DNA from: an uncultured Anaeroplasmataceae bacterium | Lineage (GTDB): Bacteria; Bacillota_I; Bacilli_A; Acholeplasmatales; Anaeroplasmataceae | Assembly (NCBI GenBank): GCA_934229785.1 | Contig: CAKQEA010000002.1 | Span: 92,115-156,114 of the forward strand | Direction of reading: 5' to 3' | DNA length: 64,000 bases | Part shown: positions 1-64,000 of the stretch, piece after piece | How the letters are laid out: each line of letters starts with the position of its first letter | How positions within the stretch are numbered: position 1 is the first letter of the stretch | Notes under the pieces: model-generated | Database searches by the model: none | Seen by the model: the letters and a program-made list of their open reading frames with translations, nothing else | Told to the model about the DNA's origin: nothing | Program-made: the position numbers and the translations under genes

Positions 1-59
1 ATCAATCAAAGATTTAATTTTGTTGTCATAGCTTATTTAAATTAAAAATATTATATTAT

Positions 60-2684
60 TTAGTTAATAATTTTTTCAACATATTCTCTATCTACTAATC
101 TTAGTATTGTATCATCCTTTTTAGCCCATGAAAATGGATTAATACTTCCATACCAAAGAATTTCATCATCAATAATAATTGCATTTAATTCTGAATGTTT
201 TTTTTCCTTTATTTTGCATTCAATATCTAAATCAGATACTAGCTTAATATTATCATTTAAAGTCAATAATTCATTTATTTTAGTTTTATCACAATAATTA
301 CAATAAAATTTAACATCATTTGCATTTTCTATGTCTTCTAGTAATTTTTTTGAATAGTTACTATATGAATATAAAATACTAGGTTGGTAGCCATCATTAT
401 ATAAAAGATAATCATCTTTTTTATATGCTTTTAATCTTAATTGAAATTGATGTGCAAAAAGCCCAACTTTAATATCAACGTAATCATATACAATAACTTT
501 TTCTTTACCATCATTTACACGTCCAATTATACCAAGTGCTTGAGTTAACTTACCATTCCATTTAAAAGGCATTGTTAAAAATAATGTATCTAATGAAGGT
601 AAATCAAATCCCTCACCTAAATACTTACAAGTTGAAATAATTATATATTGATTATTTAAAAATTTCATTTGGTTATTAAATATCTTCTTTTCTTTTTCTT
701 TATCAGTTCCTTTTGACTTATACACATTATCACATTTATCTTTTAATAAATCATATAAAATTTCGATGTGCTCATTACGTTCTGTTAAAACAATTATACT
801 TCTACCCTTATCATATTCTTCAACTATATCAGCAACTATTTGATAATTCCTCTCATTATTCTTATATAACTCAGTACATAAATCAGTATATGACATTATC
901 TTATATTCATCATTATTTTTAAATCTGGTAAAACGCGGTTTTAATATCTTTTCAAAATTTACATTTTGTTTTTTTAATTCAAATCTGATGTCACCTATAG
1001 ATTTATACACAATTTTCTCTAAATGATCAGAACGCATTGGTGTAGCTGTCAAACCATAAATATATCTAGCTTTAAATTTTCTTATAATACTTTCATATGT
1101 TTTACTAGCTATATGATGAATTTCATCGCCAATTATTATCTCATATTTATCATATATGTCTAAATTATCACTTATCGACTTAATTGAGGCTATATCAACA
1201 ATACAAGTAATTTTTTTCTTTGAACTTTGTAATATACCTGGTGAAATTTTTTTGTTTTTTTCAGTTATTATTGCAAAACGATCAATTCTTTCTCTCCACT
1301 GCTCAATAAGTTTAACTTTATCAACAAGAATTAATGTTGGTTTTTTTATCCTATTAATTATCTCAATTCCCATGACAGTTTTACCAGAACCAGTTGGAGC
1401 AATTAATAATCCATTTTCATATTGAAGAAGACAATCTATAGCTTCTTTTTGATTTTCATATAAATTAATCTTTGATTCAAAATTAATTTTTGACAATATG
1501 GGCCTTTTATCAATTATTTCATAATTAACCTTAGCATACTTTAAAATGTCGATTAAGTCATCTATACAGCCTCTAGGTAAGCTAACATATTCATCGTTCT
1601 CTTTGTATAGTTCGATAATTCTACTTATATTATATGTAGACATTCTTTTTGCCTGTTTTTCATAAAAATCAGGATTATATAGCACTGCTAATCTTTTTAA
1701 AATAATTAATGCTTTTGATGTTAAATCTTTTTTAGAAAAATAAATATCATCACTAATAATAATTTTAAAATTTATAGGAAAGTCAGACTGCATAATTCCA
1801 ATTTTTTTAACTAATTTTTTATTTATTTCTAACAATTCGTCCTTCACAGAAATAGAATTAAATAAAAGATTAAATTCAATATCAGATATTTTCTTTACAC
1901 TTGACAAGTAATCTATTTGATTGGGAATCATTTCAAAATTATCATCTACAAAAATAGACGTTTTATTTCTTACACAATTTCCTTGAAGTGGCAAAGCAAT
2001 ACAATTTCCATATCCTTTATTGTCAACTATATCCTGGGCTGGAAAAAATCTATCATATGATTTAAAACTAATATTTTTATTATTTGTCATAGCATTCAGT
2101 AAAATATAATCACCTAACATTCTTGCTTTCTTTGCATTTGTTAGATTTTCAAAGAAAAACCAAACATGTGCACCACTGCCAGATTGCGATAATTCTATAA
2201 TAGAATCAATACCTAGTTTTTTACATTCCTCTTTATATGCTAAGGCTGCATTTTTAAATTTATCATCATCAAAATCTATAGCTAAAAAATAACATTTATC
2301 ATTGTCAACAATAGGATAAACACCATATGCCTTATTACCTTTCATATGCTCAAATAAAAATGCATCATTGAATTTTTCATATTGTTTGTTTAAACAATTA
2401 TAACAACTTTTAGACAACTTGTTTTTTTTCTGGCAAAGATAACCATTTTTATTTCTACAAACAATAAAATATCCTTTACTTCCGTCATTTTTTAAGTATC
2501 TTTCTGTAAATACATCTTCTCTAAATCTAAAATAACTTTTATAAATTGAAATTTTTTCTATAGAAGATAATTTATCTTTTTCTTTTAGTTCATAAGATAT
2601 TTTATATTTTTTTAATAAATCCTTAAGCCTAGCATTTTCTTCCTTCAGTTTTTTATTTTCCTCTAATAATTGATTAACGTCCAT
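60..2684 (-). CDS. TOTE-type primase-helicase (AEP primase + SF2 helicase + degenerate PLD tail)
   Basis: 874-residue protein. Residues 1-35 are a Lys/Glu-rich coiled coil. About 55-270 match the archaeo-eukaryotic primase domain called TOTE: a Cys cluster (LCQKK...SCYNC), the DFDDD acidic motif near 137-141, GAHVWFF near 172, and SYDRFFPAQD. An SF2 helicase follows: APTGSGKT near 428-435, DEIHH near 520, TATP near 547, then a C-terminal helicase half. The last 45 residues resemble one phospholipase D half (DDEILWYGSINPFS), but the HxK lysine is missing. TOTE proteins are predicted to act in conflicts with mobile DNA. RBS GGAGA lies 6 bases before the ATG. It stands alone, with no partner gene visible on this side of the window edge. 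Family assignment is firm; biological role is inferred. Confidence 0.85.
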   Translation of the reverse strand: MDVNQLLEENKKLKEENARLKDLLKKYKISYELKEKDKLSSIEKISIYKSYFRFREDVFTERYLKNDGSKGYFIVCRNKNGYLCQKKNKLSKSCYNCLNKQYEKFNDAFLFEHMKGNKAYGVYPIVDNDKCYFLAIDFDDDKFKNAALAYKEECKKLGIDSIIELSQSGSGAHVWFFFENLTNAKKARMLGDYILLNAMTNNKNISFKSYDRFFPAQDIVDNKGYGNCIALPLQGNCVRNKTSIFVDDNFEMIPNQIDYLSSVKKISDIEFNLLFNSISVKDELLEINKKLVKKIGIMQSDFPINFKIIISDDIYFSKKDLTSKALIILKRLAVLYNPDFYEKQAKRMSTYNISRIIELYKENDEYVSLPRGCIDDLIDILKYAKVNYEIIDKRPILSKINFESKINLYENQKEAIDCLLQYENGLLIAPTGSGKTVMGIEIINRIKKPTLILVDKVKLIEQWRERIDRFAIITEKNKKISPGILQSSKKKITCIVDIASIKSISDNLDIYDKYEIIIGDEIHHIASKTYESIIRKFKARYIYGLTATPMRSDHLEKIVYKSIGDIRFELKKQNVNFEKILKPRFTRFKNNDEYKIMSYTDLCTELYKNNERNYQIVADIVEEYDKGRSIIVLTERNEHIEILYDLLKDKCDNVYKSKGTDKEKEKKIFNNQMKFLNNQYIIISTCKYLGEGFDLPSLDTLFLTMPFKWNGKLTQALGIIGRVNDGKEKVIVYDYVDIKVGLFAHQFQLRLKAYKKDDYLLYNDGYQPSILYSYSNYSKKLLEDIENANDVKFYCNYCDKTKINELLTLNDNIKLVSDLDIECKIKEKKHSELNAIIIDDEILWYGSINPFSWAKKDDTILRLVDREYVEKIIN

Positions 2685-3076
2685 ATACAGTCTCCATAAA
2701 AGTAATGCTTTAATTATATCAAATTATTTAAATAGTAATTAATTAGATTTAGCATCCATAAATTGCATCTCTAAATTATTTTTAGCATTTTCAAGTGCAA
2801 TTTTCAATTATATTTGCACTTGAAATAAATTAATAAAGAATCTAATACATTTATGATTATAATAATTTGTATTATTTTATATTGTACTAATTTACATCAT
2901 TTTCGGACGTTTGGCTGGATTTCAACCCGACGATTGGCAAATTACTATTATAATATTTTTACCTTCATATATAAATTTAAAAGATCCTATTAATTGAAAA
3001 ATATAGTTTCATAATTAATATCATCTATATCTTCCTTAGCCGCAATACATTTTTATCATAGTTAAAGTAAACTTTC
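2685..3076. other. AT-rich intergenic stretch with a small GC-rich patch
   Basis: No gene is supported here. A short patch at about 2900-2940 is much more GC-rich than its surroundings and can be read in all three plus frames without a stop, so it may be a scrap of foreign DNA. It is too short to assign. Confidence 0.4.
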
Positions 3077-3099
3077 AAAAAAAGGAGATTACTCTCCTT
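3077..3099 (-). terminator. Intrinsic terminator of the MBL-fold gene
   Basis: On the minus strand AAGGAGA and TCTCCTT form a 7-bp stem with a 4-base loop, followed by a run of seven T. The stem includes the stop codon of the gene ending at 3089. Confidence 0.75.
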
Positions 3100-3970
3100 C
3101 ATTTAAAAATACTAATCTATTATTTTTAAAGTAGTTTCTTATTCTTTTATTATTTGACAAATAGGATAGATAACTTCTTACTGTTGATAATATAAGCATA
3201 TACTTATTATATGTAATTTTTAAATTATAGAAATCAAAAATATGTGAAGCACATTCTGTACAGTTATGCTCCTCATGCAAATAATCAAGTAAAACATTCA
3301 TTATTTCATACATAGTTTTCCTATTAAATTCCACTACTGGTTTAATATTTGTTGTAGCTGCACTATGAGATGGTACAACCATCTTACCATTTAATGACTC
3401 AACAAAATTAAGCGAATTTAAGTAACCACCAACATCGTAAATTAACAAGATGTGAGCTCTCTCAACTAAATCAATCGAACCAAGTGTATCAGCCACAAAA
3501 TACACATCATCTGAGGTTTTAATTCCAATCATCCCCCAGTGATGTCCTGGTAGATGAAACCACTCAATTCCCTGAGGAATCTCATCTAATGCATATATTT
3601 CATCATTCATATCAATATGCATTAATTTCCCATCATACTCATCAAGTGGATATCCACCATATAAAAACCCAATATCAAGCTTAGGATCTCTAAAAAATCC
3701 TCTTTCCACCTTGCTTGCAATCATTTTACAATGAGTTTTTGAATATATATATTCCCATCCACCAGCATGGTCTGCATGGCAATGTGAAAATACTAAATGT
3801 GTAATTTTCATATTATTTTTAATTAATGTTTCATATATTTTCACTCCATCAGCATCTGTTCCACAATCAAAAAGTAAAACTTCATTTTTATCATTTAATA
3901 CATATACCCCACAATTCGTTGGGCCATCAATATAATATGTATTTCCTTTTAAATAGTGTAAATCGTACAT
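3089..3970 (-). CDS. Metallo-beta-lactamase fold hydrolase
   Basis: 293-residue soluble protein of the metallo-beta-lactamase superfamily. The metal-binding pattern is complete: SHCHADHAGG near residues 63-72, the third His in LPGHHWGM, the bridging Asp in FVADTL and the last His in VPSHS. These normally bind two zinc ions in a hydrolase such as a glyoxalase II-like, lactonase or thioesterase enzyme. The C-terminal ~80 residues are helical and contain Cys residues (HNCTECASH), which is unusual for a minimal MBL enzyme and may be a family-specific lid. Substrate is not readable from the sequence. The gene is monocistronic, with a terminator overlapping its stop. Confidence 0.8.
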   Translation of the reverse strand: MYDLHYLKGNTYYIDGPTNCGVYVLNDKNEVLLFDCGTDADGVKIYETLIKNNMKITHLVFSHCHADHAGGWEYIYSKTHCKMIASKVERGFFRDPKLDIGFLYGGYPLDEYDGKLMHIDMNDEIYALDEIPQGIEWFHLPGHHWGMIGIKTSDDVYFVADTLGSIDLVERAHILLIYDVGGYLNSLNFVESLNGKMVVPSHSAATTNIKPVVEFNRKTMYEIMNVLLDYLHEEHNCTECASHIFDFYNLKITYNKYMLILSTVRSYLSYLSNNKRIRNYFKNNRLVFLNEGE

Positions 3971-4132
3971 ATAATTACTTCCTTTTTTAAATTACTTAAA
4001 TCTTTTCACTCTTGATAACAAATAAATGATATTAACACATTGATACTTCTTTTCTATTTTAATTTCTCAATGCTATTTTTTCTTCGCATTTACCTATTTT
4101 AGAGTGATTTATCACATATGAATAATTTTATA

Positions 4133-4518
4133 TTATTGATTTTCTGTATATACATCGTATATAAATTCTAATTCTTTTGAAAAATCATAAACATCATATT
4201 CTAAAATATACTTAATAATATTAATATCTTTACTTAAAACATTAATTTTTATTCTTTCTTTTTCTTCAAAATCTATTTCATGATCTCTTACATCAATCCA
4301 AAGCAATTTTAAGCCTTCCATACAAAAATTAATAATTTCATCTAAAAATTCAAATTTTTTATTATAAAATTAGTAACACTTTCATTAATGTAATATGCAA
4401 AAGAGTATCCTTCAAAATGAATTGGTATGTTTAGACATGGGATTAAAAAATCACTTTCAATATGTTCATTACACAGCAAAAGATGATAAGATTCTTCATT
4501 TAAACTATATAAAATCAT
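4133..4518 (-). pseudogene. Frameshifted small hypothetical gene
   Basis: An ATG at 4518 with a good RBS (AAGGTG) opens a 58-residue reading frame (starting MILYSLNEESYHLL) that stops at 4342. A second frame, shifted by one base at an A/T homopolymer near 4350-4365, continues through 4321 to 4133 and ends YDVYTENQ. Joined, the two give a protein of about 128 residues. I do not recognise the family. A true frameshift, a sequencing error in the homopolymer, or programmed frameshifting could each explain it. Confidence 0.55.
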
Positions 4519-4540
4519 TACCTAATCACCTTGCCTCTTT

Positions 4541-4556
4541 CAATTTTCAACTATAG
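4541..4556. promoter_or_regulatory. Perfect 16-bp palindrome upstream of the frameshifted gene
   Basis: TTCAACTATAGTTGAA is a perfect dyad immediately upstream of the RBS of the gene starting at 4518. It shares the element CAACTA/TAGTTG with the metal-sensor operators at 49.4 and 50.1 kb, but the half-sites face the other way, so common regulation is not established. Confidence 0.35.
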
Positions 4557-4967
4557 TTGAATTTTACCACATTATTGGAAATTAATCTAATGCTTAAATC
4601 AAAAATCAAGTTGATTATTGCTAAATGTATGGTGATTTATAAACACATAAGAAACTTGAACAAAAGAGGCTCAAATGAAATTAAACATATTTTATCAATT
4701 ACGATGTTAACTGAGAAATAAATATAAGAACAAAAAAGATTTGATATGATATTTTCTTTGTATCAAAACTATTTTTCTACATAGCAATAATTATCTAATT
4801 TAATCAAAAATGCGTAACACTTATTTTTTTCACGTAACATTTCTTTCAATTTGCGTAAAACTAAAAACTAATTGCTATATTCATCTTCTATATTAAAATA
4901 ATTACATAATAATTGATAAGTAGCATATTCTTTTGATAGAAAAAAATGTATTATATTAACTTCTGAT
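4557..4967. other. Non-coding, decayed sequence
   Basis: AT-rich with stops in every frame. Nothing further is supported until the remnant reading frame that begins near 4920. Confidence 0.4.
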
Positions 4968-5096
4968 ATGTTTAAAGAACATTTTAAATATATTTCATTA
5001 TATGAGATATATTACGATGATTGGAAAATAATTCATAAAAATGAAATTGAAAAAATACTATTTCCTAATGTCAACTATGACGAATTACCATTTTAA
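4968..5096 (+). pseudogene. Tail of a decayed plus-strand gene
   Basis: 42-codon frame starting MFKEHFKYIS and ending NVNYDELPF, open back to a stop at 4917. Protein-like composition and a plus-strand terminator directly after it suggest the 3' end of a gene whose front has decayed. There is no RBS before the ATG. Family unknown. Confidence 0.4.
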
Positions 5097-5110
5097 TCGT
5101 CCTTAAATAA

Positions 5111-5153
5111 TTTGCCTAATCATCTTAAATAAAGTGATTAGGTTTATTTTTTG
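5111..5153 (+). terminator. Plus-strand intrinsic terminator
   Basis: CCTAATCA and TGATTAGG form an 8-bp stem with a 12-base loop, followed by a T-rich tract. It is placed to serve the decayed plus-strand gene before it. Confidence 0.65.
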
Positions 5154-5180
5154 AGGTATTATACGTCTTAAATAATTTTA

Positions 5181-5408
5181 TTATAGCTCCCTTAAATAAA
5201 ATGATAATCTACTATGGCATTCTTTGTACTGGTATCTTCTCCTGTGATTGGAAGGAATGAATCCGTAACTTCTTATGCTCTTCGAATGGCAGTACGGACA
5301 TTCGTCCGGACAGAGGTCATAGATATCCTCAAGTTCATCGTTTCTCTTCCTGTCCCTTTTTGATCTGCCCCGTGCCGAAAACTTCGGATAGACTTTGGGC
5401 CCAACCAT
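5181..5408 (-). pseudogene. Transposase N-terminal fragment (zinc ribbon)
   Basis: 75 codons with a zinc-ribbon pattern: CPYCHSKSIRSYG, then RYQYKECHSRL, matching the N-terminal zinc-binding region of IS transposases that read CPxC...RYxCxxC. The catalytic domain is absent, so this is a remnant. Base composition is markedly richer in G and C than the flanking chromosome, marking the left edge of an acquired island. The exact IS family cannot be decided from this piece. Confidence 0.6.
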
Positions 5409-5454
5409 GGATTCTAGCTACTGAGATTTCCGAAGCCATGGCAGACAAGGAGTC

Positions 5455-5499
5455 GCTAAACATTTGCCTACCACGGCCACGGAAGTCTTAATGTTTAGC
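5455..5499. repeat. 10-bp inverted repeat with 25-base loop
   Basis: GCTAAACATT and AATGTTTAGC are exact inverted copies around a GC-rich loop. They lie just upstream of the transposase fragment and may be part of an IS end or its untranslated leader. Confidence 0.5.
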
Positions 5500-5549
5500 T
5501 CCGAAGATTATACCACTTTTCTGATAATCAATACTTAATTGGTATAACT

Positions 5550-6274
5550 AGTTTCTCGAATTATGTGAAAACCTATTTAGACATGGATATTTCTCAATTG
5601 ATTGCTTTGAGGGACAAAGTCAAATTCGAGAATCTGCTTCGTGTTCTAGCCTATTTGACGGGACAGGAATTCATTCCGGACAATATCGCTAAGACAATCG
5701 GCGTTGACAAAAACACAGTCAAGGCTTGGACTGATATCGCCATTGCGGGCGATATCGCGACTTTGCTTTCGCCATATTATGAAAATTCGATCAACAAGAG
5801 AATCGTAAAACACCATAAGCTATATCATGACAAATCAATGAATTAGGTACACAATTCCGAGGTAAGAAATGACCTTGCAAGGGCTAAAAAGACCCTTTTT
5901 CTTTGGTTTCCGCTTCCGTTCCACGACGATTTTTGGTATAATTGTTATGTACACGATATGTATATGAAAAACGCCATTAGAAACTACATCGTTCCGTCAG
6001 AGATTCTGGCCCTGAAGTCGAAAGGGACGACCATCAAGAAGATCAAATCTGGCTATTACGTCTATTCCCATTCACAATACAAGGACTAGAAGACGAGAGA
6101 TTGGACCTTATCGAATGTAAATCCGGGAATTCGTTTACATCGGAAAACGTCAAGTCGTTTTCCCAGTTAAAGATTACTTCCTTTGAGCTAAAAGGTCAGT
6201 GTATTGTCTGTACTAGTGATGATCCATACCGGATTTCTTCGAATGTTTACGCTTTTCCTATCCGCTGCCTGTAA
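5550..6274 (+). pseudogene. DUF4143 ATPase pseudogene, interrupted by an IS fragment
   Basis: The segment from about 5560 to 5846 reads as the front of a DUF4143 domain (KTYLDMDISQLIALRDKV, RVLAYLTGQEF, NIAKTIGVDKNTVKAW). The matching C-terminal end appears at about 6099-6274 (LDLIECKSGNSFTSE, NVYAFPI). The N-terminal AAA domain is missing, and the middle is broken by stops and a transposase fragment. DUF4143 proteins pair an AAA+ ATPase with a nuclease-like tail; an intact one lies at 50887. The copy is dead. Confidence 0.75.
5964..6089 (+). pseudogene. Transposase N-terminal fragment inside the DUF4143 pseudogene
   Basis: 41 codons reading MKNAIRNYIVPSEILALKSK, then a stretch ending GYYVYSHSQYKD. 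This resembles the N-terminus of IS1634/IS4-group transposases (RNY.VPEEI.ALKPKGT..KK). It ends at a TAG, and DUF4143 sequence resumes directly after, so it is the scar of an insertion followed by deletion. Confidence 0.6.
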
Positions 6275-6424
6275 TTTACGAAAATACTGAAAATAGTATT
6301 TTTATGAATTTGGATGATCTGATGGATGGTTTTCCCGTGTTCTTCTGTTCTTTCCTGTTTTTTGTTTGTGGGTATGATGATTTTTCTTCTTCGGTATCTT
6401 ATGATAGGGTAGAACAAAAATGAA

Positions 6425-6463
6425 TCAGATCTTTATCAATCATCATTGAAGAGATAGATCTGA
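6425..6463 (+). promoter_or_regulatory. Inverted repeat in the pectinesterase leader
   Basis: TCAGATCT and AGATCTGA are perfect 8-bp arms 23 bases apart, with a smaller inner pair ATCAAT/ATTGA. The dyad ends about 10 bases before the RBS, where a repressor site or leader hairpin would sit. Confidence 0.5.
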
Positions 6464-6479
6464 TAGAAAGGGAGTTTAT

Positions 6480-7907
6480 ATGAAAACAATAAATACTTAT
6501 CCTATGAATCATCAGAGTGACATCTGTATCGATGTCACTCTGATGATTGAGTTCAATACAAAGCCGGTTCTGAATCGGAAGGGTTTCATCAGGATCTATG
6601 ATTATGATACGGACGAGCTTGTGGATGAATTAAATCTGAGTATTCCTTCTGGGCCTACGGCTCCTAGAAACAATACGGAGGCTAGATATACTACCGACTA
6701 CCGATATAAGAGCGAAAACATCACGAATAAGAATACGAAGGCCGGGAGTCTATCCATGGAATACAGAAGTTCTCCGGATCCTTATCAGCTGACGATCATC
6801 GGTGGGTTTAAGGAAGGGTTCCATTTCTATCCTGTCATCATCAAAGATGATAGAGCGATGATCCAGCTTCACCATAATCTTTTAGAATACGGGCATAAAT
6901 ATTATGTCTTGATCGATAAAGAGGTATTCAATGGTTTTGATGGAATCGATCATAAAGACGTGTTCTGCTTCTCCACGAAGAAAGAAAGACCTATCGGAAA
7001 CAGGTTCGTCGTCGATAAGAATCACGGTGATTTCTATACGGTTCAGGGAGCAATCGACAATATTCCCGATTTTTCAGATAGGAAATACTTCGTCGATATC
7101 AAAAACGGTGAATATGAGGAATTGGTCTATTTCAGGAACAAAAGCAATATCGTCATCACCGGAGAAAGTAAGAACGGTGTCTTGATCCATTATGCCAACA
7201 ATGAGGTATTCAATCCACATCCGGAATATGTGAAGACGAATGAAAAGGTAGGGACCTTTCCGTCAAGAAGAGCTGCGTTTTTTATGGACAACTGTCATGG
7301 TATCGTGATGAGAAATCTGACCGTGAAGACGGATCTGCATGGTCAGGCTGAGGGTCTTCTTGTCAACGGATACGATAACTGCTTTGAGAATATCCATATC
7401 ATAGGTAGCGGGGATGCGCTTCAGACCAACGGTCCCGCCTATTACAGAAATTGCATCATCGATGGAGAGGGGGATACGATTCTAGGTAGAGGCCCGGCTT
7501 TCTTCGAGAATACGACACTGAATAGCCATGGTGCTTTCATGTGGATCAGAAACGGCAAAGAGAACCACGGGAATGTCTTCGTCAACTGCATGTTCAACGG
7601 ATTGGATGATGATGCTACGATCGTAAGACTTCCCGACAATAAAGGAATCAGTTATCCGGACAGCGAATGCGTATTGATCAACTGCACTCTGAACCATGTT
7701 CCGGATATCGGATATGGACCTATTGAGGGTGACTCTAAAAAGGCAAGATTATGGGAATATGGTAGCAAGGATATTCATGGGAATGAGATTGATGTCAGAT
7801 ATCGAAACACTGTGGCTAGGATATTGAGAGATGAGGATAGGGATATCATCGAAAAATACATGGATTATCATTATGTTCTAGGCGATGATTTCAAGATGTC
7901 TCTTTAA
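6480..7907 (+). CDS. Pectinesterase family protein (CE8), cytoplasmic
   Basis: 475 residues. About 1-170 form an Ig-like beta domain; about 175-460 form a right-handed parallel beta-helix of the pectin methylesterase type. Family signatures are GDFYTVQGAID at the helix start, GQAEGLL, GSGDALQTNGP (first catalytic Asp) and GEGDTILGRGPAFF (second catalytic Asp). The usual LGRPW arginine motif is not clear. There is no signal peptide, so if active it would demethylate imported oligogalacturonides rather than polymer outside. RBS GGGAG sits 5 bases before the ATG. Codon and base composition differ strongly from the neighbours, consistent with transfer. It may cooperate with the GH28 enzyme at 25368, which also lacks a signal peptide. 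Confidence 0.85.
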   Translation: MKTINTYPMNHQSDICIDVTLMIEFNTKPVLNRKGFIRIYDYDTDELVDELNLSIPSGPTAPRNNTEARYTTDYRYKSENITNKNTKAGSLSMEYRSSPDPYQLTIIGGFKEGFHFYPVIIKDDRAMIQLHHNLLEYGHKYYVLIDKEVFNGFDGIDHKDVFCFSTKKERPIGNRFVVDKNHGDFYTVQGAIDNIPDFSDRKYFVDIKNGEYEELVYFRNKSNIVITGESKNGVLIHYANNEVFNPHPEYVKTNEKVGTFPSRRAAFFMDNCHGIVMRNLTVKTDLHGQAEGLLVNGYDNCFENIHIIGSGDALQTNGPAYYRNCIIDGEGDTILGRGPAFFENTTLNSHGAFMWIRNGKENHGNVFVNCMFNGLDDDATIVRLPDNKGISYPDSECVLINCTLNHVPDIGYGPIEGDSKKARLWEYGSKDIHGNEIDVRYRNTVARILRDEDRDIIEKYMDYHYVLGDDFKMSL

Positions 7908-7992
7908 TATGTACCATAAGTCAAGGACACTTATAAAAAAAGTGTAATTATTTGTGTTGGGTACCCAATAATTTTGACTAGATAATTTAATA

Positions 7993-8191
7993 TTATAATT
8001 GTGATAAGGATTGTTGTCTATATTGAAGTGGACTCAATCCTTTTCTTTTTACATTTATTCTTTCTTCTTCACTTATAAAAACTTGCCTTTGATATTGATT
8101 GTTTAATACAATACTCTTCAACCGCCCCTACATTTCTATCGTATCCTAATACAATATTTTTTTTCATTTCTTCGCTAAATTTCATTTCCAT
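7993..8191 (-). mobile_element. Collapsed IS3-family (IS150-like) remnant
   Basis: Reading the minus strand, ATG 8191 with RBS GGAGG begins an OrfA-like head (MEMKFSEEMKKNIVLG, later SKASFYK). Near 8082 it runs directly into the last 29 codons of an OrfB transposase (ERINVKRKGLSPLQYRQQ) ending at 7993. Everything between, including the DDE domain, is deleted. Partly matching ends containing AAGTGT and GGGTAC lie near 7940-7970 and 8230-8265. Confidence 0.7.
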
Positions 8192-8287
8192 ACCTCCAAT
8201 GATAATTTAATAATATCATTTAAGGCTATTTATTTGTACCCGTTCCTTTTTTAACACTTACAAAATAAGCGAAATAGCCCTTAAAAA

Positions 8288-8322
8288 TGAAAAAAGGACT
8301 GATATGATTAGTATCAATCCTG
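8288..8322 (-). terminator. Terminator of tRNA-Glu(CTC)
   Basis: The minus strand forms AGGATTGATA/TATCAGTCCT (one mismatch) followed by TTTTTT. The hairpin and about 10 flanking bases recur in near-identical form at about 32915-32955. Confidence 0.75.
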
Positions 8323-8333
8323 TTGTTTCGATA

Positions 8334-8409
8334 TGGTGACCTGTATGGGATTCGAACCCATGAATGTTGCCTTGAGAGGGCAATGTGTTAACCGTTTCAC
8401 CAACAGGCC
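8334..8409 (-). tRNA. tRNA-Glu (anticodon CTC)
   Basis: Complete cloverleaf on the minus strand: acceptor GGCCTGT/ACAGGTC, anticodon stem TTGCC/GGCAA with loop CTCTCAA (anticodon CTC), T-loop GGTTCGAATCC, and an encoded CCA. It reads GAG. It lies directly downstream of the glutamyl-tRNA synthetase gene but has its own promoter. Confidence 0.93.
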
Positions 8410-8415
8410 AAGGCT

Positions 8416-8438
8416 TATATGTGCGTTACGCACATATA
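8416..8438 (-). other. Leader hairpin between promoter and tRNA-Glu(CTC)
   Basis: ATATGTGCG and CGCACATAT form a near-perfect stem immediately upstream of the tRNA 5' end. There is no T tract, so it is not a terminator. The other tRNA-Glu gene also has a hairpin in this position. Confidence 0.55.
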
Positions 8439-8466
8439 ATGATACCATATTTTTTTTATTTTGCAA
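8439..8466 (-). promoter_or_regulatory. Promoter of tRNA-Glu(CTC)
   Basis: -35 TTGCAA and -10 TATCAT with a 16-base spacer, starting 1 base after the gltX stop codon. The tRNA is therefore not dependent on read-through from gltX. Confidence 0.7.
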
Positions 8467-8467
8467 G

Positions 8468-10156
8468 TTAAAATTTACTTAAAACTGAATTAATTCTTGC
8501 AAAAACTTTATCTTTACCTAAAATTCTTTGTACATAATAGATATTTGGAGTATTTTTTCTACCGCAAATACATACTCTTAAGAATCCAGCTACGTCACCA
8601 GTCTGGCCGTTAAATTCAAGTGGATTAGCTTTATAAGCCTTACGATCTGATGTAAACTTATATTTCTCAGCCAAAGTCTTTAAATTATTAAACCATTCTT
8701 CCTCAGAAACCTCAACGTTATATGAAGCCATATATTCATTTAAAACTTCTTTAATAATCTCCTTTGAAACATCTCTTGTTTCATTTTTATTTAAGCTAAC
8801 TGTAAAATCTAGGCTATTCTTATCGATAGCATCATAAACATCATCGTAGAAGAATGAAATAATAGGATAAATATCAGAATATTTAGCATAATCCTTACGT
8901 GGTTTTTCTTTTTCACGTTCAATATTTAAGATTGCAGTAAAGAAATCTTCATCCTTAATTATTTTTTCATAAAAATCAGGTGCATAGGTTTTAGCCCATT
9001 CCTTTACCTCATCCTTTAGCTCAGAAGCCTTTTTGTAAGCCATTCTTTCCTTTGAAATATTTGCAACCTTAGCTATATCAAATAAAGCTCCATCAAGACT
9101 CATCTTATCAAATTGTAATTTAAAATCATAAAAATCCTTATCAAGATTTTCTTCTCTCCATGCTTCATAATTAGAATTTGCTATAGTTAATAAGTATTCA
9201 ATAAAGCCATACTTTGGATATCCTTGCTCAAGGAAATAGCTTACTGCTGCTTCTTGATCCTTACGTTTAGAAAGCTTTCTTCTATTACCATCCTCTACCT
9301 TCATTATTACAGGAAGATGGGCATACTTTGGACGCTTAAAGCCCATTGTATCAAATAATTCAAGATGAATAGGAAGACTTGATAGCCATTCTTCACCACG
9401 AGTTACATGTGTTGTACGCATAAAATGGTCATCAACCAAATGAGCAAAATGGTATGTTGGAAGTCCATCACTTTTTAAAATAACAATATCCTGATCATTT
9501 TGAGTTAATTCCAAATCACCCTTAATTTCATCATGAAATAAAATCTTATTATTATGATCACCCATAGACTTAAAACGAATAATATAAGGATCACCATTTT
9601 TAATTTTCTCTATTGCCTTATCAATTGGAAAATCTCTATATTTAGCATATTTACCATAATAGCCAGGAATTTCCTTATTTGCTTCCTGCTCCTTACGAAG
9701 CTCAGCTAATTCTTCACTGCTACAAAAGCAAGGATAAGCACGTCCCATTTCAATTAAGTGCTTAATACATGTATTATAAATATCAGAACGCATTGACTGC
9801 TTATATGGTCCATAGTTTCCTATTTCCTCTGTGTCTGAAATATATCCTTCATCTGGAATAACATCAAATACAGCAAGCTGTTTAATTAGTGATTCACCAG
9901 AACCTTGAATTTCTCTTTTAGTGTCTGTGTCTTCAAGTCTTATATAGAAAACACCACCACTTTGCTTAGCATATCTTGATGAAACAAGTGATGTAAATAA
10001 GCTACCTGTATGTAAGAAACCAGTTGGGCTTGGAGCAAATCTTGTCACCATAGCTCCCTCAGCTAGATTTCTTTGTGGATATCTTTTTTCTAAATCCTCA
10101 ACAGTTGTTGTAATGTTGGGGAATATTAAATTAGCCAAATCCTTAAAATCTGACAT
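8468..10156 (-). CDS. gltX: Glutamyl-tRNA synthetase
   Basis: 562-residue class I aminoacyl-tRNA synthetase that charges tRNA-Glu. The Rossmann fold carries FAPSPTGFLHTGS, with the HIGH-like HTGS at 49-52, and the KMSKS-like motif KLSKRKD near 291-297. LEDTDTKRE and VTRGEEWLSSLPIH are typical GlxRS signatures. It has about 35 extra N-terminal residues compared with the common 480-500 residue form, as in some Clostridia and Mollicutes enzymes. RBS GAGGTG precedes the ATG. Its direct downstream neighbour is a tRNA-Glu gene. Whether it is discriminating or also charges tRNA-Gln cannot be told here; no gatCAB genes are in the window. Confidence 0.95.
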   Translation of the reverse strand: MSDFKDLANLIFPNITTTVEDLEKRYPQRNLAEGAMVTRFAPSPTGFLHTGSLFTSLVSSRYAKQSGGVFYIRLEDTDTKREIQGSGESLIKQLAVFDVIPDEGYISDTEEIGNYGPYKQSMRSDIYNTCIKHLIEMGRAYPCFCSSEELAELRKEQEANKEIPGYYGKYAKYRDFPIDKAIEKIKNGDPYIIRFKSMGDHNNKILFHDEIKGDLELTQNDQDIVILKSDGLPTYHFAHLVDDHFMRTTHVTRGEEWLSSLPIHLELFDTMGFKRPKYAHLPVIMKVEDGNRRKLSKRKDQEAAVSYFLEQGYPKYGFIEYLLTIANSNYEAWREENLDKDFYDFKLQFDKMSLDGALFDIAKVANISKERMAYKKASELKDEVKEWAKTYAPDFYEKIIKDEDFFTAILNIEREKEKPRKDYAKYSDIYPIISFFYDDVYDAIDKNSLDFTVSLNKNETRDVSKEIIKEVLNEYMASYNVEVSEEEWFNNLKTLAEKYKFTSDRKAYKANPLEFNGQTGDVAGFLRVCICGRKNTPNIYYVQRILGKDKVFARINSVLSKF

Positions 10157-10185
10157 AATAGCACCTCAATTCTTTATACGTATCA

Positions 10186-10214
10186 ATTATATTAGAAATA
10201 CACTATTTTTTCAA
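10186..10214 (-). promoter_or_regulatory. Promoter of gltX
   Basis: -35 TTGAAA and -10 TATAAT with a 17-base spacer, giving a leader of about 25 bases. There is no room for a T-box. Confidence 0.75.
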
Positions 10215-10241
10215 GAAAAATAAATCCTTGAATTCTACCAC

Positions 10242-11384
10242 TTATTTTAGCTTTAAGGCAAGCTCATCTAGTTTATTTTTAACATCATTTGATACCCTAC
10301 CCTTAATAGTAATTGTATCAACAATATTAATATTTTTTAAGCCATCAAGTAACATCTTCATACATTTACTTGCCATTGGTGCCCACATTCCATTTTCAAT
10401 TAAGGCAATATTTCTATTTTGATAATTATGGTCTAATAAATGATGAATAAATTCTTTCATAAATGGAAAAATATCACCATTGTAGGTAGGAGTGGCTAAA
10501 ACAAGCTTTGAATATCTGAAAGCATCCTCTAACGCCTCAGATTGATCACATCTAGCTAGGTCAAATAACGTTACCTTAACATTTTCAGCTTCTAGCTTGT
10601 TAAATAAGTATTTACATGCATCTAAAGTATTACCATAAATACTACAATAACAAATACATACTCCATCATCTTCAGGTGCATAGCTACTCCATGTTTTATA
10701 TAAATTTAAATAATAGCCTAAGTTCTCTTTTAAAATAGGGCCATGAAGTGGACAAATAATTTTTATATCTAATGCCTCTGCCTTTTTTAAAACATTAGAA
10801 ACATTTAAGCCGAATTTACCAACAATGCCAAAATAATAACGTCTAGCTTCACATGCCCAATCAGCTGTATCTAAAGTTGAACCAAATTTGCCAAAGCCAT
10901 CAGCAGAAAATAAAATTTTATCATAAGAATCATATGAGAATATAACCTCTGGCCAATGAACAAGTGGGGCAGAAATAAATGATAATGTATGCTTACCAAG
11001 TGATAGGCTATCTCCTTCCTTAACAACAATTCTTCGATTTTGATAATCAGTACCAAAAAGATTTTTCATCATATTAAAGGCACCTACTGATGAAACTATC
11101 GTTGCATTAGGATATTTCTCCATAAAGGCATCAATATTTGCTGAATGGTCAGGCTCCATATGATGGACAATTAGATAATCAGGATTTCTACCATTTAAGG
11201 TATCATCCAAATTTTTCAACCACATATCCTTAAAATTTTTATCCACCGTATCCAAAACACAAATATGCTCATCTAAAATAACATAAGAATTATAGGTCAT
11301 ACCATCATTTACCTTATACTGACCTTCAAACAAATCTATATCTAAATCACTAACTCCAATATATTTAACATCATTTGTAATCAC
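10242..11384 (-). CDS. fprA: Flavo-diiron protein (A-type flavoprotein, FprA family)
   Basis: 380 residues from a GTG at 11384, chosen because GAGG sits 8 bases upstream; an earlier GTG at 11393 overlaps that RBS. The N-terminal MBL domain has the di-iron ligands H75, E77, D79 and H80 (HHMEPDHS), a His in LVHWPEV, an Asp in FSADGFG and a His in PLHGPI. The C-terminal flavodoxin domain starts near 250 (YCSIYGNTLDA) and binds FMN. The family reduces O2 to water or NO to N2O, protecting anaerobes. It has no attached rubredoxin domain, so a separate electron donor is needed. It lies near the Fur/PerR regulator, but no matching operator is visible at its own promoter. Confidence 0.92.
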   Translation of the reverse strand: MITNDVKYIGVSDLDIDLFEGQYKVNDGMTYNSYVILDEHICVLDTVDKNFKDMWLKNLDDTLNGRNPDYLIVHHMEPDHSANIDAFMEKYPNATIVSSVGAFNMMKNLFGTDYQNRRIVVKEGDSLSLGKHTLSFISAPLVHWPEVIFSYDSYDKILFSADGFGKFGSTLDTADWACEARRYYFGIVGKFGLNVSNVLKKAEALDIKIICPLHGPILKENLGYYLNLYKTWSSYAPEDDGVCICYCSIYGNTLDACKYLFNKLEAENVKVTLFDLARCDQSEALEDAFRYSKLVLATPTYNGDIFPFMKEFIHHLLDHNYQNRNIALIENGMWAPMASKCMKMLLDGLKNINIVDTITIKGRVSNDVKNKLDELALKLK

Positions 11385-11431
11385 AAAAATCACCTCTAGT
11401 ATTATTTTACTCTAATTTAAAAAAATAATAA

Positions 11432-11454
11432 AGAAAAAAGGCTCATATGAGCCT
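11432..11454 (-). terminator. Terminator of the HtrA-like gene
   Basis: The minus strand carries AGGCTCAT/ATGAGCCT with essentially no loop beyond the dyad centre, followed by TTTTTT. Confidence 0.8.
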
Positions 11455-11456
11455 AA

Positions 11457-12791
11457 TTAAAATGTAGAAACATACCTATATTGTGATAAAGTAATCGAAA
11501 CTGTTATTTCACTTCTACCACGAATAATTGTAAGAATTACAGTATCTCCAACTGTAAGGTTTGAACTATTTAATGCTGTAAGCAATACTGATGTATCCTG
11601 ATTTACAACTGATGACTTACCTACATCAGTTTTATTATCATCACTATAATCAATTTCATAAGCTGTAATTAAATCGTTAAGTTTTAGTAAATCATAATCT
11701 GAATAAGTATCATTTGAATAATCAATTGAAGTTATTGCATTATAGGTTCTATAGCTTCTACCTGTAGAATCTGAAACAATGTAGTCTTTAGCAGTAACAT
11801 CAAATGAAAACTCATAATCACCTACAACATAGCCCTCAATAAAGTCAAATTTATCACTATTATATTTTGCAGTTTCATAGAAGTTTTCAATAACCTTCCA
11901 CATTTCATTATATGATATAGCAAATTTTATACCCTCTACCGATGAACCAGATGTAGATGTTTCAACACCAGCATTAGTTATACCAATTAATGCACCAGTA
12001 GTTGAAAATAAACCTCCACCTGAATTTCCACCATTAATTTCTGTAGTTATTTGAATTTGATTTATTGTTTTGTAGTCATATAATGAAGTTGTCCATGCTC
12101 TATTTGCATATGAAATAATACCATCTGATACAGTGTGTGAATAACCATCATTATTACCAATAGCTATAGCTGTTTGACCAGTATAAAGCTTAGAATCCTC
12201 ATCAAGTAATGAAGCATATGTAAGTGAATGATCAGTTGGAGTTTTAATTGCAATAATAGCTAAATCCTGATCCTTATAGCCACCAACAAGCTTAGCCTGA
12301 TATTCACTACCATATACATCAACAACCTTACATGATGTAATTGAATCAATCATATGAAAGCAAGTCATAATGTAAGATAGTCCCAATGTATCATCCCAAC
12401 CAAATAAAACACCACTTCCCTGACCTTGAGAAGTATCAGATGTAATAAATAAATCAACAACACTATCATTACACTTATTTACAACATCAATGTAAAGCTG
12501 TTCTTGTGTCTTTTCAGCACTACCATAATAGGCATCCTTTGTAGTATCAAGCATACTTAAGCCATCTTTAATACTTACATAGCCTGTAGTATCCTTATTA
12601 GTATCTACATTATAGCTACTACTATTTTCACCATCTGTTTTACCATTGTTTCTATCTAAATTAGTACCTGAATCTCCATTCGAATCACCTTCAACATACT
12701 CAATATCTCCACTATTATTATTTGAACATGCACCTAAGGCTACAACACCACTAAAGGCTAGTAATGATAACATTATTTTTTTTAATTTCAT
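11457..12791 (-). CDS. HtrA/DegP-like S1C serine protease lipoprotein
   Basis: 444 residues from the ATG at 12791, chosen because GGTGG lies 5 bases upstream; the ATG at 12812 lacks an RBS. Signal peptide plus lipobox LGAC (Cys22) predicts an anchored lipoprotein, followed by a Ser/Asn/Gly linker to about 90. The trypsin-like domain has the triad His (CFHMID, near 145), Asp (DQDLAI, near 176) and Ser (GGNSGGG, near 254). The C-terminal ~120 residues take the place of a PDZ domain but diverge from the standard PDZ sequence. The family degrades misfolded envelope proteins. It is monocistronic with a clear terminator. Confidence 0.88.
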   Translation of the reverse strand: MKLKKIMLSLLAFSGVVALGACSNNNSGDIEYVEGDSNGDSGTNLDRNNGKTDGENSSSYNVDTNKDTTGYVSIKDGLSMLDTTKDAYYGSAEKTQEQLYIDVVNKCNDSVVDLFITSDTSQGQGSGVLFGWDDTLGLSYIMTCFHMIDSITSCKVVDVYGSEYQAKLVGGYKDQDLAIIAIKTPTDHSLTYASLLDEDSKLYTGQTAIAIGNNDGYSHTVSDGIISYANRAWTTSLYDYKTINQIQITTEINGGNSGGGLFSTTGALIGITNAGVETSTSGSSVEGIKFAISYNEMWKVIENFYETAKYNSDKFDFIEGYVVGDYEFSFDVTAKDYIVSDSTGRSYRTYNAITSIDYSNDTYSDYDLLKLNDLITAYEIDYSDDNKTDVGKSSVVNQDTSVLLTALNSSNLTVGDTVILTIIRGRSEITVSITLSQYRYVSTF

Positions 12792-12868
12792 ATATACCAC
12801 CATCTTTTTCAAATAAAATTATAATTCTAAATTTTGTGAAAAATATGTGAATAATATACCAAAATGTA

Positions 12869-12892
12869 GAAAAAAAGAGGATCAAATCCTCT
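12869..12892 (-). terminator. Terminator of the Fur-family gene
   Basis: AGAGGA and TCCTCT with a 5-base loop, followed by TTTTTTT on the minus strand, one base past the stop codon. Confidence 0.8.
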
Positions 12893-12893
12893 T

Positions 12894-13271
12894 TTACTCA
12901 TTTTTACACTTTGAACATAAGCCATACATATTAAGCTCATATTCATCAACTATATTACCATCGACTTTTTTTATTTGTTCTAAATCAACACCAAGTTCAC
13001 TAGGAGTTATATCAATAACATTTCCGCAGCATCTACAAATAAAATGACAATGCTTTGCCTTAACTGTTTCATATACCTCACAATTTTGAAGCTTTATTTT
13101 TTTTACTAAATGCTCCTCCATCAAAATAGACAAATTACGATATATTGTTGCCAAAGAGATATCAGTATAATTATTATTAATATATTTGATTAAATCCTCA
13201 CTTGTTACATGGCCTAAATAATCAATTGCTTCATAAACAATTTGTCTTTGGTTTGTATTTCTCCTTATCAT
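12894..13271 (-). CDS. Fur-family metalloregulator (PerR-like)
   Basis: 125 residues. The winged helix covers about 1-80 (TNQRQIVYEAI, HVTSEDLIKYI, ATIYRNLSIL), followed by the dimerisation domain. The structural zinc site is two CxxC pairs: CRCC near 95 and CSKC near 119. The HCHF-like metal-binding stretch is KHCHFICR. Whether it senses peroxide, iron or zinc cannot be settled by sequence alone; an anaerobic lifestyle and the nearby flavo-diiron protein favour a PerR-like role. A 21-bp palindrome overlaps its own -10 box, implying autoregulation. RBS AAGGAG lies 5 bases before the ATG. Confidence 0.88.
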   Translation of the reverse strand: MIRRNTNQRQIVYEAIDYLGHVTSEDLIKYINNNYTDISLATIYRNLSILMEEHLVKKIKLQNCEVYETVKAKHCHFICRCCGNVIDITPSELGVDLEQIKKVDGNIVDEYELNMYGLCSKCKNE

Positions 13272-13290
13272 AATAGCTCCTTATTAAGAT

Positions 13291-13311
13291 TAATTATCAT
13301 TAAGATAATTA
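13291..13311 (-). promoter_or_regulatory. Fur/PerR-type operator (autoregulatory)
   Basis: Perfect 8-bp arms TAATTATC and GATAATTA around a 5-base centre. The arms use the same GATAAT/ATTATC vocabulary as Fur and PerR boxes. The site overlaps the -10 box (TATAAT, 13308-13313) of the regulator gene, where binding would block transcription. Confidence 0.75.
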
Positions 13312-13327
13312 TAACATAAATATATTA

Positions 13328-16300
13328 TTATTCAAGAAGCTCTAAGATATCATTTTTAGTAAGTTTAACCTTGTTTTGCTCATCAGAATTAACAATACTT
13401 TCAGCAAGCTCACGTTTTAAGGCTTGAAGCTTAACAACTTTTTCCTCAATAGTATCCTTACAAATTAGCTTTACAACATAAACATTCTTTGTTTGACCAA
13501 TACGATAAGCTCTATCTGTTGCTTGATTTTCAGCACTACTATTCCACCATGGATCTAGATGAATTACCATATCAGCGCCAACTAAATTCAAACCAGTTCC
13601 ACCAGCCTTTAATGATATAGCAAAAACCTTAATATCAGGATTTGAATTAAACTCCTCAACCATTTCCATACGTGTTTTAGCCTTAGTTGTACCATCAAGT
13701 TGGAAATACTTAATTTCCATTCTATCTAGTTCTTTAGTTAAGATAGAAAAGCTTTGAGCAAATTGTGAAAAAACTAAAATACGATGACCAGCATCAACTG
13801 ATGACCTGATTAAATCAACAGCCATATTTATCTTAGTATTTTCAAACTCCTCCTGATATATAAGCTCAGGTGTAATACAAATTTGACGAAGTCTTGTTAG
13901 CATAGCAAGTATATTATTTTCACCATGAGCTAAATCATCCTTTAGCTTAGCAACATGAGCATCATATACAGCTCTTTGCTTATCACTCATCTTACAATAA
14001 TAGTAATCTTCAATCTTATCAGGTAAATCTGTTAACACATCTGACTTACGTCTTCTTAAGATAAACGGACTAACTCTTTTTTGTAACTTAGTTAATGCAT
14101 CTGTATCATCATGAACAATTAAAGATTCATATCTTGATTTAAAATGAGAATAGTTGGATAAATAACCTGGCATTAAATAATCAAAAATACTCCATAAATC
14201 AGCTAATCCATTTTCAATAGGTGTACCTGTTAGGGCAAAGTTAATATCAGATTTTAATGTTTTAACCGCTTCACTCTTTTGAGCAAATTGATTTTTAATA
14301 AATTGAGCTTCATCAGCAATAACAAATCTAAAATGAGATAAATATAAAGAAATATCTCGGCGTAGTGAATCATAAGATGTAATATAAATAACCTTCTTAT
14401 TATCAGCTATATTTCTTATTATCTCCTCACGTTCTAAGGCACTACCTAAAACAAGCTTTACAGGAGATGTCAATCCCCATTTAATACATTCATTTTCCCA
14501 GTTATAAACTAAAGACATTGGGCAAACAATCAAGCTTGGCTTCTTAGCCTCATCAGATTCAATAAAGCTAATAATTTCTAGCGTTTTACCAAGTCCCATA
14601 TCATCAGCTAAAATTCCACCAAAGCCAAATGATGCCAAAGTTTTTAACCACTTAAACCCATCTAGCTGATATGGTCTTAATGTATTTTTAAAGCTATCAG
14701 TTGGTTCAAAGCTATTCTTTTTATAATTTTGAATTGTAGTAATCATTTTTAAAAGCTGTGAATCAAGTGATAGATTATTATCTTTTACCTCAACAAGTTT
14801 AAGCAAATAATTTAGCGGCTTAGAAACATTCTTCTTTATATCCTTTATTGAAATATTAAAATCCTCAAGGAAGTCATCGATTTCCTTAGCATCCTCTACA
14901 TTTATCTCAATAATTGTATTATCCTTTAGCTTAACAAATTTTTTCTTTTGATGGTAAGCCATAAGCATTGTTTGAATTTCTTCTAAAGTTAAAGTTGAAT
15001 TTTCAAAAGTAAAATCTAAAAGTCCAACATTATAAGAAATATTAATTTGAGTTTTTCCACTTTTTTTAGCATGAATATCCTTCATACTTTCATCAAAGAA
15101 AACATTACCAAAAGATTTTAAAGCGGTCAAATCACTCGTTAAAAATTTATATTGATTTTCTATATTACAAATATTGTATTTTCCGTCTTTATTTTTGGCG
15201 AAATAAAAAGATTCAATAAGTGAAAAATAACCATCTAAAAGCTCATTTAAATAAGGGCTATTTTCATCTTGAGGTCTTGATACAACCTTATAATTTAAGT
15301 AAATATTTCCATTTTCATATGAAACAAAACTATCAACCTTAATATCTGGAACTGGGTATTTTTCATAAAATTCATTTTCAATCTTAATGCTACCCTTAAT
15401 CATTGGTAATAATGTAGATATAAAATTTTCACTATTAACATCAACCATTAAACCACCATCAACCTTGTAAAGACAATCAAAAATTTTACCTTCCATACGG
15501 TTTTTATATTGATATGTATAGATGAATTCATCATCAATGAAATATGCATTTTTTACTCCACAAATAAACACCTTAGAATCATTAGGAGCACAAACCTTTA
15601 GTTCTTCAGCGTTTAATATAAGCTCAACATTATCTATTTTAACAATTTTTCTTTCAGTAAGCTTTAATTCAAAATTAGATTTATAAAAAATGCTCTCACC
15701 CTGATAAATCTCTAAAATTTTAAGCATATGAGATTTACGAATGGTAACAGCTTTTTCTGTATTTTCATTACATATATTAGCTAAGAAGCTATAGAACTCC
15801 TTACTAACATCATCTAAGCATTCATATGAATGAACAAATGAAAGCTTTTGGCCATATGAATATTCAATATGATTTTCAATAAAATGAATAAATTCAGAAA
15901 TACTTTTTACAACATAATCCTTATCAAAGCCAACCTTTAATGATAATAAATAATTATGTCCACATGCCTCAATACAAGGAATAAGGTGAATTTTACCAAA
16001 ATATGAATTTGCCGTTTTCAATTCATTTGAAAGTCTATCTAAAATCTCACCATGCTTTTTAGAAACAACTTTTCTTTTATATTTTTCAAACTCAGAATCA
16101 AAAGTCTTCTTATTTAAAACCATCAAACTAATAGCGTATAAAGCAACAGTATGAATACAGTCATGCTTACGATAAAACTCCAAACATCCACATTCTCTAT
16201 TAACAATATTAAGTTTTGAATCAAGGACTATAGATGTCTTTGTAGCTCCCATAATCTTATAAAATAAAAAAGTTGGTTCAATTTTATATTCTTTATTTTC

Positions 16301-16405
16301 AGATATAACAGTAATAAATGCAGTAGGGTTTTTTAATGCCTCTTCAAGTGTAGTATTTAACGTAGCATTTGCTTGATATTTAAATAATAAATCACATAAT
16401 TCCAT
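13328..16405 (-). CDS. SNF2-family DNA translocase with SWIM zinc finger
   Basis: 1025 residues. A SWIM zinc finger lies near 70-84 (ECGCLEFYRKHDCIH), then about 450 residues with a beta-rich SNF2-associated region, then the SNF2 motor from about 565. Motor motifs: LRPYQLDGFKW, DDMGLGKT near 601, DEAQ near 698, LTGTPIEN, and the C-terminal half ending GGTGLNLVGAD and DRAYRIGQ. This is the common Bacillota SWIM-SNF2 architecture related to RapA, believed to remodel nucleoprotein or recycle RNA polymerase. Single gene with RBS GAGGTGAAG. No partner genes typical of SNF2-based defence islands are adjacent, so a housekeeping role is more likely. Confidence 0.9.
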   Translation of the reverse strand: MELCDLLFKYQANATLNTTLEEALKNPTAFITVISENKEYKIEPTFLFYKIMGATKTSIVLDSKLNIVNRECGCLEFYRKHDCIHTVALYAISLMVLNKKTFDSEFEKYKRKVVSKKHGEILDRLSNELKTANSYFGKIHLIPCIEACGHNYLLSLKVGFDKDYVVKSISEFIHFIENHIEYSYGQKLSFVHSYECLDDVSKEFYSFLANICNENTEKAVTIRKSHMLKILEIYQGESIFYKSNFELKLTERKIVKIDNVELILNAEELKVCAPNDSKVFICGVKNAYFIDDEFIYTYQYKNRMEGKIFDCLYKVDGGLMVDVNSENFISTLLPMIKGSIKIENEFYEKYPVPDIKVDSFVSYENGNIYLNYKVVSRPQDENSPYLNELLDGYFSLIESFYFAKNKDGKYNICNIENQYKFLTSDLTALKSFGNVFFDESMKDIHAKKSGKTQINISYNVGLLDFTFENSTLTLEEIQTMLMAYHQKKKFVKLKDNTIIEINVEDAKEIDDFLEDFNISIKDIKKNVSKPLNYLLKLVEVKDNNLSLDSQLLKMITTIQNYKKNSFEPTDSFKNTLRPYQLDGFKWLKTLASFGFGGILADDMGLGKTLEIISFIESDEAKKPSLIVCPMSLVYNWENECIKWGLTSPVKLVLGSALEREEIIRNIADNKKVIYITSYDSLRRDISLYLSHFRFVIADEAQFIKNQFAQKSEAVKTLKSDINFALTGTPIENGLADLWSIFDYLMPGYLSNYSHFKSRYESLIVHDDTDALTKLQKRVSPFILRRRKSDVLTDLPDKIEDYYYCKMSDKQRAVYDAHVAKLKDDLAHGENNILAMLTRLRQICITPELIYQEEFENTKINMAVDLIRSSVDAGHRILVFSQFAQSFSILTKELDRMEIKYFQLDGTTKAKTRMEMVEEFNSNPDIKVFAISLKAGGTGLNLVGADMVIHLDPWWNSSAENQATDRAYRIGQTKNVYVVKLICKDTIEEKVVKLQALKRELAESIVNSDEQNKVKLTKNDILELLE

Positions 16406-16644
16406 ATCTTCACCTCTTCATCACATTTATCAATTATAACATATTTAAAAATAATTTCTATATTCTAAAATTGTTTTTTTTACTACATTCTTATAAAAAT
16501 GCTTACATTATTTTTCCATTTAATATATTTAATTTTTAAAATCTAAAATATGAAATATATGTGTAATATATTAATATTTATGCAATACAATTATATTTTG
16601 TAATATATTTAATTTATTTTTATATATTATTAATGGTGATATTT

Positions 16645-16767
16645 ATGAATGAAATAGCAAGAAATAACCAAAATGATAAGCTATCAGATAGATCATTAAA
16701 CAATTGTGAACAAAGCCATATGGCTAAATTAAGAAATAAAAGTAAAAAAAGAAAAGAGAAAAAATAA
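16645..16767 (+). CDS. Small Lys/Arg-rich protein
   Basis: 40-residue frame starting MNEIARNNQNDKLSDRS and ending in a run of Lys, Arg and Glu. RBS GGTGA lies 6 bases before the ATG. The basic tail suggests nucleic-acid or ribosome contact, but no family is recognised. It lies directly upstream of the DtxR-like gene, in the same orientation. Real coding status is plausible but not proven. Confidence 0.45.
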   Translation: MNEIARNNQNDKLSDRSLNNCEQSHMAKLRNKSKKRKEKK

Positions 16768-16824
16768 ATAAAAGTTTATTTTTCCCCACTTTTTTAGTAT
16801 AATCATAGTAATGAGGTGATTACT

Positions 16825-17205
16825 ATGTCTATTTTAGAATCAGGAGAAAACTATTTAGAAGCTATCCTAAGACTATCAGAGCATCAAAGTGAAATTCACG
16901 CAATTGATGTAGTAAAGGAATTAGGCTTTTCTAAACCATCCGTTTCCATAGCTTTAAAAAAATTAAAGGATGATGGATATATAGAAATTGATGGAATGAG
17001 CCACCTTCATCTAACAGATAGTGGTATGGCAATAGCTAAAAAAATATATGAGCGTCATAAGCTATTAACTAATATTTTCATTTCATTAGGTGTTGATGAG
17101 GAAACTGCTGAATCAGATGCATGTAAAATTGAACATGATTTATCTGTAAAAACATTTGACGCTATAAAAAAGGCCTATGAGCATCATAAGGGAAGAAACA
17201 ATTAG
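16825..17205 (+). CDS. DtxR/MntR-family metal-dependent regulator
   Basis: 126 residues from the ATG at 16825, chosen because GAGGTG is 6 bases upstream; an in-frame GTG at 16816 overlaps that RBS. The N-terminal winged helix reads LESGENYLEAILRLSE and VVKELGFSKPSVSIALKKLK. The metal-binding and dimerisation domain follows: ERHKLLTNIFISLGV and ACKIEHDLS, with the His/Glu/Cys positions used by MntR/IdeR proteins. There is no SH3-like third domain, as in MntR. It is likely a Mn or Fe sensor; neighbours are an MntP exporter and an exchanger on the opposite strand under a manganese riboswitch. TATAAT near 16797-16802 is its -10 box. Confidence 0.85.
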   Translation: MSILESGENYLEAILRLSEHQSEIHAIDVVKELGFSKPSVSIALKKLKDDGYIEIDGMSHLHLTDSGMAIAKKIYERHKLLTNIFISLGVDEETAESDACKIEHDLSVKTFDAIKKAYEHHKGRNN

Positions 17206-17229
17206 TTTCTTCTTTCTTTTTTAAAGCCA

Positions 17230-17505
17230 ATGAAAAATAAAAGAGCAATTAAGCTAATTGAATTTTACCAAACCTCTATATCTCCTAATAAAAGTCCAAG
17301 ATGTAGATTCACCCCTAGTTGTAGCCAATATGCAAAGGAATGTTATCAAAAATTTAGTTTTGTTAAAGCGAGCCTTTTAACAACTAAAAGAATATTAAAA
17401 TGTAACCCACTATTTAAAGGTGGGTATGATCCTGTTCCTTTGACAAAGGAAGAAAAAAAACAATTTGAAAACGAAAAAAAACAATTATCAAATGATAAAA
17501 AATGA
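17230..17505 (+). CDS. yidD: Membrane protein insertion efficiency factor YidD
   Basis: 91 residues with the full family signature: AIKLIEFYQTSISP, RCRFTPSCSQYAKECY, and LLTTKRILKCNPLFKGGYDP followed by PVPL. YidD is a small amphipathic membrane-associated protein that aids YidC-dependent insertion. The C-terminal ~20 residues are a charged Lys/Glu/Asn tail. It follows the DtxR-like gene by 24 bases in the same direction, so they are likely cotranscribed, and ends at a bidirectional terminator shared with the convergent mntP. Confidence 0.93.
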   Translation: MKNKRAIKLIEFYQTSISPNKSPRCRFTPSCSQYAKECYQKFSFVKASLLTTKRILKCNPLFKGGYDPVPLTKEEKKQFENEKKQLSNDKK

Positions 17506-17522
17506 TAATTGCTTTTTCTTTA
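17474..17522. terminator. Bidirectional terminator between yidD and mntP
   Basis: CAATTATCA and TGATAATTG form a 9-bp stem. On the plus strand it is followed by CTTTTTC, on the minus strand by eight T. The convergent genes end on either side. Confidence 0.75.
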
Positions 17523-17527
17523 TAAAA

Positions 17528-18145
17528 TTAAAACCAGCCAATGACACCTTTAACAAAAATTTCAATTCCAATTCCAATTAAAATAATGCCACCAATAATT
17601 TCAGCTTTATGGCCTAGCTTCATTCCAAACTTTTTACCTAAAATTAAACCAACAAAGCAGAAAATAAAAGTTACAGTACCAACAATTAATGAGGCAACAA
17701 GTGCATGAACATAATCATATTCAGCGATTGTAAAGCCAACAGATAGTGCATCAATTGATGTAGCTATACCTTGAACTAAAAGTCCACCAATGGTTAATTT
17801 TTTTAATTTTTCTTCCTCTTTCAAATCAAGCTCAGGATGTTTACAAAGCTTTACACCTTCAATAATCATTTTACCACCGATAAATAAAAGTAATATTAAG
17901 GCAACACATGGTACAATATACTTTGAAAACACTTCAAACTCTTGAGCAATAAAATATACACAAACCCAGCCAATCATAGGCATTGCAAACTGAAATATTG
18001 CATAGACACCTGCCATAAGTGACATTCTTCTCTTTGTCATATTTGGTTCATTTAAACCATTTGCAAGTGATACAGAGAAGGCATCCATCGTTAGTCCAAT
18101 ACCAAGTAAAATGCTATTTAAAAAAAATATAAAACTCCAACTCAT
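17528..18145 (-). CDS. mntP: Manganese efflux pump MntP
   Basis: 205-residue polytopic membrane protein with six predicted helices in two repeated halves. Family signatures include GIGLTMDAFSVSLANGL in helix 1 and GIATSIDALSVGFTIAE in helix 4, each carrying the conserved Asp used for Mn2+ transport. It exports excess manganese. It follows the exchanger gene by 28 bases and is probably cotranscribed with it from the riboswitch-controlled promoter near 19.37 kb, which fits a manganese-induced detoxification operon. Confidence 0.92.
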   Translation of the reverse strand: MSWSFIFFLNSILLGIGLTMDAFSVSLANGLNEPNMTKRRMSLMAGVYAIFQFAMPMIGWVCVYFIAQEFEVFSKYIVPCVALILLLFIGGKMIIEGVKLCKHPELDLKEEEKLKKLTIGGLLVQGIATSIDALSVGFTIAEYDYVHALVASLIVGTVTFIFCFVGLILGKKFGMKLGHKAEIIGGIILIGIGIEIFVKGVIGWF

Positions 18146-18173
18146 ATAAATTCTCTCTCTTCTTTAATTTATA

Positions 18174-19223
18174 TTAAATTACAGTTCTAATTATAAGATA
18201 AGTCAAGTAGCATGCATACAAAGCAACAAGTATAAAACCGTCTCTTTTTCTAATTTTGCCAGTTAAACAAATTCCAAATACAACAACAGAAGTAGCCATC
18301 ATAACAATTGCATCAACAACAATTTGTGATCCAGATGTTAAAGGATTAACAACGCCTGAAATACCCAAAACAAATACTATATTAAATATATTTGAACCAA
18401 TTACATTTCCTAATGCTAAATCATTTTGACCTTTTTTAGCAGCAATTATTGATGTTACAAGCTCTGGCAATGATGTACCAACAGCAACAATCGTTAAACC
18501 AACAAGTGATTCTGCTAAATCATGATTAATATGTAAGGCATCAGAAGTAACAAGTGCTAACCCCTTTGCACCAAAAACAACAGCCTCACCACCAAAAGCT
18601 ATGCCACATGCACCGACAATTACTAAAATTATCGCAAGCCAAAGCTTCATATCTTTTGGATTTTCTTCCTCTACTGTTTCCTCTTCGGGATGCAATTTAG
18701 CATTATGAATCAAAAAGAAAACATAGACGAATATTAAAACAACAAGAATTAAAGCCTCCCATCTTGTAATAGCATAATTACCAATAACAGAATTAATTCC
18801 AAAGAAAATAATAAAAATCATTGCTAAAAATGTGATACCTAGCATAAAAGGAAATTCCTTTTTGCAAACTGACTTTTTTACAACAATTGGTGTAAAAATA
18901 GCTGAAAAGCCTAAAACAATAAGTATGTTACAAATGTTAGAACCAACTACATTACCTAATGCAACATTAGCATTACCGCCCTCTTTTAATGTAGTTATTG
19001 AATCTGAAACAGAAACCGCAAGTTCTGGTAATGATGTACCGATAGCAACAACGGTCAAGCCAATAATAAGTGGCGAAATATGCATTTTTTTAGCAATTGC
19101 GGATGCTGAATCAACAAAGACATCACAAAATTTAACTAAACAAAATACACCAACAACAAGGCCTATAACAAACGCAATAATTTGTAGTACTAAAGGCCAA
19201 GAATCAACAAAGCTAAGAAACAT
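18174..19223 (-). CDS. Calcium/sodium (or cation) exchanger, CaCA family
   Basis: 349 residues, about ten membrane helices in two inverted repeats. Each repeat carries the alpha motif: GTSLPELAVS with GNVVGSNICN, and GTSLPELVTS with GNVIGSNIFN. These are the ion-binding regions of the YrbG/CaxA Na+/Ca2+ exchanger type. A cytoplasmic acidic loop (HPEEETVEEENPK) separates the halves. Control by a manganese riboswitch and pairing with mntP suggest it exports Mn2+ or Ca2+/Mn2+ in this organism; that is inference from context. Confidence 0.88.
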   Translation of the reverse strand: MFLSFVDSWPLVLQIIAFVIGLVVGVFCLVKFCDVFVDSASAIAKKMHISPLIIGLTVVAIGTSLPELAVSVSDSITTLKEGGNANVALGNVVGSNICNILIVLGFSAIFTPIVVKKSVCKKEFPFMLGITFLAMIFIIFFGINSVIGNYAITRWEALILVVLIFVYVFFLIHNAKLHPEEETVEEENPKDMKLWLAIILVIVGACGIAFGGEAVVFGAKGLALVTSDALHINHDLAESLVGLTIVAVGTSLPELVTSIIAAKKGQNDLALGNVIGSNIFNIVFVLGISGVVNPLTSGSQIVVDAIVMMATSVVVFGICLTGKIRKRDGFILVALYACYLTYLIIRTVI

Positions 19224-19250
19224 AATTTTTCCCCCTTATAAAAAATTAAA

Positions 19251-19363
19251 ACGAGACCTGTTAACCTTAATTATAGTTAACATAAGTCTCGTTCTTTAAG
19301 ACTGAACCTGGAATAATCCATCATGTAGGTCAGCCACTATTCCTAGCGAACTACTCCCTTACG
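19251..19363 (-). promoter_or_regulatory. yybP-ykoY manganese riboswitch with terminator platform
   Basis: Read on the minus strand from 19363: P1 5' strand CGTAAG, then the conserved GGAGTAG, a middle domain with GTGGCTGACC and GGTTCAG, then GAACGAGA and the P1 3' strand CTTATG. The GGAGUAG and GAnCAAGA-like loops facing each other beside P1 are the yybP-ykoY hallmark. P1's 3' strand is also part of a terminator hairpin (19251-19292: ACGAGAC...GTCTCGT and GTTAAC/GTTAAC, then a T-rich tract). Ligand binding would favour P1, prevent the terminator and switch on the exchanger and mntP. Confidence 0.8.
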
Positions 19364-19386
19364 AAGTACTCTATATATAAAATTAA

Positions 19387-19407
19387 AACTATGGTATAAC
19401 CATAGTT
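19387..19407 (-). terminator. Terminator of tRNA-Glu(TTC)
   Basis: AACTATGGT and ACCATAGTT form a perfect 9-bp stem with a 3-base loop, followed by TTAATTTT on the minus strand. It separates the tRNA from the riboswitch transcript. Confidence 0.75.
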
Positions 19408-19418
19408 GAATTTTTAAA

Positions 19419-19494
19419 TGGTGACCTGTACGGGGTTCGAACCCATAAATGCATGCGTGAAAGGCATGTGTGTTAACCGTTTCACCAACAGGCC
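19419..19494 (-). tRNA. tRNA-Glu (anticodon TTC)
   Basis: Complete minus-strand tRNA with acceptor GGCCTGT/ACAGGTC, anticodon stem CATGC/GCATG, loop CTTTCAC (anticodon TTC), T-loop GGTTCGAACCC and an encoded CCA. It reads GAA/GAG. Acceptor and D arms are the same as in the CTC isoacceptor at 8.3 kb, suggesting an old duplication. Confidence 0.94.
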
Positions 19495-19503
19495 ATGTAT
19501 ATT

Positions 19504-19532
19504 AATGAGTCTTTTTAAGTGACTCAGCGATA
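19504..19532 (-). other. Leader hairpin upstream of tRNA-Glu(TTC)
   Basis: On the minus strand TGAGTC and GACTCA pair around a 9-base loop between the promoter and the tRNA 5' end, the same position as the leader hairpin of the other tRNA-Glu gene, with unrelated sequence. Confidence 0.5.
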
Positions 19533-19535
19533 TAC

Positions 19536-19563
19536 ATTATACCATTTATTTTTTAGTTGTCAA
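19536..19563 (-). promoter_or_regulatory. Promoter of tRNA-Glu(TTC)
   Basis: Consensus -35 TTGACA and -10 TATAAT with a 16-base spacer: a strong stable-RNA promoter. Confidence 0.85.
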
Positions 19564-19665
19564 CAACTATTTTACATTTTTTTATTTTTTTGCAAAAAAA
19601 GTTAATTATTAACACAAACTATATTTTTAATAGTTATATTATTTAAAAATCTTATATTTTTCCTA

Positions 19666-20583
19666 TCATTTAAAAAGATTTAAAAAATTATTAGGAACAT
19701 TAGCCTCAATTGTAATTAAATTATGAGTGATTGGATGCTCAAAAACAAGCTTTGAAGCATGAAGTCCTAGTCTTTTTAAAGGATTTTTATTATAACCATA
19801 CTTCTCATCACCAACTATAGGATGGCCTAAATCTTGCATATGAACACGTATTTGATTTTTTCTTCCAGTATCAATTTCAACCTTAAGTAAGGAATATTCA
19901 TTATTTTCTTTAATAACCTGATAATGGGTAATAGCCTTTTGACCTTTGGGGTCTTCAGTTGAATATACTAAATTATTTTGGTTTTCCTTTAAATATGAAA
20001 TAATAGTATCAGACTTCTTTTCCATTCTTCCTTCAACTACCGCATAATATTCTCTTACCTTAACATAATCATTCCAGTTTAGCTTCATCATTGAATGAAT
20101 TTTAACATTTTTAGCAAAAACTAAAACACCTGAGGTTTCCTTATCAATTCTATGCAAGATAAATGGTCTTAATGCCTTACTTCTTGCTTGAAGGTATGAT
20201 AGCATATAAGCATAAGCACATTCTCTATCCTTATCACTTTCAACTGATAAAAGTCCATACGGCTTATCAATAGCAATAAAATCATCATCCTCATAAATTA
20301 TATTAATTGAATATACTCTTTTAGAAGCCTTAGGCATTCTTTTTTCTTCAGTATGAATAGGACGCTTTGAAATTTTTATTTCATCATCCTTAGCAAGCAT
20401 AAAGTTGTACTGACTAACAACACTACCATTAACTAGTACCTGATGATTTGTTAACAAATTTTTAACATTATTTCTTGATGTCTTACACTTGTTTAACAAA
20501 AACGTTAAAAGCTCATCACTTCTATTTACTTTATAAATTGCTGTTATTTCAAGCTTTTCTTTTTCATCAAAATTTCTTCTCAT
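19666..20583 (-). CDS. RluA/RluD-family 23S rRNA pseudouridine synthase
   Basis: 305 residues. An S4 RNA-binding domain occupies about 15-75 (LNKCKTSRNNVKNLL, VLVNGSVV). The catalytic domain follows with HRIDKETSG near 143-151, whose Asp is the catalytic residue, then QIRVHMQDLGHPIVGDEKYG. Such enzymes convert uridine to pseudouridine in 23S rRNA; the exact site is not predictable. Its ATG abuts the glpK stop codon (TAAATG) with RBS GGAG, so it is the last gene of the operon and probably translationally coupled. Confidence 0.9.
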   Translation of the reverse strand: MRRNFDEKEKLEITAIYKVNRSDELLTFLLNKCKTSRNNVKNLLTNHQVLVNGSVVSQYNFMLAKDDEIKISKRPIHTEEKRMPKASKRVYSINIIYEDDDFIAIDKPYGLLSVESDKDRECAYAYMLSYLQARSKALRPFILHRIDKETSGVLVFAKNVKIHSMMKLNWNDYVKVREYYAVVEGRMEKKSDTIISYLKENQNNLVYSTEDPKGQKAITHYQVIKENNEYSLLKVEIDTGRKNQIRVHMQDLGHPIVGDEKYGYNKNPLKRLGLHASKLVFEHPITHNLITIEANVPNNFLNLFK

Positions 20584-22059
20584 TTAAAACTCCATACAAG
20601 CATTAACTGCTTTTTTCCATCTATCATATTTTTCTTTTTCATCTTTGTTTATTTTAGGAACATATAATTTGCTATTTTTATAATGCTTCTTTATATCCAT
20701 TAAATTATTAAACAAACCCTTATTTAATCCTACTAAATAAAATACTCCAAGTGAGGTAGCTTCACTAGTTGAAATTGTCTTTATTTGACTATACATCACA
20801 TCAGCCTGAACCTGCATTAATTTAGAATTTAATGAAGCACCACCATCAACACTTATATCCTTTAATTCAAGCTTGGTATCCTCAAGCATAGATATCATAA
20901 CATCCTTATTCAAATAAGCAACTCCCTCTATTGTTGCCCAGGCTATATTTTCCTTTGATGTTCCACGAGTTAAGCCAAAAATTGCCCCCTTACATTCAGA
21001 ATTCCAATATGGCGCACCTAAGCCTGTTAAAGCAGGGATGAAAACTACACCATTTGAATTTTCCACAGCAAACTCAGAATCAGATAAATCCTTAACAAGC
21101 TCTAAGTTATCTCTAATAAATTGGAAGGCACTGCCTGCAACAAACACGCTACCCTCTAAAGCATAGCATATTTCATCATCAATCGCATAAGCAATTGTAC
21201 TTAATAGACCATTTTTAGAATTATAAATCTTCTTACCAGTATTCATAAGCATGAATGATCCTGTTCCATACGTAATCTTAAGCATTCCCTCTTCAAAACA
21301 TGTATGACCAATAAGTGATGACTCTTGATCTCCAATCAATCCACATACCTCTAAATTACATATCTCTTTTATTCTTATCTCACTAATATTACCAATTGTA
21401 GCATTTGATGATACAACCTTAGGAAGAGTATTTCTATTAATTTTAAACAATTTAAGAAGCTCATCATCATAATCTAGAGTGTGGATATTAAAAAGCATGG
21501 TTCTTGAGGCATTAGTATAATCTGTAACATGAATTCCACCACAAAGCTTATAAATTAGCCATGAATCTATAGTACCAAATAATAAATTTCCTTCATCCAT
21601 AAGCTCTTTAGCCCCGCTAACATTATCAATTATCCACTTCATTTTACTAGCACTAAAGTAAGGATTAATTAATAACCCCGTTTTTTCTTTTATCATTTTT
21701 TCATATCCAGAAACCTTAAGCTTTTCACAAATTTCATTTGTTTGAGTTGATTGCCACACAATTGCCTTATAAATAGGCTGTCCAGTTTTTTTATTCCAAG
21801 CAACAGTTGTTTCTCTTTGATTTGTAATTCCTACTCCAATAATATCAGAATAATCAATATTTACCTCATATAAGGCTGTTGTTATAAGAAAAACTACATC
21901 CTCATATATTTCTAAAGCATCATGCAAAACATAATTAGGGTATGGATAATATTGTTTAAATGCTTTAACATTCTTATAAATTATATTTCCTCTTTCATCA
22001 AAAATAATTACTCTTGATGAGGTTGTTCCTTGGTCAATTGTAATAACATATTTACTCAT
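20584..22059 (-). CDS. glpK: Glycerol kinase
   Basis: 491 residues from the ATG at 22059, chosen because GGAGG lies 6 bases upstream and the product then starts MSKYVITIDQGTTSSR, the usual N-terminus. FGGY-family signatures: DQGTTSSR phosphate motif, TNQRETTVAW, KWIIDN, GDQESSLIGHTCF, TYGTGSFML and VDGGASLN. It phosphorylates glycerol to sn-glycerol 3-phosphate. It overlaps the preceding gene by 8 bases, though no functional link to it is obvious. No glycerol facilitator or dehydrogenase is nearby. Confidence 0.95.
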   Translation of the reverse strand: MSKYVITIDQGTTSSRVIIFDERGNIIYKNVKAFKQYYPYPNYVLHDALEIYEDVVFLITTALYEVNIDYSDIIGVGITNQRETTVAWNKKTGQPIYKAIVWQSTQTNEICEKLKVSGYEKMIKEKTGLLINPYFSASKMKWIIDNVSGAKELMDEGNLLFGTIDSWLIYKLCGGIHVTDYTNASRTMLFNIHTLDYDDELLKLFKINRNTLPKVVSSNATIGNISEIRIKEICNLEVCGLIGDQESSLIGHTCFEEGMLKITYGTGSFMLMNTGKKIYNSKNGLLSTIAYAIDDEICYALEGSVFVAGSAFQFIRDNLELVKDLSDSEFAVENSNGVVFIPALTGLGAPYWNSECKGAIFGLTRGTSKENIAWATIEGVAYLNKDVMISMLEDTKLELKDISVDGGASLNSKLMQVQADVMYSQIKTISTSEATSLGVFYLVGLNKGLFNNLMDIKKHYKNSKLYVPKINKDEKEKYDRWKKAVNACMEF

Positions 22060-23011
22060 CCCTAGCCTCCATTTTTTTAACAAACTCCACGCTTATTTCA
22101 AAATTATAAAAATCCTTACGACTACAACCAGCTCTACCTCCGCCAGCACAAGCACAGGCACACGCACACGCACAGCTATGAGATGTATGTGAGCTTGATG
22201 GTGGATTTATAGCCTTACCATTTTTACTTCTTCCACTATTATAAAATGTACAATAGTACCACATAGGATATCTTGAGAAATTTTCTCCAGAAAATCCTCT
22301 ATAGGCCTCATAGCTATTATTCTTTGTCTTTATAACAACAATAATAAAAATAACAATAAATAAAACCACAAACATTGATATACTAGCCACTGCTATAATA
22401 ATTCCTAGTTTATGATCCTTTGTTTCAATTAAATTTGGATATAATGCCTTATCATATGAAACTTTAACATTAATTTTTTCACCTTTTTTTAATGACTTAT
22501 CCCACAATAAATAATCATCTATAACACTACTAGCATTAGAATCTTTTACGTTATTTTTATTCCATAAAACCTGTAGTTTTTTTACCTCAATATCATCAAA
22601 CCATCCAGGAGTAAAATCATAGCTTATAATTTCATCATTAAATGTATATATTCTCAACAAATGAAATTTAAAATCAAATGTAACAATATCATTCTTATAA
22701 GCCTTTTCTTTTAAATCGCAACGAATAAAGTCACCATCGTCATCAAATAAATAAGCATTTAAAACATCATTAGATAAATTTTTTAAATCACCAATATATT
22801 TATTAGGAATACCAATCTTAACCCATTCTAATGGTTCTGTATCATCTAAAACTAACCATTTAATTTCATAACGTAAATCAAGTGTTCCATCATCACGCTG
22901 ATCAACAGTTATCTTATAGCTTTCTATTTCATCTAAAGTCTTATCCTCATCACAGGAGCTTAGTAGAAAAAAAGAAAAAAAACAAACAATTATAAATAAA
23001 AGCTTTTTCAT
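22052..23011 (-). CDS. Membrane lipoprotein with CACACACACAGGGRAGC tail (putative radical-SAM substrate)
   Basis: 319 residues from the ATG at 23011, chosen for RBS GAGGTG 5 bases upstream and a 4-bp ATGA overlap with the radical SAM gene. Order of parts: signal peptide with lipobox LLSSC; an extracytoplasmic beta-rich domain of about 180 residues with no family I recognise (loosely like DUF2207); one membrane helix near 203-230; then an inside tail rich in Gly, Ser and aromatic residues. Residues 280-296 read CACACACACAGGGRAGC, followed by SRKDFY. Five Cys alternate with Ala, then a Gly-rich turn and a sixth Cys. Placement directly after a radical SAM/SPASM gene and an Fe-S protein suggests this tail is modified or carries a metal or thioether centre. 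Function unknown; the link is inference. Confidence 0.75.
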   Translation of the reverse strand: MKKLLFIIVCFFSFFLLSSCDEDKTLDEIESYKITVDQRDDGTLDLRYEIKWLVLDDTEPLEWVKIGIPNKYIGDLKNLSNDVLNAYLFDDDGDFIRCDLKEKAYKNDIVTFDFKFHLLRIYTFNDEIISYDFTPGWFDDIEVKKLQVLWNKNNVKDSNASSVIDDYLLWDKSLKKGEKINVKVSYDKALYPNLIETKDHKLGIIIAVASISMFVVLFIVIFIIVVIKTKNNSYEAYRGFSGENFSRYPMWYYCTFYNSGRSKNGKAINPPSSSHTSHSCACACACACAGGGRAGCSRKDFYNFEISVEFVKKMEARDE

Positions 23012-24360
23012 TTTTTCACCTCTTTTAGCTGACATAGTCCATGTGAAGTTGCGCTTATTTTTCTAATTTTTTTACACCTTTTACTATTCCAAATATTTTT
23101 AAAGCTCTTATTTAAAATATTACCTAAGCCATCCTCAAACAACCAGCTTTGACATGGTAGAACCTCTCCATTAGGTGCAATTGCCATATTAGACATACAT
23201 GCTCCACATGATGGTATAATCATATGCATTTTTAAAAGTAAATCATCCTTAATCCAGCCAGGAGAGGTGAATGCTATCTCTAAATTTTTTGTTTTAGCAT
23301 AGTCATATGCCAACCTCAAGCTTTTATAAATTTCGTTCTCATTAAGCTTAGTAACCTCTGAAATAGCATTTTTAGCATTTCCTGATGGAATTAAGCCCGA
23401 GGTAGAAAAATACCTAACACCTAGGCTTTCTGCAAATTTTATAGTATTAACATAATCTTTATTTAAGCTGCAAAGTGGGGTATTAATACTTACATCTAAT
23501 CCAGCCTCCAAAGCATTTTTAATTCCTTCAACTGTTTCCTTGAAATGATTAGTCCCAACTAAAGTATTATGAATATCCTCATCAAATGAATATAATGTAA
23601 TTTGAACAGAATCTAAGCTTGCAGCATATAAATTTTTACATAACTCCTTTGTAAGTAATATACCATTAGTGTTTAAACGAGTAACAAACCACTTAGCATG
23701 ATTAACAAGTGCAACCAAATCATTTCTTTTAGTTGGTTCACCACCAGTAAAAGTTAAAGCTGGTATTCTTGCTGTATAACATTTATCAATAATTTTAAAC
23801 CAATCCTCTGTTTTTAATTCCTCTACATTGGCCATTTTTTCATTGGCTGCATAACAATGTAAGCACCTTTGATTACAATTCCAGCATCCATTTTTCTCCA
23901 TTGCTGAAATCATCAAATCCATTCGATGAGGGGAATACATAAATTTTGAATATTTAGCTAATGTAGTATAACCGATTTCAACCTTTGGTTCCTTTCCTAA
24001 AGCAATATCAACTAATGTTTCAACAATATCCTTTAAATCAGATTTAATCATTTTATCCTTTGCCTCAGGATAAATCTTTTTAACATTTAAAACAACCTTA
24101 GAAATAATTGTATCTAAATAGCTATCATCTATTTCATTACCATCTATCATATTAATGGTTAAAATAAATTCTCTTAATAATACTGCCCACGTAGTTTGAA
24201 GAGAAATTAATGAATAACCATTTATTATCGCCACAAAAGGAACACCAACAGCTAGCTTCTTTGGTGGAACAAGATGAATCCTAACAACACCTGGGCCCTT
24301 AGGATTTATTGTAGTATGAACTACATTATTACATTCCTTCAAATATTTTTTTAAATTCAT
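23008..24360 (-). CDS. Radical SAM/SPASM protein, putative peptide-modifying enzyme
   Basis: 450 residues. The N-terminal ~140 residues form a separate helical domain that could be a RiPP-recognition-like module. The radical SAM domain begins with CWNCNQRCLHCY near 158-169 (CxxxCxxC, binding the cluster that cleaves SAM), followed by TFTGGEPTKRNDL and NTNGILLT. The C-terminal SPASM-like region (from about 375) has CGACMSNMAIAPNGEVLPC, GNILNKSFKNIW, and a final CQLKE Cys for auxiliary Fe-S clusters. SPASM enzymes usually modify peptides or proteins. The following gene overlaps by 4 bp and encodes the Cys-Ala repeat protein, its most likely partner. Confidence 0.85.
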   Translation of the reverse strand: MNLKKYLKECNNVVHTTINPKGPGVVRIHLVPPKKLAVGVPFVAIINGYSLISLQTTWAVLLREFILTINMIDGNEIDDSYLDTIISKVVLNVKKIYPEAKDKMIKSDLKDIVETLVDIALGKEPKVEIGYTTLAKYSKFMYSPHRMDLMISAMEKNGCWNCNQRCLHCYAANEKMANVEELKTEDWFKIIDKCYTARIPALTFTGGEPTKRNDLVALVNHAKWFVTRLNTNGILLTKELCKNLYAASLDSVQITLYSFDEDIHNTLVGTNHFKETVEGIKNALEAGLDVSINTPLCSLNKDYVNTIKFAESLGVRYFSTSGLIPSGNAKNAISEVTKLNENEIYKSLRLAYDYAKTKNLEIAFTSPGWIKDDLLLKMHMIIPSCGACMSNMAIAPNGEVLPCQSWLFEDGLGNILNKSFKNIWNSKRCKKIRKISATSHGLCQLKEVKK

Positions 24361-24367
24361 ATATACC

Positions 24368-24730
24368 TCACCAAGATAATTTGCTTAAATTATACAAAAC
24401 ATCATTATAGCTCATATCATCATTAAAAATATCAATAAATTTTTTATATTCGGAAATTTTCTTATCTTTTTTACTGTCATCTAAACTATTTAAATAAAAA
24501 TCATTAGTTCTTCCACATGGATAAGCACATATAATACAATCAGGTAATAATTCTTTCTTTAGTTTAGCTAAATAATCAATATAGTAAGACAAATTATTTT
24601 TATTTTTCAAAGCTCTACATACCTCAAAAACAATAGGCTCAAGTTTTGAAATATCGCCTTCAGCTGTAACTCCATTAATTATTGCAATAAGCTTAGCAAG
24701 TACAGTATTTTCTAAATCATCTAATAACAT
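24368..24730 (-). CDS. Small conserved-looking protein with CxxCxxPC motif
   Basis: 120 residues, mostly helical, with one cysteine cluster, CIICAYPCGRTNDF near 65-78. The CxxCxxxC spacing could bind an Fe-S cluster or zinc. I do not recognise the family. Its start overlaps the end of the ferredoxin-type gene by 10 bases and its stop is 8 bases before the radical SAM gene, so it is translated with both. A role as an electron-transfer or accessory subunit for the radical SAM step is plausible but not shown. Confidence 0.6.
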   Translation of the reverse strand: MLLDDLENTVLAKLIAIINGVTAEGDISKLEPIVFEVCRALKNKNNLSYYIDYLAKLKKELLPDCIICAYPCGRTNDFYLNSLDDSKKDKKISEYKKFIDIFNDDMSYNDVLYNLSKLSW

Positions 24731-25359
24731 TTAACAATCTCTCCCTTTATAGAAATAATTCTTACAGATGAGTGGATATCCTTACCACTTTCTAAAATTG
24801 CATTTTTCATTTGTATTTCAAGTCCACCGCAGCAAGGAACCTCCATACGAACAAGTGTGATGCTCTTAATATTATTATTTCTTAATATTTCTGTTAATTT
24901 TATTTGATAATTAACACCATCAAGCTTAGGACAAGCAATAAATGTAATTCTTTTTTCCATAAAATCCTTATGAAAATTTTGATAAGCATAAGCTGCACAG
25001 CTTGCCGATAATAATATATGAGCTCCATCATAAGCCTCACTTGTTACAGGTACAAGCTTTAGCTGACATGGCCAAAAGCCTAATCCTGATCTATTAAAAT
25101 TTAGCGTTTTGTTTAAACCACTACTCTTTTTATTTTCTAATACCAATTCTTCATTATAGGAATCGGCCTCTCTCATCACAATTTTAATTGCATCCTTAGG
25201 ACAATGTGGTAAGCAATCTCCTAATCCATCGCAATAATCATCCTTAATCAATTTAGCTTTACCATCAACAATCGTAATTGCTCCTTCATGACACGCCTTA
25301 GCACATAGTCCACAGCCATTACATTTTTCACTATCTATTTCAACAATTTTACGTATCAT
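24721..25359 (-). CDS. 2x[4Fe-4S] ferredoxin-like protein
   Basis: 212 residues. Residues 1-65 are a two-cluster ferredoxin: CNGCGLCAKAC at 13-23 and CDGLGDCLPHC at 43-53. The C-terminal ~130 residues match the domain seen in ferredoxin-type proteins found near hybrid cluster protein genes in anaerobes (QLKLVPV, LLSASCAAYAYQNFHKDF, ACPKLD), with a final VPCCGG. It may be a reductase-type redox protein. The operon position just upstream of the radical SAM enzyme suggests it supplies the electron for SAM cleavage; no hcp gene is present here. Confidence 0.82.
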   Translation of the reverse strand: MIRKIVEIDSEKCNGCGLCAKACHEGAITIVDGKAKLIKDDYCDGLGDCLPHCPKDAIKIVMREADSYNEELVLENKKSSGLNKTLNFNRSGLGFWPCQLKLVPVTSEAYDGAHILLSASCAAYAYQNFHKDFMEKRITFIACPKLDGVNYQIKLTEILRNNNIKSITLVRMEVPCCGGLEIQMKNAILESGKDIHSSVRIISIKGEIVKCY

Positions 25360-25367
25360 ATTCTTCC

Positions 25368-26666
25368 CTACCTATTATCATATTCATCATTTTTATGATC
25401 ATTTTCACCTTTAAAGCTAATATTTGAATCAACAAATAAAACATCAGCATATCTAATAAATCCATATTCCTTAGCTTTAATATTAACATTTTTAAAGATA
25501 ATATCATGCATGTATGAATCACTAAAGCCTTCTATGTTAAACGCTCTAGAAATACCATAATAATCATCTTTGTATGTCGATACAACATTATTAACAAAAA
25601 TATTAGATACTTCCGTGTTCACTCCATCAGTTTTCATACATAAGGTTTTAATAGTTTTTGTTATTTCCCCATTATAATCATTAGGTAGGGTACAAATACT
25701 ATAGTTCGGATTCCAATTTAAAAACCAATGAAATGCATATTTAACATTTATCATTTTGATATTATCAACATAAACATTTTTTATATAACCTTTTCTAGGT
25801 AATGATGACTTAATTCTAAAGCCACAATCAGTCCCATCAAACACTAAATTCTTCAACCATACATTATAAATACCACCTGATACCTCACTACCAATCGTAA
25901 CACCAAAGCCCTCTTTAAATTTACAATCTACTATGCTTATATCATGACATGGTCTATTGACTCTTATTCCATCATAATCTCTACCTGATTTAATACTAAT
26001 TGAATCATCATTTGTTCGTAATACACAATTTTTAACAATTATATTACTTGAAGAATCAATATCTATTCCATCAGTGGATGGAGCACATAAATTTGAAGAA
26101 TCTATATGAATATTATCAACAATAATATTATCACTGTACAAAATATGAACATTCCAAAAGCCAGATTCAAATGAGGTAATATCCTTAATTTCAATATTAC
26201 TAGAATTAGAAATAACTAAATTTCTAGGTCTCATACAATCATAGTCACATAAAAAGCGTAATCCTTTAGCATCATATTCCTTACGCATTCCACCATGCAT
26301 ATCAATTCCCCAATATTTACTCCACCAATAAGGTCCATTTCCATTAATAATACCTTTACCAGAAATTGTAACATTATGGCAATTATTACAATTTAAAATT
26401 CCCGGATACCATTTCATTTCAACACCAGCAATACGTGTATCAACTAACACATAATCACACTCATTAACAGAGGCAATTAATTCTGCATTATTATCAATAA
26501 TCAAATTAATATTACTCTTTAAAAATAATCCTGAAACTAAATATTTACCACTACTTATAACTAAGGTATCATCATTATGTAAAAAATCTATTATTTTTTG
26601 AATATCTTTCGTAACATTTGTTTTACCATCATTTGCTACATTATATTTTTTTATATCTATAATCAT
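25368..26666 (-). CDS. GH28-family (polygalacturonase-like) glycoside hydrolase
   Basis: 432 residues from the ATG at 26666, chosen for GAGG 6 bases upstream; the earlier in-frame ATG gives an unlikely basic leader. The protein is a right-handed beta-helix. GH28 motifs: STDGIDID near 200, NDDSISIKSG near 220 (catalytic Asp pair) and FRIKSS near 285. The third motif is GFGVTIGSE near 256, where most members have GHG, so the conserved His is replaced by Phe. There is no signal peptide, implying action on imported oligosaccharides. It starts the operon that continues into the ferredoxin gene 8 bases later. Activity may be altered. Confidence 0.82.
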   Translation of the reverse strand: MIIDIKKYNVANDGKTNVTKDIQKIIDFLHNDDTLVISSGKYLVSGLFLKSNINLIIDNNAELIASVNECDYVLVDTRIAGVEMKWYPGILNCNNCHNVTISGKGIINGNGPYWWSKYWGIDMHGGMRKEYDAKGLRFLCDYDCMRPRNLVISNSSNIEIKDITSFESGFWNVHILYSDNIIVDNIHIDSSNLCAPSTDGIDIDSSSNIIVKNCVLRTNDDSISIKSGRDYDGIRVNRPCHDISIVDCKFKEGFGVTIGSEVSGGIYNVWLKNLVFDGTDCGFRIKSSLPRKGYIKNVYVDNIKMINVKYAFHWFLNWNPNYSICTLPNDYNGEITKTIKTLCMKTDGVNTEVSNIFVNNVVSTYKDDYYGISRAFNIEGFSDSYMHDIIFKNVNIKAKEYGFIRYADVLFVDSNISFKGENDHKNDEYDNR

Positions 26667-26702
26667 TTTAAACCTCAAAAGAAAAAGTACAACATTTATC
26701 TT

Positions 26703-26730
26703 ATTATACTTTATTCTAAAGGAAAAATAA
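26703..26730 (-). promoter_or_regulatory. Promoter of the GH28-to-rluA operon
   Basis: -10 TATAAT (26703-26708) with TTTATT 17 bases upstream as a weak -35. It lies between the preceding terminator and the GH28 start. Confidence 0.5.
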
Positions 26731-26786
26731 AGCACTCAAAAAGAGAAACCTTAACCTTAAGGCTTCACTTAAAAGTGCTTTTTTAA
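26727..26786 (-). terminator. Long imperfect terminator hairpin of the LOG-family gene
   Basis: AAAGCACT and AGTGCTTT form the base of a stem of more than 20 bases with several mismatches, topped by GCCTT/AAGG pairs, then ATTTTT on the minus strand. Confidence 0.6.
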
Positions 26787-26810
26787 TCCTAATAACATTA
26801 CAAAATATTG

Positions 26811-27350
26811 TTATTTATACCTATTAATAATTGTACTTATTTCATTTAAATCATTTACAAAATAAACATTTTTTAATCTTTCATCTGATGAAAAATCAAA
26901 TTTAACCATAGTATTAAGAAGTGATTTCAAGCCATCATAATAACCATTTACATTATATATAATGCAAGGAGAATTTAAATGGTTTAAAGCCACCTTAGAC
27001 ATAACCTCAGAAATTTCCTCCAAAGTACCAGTACCACCTGGAAAAGCAATAAAGGCATCTGCAAGCTCAATCATTTTTGTTTTTCTTTCTGCCATATCCT
27101 TTGTAACATATAATTTTGTTAAACCATCAAATTGAAGTTCCTTCTCAATAAAGAATTTGGGTTCTACACCTATTACCTTGCCTCCACTTGTAAGTGTACT
27201 TTTAGCTATTATTCCCATTAATCCTGTTTTTGACCCACCATAAATAAGTGTATGACCATTACTACCAATAAACTGTCCAAGTTCTTCTACTTTTTCTAAA
27301 AAAATAGAATCATTTCCAAAATTAGCTCCTAAATACACTGCTATATTCAT
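26811..27350 (-). CDS. LOG-family protein (TIGR00730, nucleoside 5'-monophosphate phosphoribohydrolase)
   Basis: 179 residues with a Rossmann-like fold. Family signatures are GGSKTGLMG near 40 and PGGTGTLEEISEV near 104-116, which build the nucleotide-binding and catalytic site, plus the Arg in AERKTKMIELADAF. LOG proteins release a base from a nucleoside monophosphate; in plants and some bacteria this yields cytokinin, but most bacterial members probably act in nucleotide salvage or repair. It is a short single gene with its own terminator. Confidence 0.88.
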   Translation of the reverse strand: MNIAVYLGANFGNDSIFLEKVEELGQFIGSNGHTLIYGGSKTGLMGIIAKSTLTSGGKVIGVEPKFFIEKELQFDGLTKLYVTKDMAERKTKMIELADAFIAFPGGTGTLEEISEVMSKVALNHLNSPCIIYNVNGYYDGLKSLLNTMVKFDFSSDERLKNVYFVNDLNEISTIINRYK

Positions 27351-27393
27351 TCTACCACCTCATATTCTAATTATAAATTTAAACAATAAATAA

Positions 27394-29757
27394 CTATTCG
27401 CCAATAATCTTATCAATTAGCTTAATTCTACCATTATACTTTGATATCAAAAAATCAATTAACAAATACATTCCATAAGAGATAATTAACAAAATAACAA
27501 ATATAATCCAACCAGCTGCTGATAGATTTTTAAAGTCATAATAATAATTGAAAAATGGTGTAAAAAATGCCAACAAAACATTTAATATAAGACCAAAAAT
27601 CGATAACACAACTACAACTACTTTATATTTATTAAATGGCCTACTTACATTAATTAATATTAAAATTCCTACAGATGCCATAATTAATATTGAGGCAGTT
27701 GATATTTCATCATAAGATAAATTAAAGGCTAATCCAATAAAATACATTAAAGTTACCATTATAGCATTAGTAAGTCCAGCTGGGATTGCATATTTTAATA
27801 TATTTTTAATAAAGTTTCCTTTAATTAACTTTTTATTAGGACTTTGTGAAAGTAAAAAGGCTGGAAAACCTATTGTAAACATATTTACAAGTCCTACTTG
27901 GGTAGTTTTGACAGGAAATTGACGTAAGCAAAGTAAAAAGATTAAAGTTAAAATTATGGCATAAACATTCTTAGATAAAAATAATGCACCACTTGTTTCT
28001 AAATTATTTACAACTCTTCTTCCTTCTAAAACAACCTGTGGCATATGTGAAAAGTTAGAATCAAGCAAAACAACCTGGCTTACCTGCATAGCAGCATCTG
28101 CTCCACTAGCAAGGGCAATAGAACAATCTGCTTCTTTAAGAGCTAATATATCATTTACTCCATCTCCTACCATCGCAACCTTATTCTTTTTATTTTTTAA
28201 AGTCCTTATAATAACCTGCTTTTGATGTGGTGTTACACGACCAAATACATTATATTTTTCTACAGACTCCATTAACTCATTATCAGTTAATTTAGAGGTA
28301 TCAATATAATTTTCTGCACCTTTAATTAAAGCTTTAGAGGCTACCATTGAAACAGTTTTAGGATTATCTCCTGATATAACCTTAATATCAACATTATAAG
28401 ACGAAAAATATTTAAATGTCTCAACCGCATTAAGACGTATAGGGTTATCTAGTACAACAAGTCCCATTGGTGTTAGTCTAGTGGTTATTTCTTTTCCATC
28501 AATCATATTTACAGACCTGCATAATGCAAGAACTCTATAGCCTTCATTTTGGTAAGAATCAATTAAATCCTTATATTCTAAATAGTTTTCTTTGATAATA
28601 AAATCAGGTGCACCTAGAACATATGAAAATGACTCAAAATTTACTGCACTATATTTAAATTGTGATGAAAAGGCTGATTTTGAAATAAATTTATCTCTAA
28701 CATCACCTTTAAATTTATCCTTAATTGCTCTCATTGTAATATTATCAAAATCCTGAGCAAAAGAAAAATCGACAAGAGCCTGAAATATTTCTTCCTTTGA
28801 AATTTTAGAATCAATACTTAAATAATCAATAACATCCATATTATTATCAGTAATAGTACCTGTTTTATCAATACACAAGGTATTAATTCTAGCAAGAGAC
28901 TCAATCGATTTCATATCATGAGTTAAAACGTTATTTTTAGCAAGTCTTACAGCACTTATAGCCAAAGATACACTAGCAAGCAAAAATAATCCCTCAGGAA
29001 TCATCATTAAAATAGCAGCAACAGTAGAATCAACTGCATCCTTTATTGTAGCCCCATTAATAAAATAAGCTTCACTAAACAAACCAATAGCAAAGGGGAT
29101 TATTATTATACCTACCGCTTTAACCAATCTATTAAGCGATTTAATTATCTCGCTTGTCTCACGTGTCTTGTTCTCTTTAGCTTCAAGTGTTAATTTATTT
29201 ATATAGGAATCACTTCCAACATTAGTAAGCTTTACATACACCTTACCTGAAACTATGTATGATCCTGATAGCAAGATAGAATCTACCTCTTTTTTAATTT
29301 CATCGCTTTCCCCAGTTAAAAGTGATTCATTCACTAGCGCTTGACCTAATACAACACGTCCATCAGCACATATTTGGTTCCCAGCACTAAATATAACTAA
29401 ATCCCCTTCAACTAAATCACAAACATTTATTTTTTCTTCATTTCCATTTCTAACAACTAAAGCCTTGGGCTCAGCCATTAGGGTTAATTTATCTAATACT
29501 CTTTTACTTTTAATTTCTTGAATAATACCAATTAATATATTAAGAATAATGAGTGGTAAAAAAGTTAATGCCTTATAAAGCTTAACTAAAATTAAAATGA
29601 TTGCAATTAAAAAAAATATTAAATTAAAATATGTGAATAAATTTGAAGTTATTATTTCTAAATAACTTTTAGAAGGATTTTTAATACTACTATTAACCTT
29701 ACCTTCTTCTTTCTTCTTATTCACTTCTTCATTTGTTAAACCTATCAATTTATCCAT
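27394..29757 (-). CDS. P-type cation-transporting ATPase
   Basis: 787 residues from the ATG at 29757. The longer frame from 29820 begins inside the terminator of the upstream operon and is rejected. The N-terminal extension is short, followed by two helices, the actuator domain with LTGES near 148, two helices, phosphorylation motif DKTGT near 298, GDGVND near 530 and six C-terminal helices. The protein lacks the CPC motif of heavy-metal pumps and resembles the P2/HAD-IC cation ATPase group (CtpE/YkvW-like, Ca2+ or Mg2+). The ion is not determined. Confidence 0.87.
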   Translation of the reverse strand: MDKLIGLTNEEVNKKKEEGKVNSSIKNPSKSYLEIITSNLFTYFNLIFFLIAIILILVKLYKALTFLPLIILNILIGIIQEIKSKRVLDKLTLMAEPKALVVRNGNEEKINVCDLVEGDLVIFSAGNQICADGRVVLGQALVNESLLTGESDEIKKEVDSILLSGSYIVSGKVYVKLTNVGSDSYINKLTLEAKENKTRETSEIIKSLNRLVKAVGIIIIPFAIGLFSEAYFINGATIKDAVDSTVAAILMMIPEGLFLLASVSLAISAVRLAKNNVLTHDMKSIESLARINTLCIDKTGTITDNNMDVIDYLSIDSKISKEEIFQALVDFSFAQDFDNITMRAIKDKFKGDVRDKFISKSAFSSQFKYSAVNFESFSYVLGAPDFIIKENYLEYKDLIDSYQNEGYRVLALCRSVNMIDGKEITTRLTPMGLVVLDNPIRLNAVETFKYFSSYNVDIKVISGDNPKTVSMVASKALIKGAENYIDTSKLTDNELMESVEKYNVFGRVTPHQKQVIIRTLKNKKNKVAMVGDGVNDILALKEADCSIALASGADAAMQVSQVVLLDSNFSHMPQVVLEGRRVVNNLETSGALFLSKNVYAIILTLIFLLCLRQFPVKTTQVGLVNMFTIGFPAFLLSQSPNKKLIKGNFIKNILKYAIPAGLTNAIMVTLMYFIGLAFNLSYDEISTASILIMASVGILILINVSRPFNKYKVVVVVLSIFGLILNVLLAFFTPFFNYYYDFKNLSAAGWIIFVILLIISYGMYLLIDFLISKYNGRIKLIDKIIGE

Positions 29758-29803
29758 ACCTTCACCATTAAAATGATTATATATCATAAACATATTAAAT
29801 GCA

Positions 29804-29835
29804 AAAGAAAAAGCAACCATACATTAAGGTTGCTT
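29804..29835 (-). terminator. Terminator of the BAAT/ATC-hydrolase operon
   Basis: AAGCAACC and GGTTGCTT pair with a 9-base loop, followed by TTTTTC on the minus strand. It covers a false upstream start of the P-type ATPase. Confidence 0.75.
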
Positions 29836-29840
29836 AATAT

Positions 29841-30458
29841 TTATTTTACTTGATGATCATAATGGCAATCACAACAATCTCCACCAGATGCTAATGTATA
29901 TTTTCTTTCAAATTTTGTATTATTCATCGATGCCATATCATAATCTAATGAGCACATTGCAGGAATATACTCATTTAGACCAAGCTTATTCATTAAATAA
30001 CAAATACCACAGGTATAAAATATTGCAGTATATTTATTTATATTCTCACCATCAACAACCTCAAACCTCCAAGAGTAAGGATTAGAATTGGTTTCGCTCA
30101 TTTTAGCCTGTGCCTTTAATTTTTTTCTTCCCTCTATAGTATAACTTTTACTCTTAGATGTTGCCATTTTAGTCATTTTATTATTACACATTGCATCACG
30201 ATAATATTTCCTAATTTCTTCAACGTTATGTTTATTTTTTAAATTTAAAATAACTGCTGAGAGCATTGCACAGCTTAAGATATTCGTAATAAAACGATCA
30301 CCTTTTTCAAATTCATCAACACTTAATACTATCTCTTTATATTTTAAATGAGCCTTTTTCATAATTTGAGGATCTTCACCTAAATCCATAATTAAATATT
30401 TTTTAAAAGTTTTTTTGTAAAAAAAACACATCATCTTTGGCATTAAAGAATATTTCAT
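29841..30458 (-). CDS. ATC hydrolase-family protein (L-2-amino-thiazoline-4-carboxylate hydrolase family)
   Basis: 205 residues. Matches the family that hydrolyses L-2-amino-thiazoline-4-carboxylate in L-cysteine production, with the conserved end FERKYTLASGGDCCDCHY, CGICYLMNKLGLNEYIP and a metal-like Asp/Cys/His tail. It is mostly helical and cytoplasmic. In gut Bacillota this family is usually of unknown true substrate. Its start shares one base with the stop of the BAAT-type hydrolase gene (TAATG), so the two are translationally coupled and should act on related metabolites. Confidence 0.8.
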   Translation of the reverse strand: MKYSLMPKMMCFFYKKTFKKYLIMDLGEDPQIMKKAHLKYKEIVLSVDEFEKGDRFITNILSCAMLSAVILNLKNKHNVEEIRKYYRDAMCNNKMTKMATSKSKSYTIEGRKKLKAQAKMSETNSNPYSWRFEVVDGENINKYTAIFYTCGICYLMNKLGLNEYIPAMCSLDYDMASMNNTKFERKYTLASGGDCCDCHYDHQVK

Positions 30459-31387
30459 TATTTACAACTCCATTTCCTAATTGCAGTCTTAATTTTCAAA
30501 TCAATATCTATTCTAGTTTTTTTGCAATCCTTTGAATATTTTTTACAAGCGCTAAATGCCAATTTAACAAACAAATTTGAGCCAATAGGAAACATCATTT
30601 TGATTAAGCTTTCTGGAAACACAAAATGAGTACCATGTTCATAAACATAAGCCTCCAAATCAACATTATTTTCAATCATACTAAGTCTTTTTTCTATACG
30701 ATGAATATACTTAGCAGTATCCCATAATGAATCATCACAGGCACCAATAAGAAGAAGCTTACCATTTATTTTTTCAACCTTAATCATTTCTTCTTCTAAA
30801 AGTGGATGTTTAACCTCTGAATCATTAAATATTTTTAATGAATTAATCATATCCTTGTTCTTCTTTGATTCTTCTATCATTATATTCCAATAATCAGGAT
30901 GTTGATAGCAAAAAGGCATATAAGGAAGCATTACACCTCGATACGTAAATAAGGATTCACCATCAATAGGCCATTCCTTACAGCCATCCTTATTTCCTTG
31001 AGCAAATCCCTGCCATATAAAATCACTTGGTGTCATAGCAATTGTCAATGTTATATCATTGAAATATGATGAAGCCGTTAAAGCAAGTGTTCCTGTAGTT
31101 GAAGCTCCTGTAATACCAATCTTATTATTTCCATTTTGTTTCAACCACTTAATAGCATTTTCAATACGTTCAAGTGGATAATTATGATATGAATAGCTCT
31201 TTCTTTCAACAGACATAGTTAAAACATTAACATTTAATTTATTAAGCCATTTCGCAGCTGTTCTTGCCATGTAATCATCGCTATCATCACCAAGCATAGT
31301 AATGATTGCACAATTTGAATTATTTTTACATTTAAAATAACTACCATGAAAGCCATCCTTAAAAGTATCAAAATGAATTCTTTTCAT
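30458..31387 (-). CDS. BAAT/acyl-CoA thioester hydrolase C-terminal-type alpha/beta hydrolase
   Basis: 309 residues with an alpha/beta-hydrolase fold. The nucleophile elbow is GITGASTTG near 93-101, and the final catalytic His lies in YEHGTHFVFPES. Sequence around IAMTPSDFIWQGFAQG and DDSLWDTA is typical of the bile acid-CoA:amino acid N-acyltransferase C-terminal family, a broad group of thioesterase-like enzymes. Substrate unknown. It is the first gene of a two-gene operon controlled by an 18-bp dyad just downstream of the -10 box. Confidence 0.8.
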   Translation of the reverse strand: MKRIHFDTFKDGFHGSYFKCKNNSNCAIITMLGDDSDDYMARTAAKWLNKLNVNVLTMSVERKSYSYHNYPLERIENAIKWLKQNGNNKIGITGASTTGTLALTASSYFNDITLTIAMTPSDFIWQGFAQGNKDGCKEWPIDGESLFTYRGVMLPYMPFCYQHPDYWNIMIEESKKNKDMINSLKIFNDSEVKHPLLEEEMIKVEKINGKLLLIGACDDSLWDTAKYIHRIEKRLSMIENNVDLEAYVYEHGTHFVFPESLIKMMFPIGSNLFVKLAFSACKKYSKDCKKTRIDIDLKIKTAIRKWSCK

Positions 31388-31398
31388 ATTCTACCTCC

Positions 31399-31416
31399 AG
31401 TTAGATATAACTAACT
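31399..31416 (-). promoter_or_regulatory. Operator AGTTAG-N6-CTAACT (site 1)
   Basis: Perfect 6-bp arms around ATATAA, two bases from the -10 box (31419-31424) on the transcribed side and directly before the RBS of the BAAT-type gene. The same element occurs twice at the DUF3793/flavodoxin promoter. Confidence 0.7.
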
Positions 31417-31418
31417 AT

Positions 31419-31424
31419 ATTATA
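31419..31424 (-). promoter_or_regulatory. -10 box of the BAAT/ATC-hydrolase operon
   Basis: TATAAT on the minus strand; a -35 is not well conserved (TTGATT is 15 bases away). Confidence 0.55.
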
Positions 31425-31456
31425 CAACTAAATTGATAAAATCAACTTCAAAATTT

Positions 31457-32239
31457 TCAATTTGAAAAAACACAATCAAAAACTTCATCAACCCAATCTA
31501 AATGATGACAGAAGAAAAATGTTTCATGATTCATATTTTGTTCCCTAATGTCAGGATTTTTAAAATGCATTAAATATCTTTTTCTATATTTTTTGCCCAT
31601 TTTTAAAGCATAAAAAATATGAACAGTTGTATTTTTATTATAAATATTTTTATCTATCTTTGTAACAAGATCTGAAACATATTGATTATAAATACTTTTT
31701 TTTGTAACAACATTTTGTAATTCAGAAACCATAAATGAATTTAAAAATTCAATCATTTGATTATATCGTTTTGTATCATTTATTTTCATATCATCTAGTT
31801 TATTTTGCATAAAGCTAGGCAATTTTCTAGTATGAATCATCTTATACATTATTGGTGCAATAATTTTACCTTTAATAGAGGCTATAATTTTATTACTTTG
31901 ATCCATATCACTACTTCCCAAAATTATATGATCTACCTTTATATTATTTCTTTGAAGTAAATAGCTTGCAAATGAACCACCTAACGAACAGCCATAAATA
32001 CACAATATATGATTATTGAAATTTTCTTTAATATATTTTTCAATCTTAATTGTTTCTTCTTCCATACTGACATATTCAGTTTTTTCATTTTCATCAAAGC
32101 CATCAAAAGATACTACAACAGTATAAAATTTCTCTTTCAATAAAGGTACTACCTTATTAAATAAGCTATAATGACAACATGTACCAGGTATAAGTAAAAT
32201 AACTGGATTATTTATATCACCAGATTCATAAAAATTCAT
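31457..32239 (-). CDS. Alpha/beta hydrolase
   Basis: 260 residues. Alpha/beta-hydrolase features: LLIPGTCCHYSLF oxyanion loop near 16-28, nucleophile elbow GCSLGGS near 89-95, a helical lid around 120-190, and a final NHETFFFCHH His. It could be an esterase or lipase-like enzyme acting on a small substrate. It lies upstream of the BAAT/ATC operon, separated by that operon's promoter, so it is transcribed separately. No signal peptide. Confidence 0.75.
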   Translation of the reverse strand: MNFYESGDINNPVILLIPGTCCHYSLFNKVVPLLKEKFYTVVVSFDGFDENEKTEYVSMEEETIKIEKYIKENFNNHILCIYGCSLGGSFASYLLQRNNIKVDHIILGSSDMDQSNKIIASIKGKIIAPIMYKMIHTRKLPSFMQNKLDDMKINDTKRYNQMIEFLNSFMVSELQNVVTKKSIYNQYVSDLVTKIDKNIYNKNTTVHIFYALKMGKKYRKRYLMHFKNPDIREQNMNHETFFFCHHLDWVDEVFDCVFSN

Positions 32240-32843
32240 AGTTAGTCACCTCTAACCAAATTATATCATAAACCACTTATTTTTAAAAGTTTCGAATTAA
32301 ATAAAATTAACAAGTTTTAGAATTTTCACATATATTTTGCAACAAAAAAACAATCAGTGCGATTCTTCCATTACTTTAAATCTACCTAAATGATGATTAA
32401 CTCTTTGAAATGTAATTTGAGCAACCTACATCTCTTACTTTAGCTACTAAAATAAGCGATTATTTATTTAAGTAAACGATTTAACTACCTTGCACAACAA
32501 GTCCTTTCAAACCTGTTCATGTGATCTGAACGCAGTTCTTCTGCCATCATATAATTTATTTTCAAAATTATCCAAAGCTATTAATGCTATTTTATTAATG
32601 ATAATAATATGACTACTCTCAATATTTGCTAATCATTTAAAGCATGTTGATTTGTTAAATTTCTATCAAACACCAATTAAATCAATTTAACTAATAAAAA
32701 TGCTACGGGAATTTATGTCTATATTTCCGCATTTAAATTATCATGTTTTTCTCATTATTTCCATTAAAAAAAGTATCATTGAATCTTTAATATATTATGA
32801 AATCAATCGTTTTGTAGCAATATATAAAAAGAAAAAGAGCATC
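32240..32843. other. 604-bp region with a decayed minus-strand reading frame
   Basis: No intact gene. A short minus-strand stretch near 32490-32630 reads SSHIIIINKIALIALDNFEN followed by KLYDGRRTAFRS before stops. This vaguely resembles the end of a LytTR DNA-binding domain, but is too degenerate to assign. Confidence 0.35.
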
Positions 32844-33290
32844 CTAAAAATGCCGTTTTACACTTCTACAAGACTCTAAAGTATTCTGGCGAAAAGGATA
32901 TATGTTCCTATCTGCAAAGAAAAAAGGTCTGACACAATTTGTATCAAACCTATAACTTCGATATAGGATAATTATTCCAATTAGAATCAATCCCGCTATA
33001 AGATATATCCACCACTGAAAACTAAATAACCATTTTATAAATTTAGCTATTTCAATACAAATAAATAATAACCCTAGAAATACAATAATTCTAACAATCC
33101 AATGAGTATCACTCATTATATTAGAATCATAAAATCCGAGAGCATCAAATATCATACCAACAAATCCAAAAGCCACTAGAAAGGCAATTATGCCAATAAT
33201 AGCGAGGATTATTGAATCAGCTGTTGAATTTACTATAAAATTTGAAATAAAGTCTAAAAAAACACTCAAATTGCCTTTTCTCTTTCTCAA
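32844..33290 (-). CDS. Small three-helix membrane protein with aberrant tail
   Basis: 148 residues from a TTG at 33290 with no good RBS. Three hydrophobic helices lie near 25-48, 63-83 and 90-110. After YRSYRF the last ~35 residues (DTNCVRPFFFADR...) are translated across a terminator hairpin, so the native stop has probably been lost and the tail is not original. It lies directly downstream of an HsdR fragment. Function unknown; it may be a decayed remnant. Confidence 0.45.
   Translation of the reverse strand: MRKRKGNLSVFLDFISNFIVNSTADSIILAIIGIIAFLVAFGFVGMIFDALGFYDSNIMSDTHWIVRIIVFLGLLFICIEIAKFIKWLFSFQWWIYLIAGLILIGIIILYRSYRFDTNCVRPFFFADRNIYPFRQNTLESCRSVKRHF
32915..32955 (-). terminator. Terminator-like hairpin, second copy of the 8.3-kb element
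   Basis: AGGTTTGATAC and GTGTCAGACCT pair (with G-T pairs), followed by TTTTTT on the minus strand. Stem, loop and flanks closely match the tRNA-Glu terminator at 8.29-8.32 kb. Confidence 0.65.
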
Positions 33291-33315
33291 ATCAAAAATT
33301 CATTATTTGTATTAA

Positions 33316-33528
33316 TTATTTTCTATATTTCTTAAAGTTATCAGCTTGTTCAAAGATTTCTTTATATACATCGCCTTGTGTAACTAGAGGATATTTATAT
33401 TCAGCTAATTTTAAAACAATATCTACTTTTAATTCAGCTTTAATATCTTTTTTCTTAAACCAGTCTGTATATTTGGATTTGTCATCTACAATAAGCTTTG
33501 TCACTAGTGATGTCACTGATTTTGTCAC
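33316..33528 (-). pseudogene. Type I restriction HsdR C-terminal remnant
   Basis: 70 codons from a GTG with no RBS. Residues 20-70 match the extreme C-terminus of HsdR: KKKDIKAELKVDIVLKLAEY, then YPLVTQGDVYKEIFEQADNF. All catalytic parts (nuclease, helicase) are absent, and no hsdM or hsdS is present. The first 12 residues come from a GTCAC-rich repeat patch at 33500-33538 and are not part of the family. It is the scar of a lost type I restriction-modification locus. Confidence 0.75.
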
Positions 33529-33718
33529 GTGTCACGTGGTGGTACTTGAAAATATATATGCTCTTATATATGCCTATATATAGTAAGTAGCAGTTTAACG
33601 ATTAATAATAATATAACTATTTAATTTTATATATTAATACCTATAAGTACTTCTAATATTATTTATAATAAAAAAAGCTAAAACCTATAATAATTGTAAT
33701 TTTAACCCTTATATAAAG

Positions 33719-33750
33719 AAAAAAATAGCCGATATTTTGGTATCGACTAT
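33719..33750 (-). terminator. Terminator of tRNA-Ser(GCT)
   Basis: TAGTCGATA and TATCGGCTA pair around a 6-base loop, followed by TTTTTTT on the minus strand. Confidence 0.75.
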
Positions 33751-33762
33751 ACTTAACTCTAA

Positions 33763-33853
33763 TGGCGGAGCAGAAGGGATTCGAACCCTTGCACCAGTTA
33801 CCCGGTCTACTTCCTTAGCAGGGAAGCCTCTTGAGCCTCTTGAGTACTACTCC
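33763..33853 (-). tRNA. tRNA-Ser (anticodon GCT)
   Basis: Complete class II tRNA on the minus strand: acceptor GGAGTAG/CTGCTCC, anticodon stem CTTCC/GGAAG with loop CTGCTAA (anticodon GCT), a long variable arm, discriminator G and an encoded CCA. It reads AGC/AGT. Confidence 0.94.
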
Positions 33854-33872
33854 AACTACCAAGCGCTTCTAC

Positions 33873-33901
33873 ATTATACTATAAGCAAAAGCACTTGTCA
33901 A
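33873..33901 (-). promoter_or_regulatory. Promoter of tRNA-Ser(GCT)
   Basis: Consensus -35 TTGACA and -10 TATAAT with a 17-base spacer, between recA and the tRNA. Confidence 0.85.
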
Positions 33902-33920
33902 ATTTTTTTTATTTTTTTGA

Positions 33921-34901
33921 TTATAAAGCTCGAACTTTATCTTCGATTTCCTTGCAAATTTCAGGGTTTGATTTCAAATATTCCTTGGCATTTTCTCTTC
34001 CCTGACCAATTTTTTGGCCATTATAAGAAAACCAAGCACCAGCTTTATTAATAATTCCAGCATTAGAAGCTAAATCAACAATTTCTCCAATTCTTGATAT
34101 ACCTTCACCGTAAATTATTTCAACCTCAGCTGTTTTGAAAGGTGGAGCAACCTTATTTTTAACAATTTTAACATTTGTTCTATTACCTAAAATTTGAGTT
34201 CCATCCTTTATAGCCTCACCCTTACGTATTTCCATACGTACTGAAGCAAAGAACTTTAAGGCTCTTCCTCCTGTTGTAGTTTCAGGATTTCCAAACATTA
34301 CCCCAACCTTCTCACGAATTTGGTTAATAAATATTGCAACACATTTTGTATTATAAATAATACCAGCAAGTTTTCTCATCGCTTGTGACATTAATCTAGC
34401 ATGAAGACCTACGTGGTTATCTCCCATATCTCCATTTAATTCTGCCTCTGGAACAAGTGCTGCAACTGAGTCAATTACAATCACATCTACACTTCCTGAT
34501 CTAATTAGAGCTTCAGCAATTTCTAATGCTTGCTCACCTGAATCAGGTTGTGATAAAATTAAATTTTCAGTGTCAACACCCAATGCCTTTGCGTACACAG
34601 GATCAAGAGCATGCTCAGCATCAATAAATGCTGCATAACCACCTTGCTTTTGAGCACTTGCTATCGCATGTAATGCAAATGTAGTTTTACCTGATGATTC
34701 AGGACCATAGATTTCGATGATTCTTCCCTTTGGGTATCCACCAACACCTAATGCCTTATCAACAGCGATTGAACCTGAAGAAACAACCTCAACCTTTCTA
34801 TCAACCTCATCACCAAGTCGCATTACTGCTCCCTTTCCAAATTCCTTTTCAATTTGCTTTAATGCAGCCTCTAGGGCTTGCTCTCTTGTATTATCTGCCA
34901 T
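33921..34901 (-). CDS. recA: Recombinase RecA
   Basis: 326 residues. Complete core: Walker [10 protein letters not shown] near 66-74, [10 protein letters not shown], the L1 and L2 DNA-binding loops around [10 protein letters not shown] and [15 protein letters not shown], and the KVGVMFG motif. The usual acidic C-terminal tail is short, ending [11 protein letters not shown], so the protein is about 15-25 residues shorter than typical RecA. It catalyses strand exchange and LexA-type autoproteolysis. RBS GGAGGTG. It is preceded by pgsA, as in many Bacillota (pgsA-cinA-recA), but cinA is missing here. Confidence 0.97.
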
Positions 34902-34958
34902 AAATACACCTCCATATATAATAATAGTAAGATTTTTTACTTTTTTTACAAATTTTTT

Positions 34959-35558
34959 TTAAATTGATTCAAAAATTAGCTTTCTACTATTATATAAGTA
35001 CACTCCACCAGAGTAAATAGTCAAAATAATTGAAATGTACATCAATATTAAACCAATTATTGCAACAACATTATGAATACCACTCATAAACAAAAATATT
35101 AGCGCAATCATAGTGACAAACGTCTTAACCTTACCACTCATACCTGCAGCAATTACCTCACCCTTTTGAGCAGCCACAAGTCTAATGCCTGAAACCATTA
35201 ATTCTCTAATTAAAATAATCGCAACACCCCACATTGGAACAACACTTAAGCCTGCCAACCCAAAATAAGCCTTATGGTTTTGAATCATTAAAATTAAAAA
35301 AGAAACTAAAACTAACATCTTATCTGCAAGTGGATCTGCAAATTTTCCAAATGTTGTTACTAGATTATGCTTTCTTGCAATTTTACCATCTAAAAAATCT
35401 GTAAATGAAGCTAATGCAAAAATAATTACATTTATAAAATTAGCAAGTGAAACATTCAAAAAAATATTATGATTATTTAAATAAGGAACGCATGCAATAA
35501 CAACCATAACTGGTACTGCAAAAATCCTTCCTAATGTTAATTTATTAGGCAAAGTCAT
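34959..35558 (-). CDS. pgsA: CDP-diacylglycerol-glycerol-3-phosphate 3-phosphatidyltransferase
   Basis: 199-residue integral membrane enzyme of the CDP-alcohol phosphatidyltransferase family. The active-site motif is intact: DFLDGKIARKHNLVTTFGKF followed by ADPLADK, i.e. the D..DG..AR...G...D...D pattern. It makes phosphatidylglycerophosphate, the first committed step to phosphatidylglycerol. About six membrane helices. Located 57 bases upstream of recA in the same direction, in the classic pgsA-recA neighbourhood. RBS GAGGTG. Confidence 0.94.
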   Translation of the reverse strand: MTLPNKLTLGRIFAVPVMVVIACVPYLNNHNIFLNVSLANFINVIIFALASFTDFLDGKIARKHNLVTTFGKFADPLADKMLVLVSFLILMIQNHKAYFGLAGLSVVPMWGVAIILIRELMVSGIRLVAAQKGEVIAAGMSGKVKTFVTMIALIFLFMSGIHNVVAIIGLILMYISIILTIYSGGVYLYNSRKLIFESI

Positions 35559-35620
35559 TATAACACCTCAAATCTCTAGTTTGTATTATATCATAATAAT
35601 TACTTTAATAAAACAGAAAA

Positions 35621-35860
35621 TTAATTTCCAGTAAACATCGCAAATATTCTTTCAATTCCTCCAAGAACCAAATCAACAACATAATAAGCACAATCATCAC
35701 AAACAAATGCTAATTTTATGAATATGTTTCCATTATCCTCTACATAAAAGGCTTCTTCATTAACACTTTCTACATCATTATTACTAGATATTAAAATACT
35801 TGCAAAAACAACAGCTAAAAACGTAAACACTAATATTGTTCCTATTCTTTTTCTATTCAA
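35621..35860 (-). CDS. Small secreted or membrane-anchored protein
   Basis: 79 residues from a TTG at 35860, chosen because GGTGAT sits upstream, whereas an ATG at 35920 lies within the flavodoxin-operon terminator. A hydrophobic segment at 6-28 (IGTILVFTFLAVVF) follows LNRKR, giving a signal anchor. The rest is acidic with one CDDC motif near 55 (VCDDCAYYV). No family recognised. A membrane-anchored CxxC protein could be redox active, but this is speculation. It lies just before pgsA in the same direction. Confidence 0.5.
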   Translation of the reverse strand: MNRKRIGTILVFTFLAVVFASILISSNNDVESVNEEAFYVEDNGNIFIKLAFVCDDCAYYVVDLVLGGIERIFAMFTGN

Positions 35861-35905
35861 GCTATCACCACATATAATATAAACTAAATAAATTAAAAAA
35901 TATAG

Positions 35906-35933
35906 CAAAAAAAAGACCATAAAAGGTCTTTTT
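35906..35933 (-). terminator. Terminator of the DUF3793/flavodoxin operon
   Basis: AAAAGACC and GGTCTTTT pair with a 6-base loop, followed by a run of T on the minus strand. Confidence 0.8.
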
Positions 35934-35948
35934 GATATAAAGGGGTCT

Positions 35949-35991
35949 TCCTATACACAATTGAGAGAGAGTAAAGTATGTATAGGAAGGA
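35949..35991. repeat. 10-bp inverted repeat in the flavodoxin 3' region
   Basis: TTCCTATACA and TGTATAGGAA are exact inverted copies with a purine-rich GAGAGAGAG-type loop. They lie between the flavodoxin stop and its terminator, perhaps a 3' UTR stability hairpin or small RNA. Confidence 0.5.
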
Positions 35992-36127
35992 ACTGTACTT
36001 TAAAAGAGAATTAAGAGGGAAATCTATTTAAAATACAATTATTCTATAAAGCTTATACAATAAATGATTTATGATTTATAGATTTTAAGATATAAAGCAC
36101 AATAAAATTTTTAAGCTATATTAAGGC

Positions 36128-36529
36128 CTAAATTTTTGATATAAAATCCTGATACAAAGATTCATCAATTTCTTGACTATCTCCATTTACAATTAAGCCA
36201 TCACAGACTAAATTACCACCTAGAGATTCAACCTCAGATTGCCAGTTACGCATCCACTCGCCATCACCCCAGCCATAAGATCCAAATAAGAAAATTCTTT
36301 TTTGACCAACTGATGACATTAATTCTTCAAAAAACGGTCTAAATTCAGTATCTTCTAATTCCTCAGCACCCATTGCAGGACATCCAAGAATTAAAGTATC
36401 ATATGATAGGGCATCATTAACACTTATTTCAGACACACTTTTAGCTTCAATGCCTAAATCGCCAGCAATTTTTTCAGCAATGCTTTGCGTATTTCCGCTA
36501 CCTGACCAATAAATTACAATAGCACTCAT
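36128..36529 (-). CDS. Flavodoxin
   Basis: 133 residues. A short-chain flavodoxin with the FMN phosphate loop WSGSGNTQSIAEKI near 8-21 and aromatic/Gly loops near 57 (LGCPAMGAEELE) and 90 (GSYGWGDGEWM). It carries one or two electrons at low potential, replacing ferredoxin under iron limitation. It follows the DUF3793 gene by 12 bases and shares its operator-controlled promoter. Its partner enzyme is not evident from the neighbours; the ferredoxin-type and flavo-diiron proteins in the window are possible clients. Confidence 0.9.
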   Translation of the reverse strand: MSAIVIYWSGSGNTQSIAEKIAGDLGIEAKSVSEISVNDALSYDTLILGCPAMGAEELEDTEFRPFFEELMSSVGQKRIFLFGSYGWGDGEWMRNWQSEVESLGGNLVCDGLIVNGDSQEIDESLYQDFISKI

Positions 36530-36541
36530 TTTCTTCCTTTC

Positions 36542-37090
36542 CTAGATTAGAGCTTCTAATCTATAACCTTTATTTAATAAAGAAAAGACAATGTCCCTAC
36601 ATCTATTATATCTTTCAAAAATTTGAAGTTTCTCTTCTTTTTTTGAATAGACCTTCCAGTAACCAACATAAATACAATCCTTATTGCCATTTTCAAATTC
36701 AATAGTATCTAATAAATCATATCCTAAAAACACGCCAATATCATGAGGGAAATTTCCATCAGCAGTTATTTTTCTTTGTAAAAAATCCAGGTACAAATCT
36801 AATTTTTTTACATTAGGATATCCATGCATAACTAAATATTCATAAACATCATTTTCAAAAATAGTTTTAGAAAGTTTATCATACTTATAAATTAATATTA
36901 AGCATCTATTTCCTGTACTTTTTAAAATTCTAAAACATATTTTAGGATTATGCTTTTTATTTAGCTCATTAATATCTTCAAACAAATTAGGACATTCATC
37001 TAATGAACAGCTTATCAAATTTGCGGCTTTAATGCCAAACAATGCAGGGGAACAGTGTAAGGCTAATACTTGTTCTAGTCTTGTACTCAT
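36542..37090 (-). CDS. DUF3793 family protein
   Basis: 182 residues matching DUF3793 (LALHCSPALFGIKAANLISC, FPHDIGVFLGYDLLD, YVGYWKVYSKKEE). The family is common in anaerobic Bacillota and is often beside flavodoxin genes, as here, where flavodoxin follows 12 bases downstream. The conserved HCSP motif and several Cys suggest a metal- or heme-related role, but no activity is established. Two copies of the AGTTAG-N6-CTAACT dyad lie in its promoter, so the operon is tightly regulated. Confidence 0.85.
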   Translation of the reverse strand: MSTRLEQVLALHCSPALFGIKAANLISCSLDECPNLFEDINELNKKHNPKICFRILKSTGNRCLILIYKYDKLSKTIFENDVYEYLVMHGYPNVKKLDLYLDFLQRKITADGNFPHDIGVFLGYDLLDTIEFENGNKDCIYVGYWKVYSKKEEKLQIFERYNRCRDIVFSLLNKGYRLEALI

Positions 37091-37101
37091 TCAATCACCT
37101 C

Positions 37102-37119
37102 GGTTAGTTTGAACTAACT
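37102..37119 (-). promoter_or_regulatory. Operator GGTTAG-N6-CTAACT (site 2)
   Basis: Five of six positions pair in the arms around TTTGAA. It lies in the leader of the DUF3793 gene, centred 35 bp from site 3. Confidence 0.6.
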
Positions 37120-37136
37120 ATGAATTCTGAAAATAT

Positions 37137-37154
37137 AGTTAGCATTAACTAACT
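37137..37154 (-). promoter_or_regulatory. Operator AGTTAG-N6-CTAACT (site 3)
   Basis: Perfect 6-bp arms around CATTAA, immediately after the -10 box of the DUF3793 promoter, over the expected transcription start. Confidence 0.7.
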
Positions 37155-37160
37155 GTTTAT

Positions 37161-37189
37161 ATTCTACATTATTTATTAAACATTGTCAA
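37161..37189 (-). promoter_or_regulatory. Promoter of the DUF3793/flavodoxin operon
   Basis: -35 TTGACA and -10 TAGAAT with a 17-base spacer. Confidence 0.75.
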
Positions 37190-37230
37190 CAATATTTTTC
37201 AAAAAAAATATAGCAGAAAATTCTGCTATA

Positions 37231-40200
37231 TTAATTCAAATAAATACTATTATTTTCTAAATATAATGTTCCGTCAGTTAATAGAGTACTAAGTGCCTCA
37301 TCTAAATTTTTTCTAATTGTCTGAGTCAGCTTATCAGAGCCCAACAACTCAGCAAATGTTCTATAACAGCCCTCAGTTGAAATACCATTATGTTTTGAAA
37401 CTATTTTCTCAATTCCATCAATATATTCAAGGAGATGTACCCATTCTGGATTTCTATTAGAATTAATACGATATCCTAATTTATCAAAACGTTCTTTATA
37501 TAAAAATCCATTATTATTAATAATATCTCTTGGAACACACTCCATAATTTCTTCCTTCAATTGAGGAGTAACCTTAGTTTTATCCATTATCATTGCCATC
37601 TTTTTACACAAGAAATCTTCATGAATTGGCGCTTCAAGCTCAATCATCTCACGCACAACATAATCCAATCCCTTAGATGCTAGGTGATCTTTAGCTCTAA
37701 AAACATTTAAAGATACATAATCATCAAACAAAACATCTAATGATTGAAGACTTTTATCAACCTTCAAATAAGAAACATCTCTTGCTTCAACTAGCTTCTC
37801 TTCATCCTCACCCATCAAGGCACGACTTAATCTTTCTTGCTCATCAGTTGTACTTTTAACCCAACTTGTTGTAAATAATCTAAAATATCTCCAACCTAAT
37901 CTTTCAAGAAGCATTTGCTCTAATCTGTATTTGTCAGTAACATTATTTGTATAGGAGTTATTTTTATCAACCATTATCGCTAAAATAAATTTACCATCTT
38001 TTTTAACTGCTAAATCTATTTTAAAGGCTGATGCACCATAATTAGGATATACCTCATAGCCAAGTGACTCTACAAAATAAGTAACAGCGCTTAGGATTCC
38101 ATCGTCAGTTGATTCATATTTCTTATCAACAATAACATTTTCGGCAAACTCCAAATAATCTCTTAGAAGTAATACTCCCTTTGCCTCAGTTGTTGTTTTT
38201 ATATCTGTATATTTAATTGAGGAAACAACACTTACATTATACTTAGCACGCGTAATCGCAACATTTAGTCTTCTTTCTCCTCCTGAATTATTTAATGGAC
38301 CAAACCTTTGATAAAACTTTCCTTCCTTGTTATAACCATAACAAATAGAGAAAATAATCCTATCACGTTCATCACCTTGAACACTTTCCAAGTTTTTAAC
38401 AAAAAATGGCTCATCAATGTTTTGATTAAAATATTTTTCATCCTCTGGATTTTTCTTTAATCTTTTTTCAATAAGTGAAGAAATTAAATCAGCTTGCACA
38501 TTACTAAATGCTACAACACCCAAAGACTTTTTACTTGTTTTTAAATGTTTAAATACCATATCACAAACACGTTCAGCCTCTATTTGATTTGTTCTTGTTT
38601 GGGCATCATATAAGCCATCACTTACAAAATAGAAATCAACACCAAATCCCTCCTCATGCTCCTTTGATTGAGGAATTGTGATAAGGTTATTATTATAAAA
38701 TGACTGGTTTGAAAATGTAATTAATTCTTCACTTCTACTTCTATAATGCCATTTTAAGCTCCTAGTTTCAAAGGTTTCTGAAGCCTTGTCTAAAATTGAA
38801 TCTAAATCATACTCAACATCCATGCTTTCATCTGTTGTTGTTGCTTGGAAGAACGCAGTAGGAGGCATTTGCTTAGTATCGCCAATAACTATACACTGCT
38901 TAGCACGATAAATTGAGCCTAATGCATCACAAGCAAATATCTGAGATGCCTCATCAAAAATAACACAATCAAACATATCAAGTTCAGATGCTAAATAGGT
39001 AGAAACAGAAAGTGGTGACATTAAAAATACTGGCTTTATTTCTAAAGCAAGCTCAAAAGTTTGGCTTAAAAGTGATCTAATTGGTAATTGACGACGCAAC
39101 TTTGAATGTTCATGATCTAATATTTTAAATTCAGAGCCTTCAATTAAAACATCCTTATCTAGTCTACGCTGTGAGGTTTTGGCAATTATAAAATCACGAT
39201 TGATATTTAAAAGTTTTTGATCTAAATCTCTAAACTCAGTAATAACCTCTTCCTCATTTAAGCTTCTAAAGCTTTTTAAAATCGAAGATGCTTCAACTAT
39301 AGAATCTATTTTTTGCTTATAGAAAAGCTTCTTATATTCTAAATATAGGTCCTTAAGATCTCTTTCTTTATCTAAATAAGTGTTTAAATAGTCCAAAGCA
39401 TTAAGCTTTTTGATTTGATTAACAGCATCTATCATTTCTGCATAGGTATAAATATGACTTCGTTCTTCGCTCATTCCATTTATCTTTTTAAATGCATCAT
39501 TTATATCAACCTTTGTTACATAGAATGTAGCTGTATTAGCCATTTTAGAAATATTAGTTAAAGCTTTAATTTCATTTTTAAAACTATTAGTAGAGTATAA
39601 GCTACTATCAATAGTTAATATCTTATTATATTCTAAAATAGATAAGTTATAATCCTTTAAACCATTTAAGGTTTTTAAATCCTGATTAATAGCTTGAAAA
39701 TCTACATTACTTATATTGCCTAAATATGATTTTAATATTGTCTCTAAGCTACCTATTAAAAGTAAATTCTTTTTAATTTGTGATAGACGAGTTAATTCAG
39801 AAATAATCTCATCATTTTTTACAGCACCCTTGCGATAGCCTAAAACTATTTTTAAAGTATCCTTATATTCCTTATTTTTAAAAATCCCCTTAGAATTTTC
39901 ATTAAGTTTAGTTATAAGGGCATCAATATTTTCATTTAAAATAGTTCTTTGATAAATATCAAATAAAGACATATCAATACTCTTACGAAGAGGGACATAC
40001 CTTTCTATACAATCACTAAGCTTATCTCTACCTTTAGTATTTAAATAACAAGGATAAAAGCTTTTTAATGATGATAATTTATTTAAAAGAAGAATAATAG
40101 AATAGCCCTCCTCTAAAGAGTTAAAGCATAAAGAATTTATATCTTTAAGTGCTTCTTTTAAAGCAAGCATCCTTTTAATATGCTTAACCAATAAATCTAG

Positions 40201-41649
40201 ATCATCATTTAGTTCTAATAATAAATAATCCTTAGAACCATAAGTAATACCATTTAAAGAACTTTTTCTATAATCATAGCCAACAATCTTACTACAGCGC
40301 TCATATTCTAAAAAAGGGGTCTTAATTAACTCAATATCAAATAAATTAATTAACTCAATTGGCAGTTTAAAATCCATAACATCAAGAGGAATACTTTCAT
40401 ACAAAGAATACAAATCAAGAAGAGTCATATCCAAGCCTGGAATTTTTGCATGTATTTCCTCTTCATATGAAGTTAAATTTCCCCTTAGCTCTTGATATCT
40501 TGAAGAAATAGCTCTTGTTTTAAAATCCATCTCATATTTTGGCAAGGTCGCAGTATTATATAAATTATCAATAAACTCTTTTTTATTACCCTTATTAGAA
40601 TGCAATTCAATAGCAAAATCGCTAAGCTTAGCACGTCTTAAATTTTCATATACGACATTTAAGGCTGCAATTTTTTCAGAAACAAATAATATTTTCTTTC
40701 CATTACCAAGTAAAGATGAAATCATGTTAGTAATAGTTTGACTTTTACCACTACCTGGAGGGCCTTGTAAGCAAAAAGACTTACCCATTGCTGCCGATTC
40801 AATAGCTTCAAGCTGTGATGAATCACAATTTACAACAGGATAAATATTACTCTCCTTAAGCTCATCATCTGTTTGCTTTTCACCAAGTAAGGCTCTAATA
40901 TTTTTATTCTTTATTACCTTATCCTTATTTGAAATTAAATCATTATACATATTCATCTTATAAAATGAATATACACCAAAGGCACAACCAGATTCTAATG
41001 AAAAGCCCTCTGGTAATATAGCCATTACCTTATTTAAATATGTTGGTAGAGCTTCCTCAGAAAATTGTGGCAATTCAAAATGATAGGTTGTAGAAAAATA
41101 ATAACGAAGTGTTGGATTAAGCATAACCTCATCCTCATATTGTTTAACTATAAACTTACCAGTTTCATTACTCATTTCAATAGGAATTAGCAATAAAGGT
41201 GCAACATATTCAACATCTTCTTCTTTATAATGGATAAAAGCAAATGTTATATATAAGGAATTTATACCCTTTTCAATTATCGAAAATCTAAAATCCTTTT
41301 GTAAACTTTTTAAAACCTTATCAAGGGTATACCCCTTTTTATAAGCAAATATCTGATTTTTCTCCAATAATTTGTTAGCAATAGAAAAAACCTTTTCCTC
41401 ACTATATTCAATTGGAGTTTCATTTTCTTCATTTTCTCTATGATATTTTGATAATATAGGATCTAAATCTAAAACATTTAATTCACGATAGGCCCTTATA
41501 CCTCTAAAAACTTCCTCAACATTTCTATTTAATATTTTTAAGGTTTTCAACCCACTATCCTTATAATTTAATAAACGATTTCTTTTTCCCATATCAAGTA
41601 ACTGATTAGTTACAGCTAAAAGCTTTTCATTTAATTCTTCGTCTAACAC
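37231..41649 (-). CDS. DUF4011-helicase-Vsr-like endonuclease protein (Hhe-type candidate defence gene)
   Basis: 1472 residues. The N-terminal DUF4011 region (LLDMGKRNRLLNYKDSGLK) is followed by a superfamily I Upf1-like helicase with Walker A GPPGSGKSQT near 295, DEASQ near 900, GDTKQMPP, VQGDERDRI and NVAITRAK. From about 1165 comes a Vsr/MTES_1575-type nuclease domain (YEVYPNYGASAFKIDLAV, LLERLGWRYFRLFTTSW), then a C-terminal DUF3320-like tail. In the nuclease the first Asp (IDLAV) is kept, but the stretch usually reading IECDG.YH reads IMVDKNNSYT, so activity may be lost or altered. This matches the architecture reported for the Hhe anti-phage candidate. Single gene. Confidence 0.82.
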   Translation of the reverse strand: MLDEELNEKLLAVTNQLLDMGKRNRLLNYKDSGLKTLKILNRNVEEVFRGIRAYRELNVLDLDPILSKYHRENEENETPIEYSEEKVFSIANKLLEKNQIFAYKKGYTLDKVLKSLQKDFRFSIIEKGINSLYITFAFIHYKEEDVEYVAPLLLIPIEMSNETGKFIVKQYEDEVMLNPTLRYYFSTTYHFELPQFSEEALPTYLNKVMAILPEGFSLESGCAFGVYSFYKMNMYNDLISNKDKVIKNKNIRALLGEKQTDDELKESNIYPVVNCDSSQLEAIESAAMGKSFCLQGPPGSGKSQTITNMISSLLGNGKKILFVSEKIAALNVVYENLRRAKLSDFAIELHSNKGNKKEFIDNLYNTATLPKYEMDFKTRAISSRYQELRGNLTSYEEEIHAKIPGLDMTLLDLYSLYESIPLDVMDFKLPIELINLFDIELIKTPFLEYERCSKIVGYDYRKSSLNGITYGSKDYLLLELNDDLDLLVKHIKRMLALKEALKDINSLCFNSLEEGYSIILLLNKLSSLKSFYPCYLNTKGRDKLSDCIERYVPLRKSIDMSLFDIYQRTILNENIDALITKLNENSKGIFKNKEYKDTLKIVLGYRKGAVKNDEIISELTRLSQIKKNLLLIGSLETILKSYLGNISNVDFQAINQDLKTLNGLKDYNLSILEYNKILTIDSSLYSTNSFKNEIKALTNISKMANTATFYVTKVDINDAFKKINGMSEERSHIYTYAEMIDAVNQIKKLNALDYLNTYLDKERDLKDLYLEYKKLFYKQKIDSIVEASSILKSFRSLNEEEVITEFRDLDQKLLNINRDFIIAKTSQRRLDKDVLIEGSEFKILDHEHSKLRRQLPIRSLLSQTFELALEIKPVFLMSPLSVSTYLASELDMFDCVIFDEASQIFACDALGSIYRAKQCIVIGDTKQMPPTAFFQATTTDESMDVEYDLDSILDKASETFETRSLKWHYRSRSEELITFSNQSFYNNNLITIPQSKEHEEGFGVDFYFVSDGLYDAQTRTNQIEAERVCDMVFKHLKTSKKSLGVVAFSNVQADLISSLIEKRLKKNPEDEKYFNQNIDEPFFVKNLESVQGDERDRIIFSICYGYNKEGKFYQRFGPLNNSGGERRLNVAITRAKYNVSVVSSIKYTDIKTTTEAKGVLLLRDYLEFAENVIVDKKYESTDDGILSAVTYFVESLGYEVYPNYGASAFKIDLAVKKDGKFILAIMVDKNNSYTNNVTDKYRLEQMLLERLGWRYFRLFTTSWVKSTTDEQERLSRALMGEDEEKLVEARDVSYLKVDKSLQSLDVLFDDYVSLNVFRAKDHLASKGLDYVVREMIELEAPIHEDFLCKKMAMIMDKTKVTPQLKEEIMECVPRDIINNNGFLYKERFDKLGYRINSNRNPEWVHLLEYIDGIEKIVSKHNGISTEGCYRTFAELLGSDKLTQTIRKNLDEALSTLLTDGTLYLENNSIYLN

Positions 41650-41802
41650 ACTACCACTCCTCAGGTTATATAAATTATATCATAGAGGCTCTTTTTTTAA
41701 AAATAAATTATTAAGTTTATTTATTTTAATAAAAAGACATCAATTCAAAAATAAACAATCTTTTTTTACCAAAAATAACTCAAAATACTTATAAAAATAA
41801 AG

Positions 41803-41826
41803 AAAAAAAGACCTAAATAGGTCTAA
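41803..41826 (-). terminator. Terminator of the small acidic gene
   Basis: AGACCT and AGGTCT around a 4-base loop, followed by TTTTTTT on the minus strand. Confidence 0.75.
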
Positions 41827-41830
41827 TTTT

Positions 41831-41977
41831 CTAGTCAAGTTTTTCAGCCTCATCAAGTAAATCTAACAAATTGAAATCATAATATGAATCCATATCCTCA
41901 TCTAAATTAAAATACACTTCATCATCATTATCATCTTCATTTGTGTAATTTTCATAAAATAACTCGTCATCGTCCAT
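41831..41977 (-). CDS. Small highly acidic protein
   Basis: 48 residues, MDDDELFYENYTNEDDNDDE followed by more Asp/Glu and ending LLDLLDEAEKLD. About 40% acidic with only one Lys. RBS GGGGG lies 7 bases before the ATG, a TATAAT -10 box is upstream, and a terminator follows the stop, so it looks like a real small gene. It sits between HU and the DUF4011 helicase. The acidic, DNA-mimic-like composition may suggest an interaction with HU or another nucleic-acid-binding protein; no family is recognised. Confidence 0.6.
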   Translation of the reverse strand: MDDDELFYENYTNEDDNDDEVYFNLDEDMDSYYDFNLLDLLDEAEKLD

Positions 41978-42076
41978 AGTAAATCCCCCATTTGTAACAA
42001 CAATTATATTACTATTTTTTTATAAAAAAAGACTTGACATGTAATTTTATAAATTTTCATTCATTTTCATTATTTC

Positions 42077-42352
42077 TTACTTGTTGATAGCATCCTTAAG
42101 TGGCTTAGCAACCTTAAAATTAACACTCTTAGAGGCTGCAATTGTAATTGTCTCACCTGTTTGAGGATTTCTTCCTGTTCTTTCAGCACGCTCAGTAACC
42201 TTAAAAATACCAAGACCTGGAATTGAAACCTCATCACCATCAACAATACTACTAACAATTACATCAATAACACAATCAAATATTTTTTCGGCATCAGCTC
42301 TTGTTAAATTTAATGTGTCAGCTACAGCTGCAACTAATTCTTTTTTTGTCAT
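42077..42352 (-). CDS. hup: DNA-binding protein HU
   Basis: 91-residue histone-like protein. The helical body MTKKELVAAVADTLNLTRAD is followed by the beta arm with GIFKVTERAERTGRNPQTGE, whose NP turn intercalates DNA, and the C-terminal FKVAKPLKDAI. It compacts and bends DNA as a dimer. RBS region AGGAGCG. The next gene upstream (MATE) is independent. Confidence 0.96.
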   Translation of the reverse strand: MTKKELVAAVADTLNLTRADAEKIFDCVIDVIVSSIVDGDEVSIPGLGIFKVTERAERTGRNPQTGETITIAASKSVNFKVAKPLKDAINK

Positions 42353-42392
42353 TAAAAATCACGCTCCTAGCTTGATTATACCATATTTAAAA

Positions 42393-43700
42393 TTAATATC
42401 CATACCTAGACCTACTTTTAATAATAAAAGCGCCTGACACAATAACACCTAAAACCTCTGCAAATACTACAGCTAGCCAAATTCCATTATTAATAATCAA
42501 AGGAATTAAAAAAATCATCGAAACCTGAAAAACAAAACTTCTTAAAAAAGAGATTGCTCCACTTACAAAACCATTATTGAGTCCAGTAAAGAAGCTTGAA
42601 GAAATAATATTTACTCCACAAAAAATAAAACAAAATGAATACAACCTTAAGGCTGTTGTTGTTAAACTAGTTAATTCTTTGTTATAGGAAACAAACATTA
42701 AAGCAAATGGTTTAGCTAATAATATAGTAATTCCTGTCATACAAATACCACTAACAATAGCTATAGCTAATCCCTTCTTTAGTAAATTTTTAATTTCCTT
42801 TTTATTATCCATTCCATAATATAAGCCGATTAAAGGACCATATGATATTGCAAAACCATTAAACATAGCTATAAATATGTATGACACATACATAATTACT
42901 CCATATGCAGCAAGTCCTTCTGTTCCGATTAACTTCATAAGCTGAAAATTATAAACCAAGCTTGCACATGATACCGCAATATTTGTAAGCATCTCAGATA
43001 AACCATTATATGCTGATTGTCCAATTGGTCTAAATGATATTTTACAAAATTTAAATTTTAGTATTCCTTCCTTATTGAAGATAAAATAAATTAACGGGAT
43101 TCCACCACCAACAATATAAGAAATTCCTGTACCCATACCAGCGCCAATAATCCCCAGCTTCATTACATACATAAAGATAAAATCAAGTAGCATATTAGTT
43201 AAACCAGCACATAGGCTAGATATCAAAGCTAATTTTCTCTTTTCGGCAACAATTAAATAAGATTGTGAAGCATTTTGAAGTATAAAAAAAGTAATAAAAG
43301 CAATAGCACTTATCGCATAGCTAGTAGCAAGATTCAAATGCTCACCAGTAGCTCCCAAAAGTGAAGCAACTGCTCTTGCAAGTAAAATACCAATAACAGT
43401 AAAAATAACACCAACTATAATAATAACCTCTATTAGCATTGAGAATATTTTATTTGCCTCTTCATTTCTATTCTCACCTATTTTTTTAGAAATTAATGCG
43501 GCTCCACCAGTACCAAACATAAATCCAAAGGATCCGATTATCATTATATAAGGCATTGTAAGATTTAAAGCCTCAAAAGCTTTATCTCCAACAATATTAG
43601 AAACAAATACTCCATCAACAATACCATATATAGAAGAAAGAACCATAACTAAAATCATCGGTAAAGCAAATTTAATTAATTTTTTATATGTATAAATCAT
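42393..43700 (-). CDS. MATE family efflux transporter
   Basis: 435 residues, about 12 membrane helices in two MATE repeats. Typical features are FALPMILVMVLSSIYGIVDG with FVSNIVG at the N-terminus, GTGGAALISKKIGE in the first repeat, and NGAFISYGPLIGLYYG-like sequence (FNGFAISYGPL) in the second. It exports drugs or metabolites using Na+ or H+. Its RBS GAGGTG lies within the end of a broken MarR-type gene 1 bp upstream, so originally a regulator-transporter pair. Confidence 0.88.
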   Translation of the reverse strand: MIYTYKKLIKFALPMILVMVLSSIYGIVDGVFVSNIVGDKAFEALNLTMPYIMIIGSFGFMFGTGGAALISKKIGENRNEEANKIFSMLIEVIIIVGVIFTVIGILLARAVASLLGATGEHLNLATSYAISAIAFITFFILQNASQSYLIVAEKRKLALISSLCAGLTNMLLDFIFMYVMKLGIIGAGMGTGISYIVGGGIPLIYFIFNKEGILKFKFCKISFRPIGQSAYNGLSEMLTNIAVSCASLVYNFQLMKLIGTEGLAAYGVIMYVSYIFIAMFNGFAISYGPLIGLYYGMDNKKEIKNLLKKGLAIAIVSGICMTGITILLAKPFALMFVSYNKELTSLTTTALRLYSFCFIFCGVNIISSSFFTGLNNGFVSGAISFLRSFVFQVSMIFLIPLIINNGIWLAVVFAEVLGVIVSGAFIIKSRSRYGY

Positions 43701-43701
43701 A

Positions 43702-44112
43702 CTATTTCACCTCGTTAAATACTTCTATTAAAGTATCATTTAATTTATTAATGCCTAACTGCCTAGCAGCCTCATTTTCTCTTTCAATCATCGGACCATT
43801 TTGTTCATTAATACATTCTAATCCTTTTTCAGTCAAGGCAGTATTTTTTTCTTCTATCATTATTATCTATGTTTAAAACAACAATATTCATTACTTCAAA
43901 CTTTTTTATCATATTATTTATACCTTGTTTAGGAATTAAATATTCATTAACAATATCATTTTGAGTAACATTTTCAAAAATAAGCAATGAATAAAGTATC
44001 AAAACCTCTATATTATTATATTTTTGCTTACTTGAAAATTCGCCATATGTTCTAATTCAATAGTTATATTTTTATTAATGTCTAGCATTAAGTATACTAA
44101 TTTATTATCCAT
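43702..44112 (-). pseudogene. MarR-family regulator, frameshifted
   Basis: Starting at ATG 44112, the translation in pieces gives MDNKLVYLMLDINKNITIEL, then (shifted) NNIEVLILYSLLIFENVTQN, DIVNEYLIPKQGINNMIKKF, and (shifted again) RRKKYCLTEKGLECINEQNG, ending FNEVK at 43702. This is a MarR winged helix with at least two frameshifts. The intact version would repress the MATE gene that starts 1 bp later. Either the gene is dead or the base calls in the homopolymers are wrong. Confidence 0.65.
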
Positions 44113-44126
44113 ACGCACATCCTACT

Positions 44127-44145
44127 AGTCCTAACAGGGACCATT
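44127..44145 (-). promoter_or_regulatory. Dyad upstream of the MarR pseudogene
   Basis: GTCC and GGAC-containing arms (AGTCCT/AGGGAC) with a short centre lie just upstream of the regulator start, a plausible MarR autoregulatory site. Confidence 0.35.
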
Positions 44146-44262
44146 TTAACACAATATAAAACAATGTAAAGAAAAATATAATTTATTAAGCTCTTATATA
44201 ACATGTTCACCATCATTTTTATAACAACTTACACCTAATTATAATTAAATAATATTCTAAAA

Positions 44263-44288
44263 GAAAAAATGATACCTTGGGTACCATT
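44263..44288 (-). terminator. Terminator of the CotE-like gene
   Basis: ATGGTACC and GGTATCAT pair (one G-T) with a 3-base loop, followed by TTTTTTC on the minus strand. Confidence 0.7.
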
Positions 44289-44310
44289 TACCTTTATATA
44301 AACAATTTAA

Positions 44311-44820
44311 TTACTTTAAAAAATCTTCATTAACTTCTATATCTAAATCTTCAATATCCTCATCAATAGGCTCTACTGGTTGAAATACAGTTACCTGCAT
44401 CTTTGTTTCTCCAATTACATCAGCCTGAATTTCAAATTCAATCTCTAATTCAATTTCATCATCATGAATTTTAGCAGATGTCACAGTTGGATGTTTAAGT
44501 ATTCTTGCTAAAATATCGTCACTATTTTTTAAATAATTACTAACAATTTGTTTAACCTTAATATTTTTATGGTAGCTAATATTTTCTCTTAAAACATCAG
44601 TTTTAGTATTTTCTTCCTCTGAATACCAAATATTTACTTCCATTTTACCATCTATATCAACAACATTGTCATGCTTTGTTGCCTCAAATTCATGATTTAT
44701 AATCCAACATCCTAATATGGAATACGGATGGGCAGTAGTATTAAGCTTATGAGAAATATGCATAACTTTCTTTCCTTTTGCCACTACAGCCTTCGTCACA
44801 ATTTCACGTACGTCATTCAA
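44311..44820 (-). CDS. cotE: CotE-like spore coat morphogenetic protein
   Basis: 169 residues aligning along its length with Bacillus CotE: REIVTKAVVAKGKKVMHISH at the N-terminus, YSILGCWIINHEFEATK, VNIWYSEEENTKT, and an acidic C-terminal tail (DEDIEDLDIEVNEDFLK). In Bacillus CotE organises the outer spore coat. It is shorter in the tail than the Bacillus protein. It is monocistronic with its own terminator. Its presence argues that the lineage makes spores or has kept a coat-like protein for another purpose. The family call is strong; function here is inferred. Confidence 0.88.
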   Translation of the reverse strand: MNDVREIVTKAVVAKGKKVMHISHKLNTTAHPYSILGCWIINHEFEATKHDNVVDIDGKMEVNIWYSEEENTKTDVLRENISYHKNIKVKQIVSNYLKNSDDILARILKHPTVTSAKIHDDEIELEIEFEIQADVIGETKMQVTVFQPVEPIDEDIEDLDIEVNEDFLK

Positions 44821-44883
44821 TTTACCTACCTCCCTACACTAGTATATGAAAATAAGTAAAAACAAGTTCAATAAAAATTAAAG

Positions 44884-44910
44884 GGACTATAAATTTTTTA
44901 TTCATAGTCC
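44884..44910 (-). terminator. Terminator of the peptidase-serpin operon
   Basis: GGACTAT and ATAGTCC form the base of a hairpin with an A/T-rich loop, followed by TTTAATTTTT on the minus strand. Confidence 0.65.
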
Positions 44911-44918
44911 ACAATTAT

Positions 44919-46184
44919 TTAAATATTATCAACAACACCAATAAACAAAGCTACACCATAAGAATCAGATAAAACATAACCAAAGCTTTTATTTACAACA
45001 AATTCCTTTAAATTAGAGCTAAAGCTTGATGAATCAGTGGTTGAAAGTGTAACTGCTGCACCTTCTATTCCTTTTTTATTAGCTTTAAAATTCACCATCT
45101 GAATTAAGCTAGATGCATATGCATCATTTTCAAATAGCTTATAATCATTAGATAAATCAAATAATGACTTAACCCCTAGTGTGGATAATTTATCTTTTAA
45201 ATCACCATTATACTTACTTTCAAATTCAGGGAATATTACACGAGTATAGGTTGAATCATCCTTAATATAATTAGAATTATCTAATTTTAACATATTATTA
45301 AGATTATCATTATTCATAATAGTATATAAATCCTTATTATCATTAGGAATTATGAATGTTAATTTTAAATCATTACTCGTTTTTTGATAAACACATGAAT
45401 AATCATCACCAACATAAGCTTCACCTAAAAAACTATTACCAACAAGAAATTTCTTTTTAGTTGTTGTATTATCATAATTTTTAAATTCATAATCATTTTT
45501 TGTATAGCTTAACCCAACCTCATTCCACAAATCAGAAGCATATAAGGAATTAATTAAAGTAAATATTGTGTTCTCACTAAAATTTAAATTAGGATTAATT
45601 AAGCCATTTGTATTATCCGAAATATATTTTGAAATATTTGTTGAAGTATTTTTATTTGAATAATCTACAATAAATGATGAGGCATTAAAGCAATTATATA
45701 AATCATATAAGCACTCATTTTTATATTTAACATTATTAGAAATCCAAATTGAATTAACCAAATTTTCCTTATGATATACCTCTTCATTACTTAGCTTTTC
45801 CTTCATTGACAATCCATATAAAGCCTTTGTATATTTTAAAATATCATTATAATCAATATCTAAAAAATTAATTAACTCATTATACGTATTACCACTAGTT
45901 ATAGTAGATGTCATAGCTAAATTCATATATAAAGACAAAGGTGATATTGCATTAGTATTTTTATCTAAAATATTTGCAGATGATTTTGCTGAAAAACTAT
46001 TTAATTTTTCAATAAATAATTTATAATCATCAGAAGAGATATTATAATCAGCTAATTTTTTATTAACTATATTACAGGAACTATAGACCTTATTAACCTC
46101 AGTAGAATTTACACCACATGAAGATAAAGCAATAAGACCAATTAAGGAACTACTAAAAACTAATTTTTTTAAATTGTATTTCAT
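44919..46184 (-). CDS. Serpin, membrane-anchored lipoprotein
   Basis: 421 residues. Signal peptide with lipobox IALSSC (Cys near 23), then a serpin fold: NAISPLSLYMNLAM near the helix B/C region, FTLINSLYASDLW, and the hinge of the reactive-centre loop KGIEGAAVTLSTTDSS near 380-395, followed by NKSFGYVLSD and LFIGVV at the C-terminus. The small-residue hinge is the feature of inhibitory serpins that insert their loop. It lies 29 bases after a secreted papain-like protease gene in one operon, suggesting a protease-inhibitor pair. The target could equally be a host or competitor protease. Confidence 0.88.
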   Translation of the reverse strand: MKYNLKKLVFSSSLIGLIALSSCGVNSTEVNKVYSSCNIVNKKLADYNISSDDYKLFIEKLNSFSAKSSANILDKNTNAISPLSLYMNLAMTSTITSGNTYNELINFLDIDYNDILKYTKALYGLSMKEKLSNEEVYHKENLVNSIWISNNVKYKNECLYDLYNCFNASSFIVDYSNKNTSTNISKYISDNTNGLINPNLNFSENTIFTLINSLYASDLWNEVGLSYTKNDYEFKNYDNTTTKKKFLVGNSFLGEAYVGDDYSCVYQKTSNDLKLTFIIPNDNKDLYTIMNNDNLNNMLKLDNSNYIKDDSTYTRVIFPEFESKYNGDLKDKLSTLGVKSLFDLSNDYKLFENDAYASSLIQMVNFKANKKGIEGAAVTLSTTDSSSFSSNLKEFVVNKSFGYVLSDSYGVALFIGVVDNI

Positions 46185-46213
46185 AAAAATACCCCCAATT
46201 TTTTATAATAAAA

Positions 46214-47089
46214 TCATTCAATATATGTTACAGCATCAAGAAAATCTACATCAATAAATGAATAATTTGTATAATATTGTGAATTAATATTACCATATTT
46301 TACATCACTCCATCCAGTGTTTATAACTGCAAAATTCCATGTCGATGTATCATAATATGTTTCACCATGATCAGTATATTCATAATCTATCTTAGCTGTA
46401 ATATATCCTGAAATAACTACTGCATGACTAGAACTATCTCCAGTAATATGACCTATTAATGGCATAGTTTCTTTATATGAATTAGAAATCAACGAAAATA
46501 AATTCTTAGTAGAATATTTTGCACTGTAGTAAATATTATTTCTTATAAAAAAAGTATTTAAAGAAGCGAAACATAAATTTCTTGAAGCTCCAGAGCCTTC
46601 CCATCCATTCGAAATATAAGCATCAACAACTTCATAAAAAACAGTATTTATGTTAGTTGATGAACTATTCAATCTAGGATAATAACTAATTTTATTACTA
46701 TAAGTCATATATTGTAATAGCATCGCAACAGCTGTTGGTTGACAAATACCACCATTTTGTCCTAAATTATCTTTTTTATCTATAACTTTATCTCCATTTA
46801 AATCAAATCGATTATTACCGAGATTATTATAATAATTTTTTAAAGTTGTTTGGGAAGAATTTAAAACATCAATTGGATCATTTTCAATTAAACTATATGA
46901 ATAAGAATCATAAACATCAAAATACGAATTAATAAATTGATCTAAATCATCTAAATCGTTCAAAATTTTTTCATTAACTTCTAACTCATCATTATCTAAT
47001 ATATTATATTTAATGTCACTTATAAAAATTCCGAAAAACATTAAAACAGAACAAAAAGCAAATAAAACTAATTTACAACTTTTTTTCAT
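46214..47089 (-). CDS. Secreted papain-like cysteine peptidase with dockerin-like Ca loop
   Basis: 291 residues with an N-terminal signal peptide (LVLFAFCSVLMFFGIFIS). Catalytic features of a papain-type fold: oxyanion Gln and Cys in GQNGGICQPTAVAMLL near 110-126, His in SSSHAVVISGY and Asn in INTGWSD. Just before, RFDLNGDKVIDKKDN resembles one dockerin/EF-hand calcium loop; one copy only, so cohesin docking is uncertain. It is the first gene of an operon with a serpin. Its promoter contains a 15-base homopolymer. Confidence 0.8.
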   Translation of the reverse strand: MKKSCKLVLFAFCSVLMFFGIFISDIKYNILDNDELEVNEKILNDLDDLDQFINSYFDVYDSYSYSLIENDPIDVLNSSQTTLKNYYNNLGNNRFDLNGDKVIDKKDNLGQNGGICQPTAVAMLLQYMTYSNKISYYPRLNSSSTNINTVFYEVVDAYISNGWEGSGASRNLCFASLNTFFIRNNIYYSAKYSTKNLFSLISNSYKETMPLIGHITGDSSSHAVVISGYITAKIDYEYTDHGETYYDTSTWNFAVINTGWSDVKYGNINSQYYTNYSFIDVDFLDAVTYIE

Positions 47090-47168
47090 ACTAAACTACA
47101 TAGTATTATTACTAAAAATAATACAATCTCCTTATATTTATTTTTTTAATAAAGCTTTACTTGCTTTT

Positions 47169-47197
47169 ATTATAATACGAAAAAAAAAAAAAAACAA
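47169..47197 (-). promoter_or_regulatory. Promoter of the peptidase-serpin operon with T15 spacer
   Basis: -10 TATAAT at 47169-47174. A run of 15 T on the minus strand (47180-47194) fills most of the spacer; with TTGTTT as a weak -35 the present spacing is exactly 17 bases. Confidence 0.55.
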
Positions 47198-47218
47198 CTG
47201 TTATTACGAATTACTCTA

Positions 47219-47249
47219 TAGTTGATTTGTTAGTTGATTTTAGTTGATT
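47219..47249 (-). repeat. Three direct repeats AATCAACTA upstream of the peptidase promoter
   Basis: Copies at 47219-47227, 47231-47239 and 47241-47249, spaced 12 and 10 bases, i.e. about one helical turn. They lie about 20 bases upstream of the -35, the usual place for an activator. Confidence 0.55.
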
Positions 47250-47375
47250 AAAGCTTTAGATACATAAAAGCATACTATTTTTTTTGAATAATTTTTATAA
47301 AGCATTACATGATAATACACTAACAAATACTTGTTTTTACCATCATTATAGCTCTTCAATTTATTTTATCGCAAG

Positions 47376-47401
47376 GAAAAATCCAATGGATTTCCATTGG
47401 A
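47376..47401 (-). terminator. Terminator of the heavy-metal ATPase gene
   Basis: TCCAATGGA and TCCATTGGA form a 9-bp perfect stem with a 2-base loop, followed by TTTTTCC on the minus strand. Confidence 0.8.
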
Positions 47402-47402
47402 C

Positions 47403-49358
47403 TTACTTAACCTTTATATTAGCACGCATAGCATTTAAAATGGCAATAACAGCTACACCAACATCTCCAAAAACAGCAAACCACATATTAGTGATTCCAA
47501 GAGCTGACAATATTAATATTAATACCTTGACTACTAATGCAAATATAATATTTTCATAGACAATTCTCATTGTTTTTTTAGCTATTTTTTTAGCAATACC
47601 TATGCTTTTTAAATCATCATGCATTAGTACAATATCTGAAGCCTCAATTGCTGCATCTGAACCAACTCCACCCATAGCAATACCAATATCAGATTTCATC
47701 AAAACTGGAGCATCATTAATACCATCACCAACAAAGCATAATACATCATTTTCCTTTTTATTTTTTAATAAAACGTCTACCTCTTCAACTTTATTTTGAG
47801 GAAGTAAAGATGCCTTATAATCCGTTAAACCTAAGGTTTGAGCAACATTTGCAGCAATACGTTCGTTATCACCTGTAAGCATAACTGTCTTTGAATTAAT
47901 AGAATTCAAATAGCTAATTGCATCTTTTGCATCATCCTTTATTTCATCAGCAATAACAATATAACCTATAAATTGATTATTAACAGCAACATATACAATT
48001 GAACCAATTCCATTTGATTTAGTATAGGTAATATTATACAAATCCATCAGCTTTTCATTTCCACATAGTATAACATTATCACCTATTGCCTTAATTCCTT
48101 TACCAGAAATATCCTCTATTTTATACATTTTTTTTATTTCTTTTCCATAGGCATTTTTTATTGATATTGCAATTGGGTGATTGCTCATACCTTCAGCAAT
48201 GGCTGCATAATAAAGAATTTCTTCCTTTTTTTCATTAGGATAAATTTCTTTTACAGCAAAATTCCCCTTAGTTAAAGTACCAGTTTTATCAAAAACAAAA
48301 ATGTTTGCATTATTAAACTTCTCTAAATATGATGAGCCCTTAATTAATATGCCATTATTTGAGGCACCACCAATTCCAGCAAAAAATGATAAAGGAACTG
48401 AAATAACCAAAGCACAAGGGCAAGATACAACTAAAAAGCTTAATGCACGATAAATCCAATCAGAAAATGTATGCCAATTACCATTAATAACACCTATAAA
48501 TAAAGGTGGTAAAATAGCAAGAGCTAAAGCCAAAAATACAACAAATGGTGTGTATATGCGAGAAAATTTTGTAATAAAGTTTTCTGATTTTGATTTTTGA
48601 GATGAAGCATTTTCAACTAAATCTAATATTTTGCTAACTGTAGAATTACCAAATTCTTTTAAAACCTTAATTTCAATTGTACCATTTAAATTGACACTAC
48701 CAGATATTACATTAGATCCAACACCAACATCCAAAGGTAATGATTCTCCTGTTAATGCCTTAGTATCTAGTGAGGCACTACCAGATATTACCTCACCATC
48801 AAGTGGAATTTTTTCACCTGGTTTAACTAATATTACATCATTTATTTTGCAAATCTCAGGATCTACAACCTCATAGCTACCATCTTCATGTTTTAAATTT
48901 GCATAATCAGGTCTAATATCCATTAAGCTAGATATAGATTTTCTTGACTTACCAACAGCATAGCTTTGAAACCATTCACCAACCTGATAAAACAACAAAA
49001 CAGCACAAGCCTCATCAAAGCCTTCAGGCTTATGTTCAACTATACCAGTATAAATTCCTAAACCAAAGGCTCCAATTGTCGCAATACACATTAAGAAATT
49101 CTCATCAAAAACTTGACCGTGACTAATATTAACAATTGCTTTTTTTAATACATCATGACCTATATAAAGATAAACTATAAAGAATAGGGCAAATGGTAAT
49201 AACCAGCCATATTTTTCATTTGGTATTAAAGATGCAATTCCATATTCAAATTTATTATTAAAACATTTTTCTAATATTAAATTTAAAAGCATTAAAACTA
49301 TAAAAATACTTAAAGCAATAATTATTCTTTTTAAATTTTTCTTTTGTTTTTTTGTCAT
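47403..49358 (-). CDS. Zn/Cd/Pb-transporting P1B-type ATPase
   Basis: 651 residues. P1B features: CPC ion motif in VVSCPCALVISVP near 311-315, TGES in LTGESLPLD, DKTGT near 358 and GDGIND near 545. It has no N-terminal metal-binding domain; that function is provided by the separate 69-residue HMA protein encoded upstream. P1B-2 pumps export Zn2+, Cd2+ or Pb2+. The C-terminal helices end ILNAMRANIKVK. Its own promoter contains a 22-bp dyad matching that of the sensor gene. Confidence 0.9.
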   Translation of the reverse strand: MTKKQKKNLKRIIIALSIFIVLMLLNLILEKCFNNKFEYGIASLIPNEKYGWLLPFALFFIVYLYIGHDVLKKAIVNISHGQVFDENFLMCIATIGAFGLGIYTGIVEHKPEGFDEACAVLLFYQVGEWFQSYAVGKSRKSISSLMDIRPDYANLKHEDGSYEVVDPEICKINDVILVKPGEKIPLDGEVISGSASLDTKALTGESLPLDVGVGSNVISGSVNLNGTIEIKVLKEFGNSTVSKILDLVENASSQKSKSENFITKFSRIYTPFVVFLALALAILPPLFIGVINGNWHTFSDWIYRALSFLVVSCPCALVISVPLSFFAGIGGASNNGILIKGSSYLEKFNNANIFVFDKTGTLTKGNFAVKEIYPNEKKEEILYYAAIAEGMSNHPIAISIKNAYGKEIKKMYKIEDISGKGIKAIGDNVILCGNEKLMDLYNITYTKSNGIGSIVYVAVNNQFIGYIVIADEIKDDAKDAISYLNSINSKTVMLTGDNERIAANVAQTLGLTDYKASLLPQNKVEEVDVLLKNKKENDVLCFVGDGINDAPVLMKSDIGIAMGGVGSDAAIEASDIVLMHDDLKSIGIAKKIAKKTMRIVYENIIFALVVKVLILILSALGITNMWFAVFGDVGVAVIAILNAMRANIKVK

Positions 49359-49371
49359 AACTTTCTCCTTT

Positions 49372-49393
49372 TAGTTGAATAGATATTCAACTA
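49372..49393 (-). promoter_or_regulatory. Metal-sensor operator at the ATPase promoter
   Basis: Perfect 10-base arms TAGTTGAATA and TATTCAACTA around GA, lying between the -10 box (TATAAT near 49405) and the RBS. Confidence 0.78.
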
Positions 49394-49409
49394 TTAAATA
49401 AAATAATTA

Positions 49410-49427
49410 TAGTACATCACTGTACTA
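49410..49427. promoter_or_regulatory. Palindrome overlapping the ATPase promoter
   Basis: TAGTACA and TGTACTA are perfect 7-base arms around TCAC, next to the -10 box. Possible second regulator site. Confidence 0.4.
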
Positions 49428-49433
49428 CTAGCT

Positions 49434-49476
49434 TAATATAATACCATAGTAGCAAACGCACTATGATATTATATTA
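49434..49476 (-). other. Strong hairpin between the HMA and ATPase genes
   Basis: Arms around CATAGT/ACTATG extend to about 15 paired bases (one mismatch). There is no T tract, so it may protect or process the mRNA rather than end it. Confidence 0.45.
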
Positions 49477-49493
49477 ACATTTTTTCAATTTAA

Positions 49494-49703
49494 TTATTCT
49501 ACAATCTCAAAATCAGGCTCAACCTTTTTACAAGCCTTTAAAACAGCCTTCATTACAGAATCAACATCTTCTGCCTCAATAGTCATTTTTTGAGTCATAA
49601 AATTAATTTGGCAGTTATCAACACCAGCCACCTTCTTAGCTGCATCCTCACATTTTTGAGCACAAATAGCACAATCAACTTCAATCTTAAAAACCTTTTT
49701 CAT
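49494..49703 (-). CDS. HMA-domain metallochaperone
   Basis: 69 residues from the ATG at 49703, 9 bases after AGGAGG; an ATG at 49709 is an alternative. Single ferredoxin-like HMA domain, but the metal loop reads DCAICAQKCEDA, with C-x2-C-x3-C instead of the usual GMxCxxC, so an additional Cys is available. It would carry a soft metal to the P1B ATPase that lacks its own HMA. Its start overlaps the sensor gene region closely, indicating one transcript. Confidence 0.82.
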   Translation of the reverse strand: MKKVFKIEVDCAICAQKCEDAAKKVAGVDNCQINFMTQKMTIEAEDVDSVMKAVLKACKKVEPDFEIVE

Positions 49704-49716
49704 TTTCATTCTCCTC

Positions 49717-50031
49717 CTATTTTTCATCTACATGCTCTAAAGCACACTTAAAAATTAATGAAACATGCTCATCATCTAAGGAATAGAAAACTTCCTTTCC
49801 AACCTTACGTGACTTAACTAAGTGAGCATCTCTTAGTATTTTTAATTGGTGAGATACGGCAGACTTATTCATATTAACACACTCACAAATGTCATTAACA
49901 CAAAGCTCATCATTTTCAATTGTATATAAAATCCTAGCTCTTGTCATATCACCTAAAACCTTAAATAGATTTGTTAAATCCTCTAAGCGTTCTTCACTTG
50001 GCATTTCGCTTTTTACAATTTCAAGATTCAT
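49717..50031 (-). CDS. ArsR/SmtB-family zinc-type sensor
   Basis: 104-residue winged-helix repressor: ELCVNDICECVNMNKSAVSH, then QLKILRDAHLVKSRKVGKEV. The last helix reads DDEHVSLIFKCALEHVDE, which reproduces the spacing of the SmtB/CzrA alpha-5 zinc site (Asp, His two later, His eleven later, Glu three later). The ELCVCDL cysteine of CadC/ArsR is replaced by Asn, so the alpha-3 site is absent. It should release DNA on binding Zn2+. Dyads containing TAGTTGA/TCAACTA lie at its own promoter and that of the ATPase. Confidence 0.9.
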   Translation of the reverse strand: MNLEIVKSEMPSEERLEDLTNLFKVLGDMTRARILYTIENDELCVNDICECVNMNKSAVSHQLKILRDAHLVKSRKVGKEVFYSLDDEHVSLIFKCALEHVDEK

Positions 50032-50062
50032 TATCTCACCACCTATAATAATATACTACCAT

Positions 50063-50092
50063 TAGTTGAACAGTTTGTCAACTATTCAACTA
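50063..50092 (-). promoter_or_regulatory. Metal-sensor operator at the arsR-type promoter
   Basis: TAGTTGA and TCAACTA arms 8 bases apart (50063-50084) plus a further TTCAACTA half-site to 50092. The element overlaps the -35 TTGACA; TAGTAT 17 bases on is the -10. Confidence 0.72.
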
Positions 50093-50111
50093 TTTTTTTT
50101 AATTTTTTTAT

Positions 50112-50152
50112 AAAAAAACAATTGAATTAAAATTATAACTCAATTGTTTTTA
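50112..50152 (-). terminator. Terminator of the DUF975 gene
   Basis: CAATTGA and TCAATTG flank a 15-base loop, followed by TTTTTTT on the minus strand. Confidence 0.7.
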
Positions 50153-50175
50153 AATATTCAAATTGCATATTTGTA

Positions 50176-50796
50176 TTATTCAATTGTCTCTACTTGTTCT
50201 ACTTTTTGGTCTTTACCAGTGATATGTAAATAAAATGCATATTTAGCTGCAGCCATTTTTGGCTGAACCCATAATGATAAAATACCTAAAGTAAAAGTAC
50301 AAAGAATTAGCCAACCAATATAGCTAAGCTCTAAACAGAATAGCTCCCACTTATGTCCATCCATTATTTCACGGCTTTTAGTAATTGCATCATTTGCTGA
50401 AATACCTTCTTCGTCATCTAAAATATAGAATGCCATTGCATATGAATATGACTTAACAATACCTGGAATAACGAACAACAATGACCATAAGAATTGAAAA
50501 ATACCTTGTAATAACATAAGAACAAAGGCATCACCAAATCTATGAAATCCATCAAACATTCTTTGATATGAAGGCACATCACTATGAAACAAATCTTTTG
50601 TAACATAAACTAAGCCCAAAGCTAAAGGTCCTGTAATAAGTATTGCTGCAATTGCACCTACTCCAATATAAGATGTTCCACCTAAAAGTAGAATAATCAA
50701 AAAATAAATTAAATAAATTACAGCTAAATTACCTGAAGCCGGTGAGCATTTTTCCTCTGCAATTCTTCTGTAGTCCTTTGCATAATATCTTTCCAT
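50176..50796 (-). CDS. DUF975 family membrane protein
   Basis: 206 residues with four or five membrane helices. Typical DUF975 features are an N-terminal soluble segment (YYAKDYRRIAEEK), GPLALGLVYVTKDLF, FQFLWSLLFVIPGIVKSYSYAM and a C-terminal YAFYLHITG. The family is widespread in Bacillota; no function is established. It is a single gene with a terminator, with no partner visible. Confidence 0.85.
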   Translation of the reverse strand: MERYYAKDYRRIAEEKCSPASGNLAVIYLIYFLIILLLGGTSYIGVGAIAAILITGPLALGLVYVTKDLFHSDVPSYQRMFDGFHRFGDAFVLMLLQGIFQFLWSLLFVIPGIVKSYSYAMAFYILDDEEGISANDAITKSREIMDGHKWELFCLELSYIGWLILCTFTLGILSLWVQPKMAAAKYAFYLHITGKDQKVEQVETIE

Positions 50797-50886
50797 ATTT
50801 ATTTTCTCCCCCTTTTGTATAAATTATATAACACATCGACACAATTGTAAATTATTGTTTTGCAGAAATAGATTTAAAAGGAAAAT

Positions 50887-52203
50887 CTATATAAACATTA
50901 TATAATATATTGGCAAATATATTATTTTATCTCTTTTCTTTATTGTTCTTTCATTTGAAAAAACATATCCAAATTTTATTTTATATTCAACATTGTTTGT
51001 AAATGAACTAATTGCACTGTGAATTTGATAATCCTTTCCTGATTTAATCTCAATCGGTAAAACAGATAGATTTTCATAGTCATCAATTAAATAATCAACT
51101 TCACCTTTTTTACGATTATCATAGTAAAAAAGCTTATGACCATGGGCAATCAACTCGCTTGCAGCAACACATTCATACACAGAACCCAAATTAATACTTC
51201 GTTCATTATCTAAAATAGCTTTAACATTGTTTTTATACAAAATATTAGTTAAAATTCCAACATCATTCAAATATAATTTAAGTAAATTTTTAGATGCAGT
51301 TTCAACAAGAGGAAACTTTGGATTAGATATGGCCTGTACATTTAATGAAATTCCCGAGCTTATCAAATAGTCAAATTCATCTGCGTAATCATTAAATGTT
51401 TTCCCTTTTTTATTTTCAATTTCTTTAACAACAATACGCTTTTTTTTATTTTCCATATTAGATGGTACAAGATCATAAATTCGTTTTATCTTAAGTTTAT
51501 TTTGTAAGTCATACTTTGCTGCATCAGCTGCATAATATTCATGAATCTCAGTTTGTATTTCTCTAACTAATTGAACATTTTTTTTCGACAAAAAACTATT
51601 TACAACATCTGGTAGTCCACCAACAATTAAATATTTTTTAAACAAATCCATAACTTTATTATGAGTTATTTCATCTAAGCATTCATAATTTAAAAACTTA
51701 TTTCTTATTGTATTAATTCCAAACTCATTAAAGCCATTAGCATATAAAAACTCTTCAAAATCTAAAGGAAACATTCTCACTTTTCTAATACTTCCTATAG
51801 GGATGGATGGGGTTTGAGCTAAAGTTACTCCAAGTAAAGATCCACTAGCAATATATGCAAAACGATTATCATCGGCAAGAAATTTTAATAATGTTAATAA
51901 TTTTGGATACTCTTGGATTTCATCAATAAAAACTAATGTATCCTCTCTTTTTCCCATTTGAGAGCCAAATAAAATACTTAATCTAAAATAAAAATCATCA
52001 ATTGAGGCAACATTAGCAAAATTTTTAGCGCCAAGAGAATCCTCTACCATATTGATTTCAATAAAATTTTTAAACATCTTTTTCCCAACATACCTTACAA
52101 TATATGTCTTCCCAATTTGACGAGCACCATCGATTAATAAAACTTTAGATGAATTTGATTTAAAATGTTCTTCAATAACTTTTTCAATTTTTCTTTTAAG
52201 CAT
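50887..52203 (-). CDS. AAA+ ATPase with DUF4143 domain
   Basis: 438 residues. N-terminal AAA domain: LLIDGARQIGKTYIVRYV (Walker A), VFIDEIQEYPKLL (Walker B) and a YIASGSLLGV sensor. DUF4143 covers about 200-370. The C-terminus has a PD-(D/E)XK-like core, GEVDYLIDDY and LPIEIKSGKDY, close to the family consensus, so nuclease-type chemistry is possible. Such genes occur in many gut bacteria in numerous copies with unclear function, perhaps in conflict or mobility. An IS-broken relative lies at 5.5 kb. Its promoter has tandem 33-bp repeats. Confidence 0.87.
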   Translation of the reverse strand: MLKRKIEKVIEEHFKSNSSKVLLIDGARQIGKTYIVRYVGKKMFKNFIEINMVEDSLGAKNFANVASIDDFYFRLSILFGSQMGKREDTLVFIDEIQEYPKLLTLLKFLADDNRFAYIASGSLLGVTLAQTPSIPIGSIRKVRMFPLDFEEFLYANGFNEFGINTIRNKFLNYECLDEITHNKVMDLFKKYLIVGGLPDVVNSFLSKKNVQLVREIQTEIHEYYAADAAKYDLQNKLKIKRIYDLVPSNMENKKKRIVVKEIENKKGKTFNDYADEFDYLISSGISLNVQAISNPKFPLVETASKNLLKLYLNDVGILTNILYKNNVKAILDNERSINLGSVYECVAASELIAHGHKLFYYDNRKKGEVDYLIDDYENLSVLPIEIKSGKDYQIHSAISSFTNNVEYKIKFGYVFSNERTIKKRDKIIYLPIYYIMFI

Positions 52204-52221
52204 AGTTTTACCACCATTCTA

Positions 52222-52305
52222 ACTTTTCAATATATTTATATACCATTTTTTATGACTTTTCAATATATTTACAGGTCATTTTTTATGACTTTTCAACATT
52301 TCGAG
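52222..52305 (-). repeat. 33-bp tandem repeat, 2.5 copies, over the DUF4143 promoter
   Basis: Units begin at 52222, 52255 and 52288 with ACTTTTCAA; the first two contain CATTTTTTATG. On the minus strand each unit supplies TTGAAA, and the first unit has TATAAA 17 bases away, so the promoter has been tandemly duplicated. Confidence 0.75.
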
Positions 52306-52370
52306 TACTAACCATTACATTATATATAATATATAGGGGTTTTGTAGTTACAATAAACACTTTAATCAAA

Positions 52371-52405
52371 AGAAAAAAGCTTAATCATAAGAAAATTAAG
52401 CCTTT
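52371..52405 (-). terminator. Terminator of the asnB-gerW operon
   Basis: GGCTTAAT and ATTAAGCT pair with a 9-base loop, followed by TTTTTC on the minus strand. Confidence 0.75.
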
Positions 52406-52424
52406 AAAAAAATCACTTTATACA

Positions 52425-52757
52425 TTACATTATTTTCATATTCTTTAAAATTGCATTTACATCAATTCCATTTAAAATATTTGGAATAGAATCAATAATA
52501 CTATCATGCTCCTTAAATTCCTCTAAATTGATTAGCTCAACATTACCATTGTATGACTTAATCAAACAAATTGGTGTAACATTTATACTTCCTGATCCAC
52601 CATCTCCATTTGTGCTTTTGATGTCAGTTTTTAAGTTTAAAAAAGATATTTTAACCTTATAAACAGGGATAATGAATAAATTATCAGTTATAGTTTCCTT
52701 AGCACCTAAAACTAACCTTCCCTCTAATATTTTATTAATAAAATCTAGGCTTTCCAT
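52425..52757 (-). CDS. GerW/YtfJ-family sporulation protein
   Basis: 110 residues matching the GerW/YtfJ family: GAKETITDNLFIIPVYKVKI, then NGDGGSGSINVTPICLIK, comparable with the family's GGGSGGGVSITPIAF core. In Bacillus it is a spore protein linked to germination. It is slightly shorter than Bacillus YtfJ, and the Gly-rich loop is reduced. Its ATG shares one base with the asnB stop (TAATG), an unusual pairing with asparagine synthase. It is the second sporulation-type gene in the window. Confidence 0.82.
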   Translation of the reverse strand: MESLDFINKILEGRLVLGAKETITDNLFIIPVYKVKISFLNLKTDIKSTNGDGGSGSINVTPICLIKSYNGNVELINLEEFKEHDSIIDSIPNILNGIDVNAILKNMKIM

Positions 52758-54553
52758 TAAATCTCAATCCTCACATTATATTTTTTATACCAATAATCTA
52801 ATTGGTATAGGTAGGCAAGCCATGCCGTTTTTCTCATTAATTGACCATACCATGGTACGTCAAGATCATCATTATTTATAAATGATATAAGCTTTTCTTT
52901 ATCAAACAACAAATTTAAAATTGAATCATCATTATCCAATATATTCAAAACAATATTTCTTATTTCTTGATCATATTTTTTTGAATTACTTTTTGGATAT
53001 GGGCTCTTTTTTCTATCAATAACCTCTTTTATAACAACATCCTTGTAAGCATCTCTCAACAGCTTTTTTTCAACCTTATTTCTATATTTATATTTAAAAG
53101 GAACATTATATAAGAACTCCACTAAATCCTTATCACAAAATGGAACTCTAACCTCTAATGACTCTCCCATAGTCATTCTATCCTTACGATCTAATAAATT
53201 TGTCATAAAATACTTAATATTTAGATAGCATAATTGTCTATGCTTAATATCAAGTTTAGAGTCAGATGCTAAAATTGGTGCCTCCTTAATTGCCTTAATA
53301 TATTCATTTTGAACGTATTCACTAAGTTTAAGCTTATTCTTTATATCACTTTTTAATAATTCTTCTTTAAAGTCAATATTTCTTATCCAAGGAAATGTCT
53401 TAAGTTCATGAACATCTTTATAATACCAAGGGTAGCCTCCAAATATTTCATCTGCTACCTCTCCTGATGAAGCAACCTTATTCCTAGCTCTTATTTTTGA
53501 GGCAATGTAAATCATAGAGGAGTCAATATCCGTCATACCAGGAGAATCCTTTAAATCAACTGCTTTTGTTAGATTTTTAATAAGTGTAGCATTATCTATA
53601 ACTACATTTGTATGTTCTGATTTAATCGCATCACTAACTAGCTTAACATAGTCTCTATCAGATGTAATCTCAAAATCATTAGGCTTAAAATCACTCATAT
53701 TGTCCTCATAATCAATACTATAGGTTTTGATACCATGGTTATATTTAGCCATAACTGTTGAAATTATTGAAGAGTCAAGTCCACCACTTAAAAACGTTGC
53801 AATTCCTACATCACTAACCATTTGTCTTCTAATTGCTTTATCTAATAAGGCTCTTACTTTAAAAACTGTTTGTTCATAATTTAAATTATGTTTTTTAGCC
53901 TTCAATTTATAATATTGTGTTATTTTTAAACCATTTTTATTATAAATCAACATATGCCCAGGCTTTACCTCATAGATATTCTTATAAACTGTTTTCCCTT
54001 GACTATGTGATGGTCCCATTCCTAAGAGTTCACACAAACCATCCTTATCAACTACTGCCTCACCAATATATTTTAAAATCGACTTAATCTCACTTGCAAC
54101 AATCAAATCGTCTTTATAAATCGTATAATATAATGGCTTAACACCAAACATATCCCTTACAGCATAAACATTTTCACTATCGGTGTATACAAAAGCAAAA
54201 ATTCCATTTAAATAATTTAAAGCATCCATTTTATACTCATTTAATAGCTTTAACAACAACAAAGTATCTCCGTTTGATTCTAATGAAACATTTCTTTTCT
54301 TTAATAAATTCTTTAGCTCTAAAACGTTATAAAGCTCACCATTATATATAAGATGATTATTAATCACACTCATTGGCTGATGACCATTTTCTATATCTCT
54401 TATGCTTAACCTTTTATGTCCAAATGAATAATCATTAGTATATAAAATACCAGTTTCATCAGGTCCTCGATGATTTAAAAGCTCTAAAGCGTCTTCAAAT
54501 TTTTTATGGTCGCATTTACAATGATAATTAGTTTTAAAAAATATTCCACACAT
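52757..54553 (-). CDS. asnB: Asparagine synthase (glutamine-hydrolysing)
   Basis: 598 residues. The N-terminal glutaminase begins MCGIFF with catalytic Cys2, and includes LNHRGPDETG and YNGELYN. The synthetase domain starts near 215 with FLSGGLDSSI (PPi loop), and GESLEVRVPFCDKDLVEFLY completes the site. It converts aspartate plus glutamine and ATP to asparagine. The length is that of the B-type enzyme. It is followed, with a one-base overlap, by the GerW-like gene. No T-box is visible upstream. Confidence 0.93.
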   Translation of the reverse strand: MCGIFFKTNYHCKCDHKKFEDALELLNHRGPDETGILYTNDYSFGHKRLSIRDIENGHQPMSVINNHLIYNGELYNVLELKNLLKKRNVSLESNGDTLLLLKLLNEYKMDALNYLNGIFAFVYTDSENVYAVRDMFGVKPLYYTIYKDDLIVASEIKSILKYIGEAVVDKDGLCELLGMGPSHSQGKTVYKNIYEVKPGHMLIYNKNGLKITQYYKLKAKKHNLNYEQTVFKVRALLDKAIRRQMVSDVGIATFLSGGLDSSIISTVMAKYNHGIKTYSIDYEDNMSDFKPNDFEITSDRDYVKLVSDAIKSEHTNVVIDNATLIKNLTKAVDLKDSPGMTDIDSSMIYIASKIRARNKVASSGEVADEIFGGYPWYYKDVHELKTFPWIRNIDFKEELLKSDIKNKLKLSEYVQNEYIKAIKEAPILASDSKLDIKHRQLCYLNIKYFMTNLLDRKDRMTMGESLEVRVPFCDKDLVEFLYNVPFKYKYRNKVEKKLLRDAYKDVVIKEVIDRKKSPYPKSNSKKYDQEIRNIVLNILDNDDSILNLLFDKEKLISFINNDDLDVPWYGQLMRKTAWLAYLYQLDYWYKKYNVRIEI

Positions 54554-54589
54554 TTAGCTCACTTCCATATTTAACATATGAAAAAAACA

Positions 54590-54622
54590 AAAAAAGGTAC
54601 CTTCAAAAAAAGAAAGTACCAT
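54590..54622 (-). terminator. Terminator of the HAD-DegV-DUF4250 operon
   Basis: GGTAC..TTC and GAAGGTACC pair with a 7-base T loop, followed by TTTTTTTG on the minus strand. Confidence 0.75.
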
Positions 54623-54646
54623 AGTAAAGTTATATAAAGATATATA

Positions 54647-54826
54647 TTATTTTTGTTTAAATTGATTTAGATCATTATCATAATAAAATCCAATTGAGGC
54701 AAGTATTTGTTTTATCTCATCTTCATTTTGATTTAAATCATCACATAGTTTATCAAGTGAGGAATAATCATCTCTTAATTTAGTATTAACAACACTTAAT
54801 AAAATAATAGGACTTTTAATTAACAT
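54647..54826 (-). CDS. DUF4250 family small protein
   Basis: 59 residues, MLIKSPIILLSVVNTKLRDD, then YSSLDKLCDDLNQNEDEIKQ, ending NQFKQK. This matches DUF4250 (PIILLS.VNTKLRD.Y.SLDELC.DL). The family is tiny, cytoplasmic and of unknown function in anaerobic Bacillota. RBS AGGTGA lies 6 bases before the ATG. It overlaps the end of the preceding membrane-protein gene by 11 bases, so it ends the operon. Confidence 0.82.
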   Translation of the reverse strand: MLIKSPIILLSVVNTKLRDDYSSLDKLCDDLNQNEDEIKQILASIGFYYDNDLNQFKQK

Positions 54827-54998
54827 TTTTAATCACCTTATTTAAATAAATTGTAAGAAAAACAACACATAAAAGAATCATAAAAAAGAAAACAACACTA
54901 AACTTAGTAGTATCAATAACTAAATATAATACTAAGCCTAAAACAAATGAAAGAAAGGCTAATATTAACAAATAATATTTTTTTAAAAAATCAATCAT
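54816..54998 (-). CDS. Small two-helix membrane protein
   Basis: 60 residues with two hydrophobic helices, about 6-26 (YYLLILAFLSFVLGLVLYLV) and 33-52, and a short charged tail. No family recognised. Its start is 4 bases after the DegV stop and its end overlaps the DUF4250 gene by 11 bases, so it is embedded in the HAD-DegV-DUF4250 operon, which supports it being a real gene. Confidence 0.6.
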   Translation of the reverse strand: MIDFLKKYYLLILAFLSFVLGLVLYLVIDTTKFSVVFFFMILLCVVFLTIYLNKVIKNVN

Positions 54999-55002
54999 TT
55001 AA

Positions 55003-55830
55003 TCACTTCTTTGATACGAAAATATAACCAAATGCATTTGGTCCCCAGTGACAAGCAACTGCAGGATCTAAATTATCATAAACTTTAATTTGCTTCTTAT
55101 ATTTATCATCAGTATAGGAAATCAAAGTGTCTAGGTTATTCCTATTATAGGTATAAGAAGCAATAATATCATAATTTTCATCACATTCAAGCTTCTCTAA
55201 AGCTTCAGCAATATATAGCATACCACTTTTTAATCCAATTCTTTTTGTATGAACCTTTACCTTGCCATCTACAAAGCCAATAATAGGTTTTATTTTTAGA
55301 ATACTTCCAACTAGCCATTCAGTTTTACTTAATCTTCCACCCTTTAATAAATAATTTAAGGTTTCTGGTATAGCCATAATTTGAATTCTAGGAATTAATT
55401 CATTAACATACTTACAAATAGCTTCTACACTTTCATTACGATGACGATTAATCTCATCAACTAATAAACGCATTCCTCCAACAGCTAAGCATGAATCTAT
55501 AACTTTGACACGATCATTATCCTCAAACAACAGCTTTATGGCATTAAAGGTACCTGATATTTTAGATGATAGCGTTAATATTATAACATCATCACCATTA
55601 CTTGTATATGAATTAACTCTATCCTCCAAGTCCGTCAAAGTTGGTAAAGACGTTTTAGGAAAAAGATTTTCATTTATTAATTTATCATAAAACAAATCCA
55701 TAGATAAATCAACTCCATCTAAATATTCCTTTTCTCCTAACAATATTTTTAACGGAATTAATTCAACGTTATATTTTAAAGCCTCATGAGGCTTAATACT
55801 ACTTCCAGAATCAACAAAAACCTTAAGCAT
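55003..55830 (-). CDS. DegV family fatty-acid-binding protein (FakB-type)
   Basis: 275 residues. DegV fold with the fatty-acid-binding signatures: DSGSSI near 7-12, FPKTSLPTLTDLEDRV, ILTLSSKISGTFNAIKLL, and RIGLKSG before the final HWGPNAFGYIF, where the His-Gly contact is conserved. DegV/FakB proteins present fatty acids to FakA kinase for phospholipid synthesis; no fakA is in the window. Its start overlaps the HAD gene end by 8 bases. A second member is at 62930. Confidence 0.9.
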   Translation of the reverse strand: MLKVFVDSGSSIKPHEALKYNVELIPLKILLGEKEYLDGVDLSMDLFYDKLINENLFPKTSLPTLTDLEDRVNSYTSNGDDVIILTLSSKISGTFNAIKLLFEDNDRVKVIDSCLAVGGMRLLVDEINRHRNESVEAICKYVNELIPRIQIMAIPETLNYLLKGGRLSKTEWLVGSILKIKPIIGFVDGKVKVHTKRIGLKSGMLYIAEALEKLECDENYDIIASYTYNRNNLDTLISYTDDKYKKQIKVYDNLDPAVACHWGPNAFGYIFVSKK

Positions 55831-56548
55831 TTTTTCTATCCTCTATTTCTTCAATAATCATAGGTATAACCTCATCCATTCTTATTCTAGGATAATAATG
55901 CTTTGATTTTGGATTTTCTATAATAAAATCCCCAACTAGAAAGCACTTAATACCACATTCGTATGCACAATCTCCATCCTCTAGGGTATTATTGCCAAAT
56001 AATATAACCTCATTAGGATTTAAATTATAACCCTTCAAAATTTTGCTAAAATACTTAGGATTCGGCTTAGTATAAGATGAATTTTCATAAGAAGTTACAA
56101 GATTAAAATCATCAACTGTGAGATTAATAAAGCTCATCCTTGTTTTAGTTCCCTCAAGTGGAAATATTGGATTAGTTGTTAAATAAGTATCTAAGCCATT
56201 TTTATGACAAAAATCAATTATTTCTCTAGCATAAAAATTATCCTGACATATCGCCTTTAATTTTTTAAATTCATTTGAATAAAATTCATCAAAAAATTTC
56301 TTATCATTTATTTTTTCTTCACCGTAAACTCTTTTAAATTCATTCCAGAATACTTCTTCATTACTTGTCCTACCATCATTAGCATGCATTTTTTTTGTTC
56401 CTTGCCAAATGGTATTTATAAGCTTATCCTTTTCATAGCCTATAGATTTAACTTTTTCATACAACAAATGAAAATAAACATTTGTAAATGCTTCCTCATC
56501 TAGAGGTAACAATGTGCCATCTAAATCAAAGAATACTGCCTTTAGCAT
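55823..56548 (-). CDS. HAD-family hydrolase
   Basis: 241 residues from the ATG at 56548, with AAGGTG 8 bases upstream; a GTG at 56557 overlaps the RBS and is less likely. Motif I is FDLDGTLLP near 6-14, motif II TTNPIFP (Thr near 130), and motif IV FGNNTLEDGDCAYECG near 195-210. The cap type resembles phosphoglycolate-phosphatase or beta-phosphoglucomutase relatives. It hydrolyses a small phosphate ester; the substrate is unknown. It is the first gene of an operon with DegV. Confidence 0.87.
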   Translation of the reverse strand: MLKAVFFDLDGTLLPLDEEAFTNVYFHLLYEKVKSIGYEKDKLINTIWQGTKKMHANDGRTSNEEVFWNEFKRVYGEEKINDKKFFDEFYSNEFKKLKAICQDNFYAREIIDFCHKNGLDTYLTTNPIFPLEGTKTRMSFINLTVDDFNLVTSYENSSYTKPNPKYFSKILKGYNLNPNEVILFGNNTLEDGDCAYECGIKCFLVGDFIIENPKSKHYYPRIRMDEVIPMIIEEIEDRKNA

Positions 56549-56594
56549 TAAAATCACACCTTAATCACTTTAAACTAAACTAATTCTATCATAA

Positions 56595-58697
56595 TTAACG
56601 ATAAGTTAAAAGAGTTATTTTATTTTTATAAACAATAAATGATATATTTCCATTATTTTTTGTCATATAAACAGTAGATATTTTTGAAAGCTTGTCAACA
56701 ATTTCATCATTTGGTAATCCATAGTTATTATTATCAGCAACTGAAATAATTGAATATTTAGGTGCTACATAACTTATAAATAAATCATCTGATGATGTTC
56801 TTGATCCATGATGAGCAACCTTTAAAACATCTGATTTTAAATCTATTCCATAATAATCAACAAGTGTTTTTTCTTCTTCCTTAGTCATATCACCAGTAAA
56901 TAAAAATGTTTTATTATTTAAATTCATTTTTACGACTAGTGAATTAGAATTGACATTATCTAAATCATCTATTGGTCCTAAGGCTTCAAATGCAATTTCT
57001 CCAACTATAAATTTAGTATTATTCTTAATACCAGTTCCTTTATTATTTAAAATTTCCTTACATTTATCATCATATATTGGGTAATAGATATTATCAACAT
57101 TAAAATACTCAATAACCTCATTTGCTTCTTTTATATGATCATTATCTGAATGCGTTATGATTAACGTATCTATTTTATTAATGCCTGTTGATTTTAAATA
57201 ATCTAGTGAATTATAGGCATCAATTAAAATGTTTCCTTTATTATTTCGTTGTTTAATTAAACAAGAGTCTCCTTGACCAACATCTATAAAGGTTATTTTA
57301 GTTAATGGAGTTATAATATTTATATTAATTAGCACTGATAAATATATTAAAAAAATTGTTAATTGTTTAAATATATTTTTTTTATTTCTAATTGAAATAA
57401 TTAATACCGAATATAAAAAATAATAAATTACGTACATTATAAAATAAAAGCTCGGAATTGAAATATTAATGCTTAATTTTGATAAATTAATAATGTATTC
57501 ACTTAAAAATATGAAGATATATTTAAAAAATACATCTAAAAATGGAAATGCCGCAAGAACATAACATATTGGTAATAATAGATAACTAACAACTAAACCA
57601 AGAATTGGCGAAAATAATAAGGCAAATAAAGATATTTTGTTTTGAAATGCTGCAACAATTGGAATTGTTGAAAGATAAATCATTAAAAATGATATGTAGT
57701 TTTTCTTTAAAAACGACATATTTTTTATAATTGAATTTATAAATAATATCACAAAGCTAACCAGAAAGCTTAATATAAATCCTGTGTTATATATATAAAA
57801 TGGTCTAATAGAAACCATCAACATAAACGAAATAGCTAACAAATCAATTTTAGTGTATTGTTTTTCGCCCTTTTCATTTAGCTTTGTTAAAATTAAAAAT
57901 AACAGTGCTCTTATACAAGCAGGTGGAAAGCCTATTAATATTACATATATAGCTAAAATACTAATAGGTATTGTGCTTTCATAATATCTAAAAAATTTAA
58001 ATAAAAGCCATGATATTATTTTATATAAAAATATAATATGCATTCCACTAATTGCTAAAATATAAGAAATACCTAAGAGGGAATAGCCTTCCTTTAAATT
58101 ATCATCTAAGCTATTAGATGATAAAACCATTGTTGAAACATAATTAAACGCCTCAGGTGAAAGCTTTTCTTCATAAAATTTAATCATTTTATATTTTATG
58201 GTATTAATTGAAATAGAGTTTTTTACTAATTTCACGTCTATTACCTTTGCTTGATAGATGATTCCTTGTGTTTTTAAATATCTTGCATAATCAAAATCTG
58301 TTTCATAGGATTTTAATGATATACTCTCACGCTTAAATTTTATATTAACTATATCACCTGGTGTAAACTCATTGTTATAATCAACAATTCTTACTTTATT
58401 TGTTTTTATTTTGATAATATAACCATTATTTTTAGTTTCAACAATTTTTGCATCATAATATTTATCATCAGCCAATTTTTTTAAATTAGATATGTTTGTC
58501 AAGCAAAACAAATAACAACAAACAATTAAAATTGGGACAATTATTTGTTTTTTTCTAAAAAATAAATAGATAGCTAAAACTCCTAATGGAATAAATAATA
58601 AGCTATTTTCACTTGCTGCTATAATAATGATTGATGCAATTAAAAAATAATGCCAGTTACCCAAGAATGGTTTCGATTTTAATTTGCTCAATAACAT
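56595..58697 (-). CDS. comEC: ComEC/Rec2 DNA-uptake channel
   Basis: 700 residues. An N-terminal membrane and OB-like part, the ComEC core with ILAISGMHI near 214-222 and about ten helices, then a C-terminal MBL domain: DVGQGDSCLIKQ near 472, THSDNDHIKE near 514 and AHHGSRTSSDD near 635, with the metal-binding residues kept. It carries transforming DNA across the membrane. It overlaps the comEA-like gene by 41 bases. Together they indicate competence potential, though the ComG pilus genes are not in the window. Confidence 0.93.
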   Translation of the reverse strand: MLLSKLKSKPFLGNWHYFLIASIIIIAASENSLLFIPLGVLAIYLFFRKKQIIVPILIVCCYLFCLTNISNLKKLADDKYYDAKIVETKNNGYIIKIKTNKVRIVDYNNEFTPGDIVNIKFKRESISLKSYETDFDYARYLKTQGIIYQAKVIDVKLVKNSISINTIKYKMIKFYEEKLSPEAFNYVSTMVLSSNSLDDNLKEGYSLLGISYILAISGMHIIFLYKIISWLLFKFFRYYESTIPISILAIYVILIGFPPACIRALLFLILTKLNEKGEKQYTKIDLLAISFMLMVSIRPFYIYNTGFILSFLVSFVILFINSIIKNMSFLKKNYISFLMIYLSTIPIVAAFQNKISLFALLFSPILGLVVSYLLLPICYVLAAFPFLDVFFKYIFIFLSEYIINLSKLSINISIPSFYFIMYVIYYFLYSVLIISIRNKKNIFKQLTIFLIYLSVLININIITPLTKITFIDVGQGDSCLIKQRNNKGNILIDAYNSLDYLKSTGINKIDTLIITHSDNDHIKEANEVIEYFNVDNIYYPIYDDKCKEILNNKGTGIKNNTKFIVGEIAFEALGPIDDLDNVNSNSLVVKMNLNNKTFLFTGDMTKEEEKTLVDYYGIDLKSDVLKVAHHGSRTSSDDLFISYVAPKYSIISVADNNNYGLPNDEIVDKLSKISTVYMTKNNGNISFIVYKNKITLLTYR

Positions 58698-59193
58698 TAT
58701 CTGACACTCCTAAAACTTCTTGTAACTCTTCATATGACTCAAATGCTTTACTGCTTCTATAGGCAATTATTTTCTCTGCTCTTTTATCGCCTATACCATA
58801 AACCTTCTTTAAATCAATCTTTTCTGCGGTGTTAATATTAATTTTATCAGCATTCTCCTTTTTTACTTTATCATAGGCTCCATTGTCTGTTGTTGAAATA
58901 ACAATTGTCATGCTTTCATAAAATCTTTCATCAAGCTTATAAGGTAAAACACTATACTCATTATAAATATTTCTTGTTTTTGAATAAATATCGCCAAAGC
59001 TTGACCCATATGGAACTTGGAAAGGACTAATGTTTTTAGCTATTTCCCCCTCCAAGGTAATTGTTATATACCTATCATGCTTTATTTTGCTTGAATCAGT
59101 ATTACTTATTATTTTTTTGATATCAGACGAAAATGATAATGCAAATGTAAATATAAGTATTAATATTACAAAAACTATTTCTTTCTTCTTCAT
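58657..59193 (-). CDS. comEA: ComEA-like helix-hairpin-helix DNA-binding protein
   Basis: 178 residues. An N-terminal membrane anchor (FVILILIFTFALSFS), a SLBB-like region about 45-105 (YITITLEGEIAKNI, VPYGSSFGDIY), then tandem HhH motifs at about 118-175: INTAEKIDLKKVYGIGDKRA and KIIAYRSSKAFESYEELQEV. ComEA binds double-stranded DNA at the cell surface and passes it to ComEC, whose gene overlaps downstream. RBS AGGAGG lies 10 bases upstream of the ATG. Confidence 0.9.
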   Translation of the reverse strand: MKKKEIVFVILILIFTFALSFSSDIKKIISNTDSSKIKHDRYITITLEGEIAKNISPFQVPYGSSFGDIYSKTRNIYNEYSVLPYKLDERFYESMTIVISTTDNGAYDKVKKENADKININTAEKIDLKKVYGIGDKRAEKIIAYRSSKAFESYEELQEVLGVSDNVIEQIKIETILG

Positions 59194-59261
59194 AAAAATT
59201 ATCCTCCTATTATAATAAGAGTACGATTTTGTTAAAATTTTACAAAGAAATTTAAAAAAAA

Positions 59262-59296
59262 TAAAAAAAAGAGGATTTTTTTACATTTTTCCTCTT
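59262..59296 (-). terminator. Terminator of the marR-yfcE operon
   Basis: AGAGGA and TCCTCT with an A/T loop, followed by eight T on the minus strand. Confidence 0.75.
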
Positions 59297-59313
59297 AATT
59301 AATTAAAATATCA

Positions 59314-59841
59314 CTAATAACTATATCTAAATACTTCTTCATCATCAATAGTATAGCCTACTATTGTATGTTCATCCCATATCGCATATCCCCTCTTTGA
59401 TGAAGCCTTAGGAATAGTTATGCTACCAGGATTAATAAACATTGTGCTTCCTTTTTTCTCACATGCTGGGATATGAGTATGTCCGTATAAAACCAAATCA
59501 TCATTTCCTTTATATAAATCTAAATGATGTCCATGCTCAAAATGTACCTTTAAATCATTTAATGTTCCATCAAATGAATCTAAAATTTTAAATTTTAAAA
59601 CCATTTGATCTACCTCTGCCTCACAATTTCCTTTTATGCATAAAATTTTATCAGCATAAGGATTAATTGCTTCAATTACCATTTTAGGTGCATAATTATT
59701 TGGTAAACCATTTCTTGGGCCATGATATAAAACATCACCTAAACAAATCATTGAATCAAAATTACCTTTATTAAATTTATCAAGCAAAAATTCAACAGAA
59801 TCTATTGCTCCATGTATATCAGAAAATATTAAATATTTCAT
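59314..59841 (-). CDS. YfcE/MJ0936-type phosphodiesterase
   Basis: 175 residues of the calcineurin-like superfamily. Metal-binding motifs in order: FSDIHG near 6-11, CLGDVLYHGP near 34-43, GNCEAE near 71-76, FEHGHH near 100-105 and YGHTHIP near 118-124. Members such as YfcE hydrolyse phosphodiesters with Mn2+. The natural substrate is unknown. Its ATG overlaps the MarR gene end by 4 bases (ATGA), so both are made together. Confidence 0.92.
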   Translation of the reverse strand: MKYLIFSDIHGAIDSVEFLLDKFNKGNFDSMICLGDVLYHGPRNGLPNNYAPKMVIEAINPYADKILCIKGNCEAEVDQMVLKFKILDSFDGTLNDLKVHFEHGHHLDLYKGNDDLVLYGHTHIPACEKKGSTMFINPGSITIPKASSKRGYAIWDEHTIVGYTIDDEEVFRYSY

Positions 59842-60272
59842 TCAGATGTCACCTCTAATAAAATTGATAAGGAATTTAAAATATTATCCATATCATTATC
59901 ACTCAAACGTTCAAACATTGGCCAAGTAAAATCATAAATATCAATACTAATTTTTTCAGTAATTTTATTAGTCATTTCGGTTAACTCAACATAAGTTACT
60001 CTGCCATCATCCTTACTTTGAGTTTTCTTTAAAAATCCCTTACTTACTAATCTATTAACAAGTGGTGAAATTGTATTTGTAGATTTATGTAATCTTTTAC
60101 ATATATCAGTAATTTTAGTTTCATTAGGATTATGATAAACATCTAGGATAATAACAGCCTGAATAGATGAAAGACCATATGGTGCACAAAGTGCATCTCT
60201 AACGTTATTAAAATAAGTAGATAATTCTTTAATCATATCAATTATTTTTTTTCTTTTTTCAATATTTGTCAT
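59838..60272 (-). CDS. MarR-family transcriptional regulator
   Basis: 144 residues with a winged helix-turn-helix: GLSSIQAVIILDVYHN, then KITDICKRLHKSTNTISPLV and the wing KKTQSKDDGRVTYVEL. MarR proteins sense small ligands and bind dyads of about 16-20 bp. It is cotranscribed with the YfcE-type gene. No dyad stands out in its own leader. It is the only intact MarR gene in the window and could be tested as the binder of the AGTTAG-N6-CTAACT sites, but there is no direct evidence. Confidence 0.87.
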   Translation of the reverse strand: MTNIEKRKKIIDMIKELSTYFNNVRDALCAPYGLSSIQAVIILDVYHNPNETKITDICKRLHKSTNTISPLVNRLVSKGFLKKTQSKDDGRVTYVELTEMTNKITEKISIDIYDFTWPMFERLSDNDMDNILNSLSILLEVTSE

Positions 60273-60321
60273 CTTATCTACTCCTTCCTATGTCATTATA
60301 CTTTATTTGAAATAAAAAGTA

Positions 60322-60377
60322 AAATAAAAAGTGAGTAGTAACTATGGACTTAATTGCCACAAAAACCTCCTACTCAC
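60322..60377 (-). terminator. Terminator of the pfkA-pyk operon
   Basis: AGTGAGTAG and CTACTCACT form a 9-bp stem around a 30-base loop, followed by TTTTTATTTT on the minus strand. Confidence 0.7.
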
Positions 60378-60391
60378 TTTATTAACATTAA

Positions 60392-61789
60392 TTATTCAGC
60401 ATCAACAATTTCAAACTTATTAGATGTAGCCTTGATAATCTTATCATCAGAAGTTAAACCTAATGCATTCTTTGCAACCTTGTAAGCGTCAGCCATTGTA
60501 CCAACAACTGCCTGTACACCCCAAACAACAGATAATGTACGAGCATCATCAGCATTTGAAACAGCATAGAAAATATCTGTTGCAGGACGATATTGAGATA
60601 ATGCTAAAGCAAATTCAACATCTCCTTCAGCTACTACAGCAGGAACCTCGAATACATTAGCTAATGTAGCTACAGCTAAACCGATAGCATCGCACTCATT
60701 CTTTTCTTCCTTACCATAAACAACATTTTCAATCATTAATTCATGATCAATATTTTCTTCAGCCTTTTCATCAATCTTAGACATGTAAGATACAGCCTCA
60801 AATGGATAATCACCTTGAGCAGACTCACCTGATAACATTGTTGCAGAAGTACCATCTAATACAGCATTATGAACATCTGAAACCTCAGCACGAGTTGGTC
60901 TTGGATTTTGTTGCATAGAATCTAACATTTGTGTAGCAGTAATAACAATCTTACCAGTTGATTGAGCAAGATAAATCATTTGCTTTTGAATTTCTGGTAA
61001 ATCCCAAGCATCAACATCAACACCTAAATCCCCACGGGCAACCATTACACCATCAGATAATTTGATGATTTCTTCCATATTTCTAACACCCTCTTGGTTT
61101 TCGATCTTAGAAATAATTTTAATATGGTCATTACCCTTAGCAGCTAAAATTTCACGAATTTGTCTTAAATCATCGGCACGACGTACAAATGATGCGAAAA
61201 TGAAATCTAATCCCTGATCACATGCAAATTCCATATCTGCCTTGTCTTTTGGTGAAATGTATGGCATATTTAAAACTACACCTGGTACATTACAATTTCT
61301 CTTTGGTTTTAACTTTCTATTTGATAAAGATTCACAAACTAATTCTCTATTAGCAGTCTTTTCCTTAACAACTAATTGGAATAAGCCATCCTCAAATAAA
61401 ATCTTACCACCAACTTGGATATCATCATATAAACCGGCATAAGAGATAGCAACCTTAACAGTTCCATCAGCTTGCTTACCACCAATGAATGAATAATCCA
61501 TAGTTAAAATAACAGTATCTCCAGCCTTAACCATAACACCAGCATAGTCCTCAGCTAATAAACCTGTTCTAATTTCAGGACCCTTTGTATCAAGTGCAAT
61601 ACCAGTAGTCCAACCATGTTCAGCATTTAATGCCTTTACATTTTTAATACGGAATCCCTGTTCCTCATAATCACCATGAGAAAAGTTCATACGCATTACA
61701 TTCATTCCTGCAGTACCAATTAACTTCTCTAAGCAATCCTTTTGCTCACTTGCAGGTCCAATTGTACAAACAACTTTAGTCTTCTTCAT
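60392..61789 (-). CDS. pyk: Pyruvate kinase
   Basis: 465 residues. Complete family: KVVCTIGPAS at the N-terminus, RMNFSHGDYEE, DTKGPEIRTG, KIENQEGV active-site stretch near 230, GVMVARGDLGV, and TATQMLDSM. The Glu in TKGPEIRTG indicates the K+-dependent type. There is no extra C-terminal PEP-utiliser domain found in some Bacillota, so it is the short form. It transfers phosphate from PEP to ADP, the last glycolytic step. It lies 17 bases after pfkA in the usual pfkA-pyk operon. Confidence 0.97.
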   Translation of the reverse strand: MKKTKVVCTIGPASEQKDCLEKLIGTAGMNVMRMNFSHGDYEEQGFRIKNVKALNAEHGWTTGIALDTKGPEIRTGLLAEDYAGVMVKAGDTVILTMDYSFIGGKQADGTVKVAISYAGLYDDIQVGGKILFEDGLFQLVVKEKTANRELVCESLSNRKLKPKRNCNVPGVVLNMPYISPKDKADMEFACDQGLDFIFASFVRRADDLRQIREILAAKGNDHIKIISKIENQEGVRNMEEIIKLSDGVMVARGDLGVDVDAWDLPEIQKQMIYLAQSTGKIVITATQMLDSMQQNPRPTRAEVSDVHNAVLDGTSATMLSGESAQGDYPFEAVSYMSKIDEKAEENIDHELMIENVVYGKEEKNECDAIGLAVATLANVFEVPAVVAEGDVEFALALSQYRPATDIFYAVSNADDARTLSVVWGVQAVVGTMADAYKVAKNALGLTSDDKIIKATSNKFEIVDAE

Positions 61790-61805
61790 TTTTATTCTCT
61801 CCTTA

Positions 61806-62759
61806 TTATGATATTTTTTTGACTAGTTCATGTAATTCTTTATTTGGTTCATACTTCATTTGAAGAGCTTCTTCAATTGGAGTATTAATCAATTTGTTGT
61901 GGTGAATACCAACCGCAACACCTGTAACACCTTCATGTAGAAGATCTACAGCATACTTGCCTAATCTAGCAGCAAGTAAACGGTCCTCAGGGGTAGGACT
62001 TCCACCTCTTTGAACATATCCTAAAACAGTAGCACGACATTCATATCCTGAAAATTCCTCTACTTCTTTAGCTAATTGATGAACATCGCAAATGTTTTCT
62101 GAAATAACAACAATCGCGTGTTTTCTTCCAGCTAATCGATTTTTCTTCAAATCAATTAATAGCTGTTCCTTATTAAGTCCAGTATTTGGAGTAATTATAT
62201 ATTCAGCTCCACAGCAAATACCAGAATACAATGCTAAATCCTCACAGTGTCTACCCATAACCTCTATGATTGAACATCTTTGATGAGATGAAGAGGTATC
62301 ACGAAGTTTATCAATTGCTTCACATGCAGTACTTAGAGCTGTAGAGAATCCAATTGTTTTTGATGATGAAGCAATATCATTATCAATTGTGCCTGGTATT
62401 CCAATTGTCTTAACACCCATCTCATGTAATCTTAAGGCACCAGTATATGTTCCATCACCACCAATGCACACAAGCGCATCGATATCTCTCTTTTCAAGCT
62501 GTTTAACACCTAAAGCTCTAACCTGCTCATACTGAAATTCAGGTAACCTAGCAGTTCCAAGTATTGTACCACCTTTATTAAGAATATCTGAAACATCTTT
62601 TCTTGATAATTCTTCTATATGTCCTTCAACTAAACCACGATAACCATCATAAACAGCGAAAACCTGATCTCCAGATGCGATTGCACAACGAACAACAGCA
62701 CGTATAGCAGCATTCATTCCAGGAGCATCTCCACCTGACGTTAATACACCAATTCTCAT
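61806..62759 (-). CDS. pfkA: ATP-dependent 6-phosphofructokinase
   Basis: 317 residues. Motifs: TSGGDAPGMNAAIRAVVR at 8-25, GGDGTYTGA near 100-108, PGTIDNDI near 124-131, and MGRHCEDLALYSG near 170. The GGDGT Gly indicates ATP rather than pyrophosphate use. It phosphorylates fructose 6-phosphate, committing carbon to glycolysis. It is the first gene of the operon with pyk, with its own promoter 20-50 bases upstream. Confidence 0.97.
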   Translation of the reverse strand: MRIGVLTSGGDAPGMNAAIRAVVRCAIASGDQVFAVYDGYRGLVEGHIEELSRKDVSDILNKGGTILGTARLPEFQYEQVRALGVKQLEKRDIDALVCIGGDGTYTGALRLHEMGVKTIGIPGTIDNDIASSSKTIGFSTALSTACEAIDKLRDTSSSHQRCSIIEVMGRHCEDLALYSGICCGAEYIITPNTGLNKEQLLIDLKKNRLAGRKHAIVVISENICDVHQLAKEVEEFSGYECRATVLGYVQRGGSPTPEDRLLAARLGKYAVDLLHEGVTGVAVGIHHNKLINTPIEEALQMKYEPNKELHELVKKIS

Positions 62760-62779
62760 TTAGCATCACTCCGAATAAA

Positions 62780-62807
62780 ATTATATCACAATTTTAGCAA
62801 GTAGCAA
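62780..62807 (-). promoter_or_regulatory. Promoter of pfkA-pyk
   Basis: -35 TTGCTA and -10 TATAAT with a 16-base spacer. Confidence 0.65.
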
Positions 62808-62862
62808 GAATTTTGTTGTCGATAAATGTAAAAATAATATATTAATATATTATAAAGAAAAA

Positions 62863-62910
62863 AATTGGAATAATACTAATTTAAATCATACATTAGTATT
62901 ATTCCCAATT
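62863..62910 (-). terminator. Terminator of the second DegV gene
   Basis: A long stem of about 18 bases (AATTGGGAATAATACTAAT against ATTAGTATTATTCCAATT), followed by TTTTTTTC on the minus strand. Confidence 0.85.
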
Positions 62911-62929
62911 ATTTAATATTTATTAAAAA

Positions 62930-63781
62930 TTACTTATTTCTTTCTTTATCTGAAACATACATAACACAAAAGCCACCAGGACCAATGTGAGAACCAATGG
63001 CAGGACCAATTTGAGAAATATTATAATTAATATTTGGATATTTAGCTTTTACCTTTTCAATTAACAAATCCAAATTTTCCTTTCCATAGGTATAGCCAAA
63101 GCATACAGGATAATTTATATCAATAGGTGCATTTTCAATTGATTTCATAATAGATAAATATGCTCTTTTGCTACCTAAGCATGTACCATACATTCTAATT
63201 TTCCCTTCACCATCTAAATCAATTAAAGGCTTAAGCTTTAAAACATTACCAATAATGGCAACTGTTCTTTTTAGTCTACCACCACGATATAAATATTCTA
63301 ATGTGTCGATCATTGAGTAAATATGAACATGATGTTTAAGATATTCAATCTTATCGACAATTTCCTTTGCTGATAAGCCTGCATCACGCATTTTACAAGC
63401 TTCTAAAACAAGTAATCTTAAGCCTTGAATTGATTCTAAAGTATCAACAATATAGATTTTGTCATATTCAACAATGTCAAGAGCAAGCCTTGCACTATTA
63501 ACAGTACCAGATAATCCAGAAGAAACACCTAAATAAATAAGCTCCTCATTATCATTTTTGGCACACTCAAAAATTTCAGCAAAATCATTAGGACTAGGAC
63601 AAGATGTCTTAGGAAATTCTTTTGATTTAGCAATTAGTTCATAAAATTTATCCGGCATAAGATTTTTACTATCTTGATAAACTTCACCATCGATATCAAC
63701 ATTTAAGGATACCATTTTTATATTTAATTTATTTAATTCATCGCCTCTAATATCAGCAGTAGAATCTGTAAGTATAATCAT
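62930..63781 (-). CDS. DegV family fatty-acid-binding protein
   Basis: 283 residues. DegV signatures: DSTADI near 5-10, FPKTSCPSPNDFAEIF, LGVSSGLSGTVNSARLAL, GTCLGSKRAYLSI and the terminal GSHIGPGGFCVMYV with the conserved His/Gly that bind the fatty-acid carboxylate. It is a paralogue of the protein at 55003; multiple FakB-type proteins often bind different acyl chains. Single gene with a strong terminator. Confidence 0.92.
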   Translation of the reverse strand: MIILTDSTADIRGDELNKLNIKMVSLNVDIDGEVYQDSKNLMPDKFYELIAKSKEFPKTSCPSPNDFAEIFECAKNDNEELIYLGVSSGLSGTVNSARLALDIVEYDKIYIVDTLESIQGLRLLVLEACKMRDAGLSAKEIVDKIEYLKHHVHIYSMIDTLEYLYRGGRLKRTVAIIGNVLKLKPLIDLDGEGKIRMYGTCLGSKRAYLSIMKSIENAPIDINYPVCFGYTYGKENLDLLIEKVKAKYPNINYNISQIGPAIGSHIGPGGFCVMYVSDKERNK

Positions 63782-63884
63782 AATTTCCCATTCTTTCTAA
63801 TTTAATCTCAATTAATTATAACATTATATAAATAATAAATAAAGAAAAAAGTCAATATTGACACATTTTTATTATGCATTATAA

Positions 63885-63911
63885 GAAAAAAAGAGTAGTA
63901 TATCCTACTCT
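63885..63911 (-). terminator. Terminator of tRNA-Asn
   Basis: AGAGTAG and CTACTCT with a 6-base loop, followed by TTTTTTT on the minus strand. Confidence 0.75.
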
Positions 63912-63925
63912 CTTAATTATTTAAA

Positions 63926-64000
63926 TGGCGCCCGCTAAAGGACTTGAACCTTCGACACCCTGATTAACAGTCAGGTGCTCTAACCAACTGAGCTAAGCAG
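63926..64000 (-). tRNA. tRNA-Asn (anticodon GTT), cut by the window edge
   Basis: Minus-strand tRNA with anticodon stem CCTGA/TCAGG, loop CTGTTAA (anticodon GTT), T-loop GGTTCAAGTCC, discriminator G and encoded CCA. The first two bases of the acceptor stem fall beyond position 64000. Confidence 0.92.

Follow-up and report, generated by a model that had tools for sequence, protein, structure and literature searches.

The window analysed here, a 64,000-nucleotide stretch of DNA from an uncultured Anaeroplasmataceae bacterium, contains a run of four open reading frames on the minus strand, placed as the first-pass annotation had described them (Table 1). The gene for a ferredoxin-like protein overlaps that for a small CxxCxxPC protein by 10 bp (24721–24730), the small gene is separated by 7 bp from the gene for a radical SAM/SPASM enzyme, and the enzyme gene overlaps that for a membrane protein by 4 bp (23008–23011). 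The longest reading frame for the membrane protein spans 22052–23035, and the start that fits its relatives in the alignment is the ATG at 23011.

Table 1. Anatomy of the locus, as computed here (positions are those of the window)
Feature	Position	Strand	Basis or remarks
Membrane protein, candidate substrate	22052..23011	-	Alignments, hydropathy, charge bias, AlphaFold model
Parts of the membrane protein			Lipobox-bearing signal peptide, beta domain on the outside, a single TM helix and, in the cytoplasm, a disordered Cys-Ala tail
Tail motif CACACACACAGGGRAGC, proposed modification site	22124..22174	-	Sequence, relatives, synonymous codon variation
TM helix linking the beta domain to the tail (approximate limits)	22322..22411	-	Hydropathy peak; helix 203-232 of AlphaFold model
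Radical SAM/SPASM enzyme	23008..24360	-	N-terminal domain aligning with PqqD-like domains of relatives
Parts of the enzyme			Radical SAM core CX3CX2C (C162, C166, C169); shortened SPASM/twitch region with invariant C385, C403, C443
Small CxxCxxPC protein	24368..24730	-	Neighbour, judged outside the core system
2x[4Fe-4S] ferredoxin-like protein with C-terminal extension	24721..25359	-	Fer4 domains; judged outside the core system

The membrane protein (~300–320 residues here, >500 in some relatives elsewhere) carries a tail, CACACACACAGGGRAGCSRKDFY, that is predicted to be disordered. Searching with this protein gave 2746 relatives at E 0.01, and in the best 120 of these, without exception, four or five Cys-Ala units are followed by GGGRAGC. 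The tail is better conserved than the remainder of the protein, and in an alignment of 97 sequences it is the tail motif that contains 14 of the 18 invariant columns; the Cys-Ala array with its GGGRAGC ending, to which attention had been drawn at the outset, is thus real and above chance. Across 61 copies of the motif, taken from 58 of 61 sources, Cys is encoded by TGT and TGC in about equal halves and Ala by four codons, the search pattern itself requiring Cys and Ala. Because the codons differ synonymously between copies, maintenance of the tail as a DNA repeat by slippage was ruled out.

The label ‘lipoprotein’ given to the membrane protein suits the window member but not the family as a whole, since a lipobox-like site is found in only 52 of the 120 relatives. 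The orientation proposed for the tail, facing the cytoplasm, was upheld in the 120 nearest relatives by charge bias under the positive-inside rule, and is confined to them because the number of TM segments varies elsewhere (0–4 in a sample from Acidobacteriota). A Pfam scan gave no match of the window protein to DUF2207 (PF09972) at E 0.1; the same domain remained below cut-off in locus L005 (15.5 bits versus 24.4, E 0.021) and was absent from L057, L058 and L060 at E 1.

The neighbouring enzyme exceeds the Pfam cut-offs for radical SAM (PF04055, 72.2 bits versus 29.5) and SPASM (PF13186, 40.2 bits versus 21.5). Relatives are numerous, 6478 of the 7999 scored reaching E 1e-60, with 120 listed, and the cysteine triad CX3CX2C is present in all 194 that were aligned. 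In the group to which the window enzyme belongs (174 aligned relatives), the SPASM region has three invariant Cys only; three further SPASM Cys are absent there but kept in all 20 lower-scoring relatives, which comprise those of Chloroflexota, L057, L058 and loci with tails of the (HSAC)n type. With three invariant SPASM Cys only, the window group is likelier to hold one auxiliary Fe-S cluster than two, as judged from sequence. The first-pass annotation had pointed to residues 1–140 of the enzyme as the place to look for a peptide-recognition element, and the family does have one, a PqqD-like domain: computed across relatives, PF05402 is above cut-off in 6 of 10 Chloroflexota enzymes (E < 0.01 in 10 of 10) and in the enzyme of L060. 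The window enzyme itself has no PF05402 match, and neither have the enzymes of L005, L057, L058 and L085. The N terminus of the window enzyme aligns with that of L060 across the PqqD-like region, and in enzymes without a PF05402 match the domain is assigned by alignment or fold.

Structural comparison with VIA-align matched the enzyme model to SkfB and SuiB over nearly the whole length, from residues 26 and 15, respectively, and to CteB and TigE from residue 133–140 onwards; NifB and a biotin synthase were also listed, with alignments starting at residues 18–48. In Foldseek, SuiB, SkfB, CteB and TigE all align over 430–475 columns (rmsd 7.6–16.3), and the lack of an N-terminal match for CteB and TigE does not show that they differ from the window enzyme. 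SPASM enzymes of other chemistry (formylglycine, carbon–carbon bonds, cyclopropylglycine, epimerisation) have similar folds. One alternative is that the cysteines are oxidised to formylglycine, the reaction of anaerobic sulfatase maturation, or undergo some other Cys-centred change. This we consider improbable: several Cys in series would be unusual, the membrane proteins scanned with Pfam showed no sulfatase domain, and the top structural matches that start near the N terminus are SkfB and SuiB.

Computed across genomes, the Cys-Ala protein and the radical SAM family do co-occur. The enzyme gene lies beside the tail gene at 57 of 60 tail carriers, so that a Cys-Ala family usually lacking a radical SAM neighbour, which had been named as a ground for abandoning the idea, was not seen. 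In the samples of Bacilli and Clostridia, the genomes with the tail are also those with the enzyme family, 6 of 198 and 2 of 196, respectively, three of these eight genomes being search seeds; in Chloroflexota, all 12 strong enzyme matches (one of them a seed) adjoin a tail gene. Judged by record titles, the pair is present in five bacterial phyla and also in one archaeal genome, as the single locus L058. There are exceptions on both sides: L010 (genome G002) has an intact tail with no enzyme match at E 1e-10, in a genome that may be incomplete, and L116, a weak enzyme match of 141 bits, has no tail protein. A plasmid or viral system was considered and rejected. Plasmid tblastn with the enzyme returned 244 records, all below 60% identity and the top-ranked ones at ~24%. 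Among viral sequences, the enzyme profile found five distant matches (24–33% identity) and the membrane protein found no relative.

The other two genes had been counted as members of a four-gene system. Relatives of the ferredoxin-like protein are found in 9 of 198 Bacilli genomes and those of the small CxxCxxPC protein in 2 of 198, none of them with the enzyme, in counts that left out the genomes of the window’s closest relatives, P0001 and P0002; the six Bacilli genomes with both enzyme and tail have relatives of neither. A tblastn search of the regions flanking 60 related loci produced one match of 66 residues to the ferredoxin-like protein, at L027, and none to the small protein, for which Pfam and NCBIfam likewise gave nothing at E 0.1. 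Since the two genes do not accompany the enzyme–tail pair in the samples, the four-gene system was rejected, and they look like a separate module; the four may stay together within the narrow lineage of the window, P0001 and P0002. The core system is two genes, encoding the radical SAM/SPASM enzyme and the membrane protein.

A sister clade of the enzyme adjoins membrane proteins whose tails are of the (HSAC)n kind, and the enzyme tree computed here divides by tail type, Cys-Ala versus (HSAC)n; within the (HSAC)n clade, the 9.2-kb piece that carries the L174 enzyme encodes no tail protein. This division bears on whether enzyme and tail merely share a pathway, the enzyme having a small molecule or some different protein as its target and the two genes being paired through shared function. 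The genome with a tail and no enzyme match (L010) would fit such an arrangement. Against it, the enzyme clade follows the tail type, the tail is the more conserved part of the membrane protein, and no third conserved partner was found among gene clusters present in at least 6 of the 60 loci, and we regard it as very unlikely. The tail is very probably the substrate, modified by the enzyme on the cytoplasmic side.

The dense array of four or five Cys-Ala units might also serve as a thiolate ligand for a metal or Fe-S cluster, with the enzyme building, loading or repairing the centre, or using it as a redox partner, and with no covalent crosslinks. The (HSAC)n tails offer possible His ligands, and a zinc-ribbon-like CxxC...CxxC pattern precedes the tail in 39 of the 62 substrate ORFs of L001–L060. 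However, loading of metal requires no radical enzyme, and radical SAM enzymes bearing a PqqD-like domain are known peptide modifiers, so metal binding of this kind appears unlikely.

Modification of the tail by crosslinking would have several partial precedents. SkfB makes a small killing peptide, SuiB introduces a Lys-Trp crosslink, and QhpD, the maturase of quinohemoprotein amine dehydrogenase, is a radical SAM enzyme that makes thioethers within a protein subunit, joining Cys to Asp or Glu in an enzyme subunit. The partner peptide of the ACGX system contains Ala-Cys-Gly-x repeats. The enzyme of that system (TIGR04340) is likewise a radical SAM/SPASM enzyme, for which the window enzyme reaches 58.1 bits where the cut-off is 400. 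SkfB (PDB 6efn), the sactisynthase of the sporulation killing factor, differs in its target, the candidate substrate here being a membrane-protein tail, and the window enzyme gains only 67.6 bits in the SkfB model of NCBIfam, which has a cut-off of 300. SuiB (PDB 5v1q, 5v1s, 5v1t), the maturase of SuiA, joins two side chains of a short peptide and differs in having a full SPASM domain with two auxiliary clusters. For TIGR04133 (rSAM_w_lipo), a radical SAM/SPASM family, association with a lipoprotein is suggested by the name only, and the window enzyme reaches 90.3 bits against a cut-off of 425.

Among the best 25 NCBIfam families for each enzyme scanned, the window enzyme is also below cut-off for StsB (67.7 of 625 bits) and WgkB (102.1 of 650), and the L058 enzyme for PapB (76.5 of 340) and AlbA (107.7 of 850). 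The concern that the enzyme might match a family with a known, unrelated substrate thus found no support, the scores being below all NCBIfam cut-offs shown. According to excerpts of the published accounts, Cys residues of ruminococcin C and other sactipeptides are crosslinked by radical SAM enzymes, Ala being among the bridged residues of RumC1; these products are antimicrobial peptides with leaders and a hairpin layout and no membrane anchor. The alternating Cys-Ala pattern is unlike that hairpin layout, and in place of the short leader–core precursor of sactipeptides and ranthipeptides there is here a whole membrane protein. The enzyme–tail pair is named in no Pfam or NCBIfam scan result, and no description of it appeared among the papers listed from the open-access PMC library, a scope that excludes most subscription papers and bioRxiv. 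In the excerpts of a survey of radical SAM gene clusters (PMC9062424), Asp-Cys repeats are mentioned and Cys-Ala is not; the subjects of PMC12631010 and PMC11898968, as excerpted, are unrelated.

We propose that the N-terminal PqqD-like domain of the enzyme would bind the cytoplasmic tail of the membrane protein, and that a 5'-deoxyadenosyl radical would be generated at the CX3CX2C cluster. The auxiliary Fe-S cluster, perhaps with an open site for the substrate thiolate, would be used in bond formation, linking the sulfur atoms of Cys to carbon atoms of Ala or Gly residues close by, to give several small thioether rings in an array. Because the tail is tied to a membrane protein whose beta domain points outward, the product would stay attached instead of being secreted as a peptide, and would act within the cell in a structural, redox or metal-binding capacity. 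That the modification consists of Cys thioether bonds is roughly an even call, and a two-gene protein-maturation system in which the radical SAM enzyme crosslinks the membrane-protein tail is, in our estimate, evenly balanced between true and false. More tentatively, and just short of an even chance, the two tail types, (Cys-Ala)n-GGGR and (His-Ser-Ala-Cys)n, may represent chemical subclasses, served by separate enzyme clades, of one undescribed class of radical SAM modification that turns tails into arrays of small thioether rings with a structural, redox or metal-related role at the membrane.

Radical SAM peptide maturases have so far been known mostly from small peptides. Here such machinery is paired with a membrane-anchored protein tail, in distant phyla and with high conservation. 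That the pairing recurs across several bacterial phyla and in an archaeon points towards a chemical modification of membrane proteins not yet described. Should the tail prove to be modified, the 2746 substrate relatives and 6478 enzyme relatives would constitute a large untouched group of modified proteins, in which two tail types track two enzyme clades.

The coordinates and overlaps that the first-pass annotation reported for a run of four genes in the window were confirmed, and are listed below.

Radical SAM gene cluster in the window
Product	Position	Strand
Ferredoxin-like protein	24721-25359	-
CxxCxxPC protein, 120 residues	24368-24730	-
Radical SAM/SPASM enzyme	23008-24360	-
Membrane protein with Cys-Ala tail (counted from likely start)	22052-23011	-

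A protein search with the membrane protein returned 2746 relatives at E 0.01. The few of these that bear a name (Bacilli, Anaeroplasmataceae), together with the window's low G+C, suggest a low-G+C Bacilli-type genome as its source. GRAGC is present in all 120 relatives listed, the number of Cys-Ala units before GGGRAGC being five in 95 of them and four in the other 25, and in an alignment of 97 sequences 14 of the 18 invariant columns lie within the tail motif. The pattern CACACA-[GS][GS]G-x-AGC, which itself requires Cys and Ala, was found in 61 copies from 58 of 61 sources. Codons vary across these copies (Cys is about half TGT and half TGC, and Ala uses all four), so it is the protein sequence that is under selection, not a repeat at the DNA level. 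The tail has SSGRAGC in nine Lachnospiraceae loci (L031-L034, L039, L043, L045, L049 and L054; CACACACASSGRAGC, Ser-Ser replacing Gly-Gly) and carries GRADC in L004. Eight enzymes from the Ser-Ser loci form one supported clade, L054 being a piece without an enzyme.

The structure model of the window protein comprises a confident beta domain (residues 29-189, pLDDT mostly 93-98), a helix (residues 203-232) and, over about residues 240-306, a tail with pLDDT mostly under 50. A single hydrophobic segment lies between residue 40 and the motif in 119 of 120 relatives. The 30 residues preceding it contain on average 2.9 Lys/Arg and 4.9 Asp/Glu, and the 60 residues past it 8.7 and 2.1. Because of this charge bias, the tail is predicted to face the cytoplasm, on the same side as the enzyme, in these 120 nearest relatives. 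One or two hydrophobic segments are found in the loci retrieved with the tail (L001-L060), in Chloroflexota and in the Clostridia proteins with (HSAC)n tails, a second tail type described below; in the Acidobacteriota sample their number ranges from none to four. A zinc-ribbon-like pattern precedes the tail in 39 of the 62 substrate ORFs of L001-L060.

Scanning species genomes with a membrane-protein profile gave at least 60 loci (L001-L060), and an enzyme relative was present within the flanks examined of 57 of the 60. In L054 and L056 the match starts at the contig start. No enzyme was found in L010 despite 10 kb of flank on each side, nor in its whole genome (G002) at E 1e-10; its CACACACAGGGRAGC tail protein is intact, and either this substrate is an orphan or the assembly is incomplete. 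When the ORFs of the 60 loci were clustered, 11 clusters occurred in at least six loci. The tail protein accounts for one (59 loci), the enzyme for another (57) and an ABC ATPase for a third (8); the representatives of the other eight overlap the tail-protein and enzyme genes in other frames.

The pairing was also examined in four genome samples, each labelled with a taxon taken from the record title of a seed: by class for Bacilli (from L003, an Acholeplasmatales record) and Clostridia (from L005), and by phylum for Chloroflexota (from L060) and Acidobacteriota (from L059, titled Candidatus Aminicenantes, which GTDB places in Acidobacteriota). Most of the titled records are metagenome-assembled genomes. 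A DNA pattern for CACACAGGG occurred in six of 198 Bacilli genomes (reversed-pattern control, none of 198), and the same six matched the enzyme profile at 694-734 bits, the best matches elsewhere being 96 and 103 bits. Without the two tail-chosen seeds, tail and enzyme coincide in 4 of 196 genomes each, with a chance expectation of about 1 in 6x10^7 if genomes are assumed independent. In Clostridia, the tail pattern, which would not detect the SSG variant, and an enzyme match of at least 730 bits were found in the same 2 of 196 genomes, one being the seed. Fourteen of 201 Chloroflexota genomes gave 15 enzyme matches: 12 of at least 354 bits (one the seed) all adjoin a protein ending CACACA(CA)0-2-GCACACAGGGR, two at 212-233 bits adjoin (HSAC)n tails, and one at 141 bits adjoins neither. 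Enzyme matches were present in 28 of 149 Acidobacteriota genomes; of the 27 non-seed matches, 20 adjoin CACA tails, 6 (HSAC)n tails and one (L174) none. Record titles add Actinomycetota (L017, L023), Krumholzibacteriota (L057) and one archaeon (L058) to the groups with the pair; the L017 and L023 enzymes cluster among Lachnospiraceae, so transfer or mis-binning is possible.

In all 98 enzyme-tail pairs the nearest tail gene is on the same strand as the enzyme, and the gap is at most 100 bp in 93 (maximum 1238 bp). Two or more tail-type proteins accompany a single enzyme gene in L009, L011, L013 and L026, where a single enzyme may thus act on multiple substrates. Chloroflexota loci (L060, 13205-14365; L103-L106, L108-L112) often encode a second enzyme-like protein of ~376-388 residues, which in L060 matches radical SAM at 30.6 bits (cut-off 29.5) and SPASM slightly below cut-off. 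Six Chloroflexota loci encode an additional protein of 334-346 residues, and a gene judged by eye to be methyltransferase-like lies close by in L060.

A second tier of Clostridia enzyme matches (104-163 bits, six genomes) adjoins, in all four loci examined (L084-L087), a protein ending in ACHS repeats and ACVSGGAR or ACVSGGAK; a third gene there encodes 327-341 residues. In L085, none of the three proteins exceeded an NCBIfam cut-off among the models shown, Pfam matches were limited to the enzyme's radical SAM, SPASM and Fe-S domains, and the third protein had no match in Pfam at E 0.1 or NCBIfam at E 0.001. Of 105 sources entered, 100 had an enzyme ORF of 180 residues or more and 98 of these a tail; L004 and L059 were then omitted from the enzyme tree as too short. 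The tree holds 98 enzymes and is a quick, midpoint-rooted one with two long branches (L172, L058). It splits at SH-aLRT 100 into a side with CACA tails (84 of 85; in L006, the exception, the tail sits in a separate 87-residue ORF) and a side with (HSAC)n tails (12 of 13; L174 lacks one). The three tail labels require 3 changes on the tree; shuffled labels require 13.5, and none of 200 shuffles came as low. The labels are not independent for L001-L060, which were retrieved via the tail, the other loci having been retrieved via the enzyme.

We conclude that the tail is very probably the substrate of the enzyme. The enzyme's PqqD-like domain (RRE) would dock on the tail, and the enzyme would crosslink Cys sulfur to carbons of adjacent Ala or Gly. 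Substrate ORFs stop at GGGR in 11 of 13 cases in Chloroflexota and in 18 of 26 in Acidobacteriota, and 9 of 12 (HSAC)n tails terminate in GGAR, GGAK or GGAH (L114, L115 and L179 do not); this GG-x-basic element behind the Cys array may be a recognition site for the enzyme. We give even chances to thioether formation as the chemistry. As analogies, passages of PMC6231123 describe an RRE and a twitch domain in SkfB, and an auxiliary cluster in CteB whose open site has density assigned to a Cys; an excerpt of PMC6779426 places Ala among the residues in the thioether bridges of RumC1. The main rivals to such crosslinking are a formylglycine-type oxidation and a tail that carries metal.

The four-gene system proposed in the first-pass annotation was not borne out. 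The small CxxCxxPC protein has relatives in 2 of 198 Bacilli genomes (E 1e-5) and the ferredoxin-like one in 9 of 198 (E 1e-15), and none of these genomes is among the six with enzyme and tail. In the flanks of the 60 related loci the ferredoxin-like protein had a single match, of 66 residues (L027), and the small protein had none. Besides the window, both genes occur together in two Bacilli genomes that lack the enzyme (G194 and G014; loci L131, L132). Judged from these genomes and loci, both lie outside the conserved system; they may serve the window operon, for example as electron donor. In L132-L134 the ferredoxin-like gene is near a gene judged by eye to be Crp/Fnr-regulator-like.

None of the Pfam and NCBIfam models shown assigns the enzyme or the tail protein to such a system, and no description of it was found in the open-access literature searched; one may exist among subscription papers or preprints. 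We judge radical SAM maturation by an RRE-bearing enzyme to be already known, and a membrane-protein tail as candidate substrate to be new.

Elsewhere in the window, a glycoside hydrolase family 28 gene (25368-26735) lies immediately upstream of the ferredoxin-like gene, and 29841-30458 matches PF14196 (L-2-amino-thiazoline-4-carboxylic acid hydrolase). Judged by eye, the gene at 6480-7907 is pectinesterase-like and the lipoprotein-like ORF at 44919-46184 is serpin-like.
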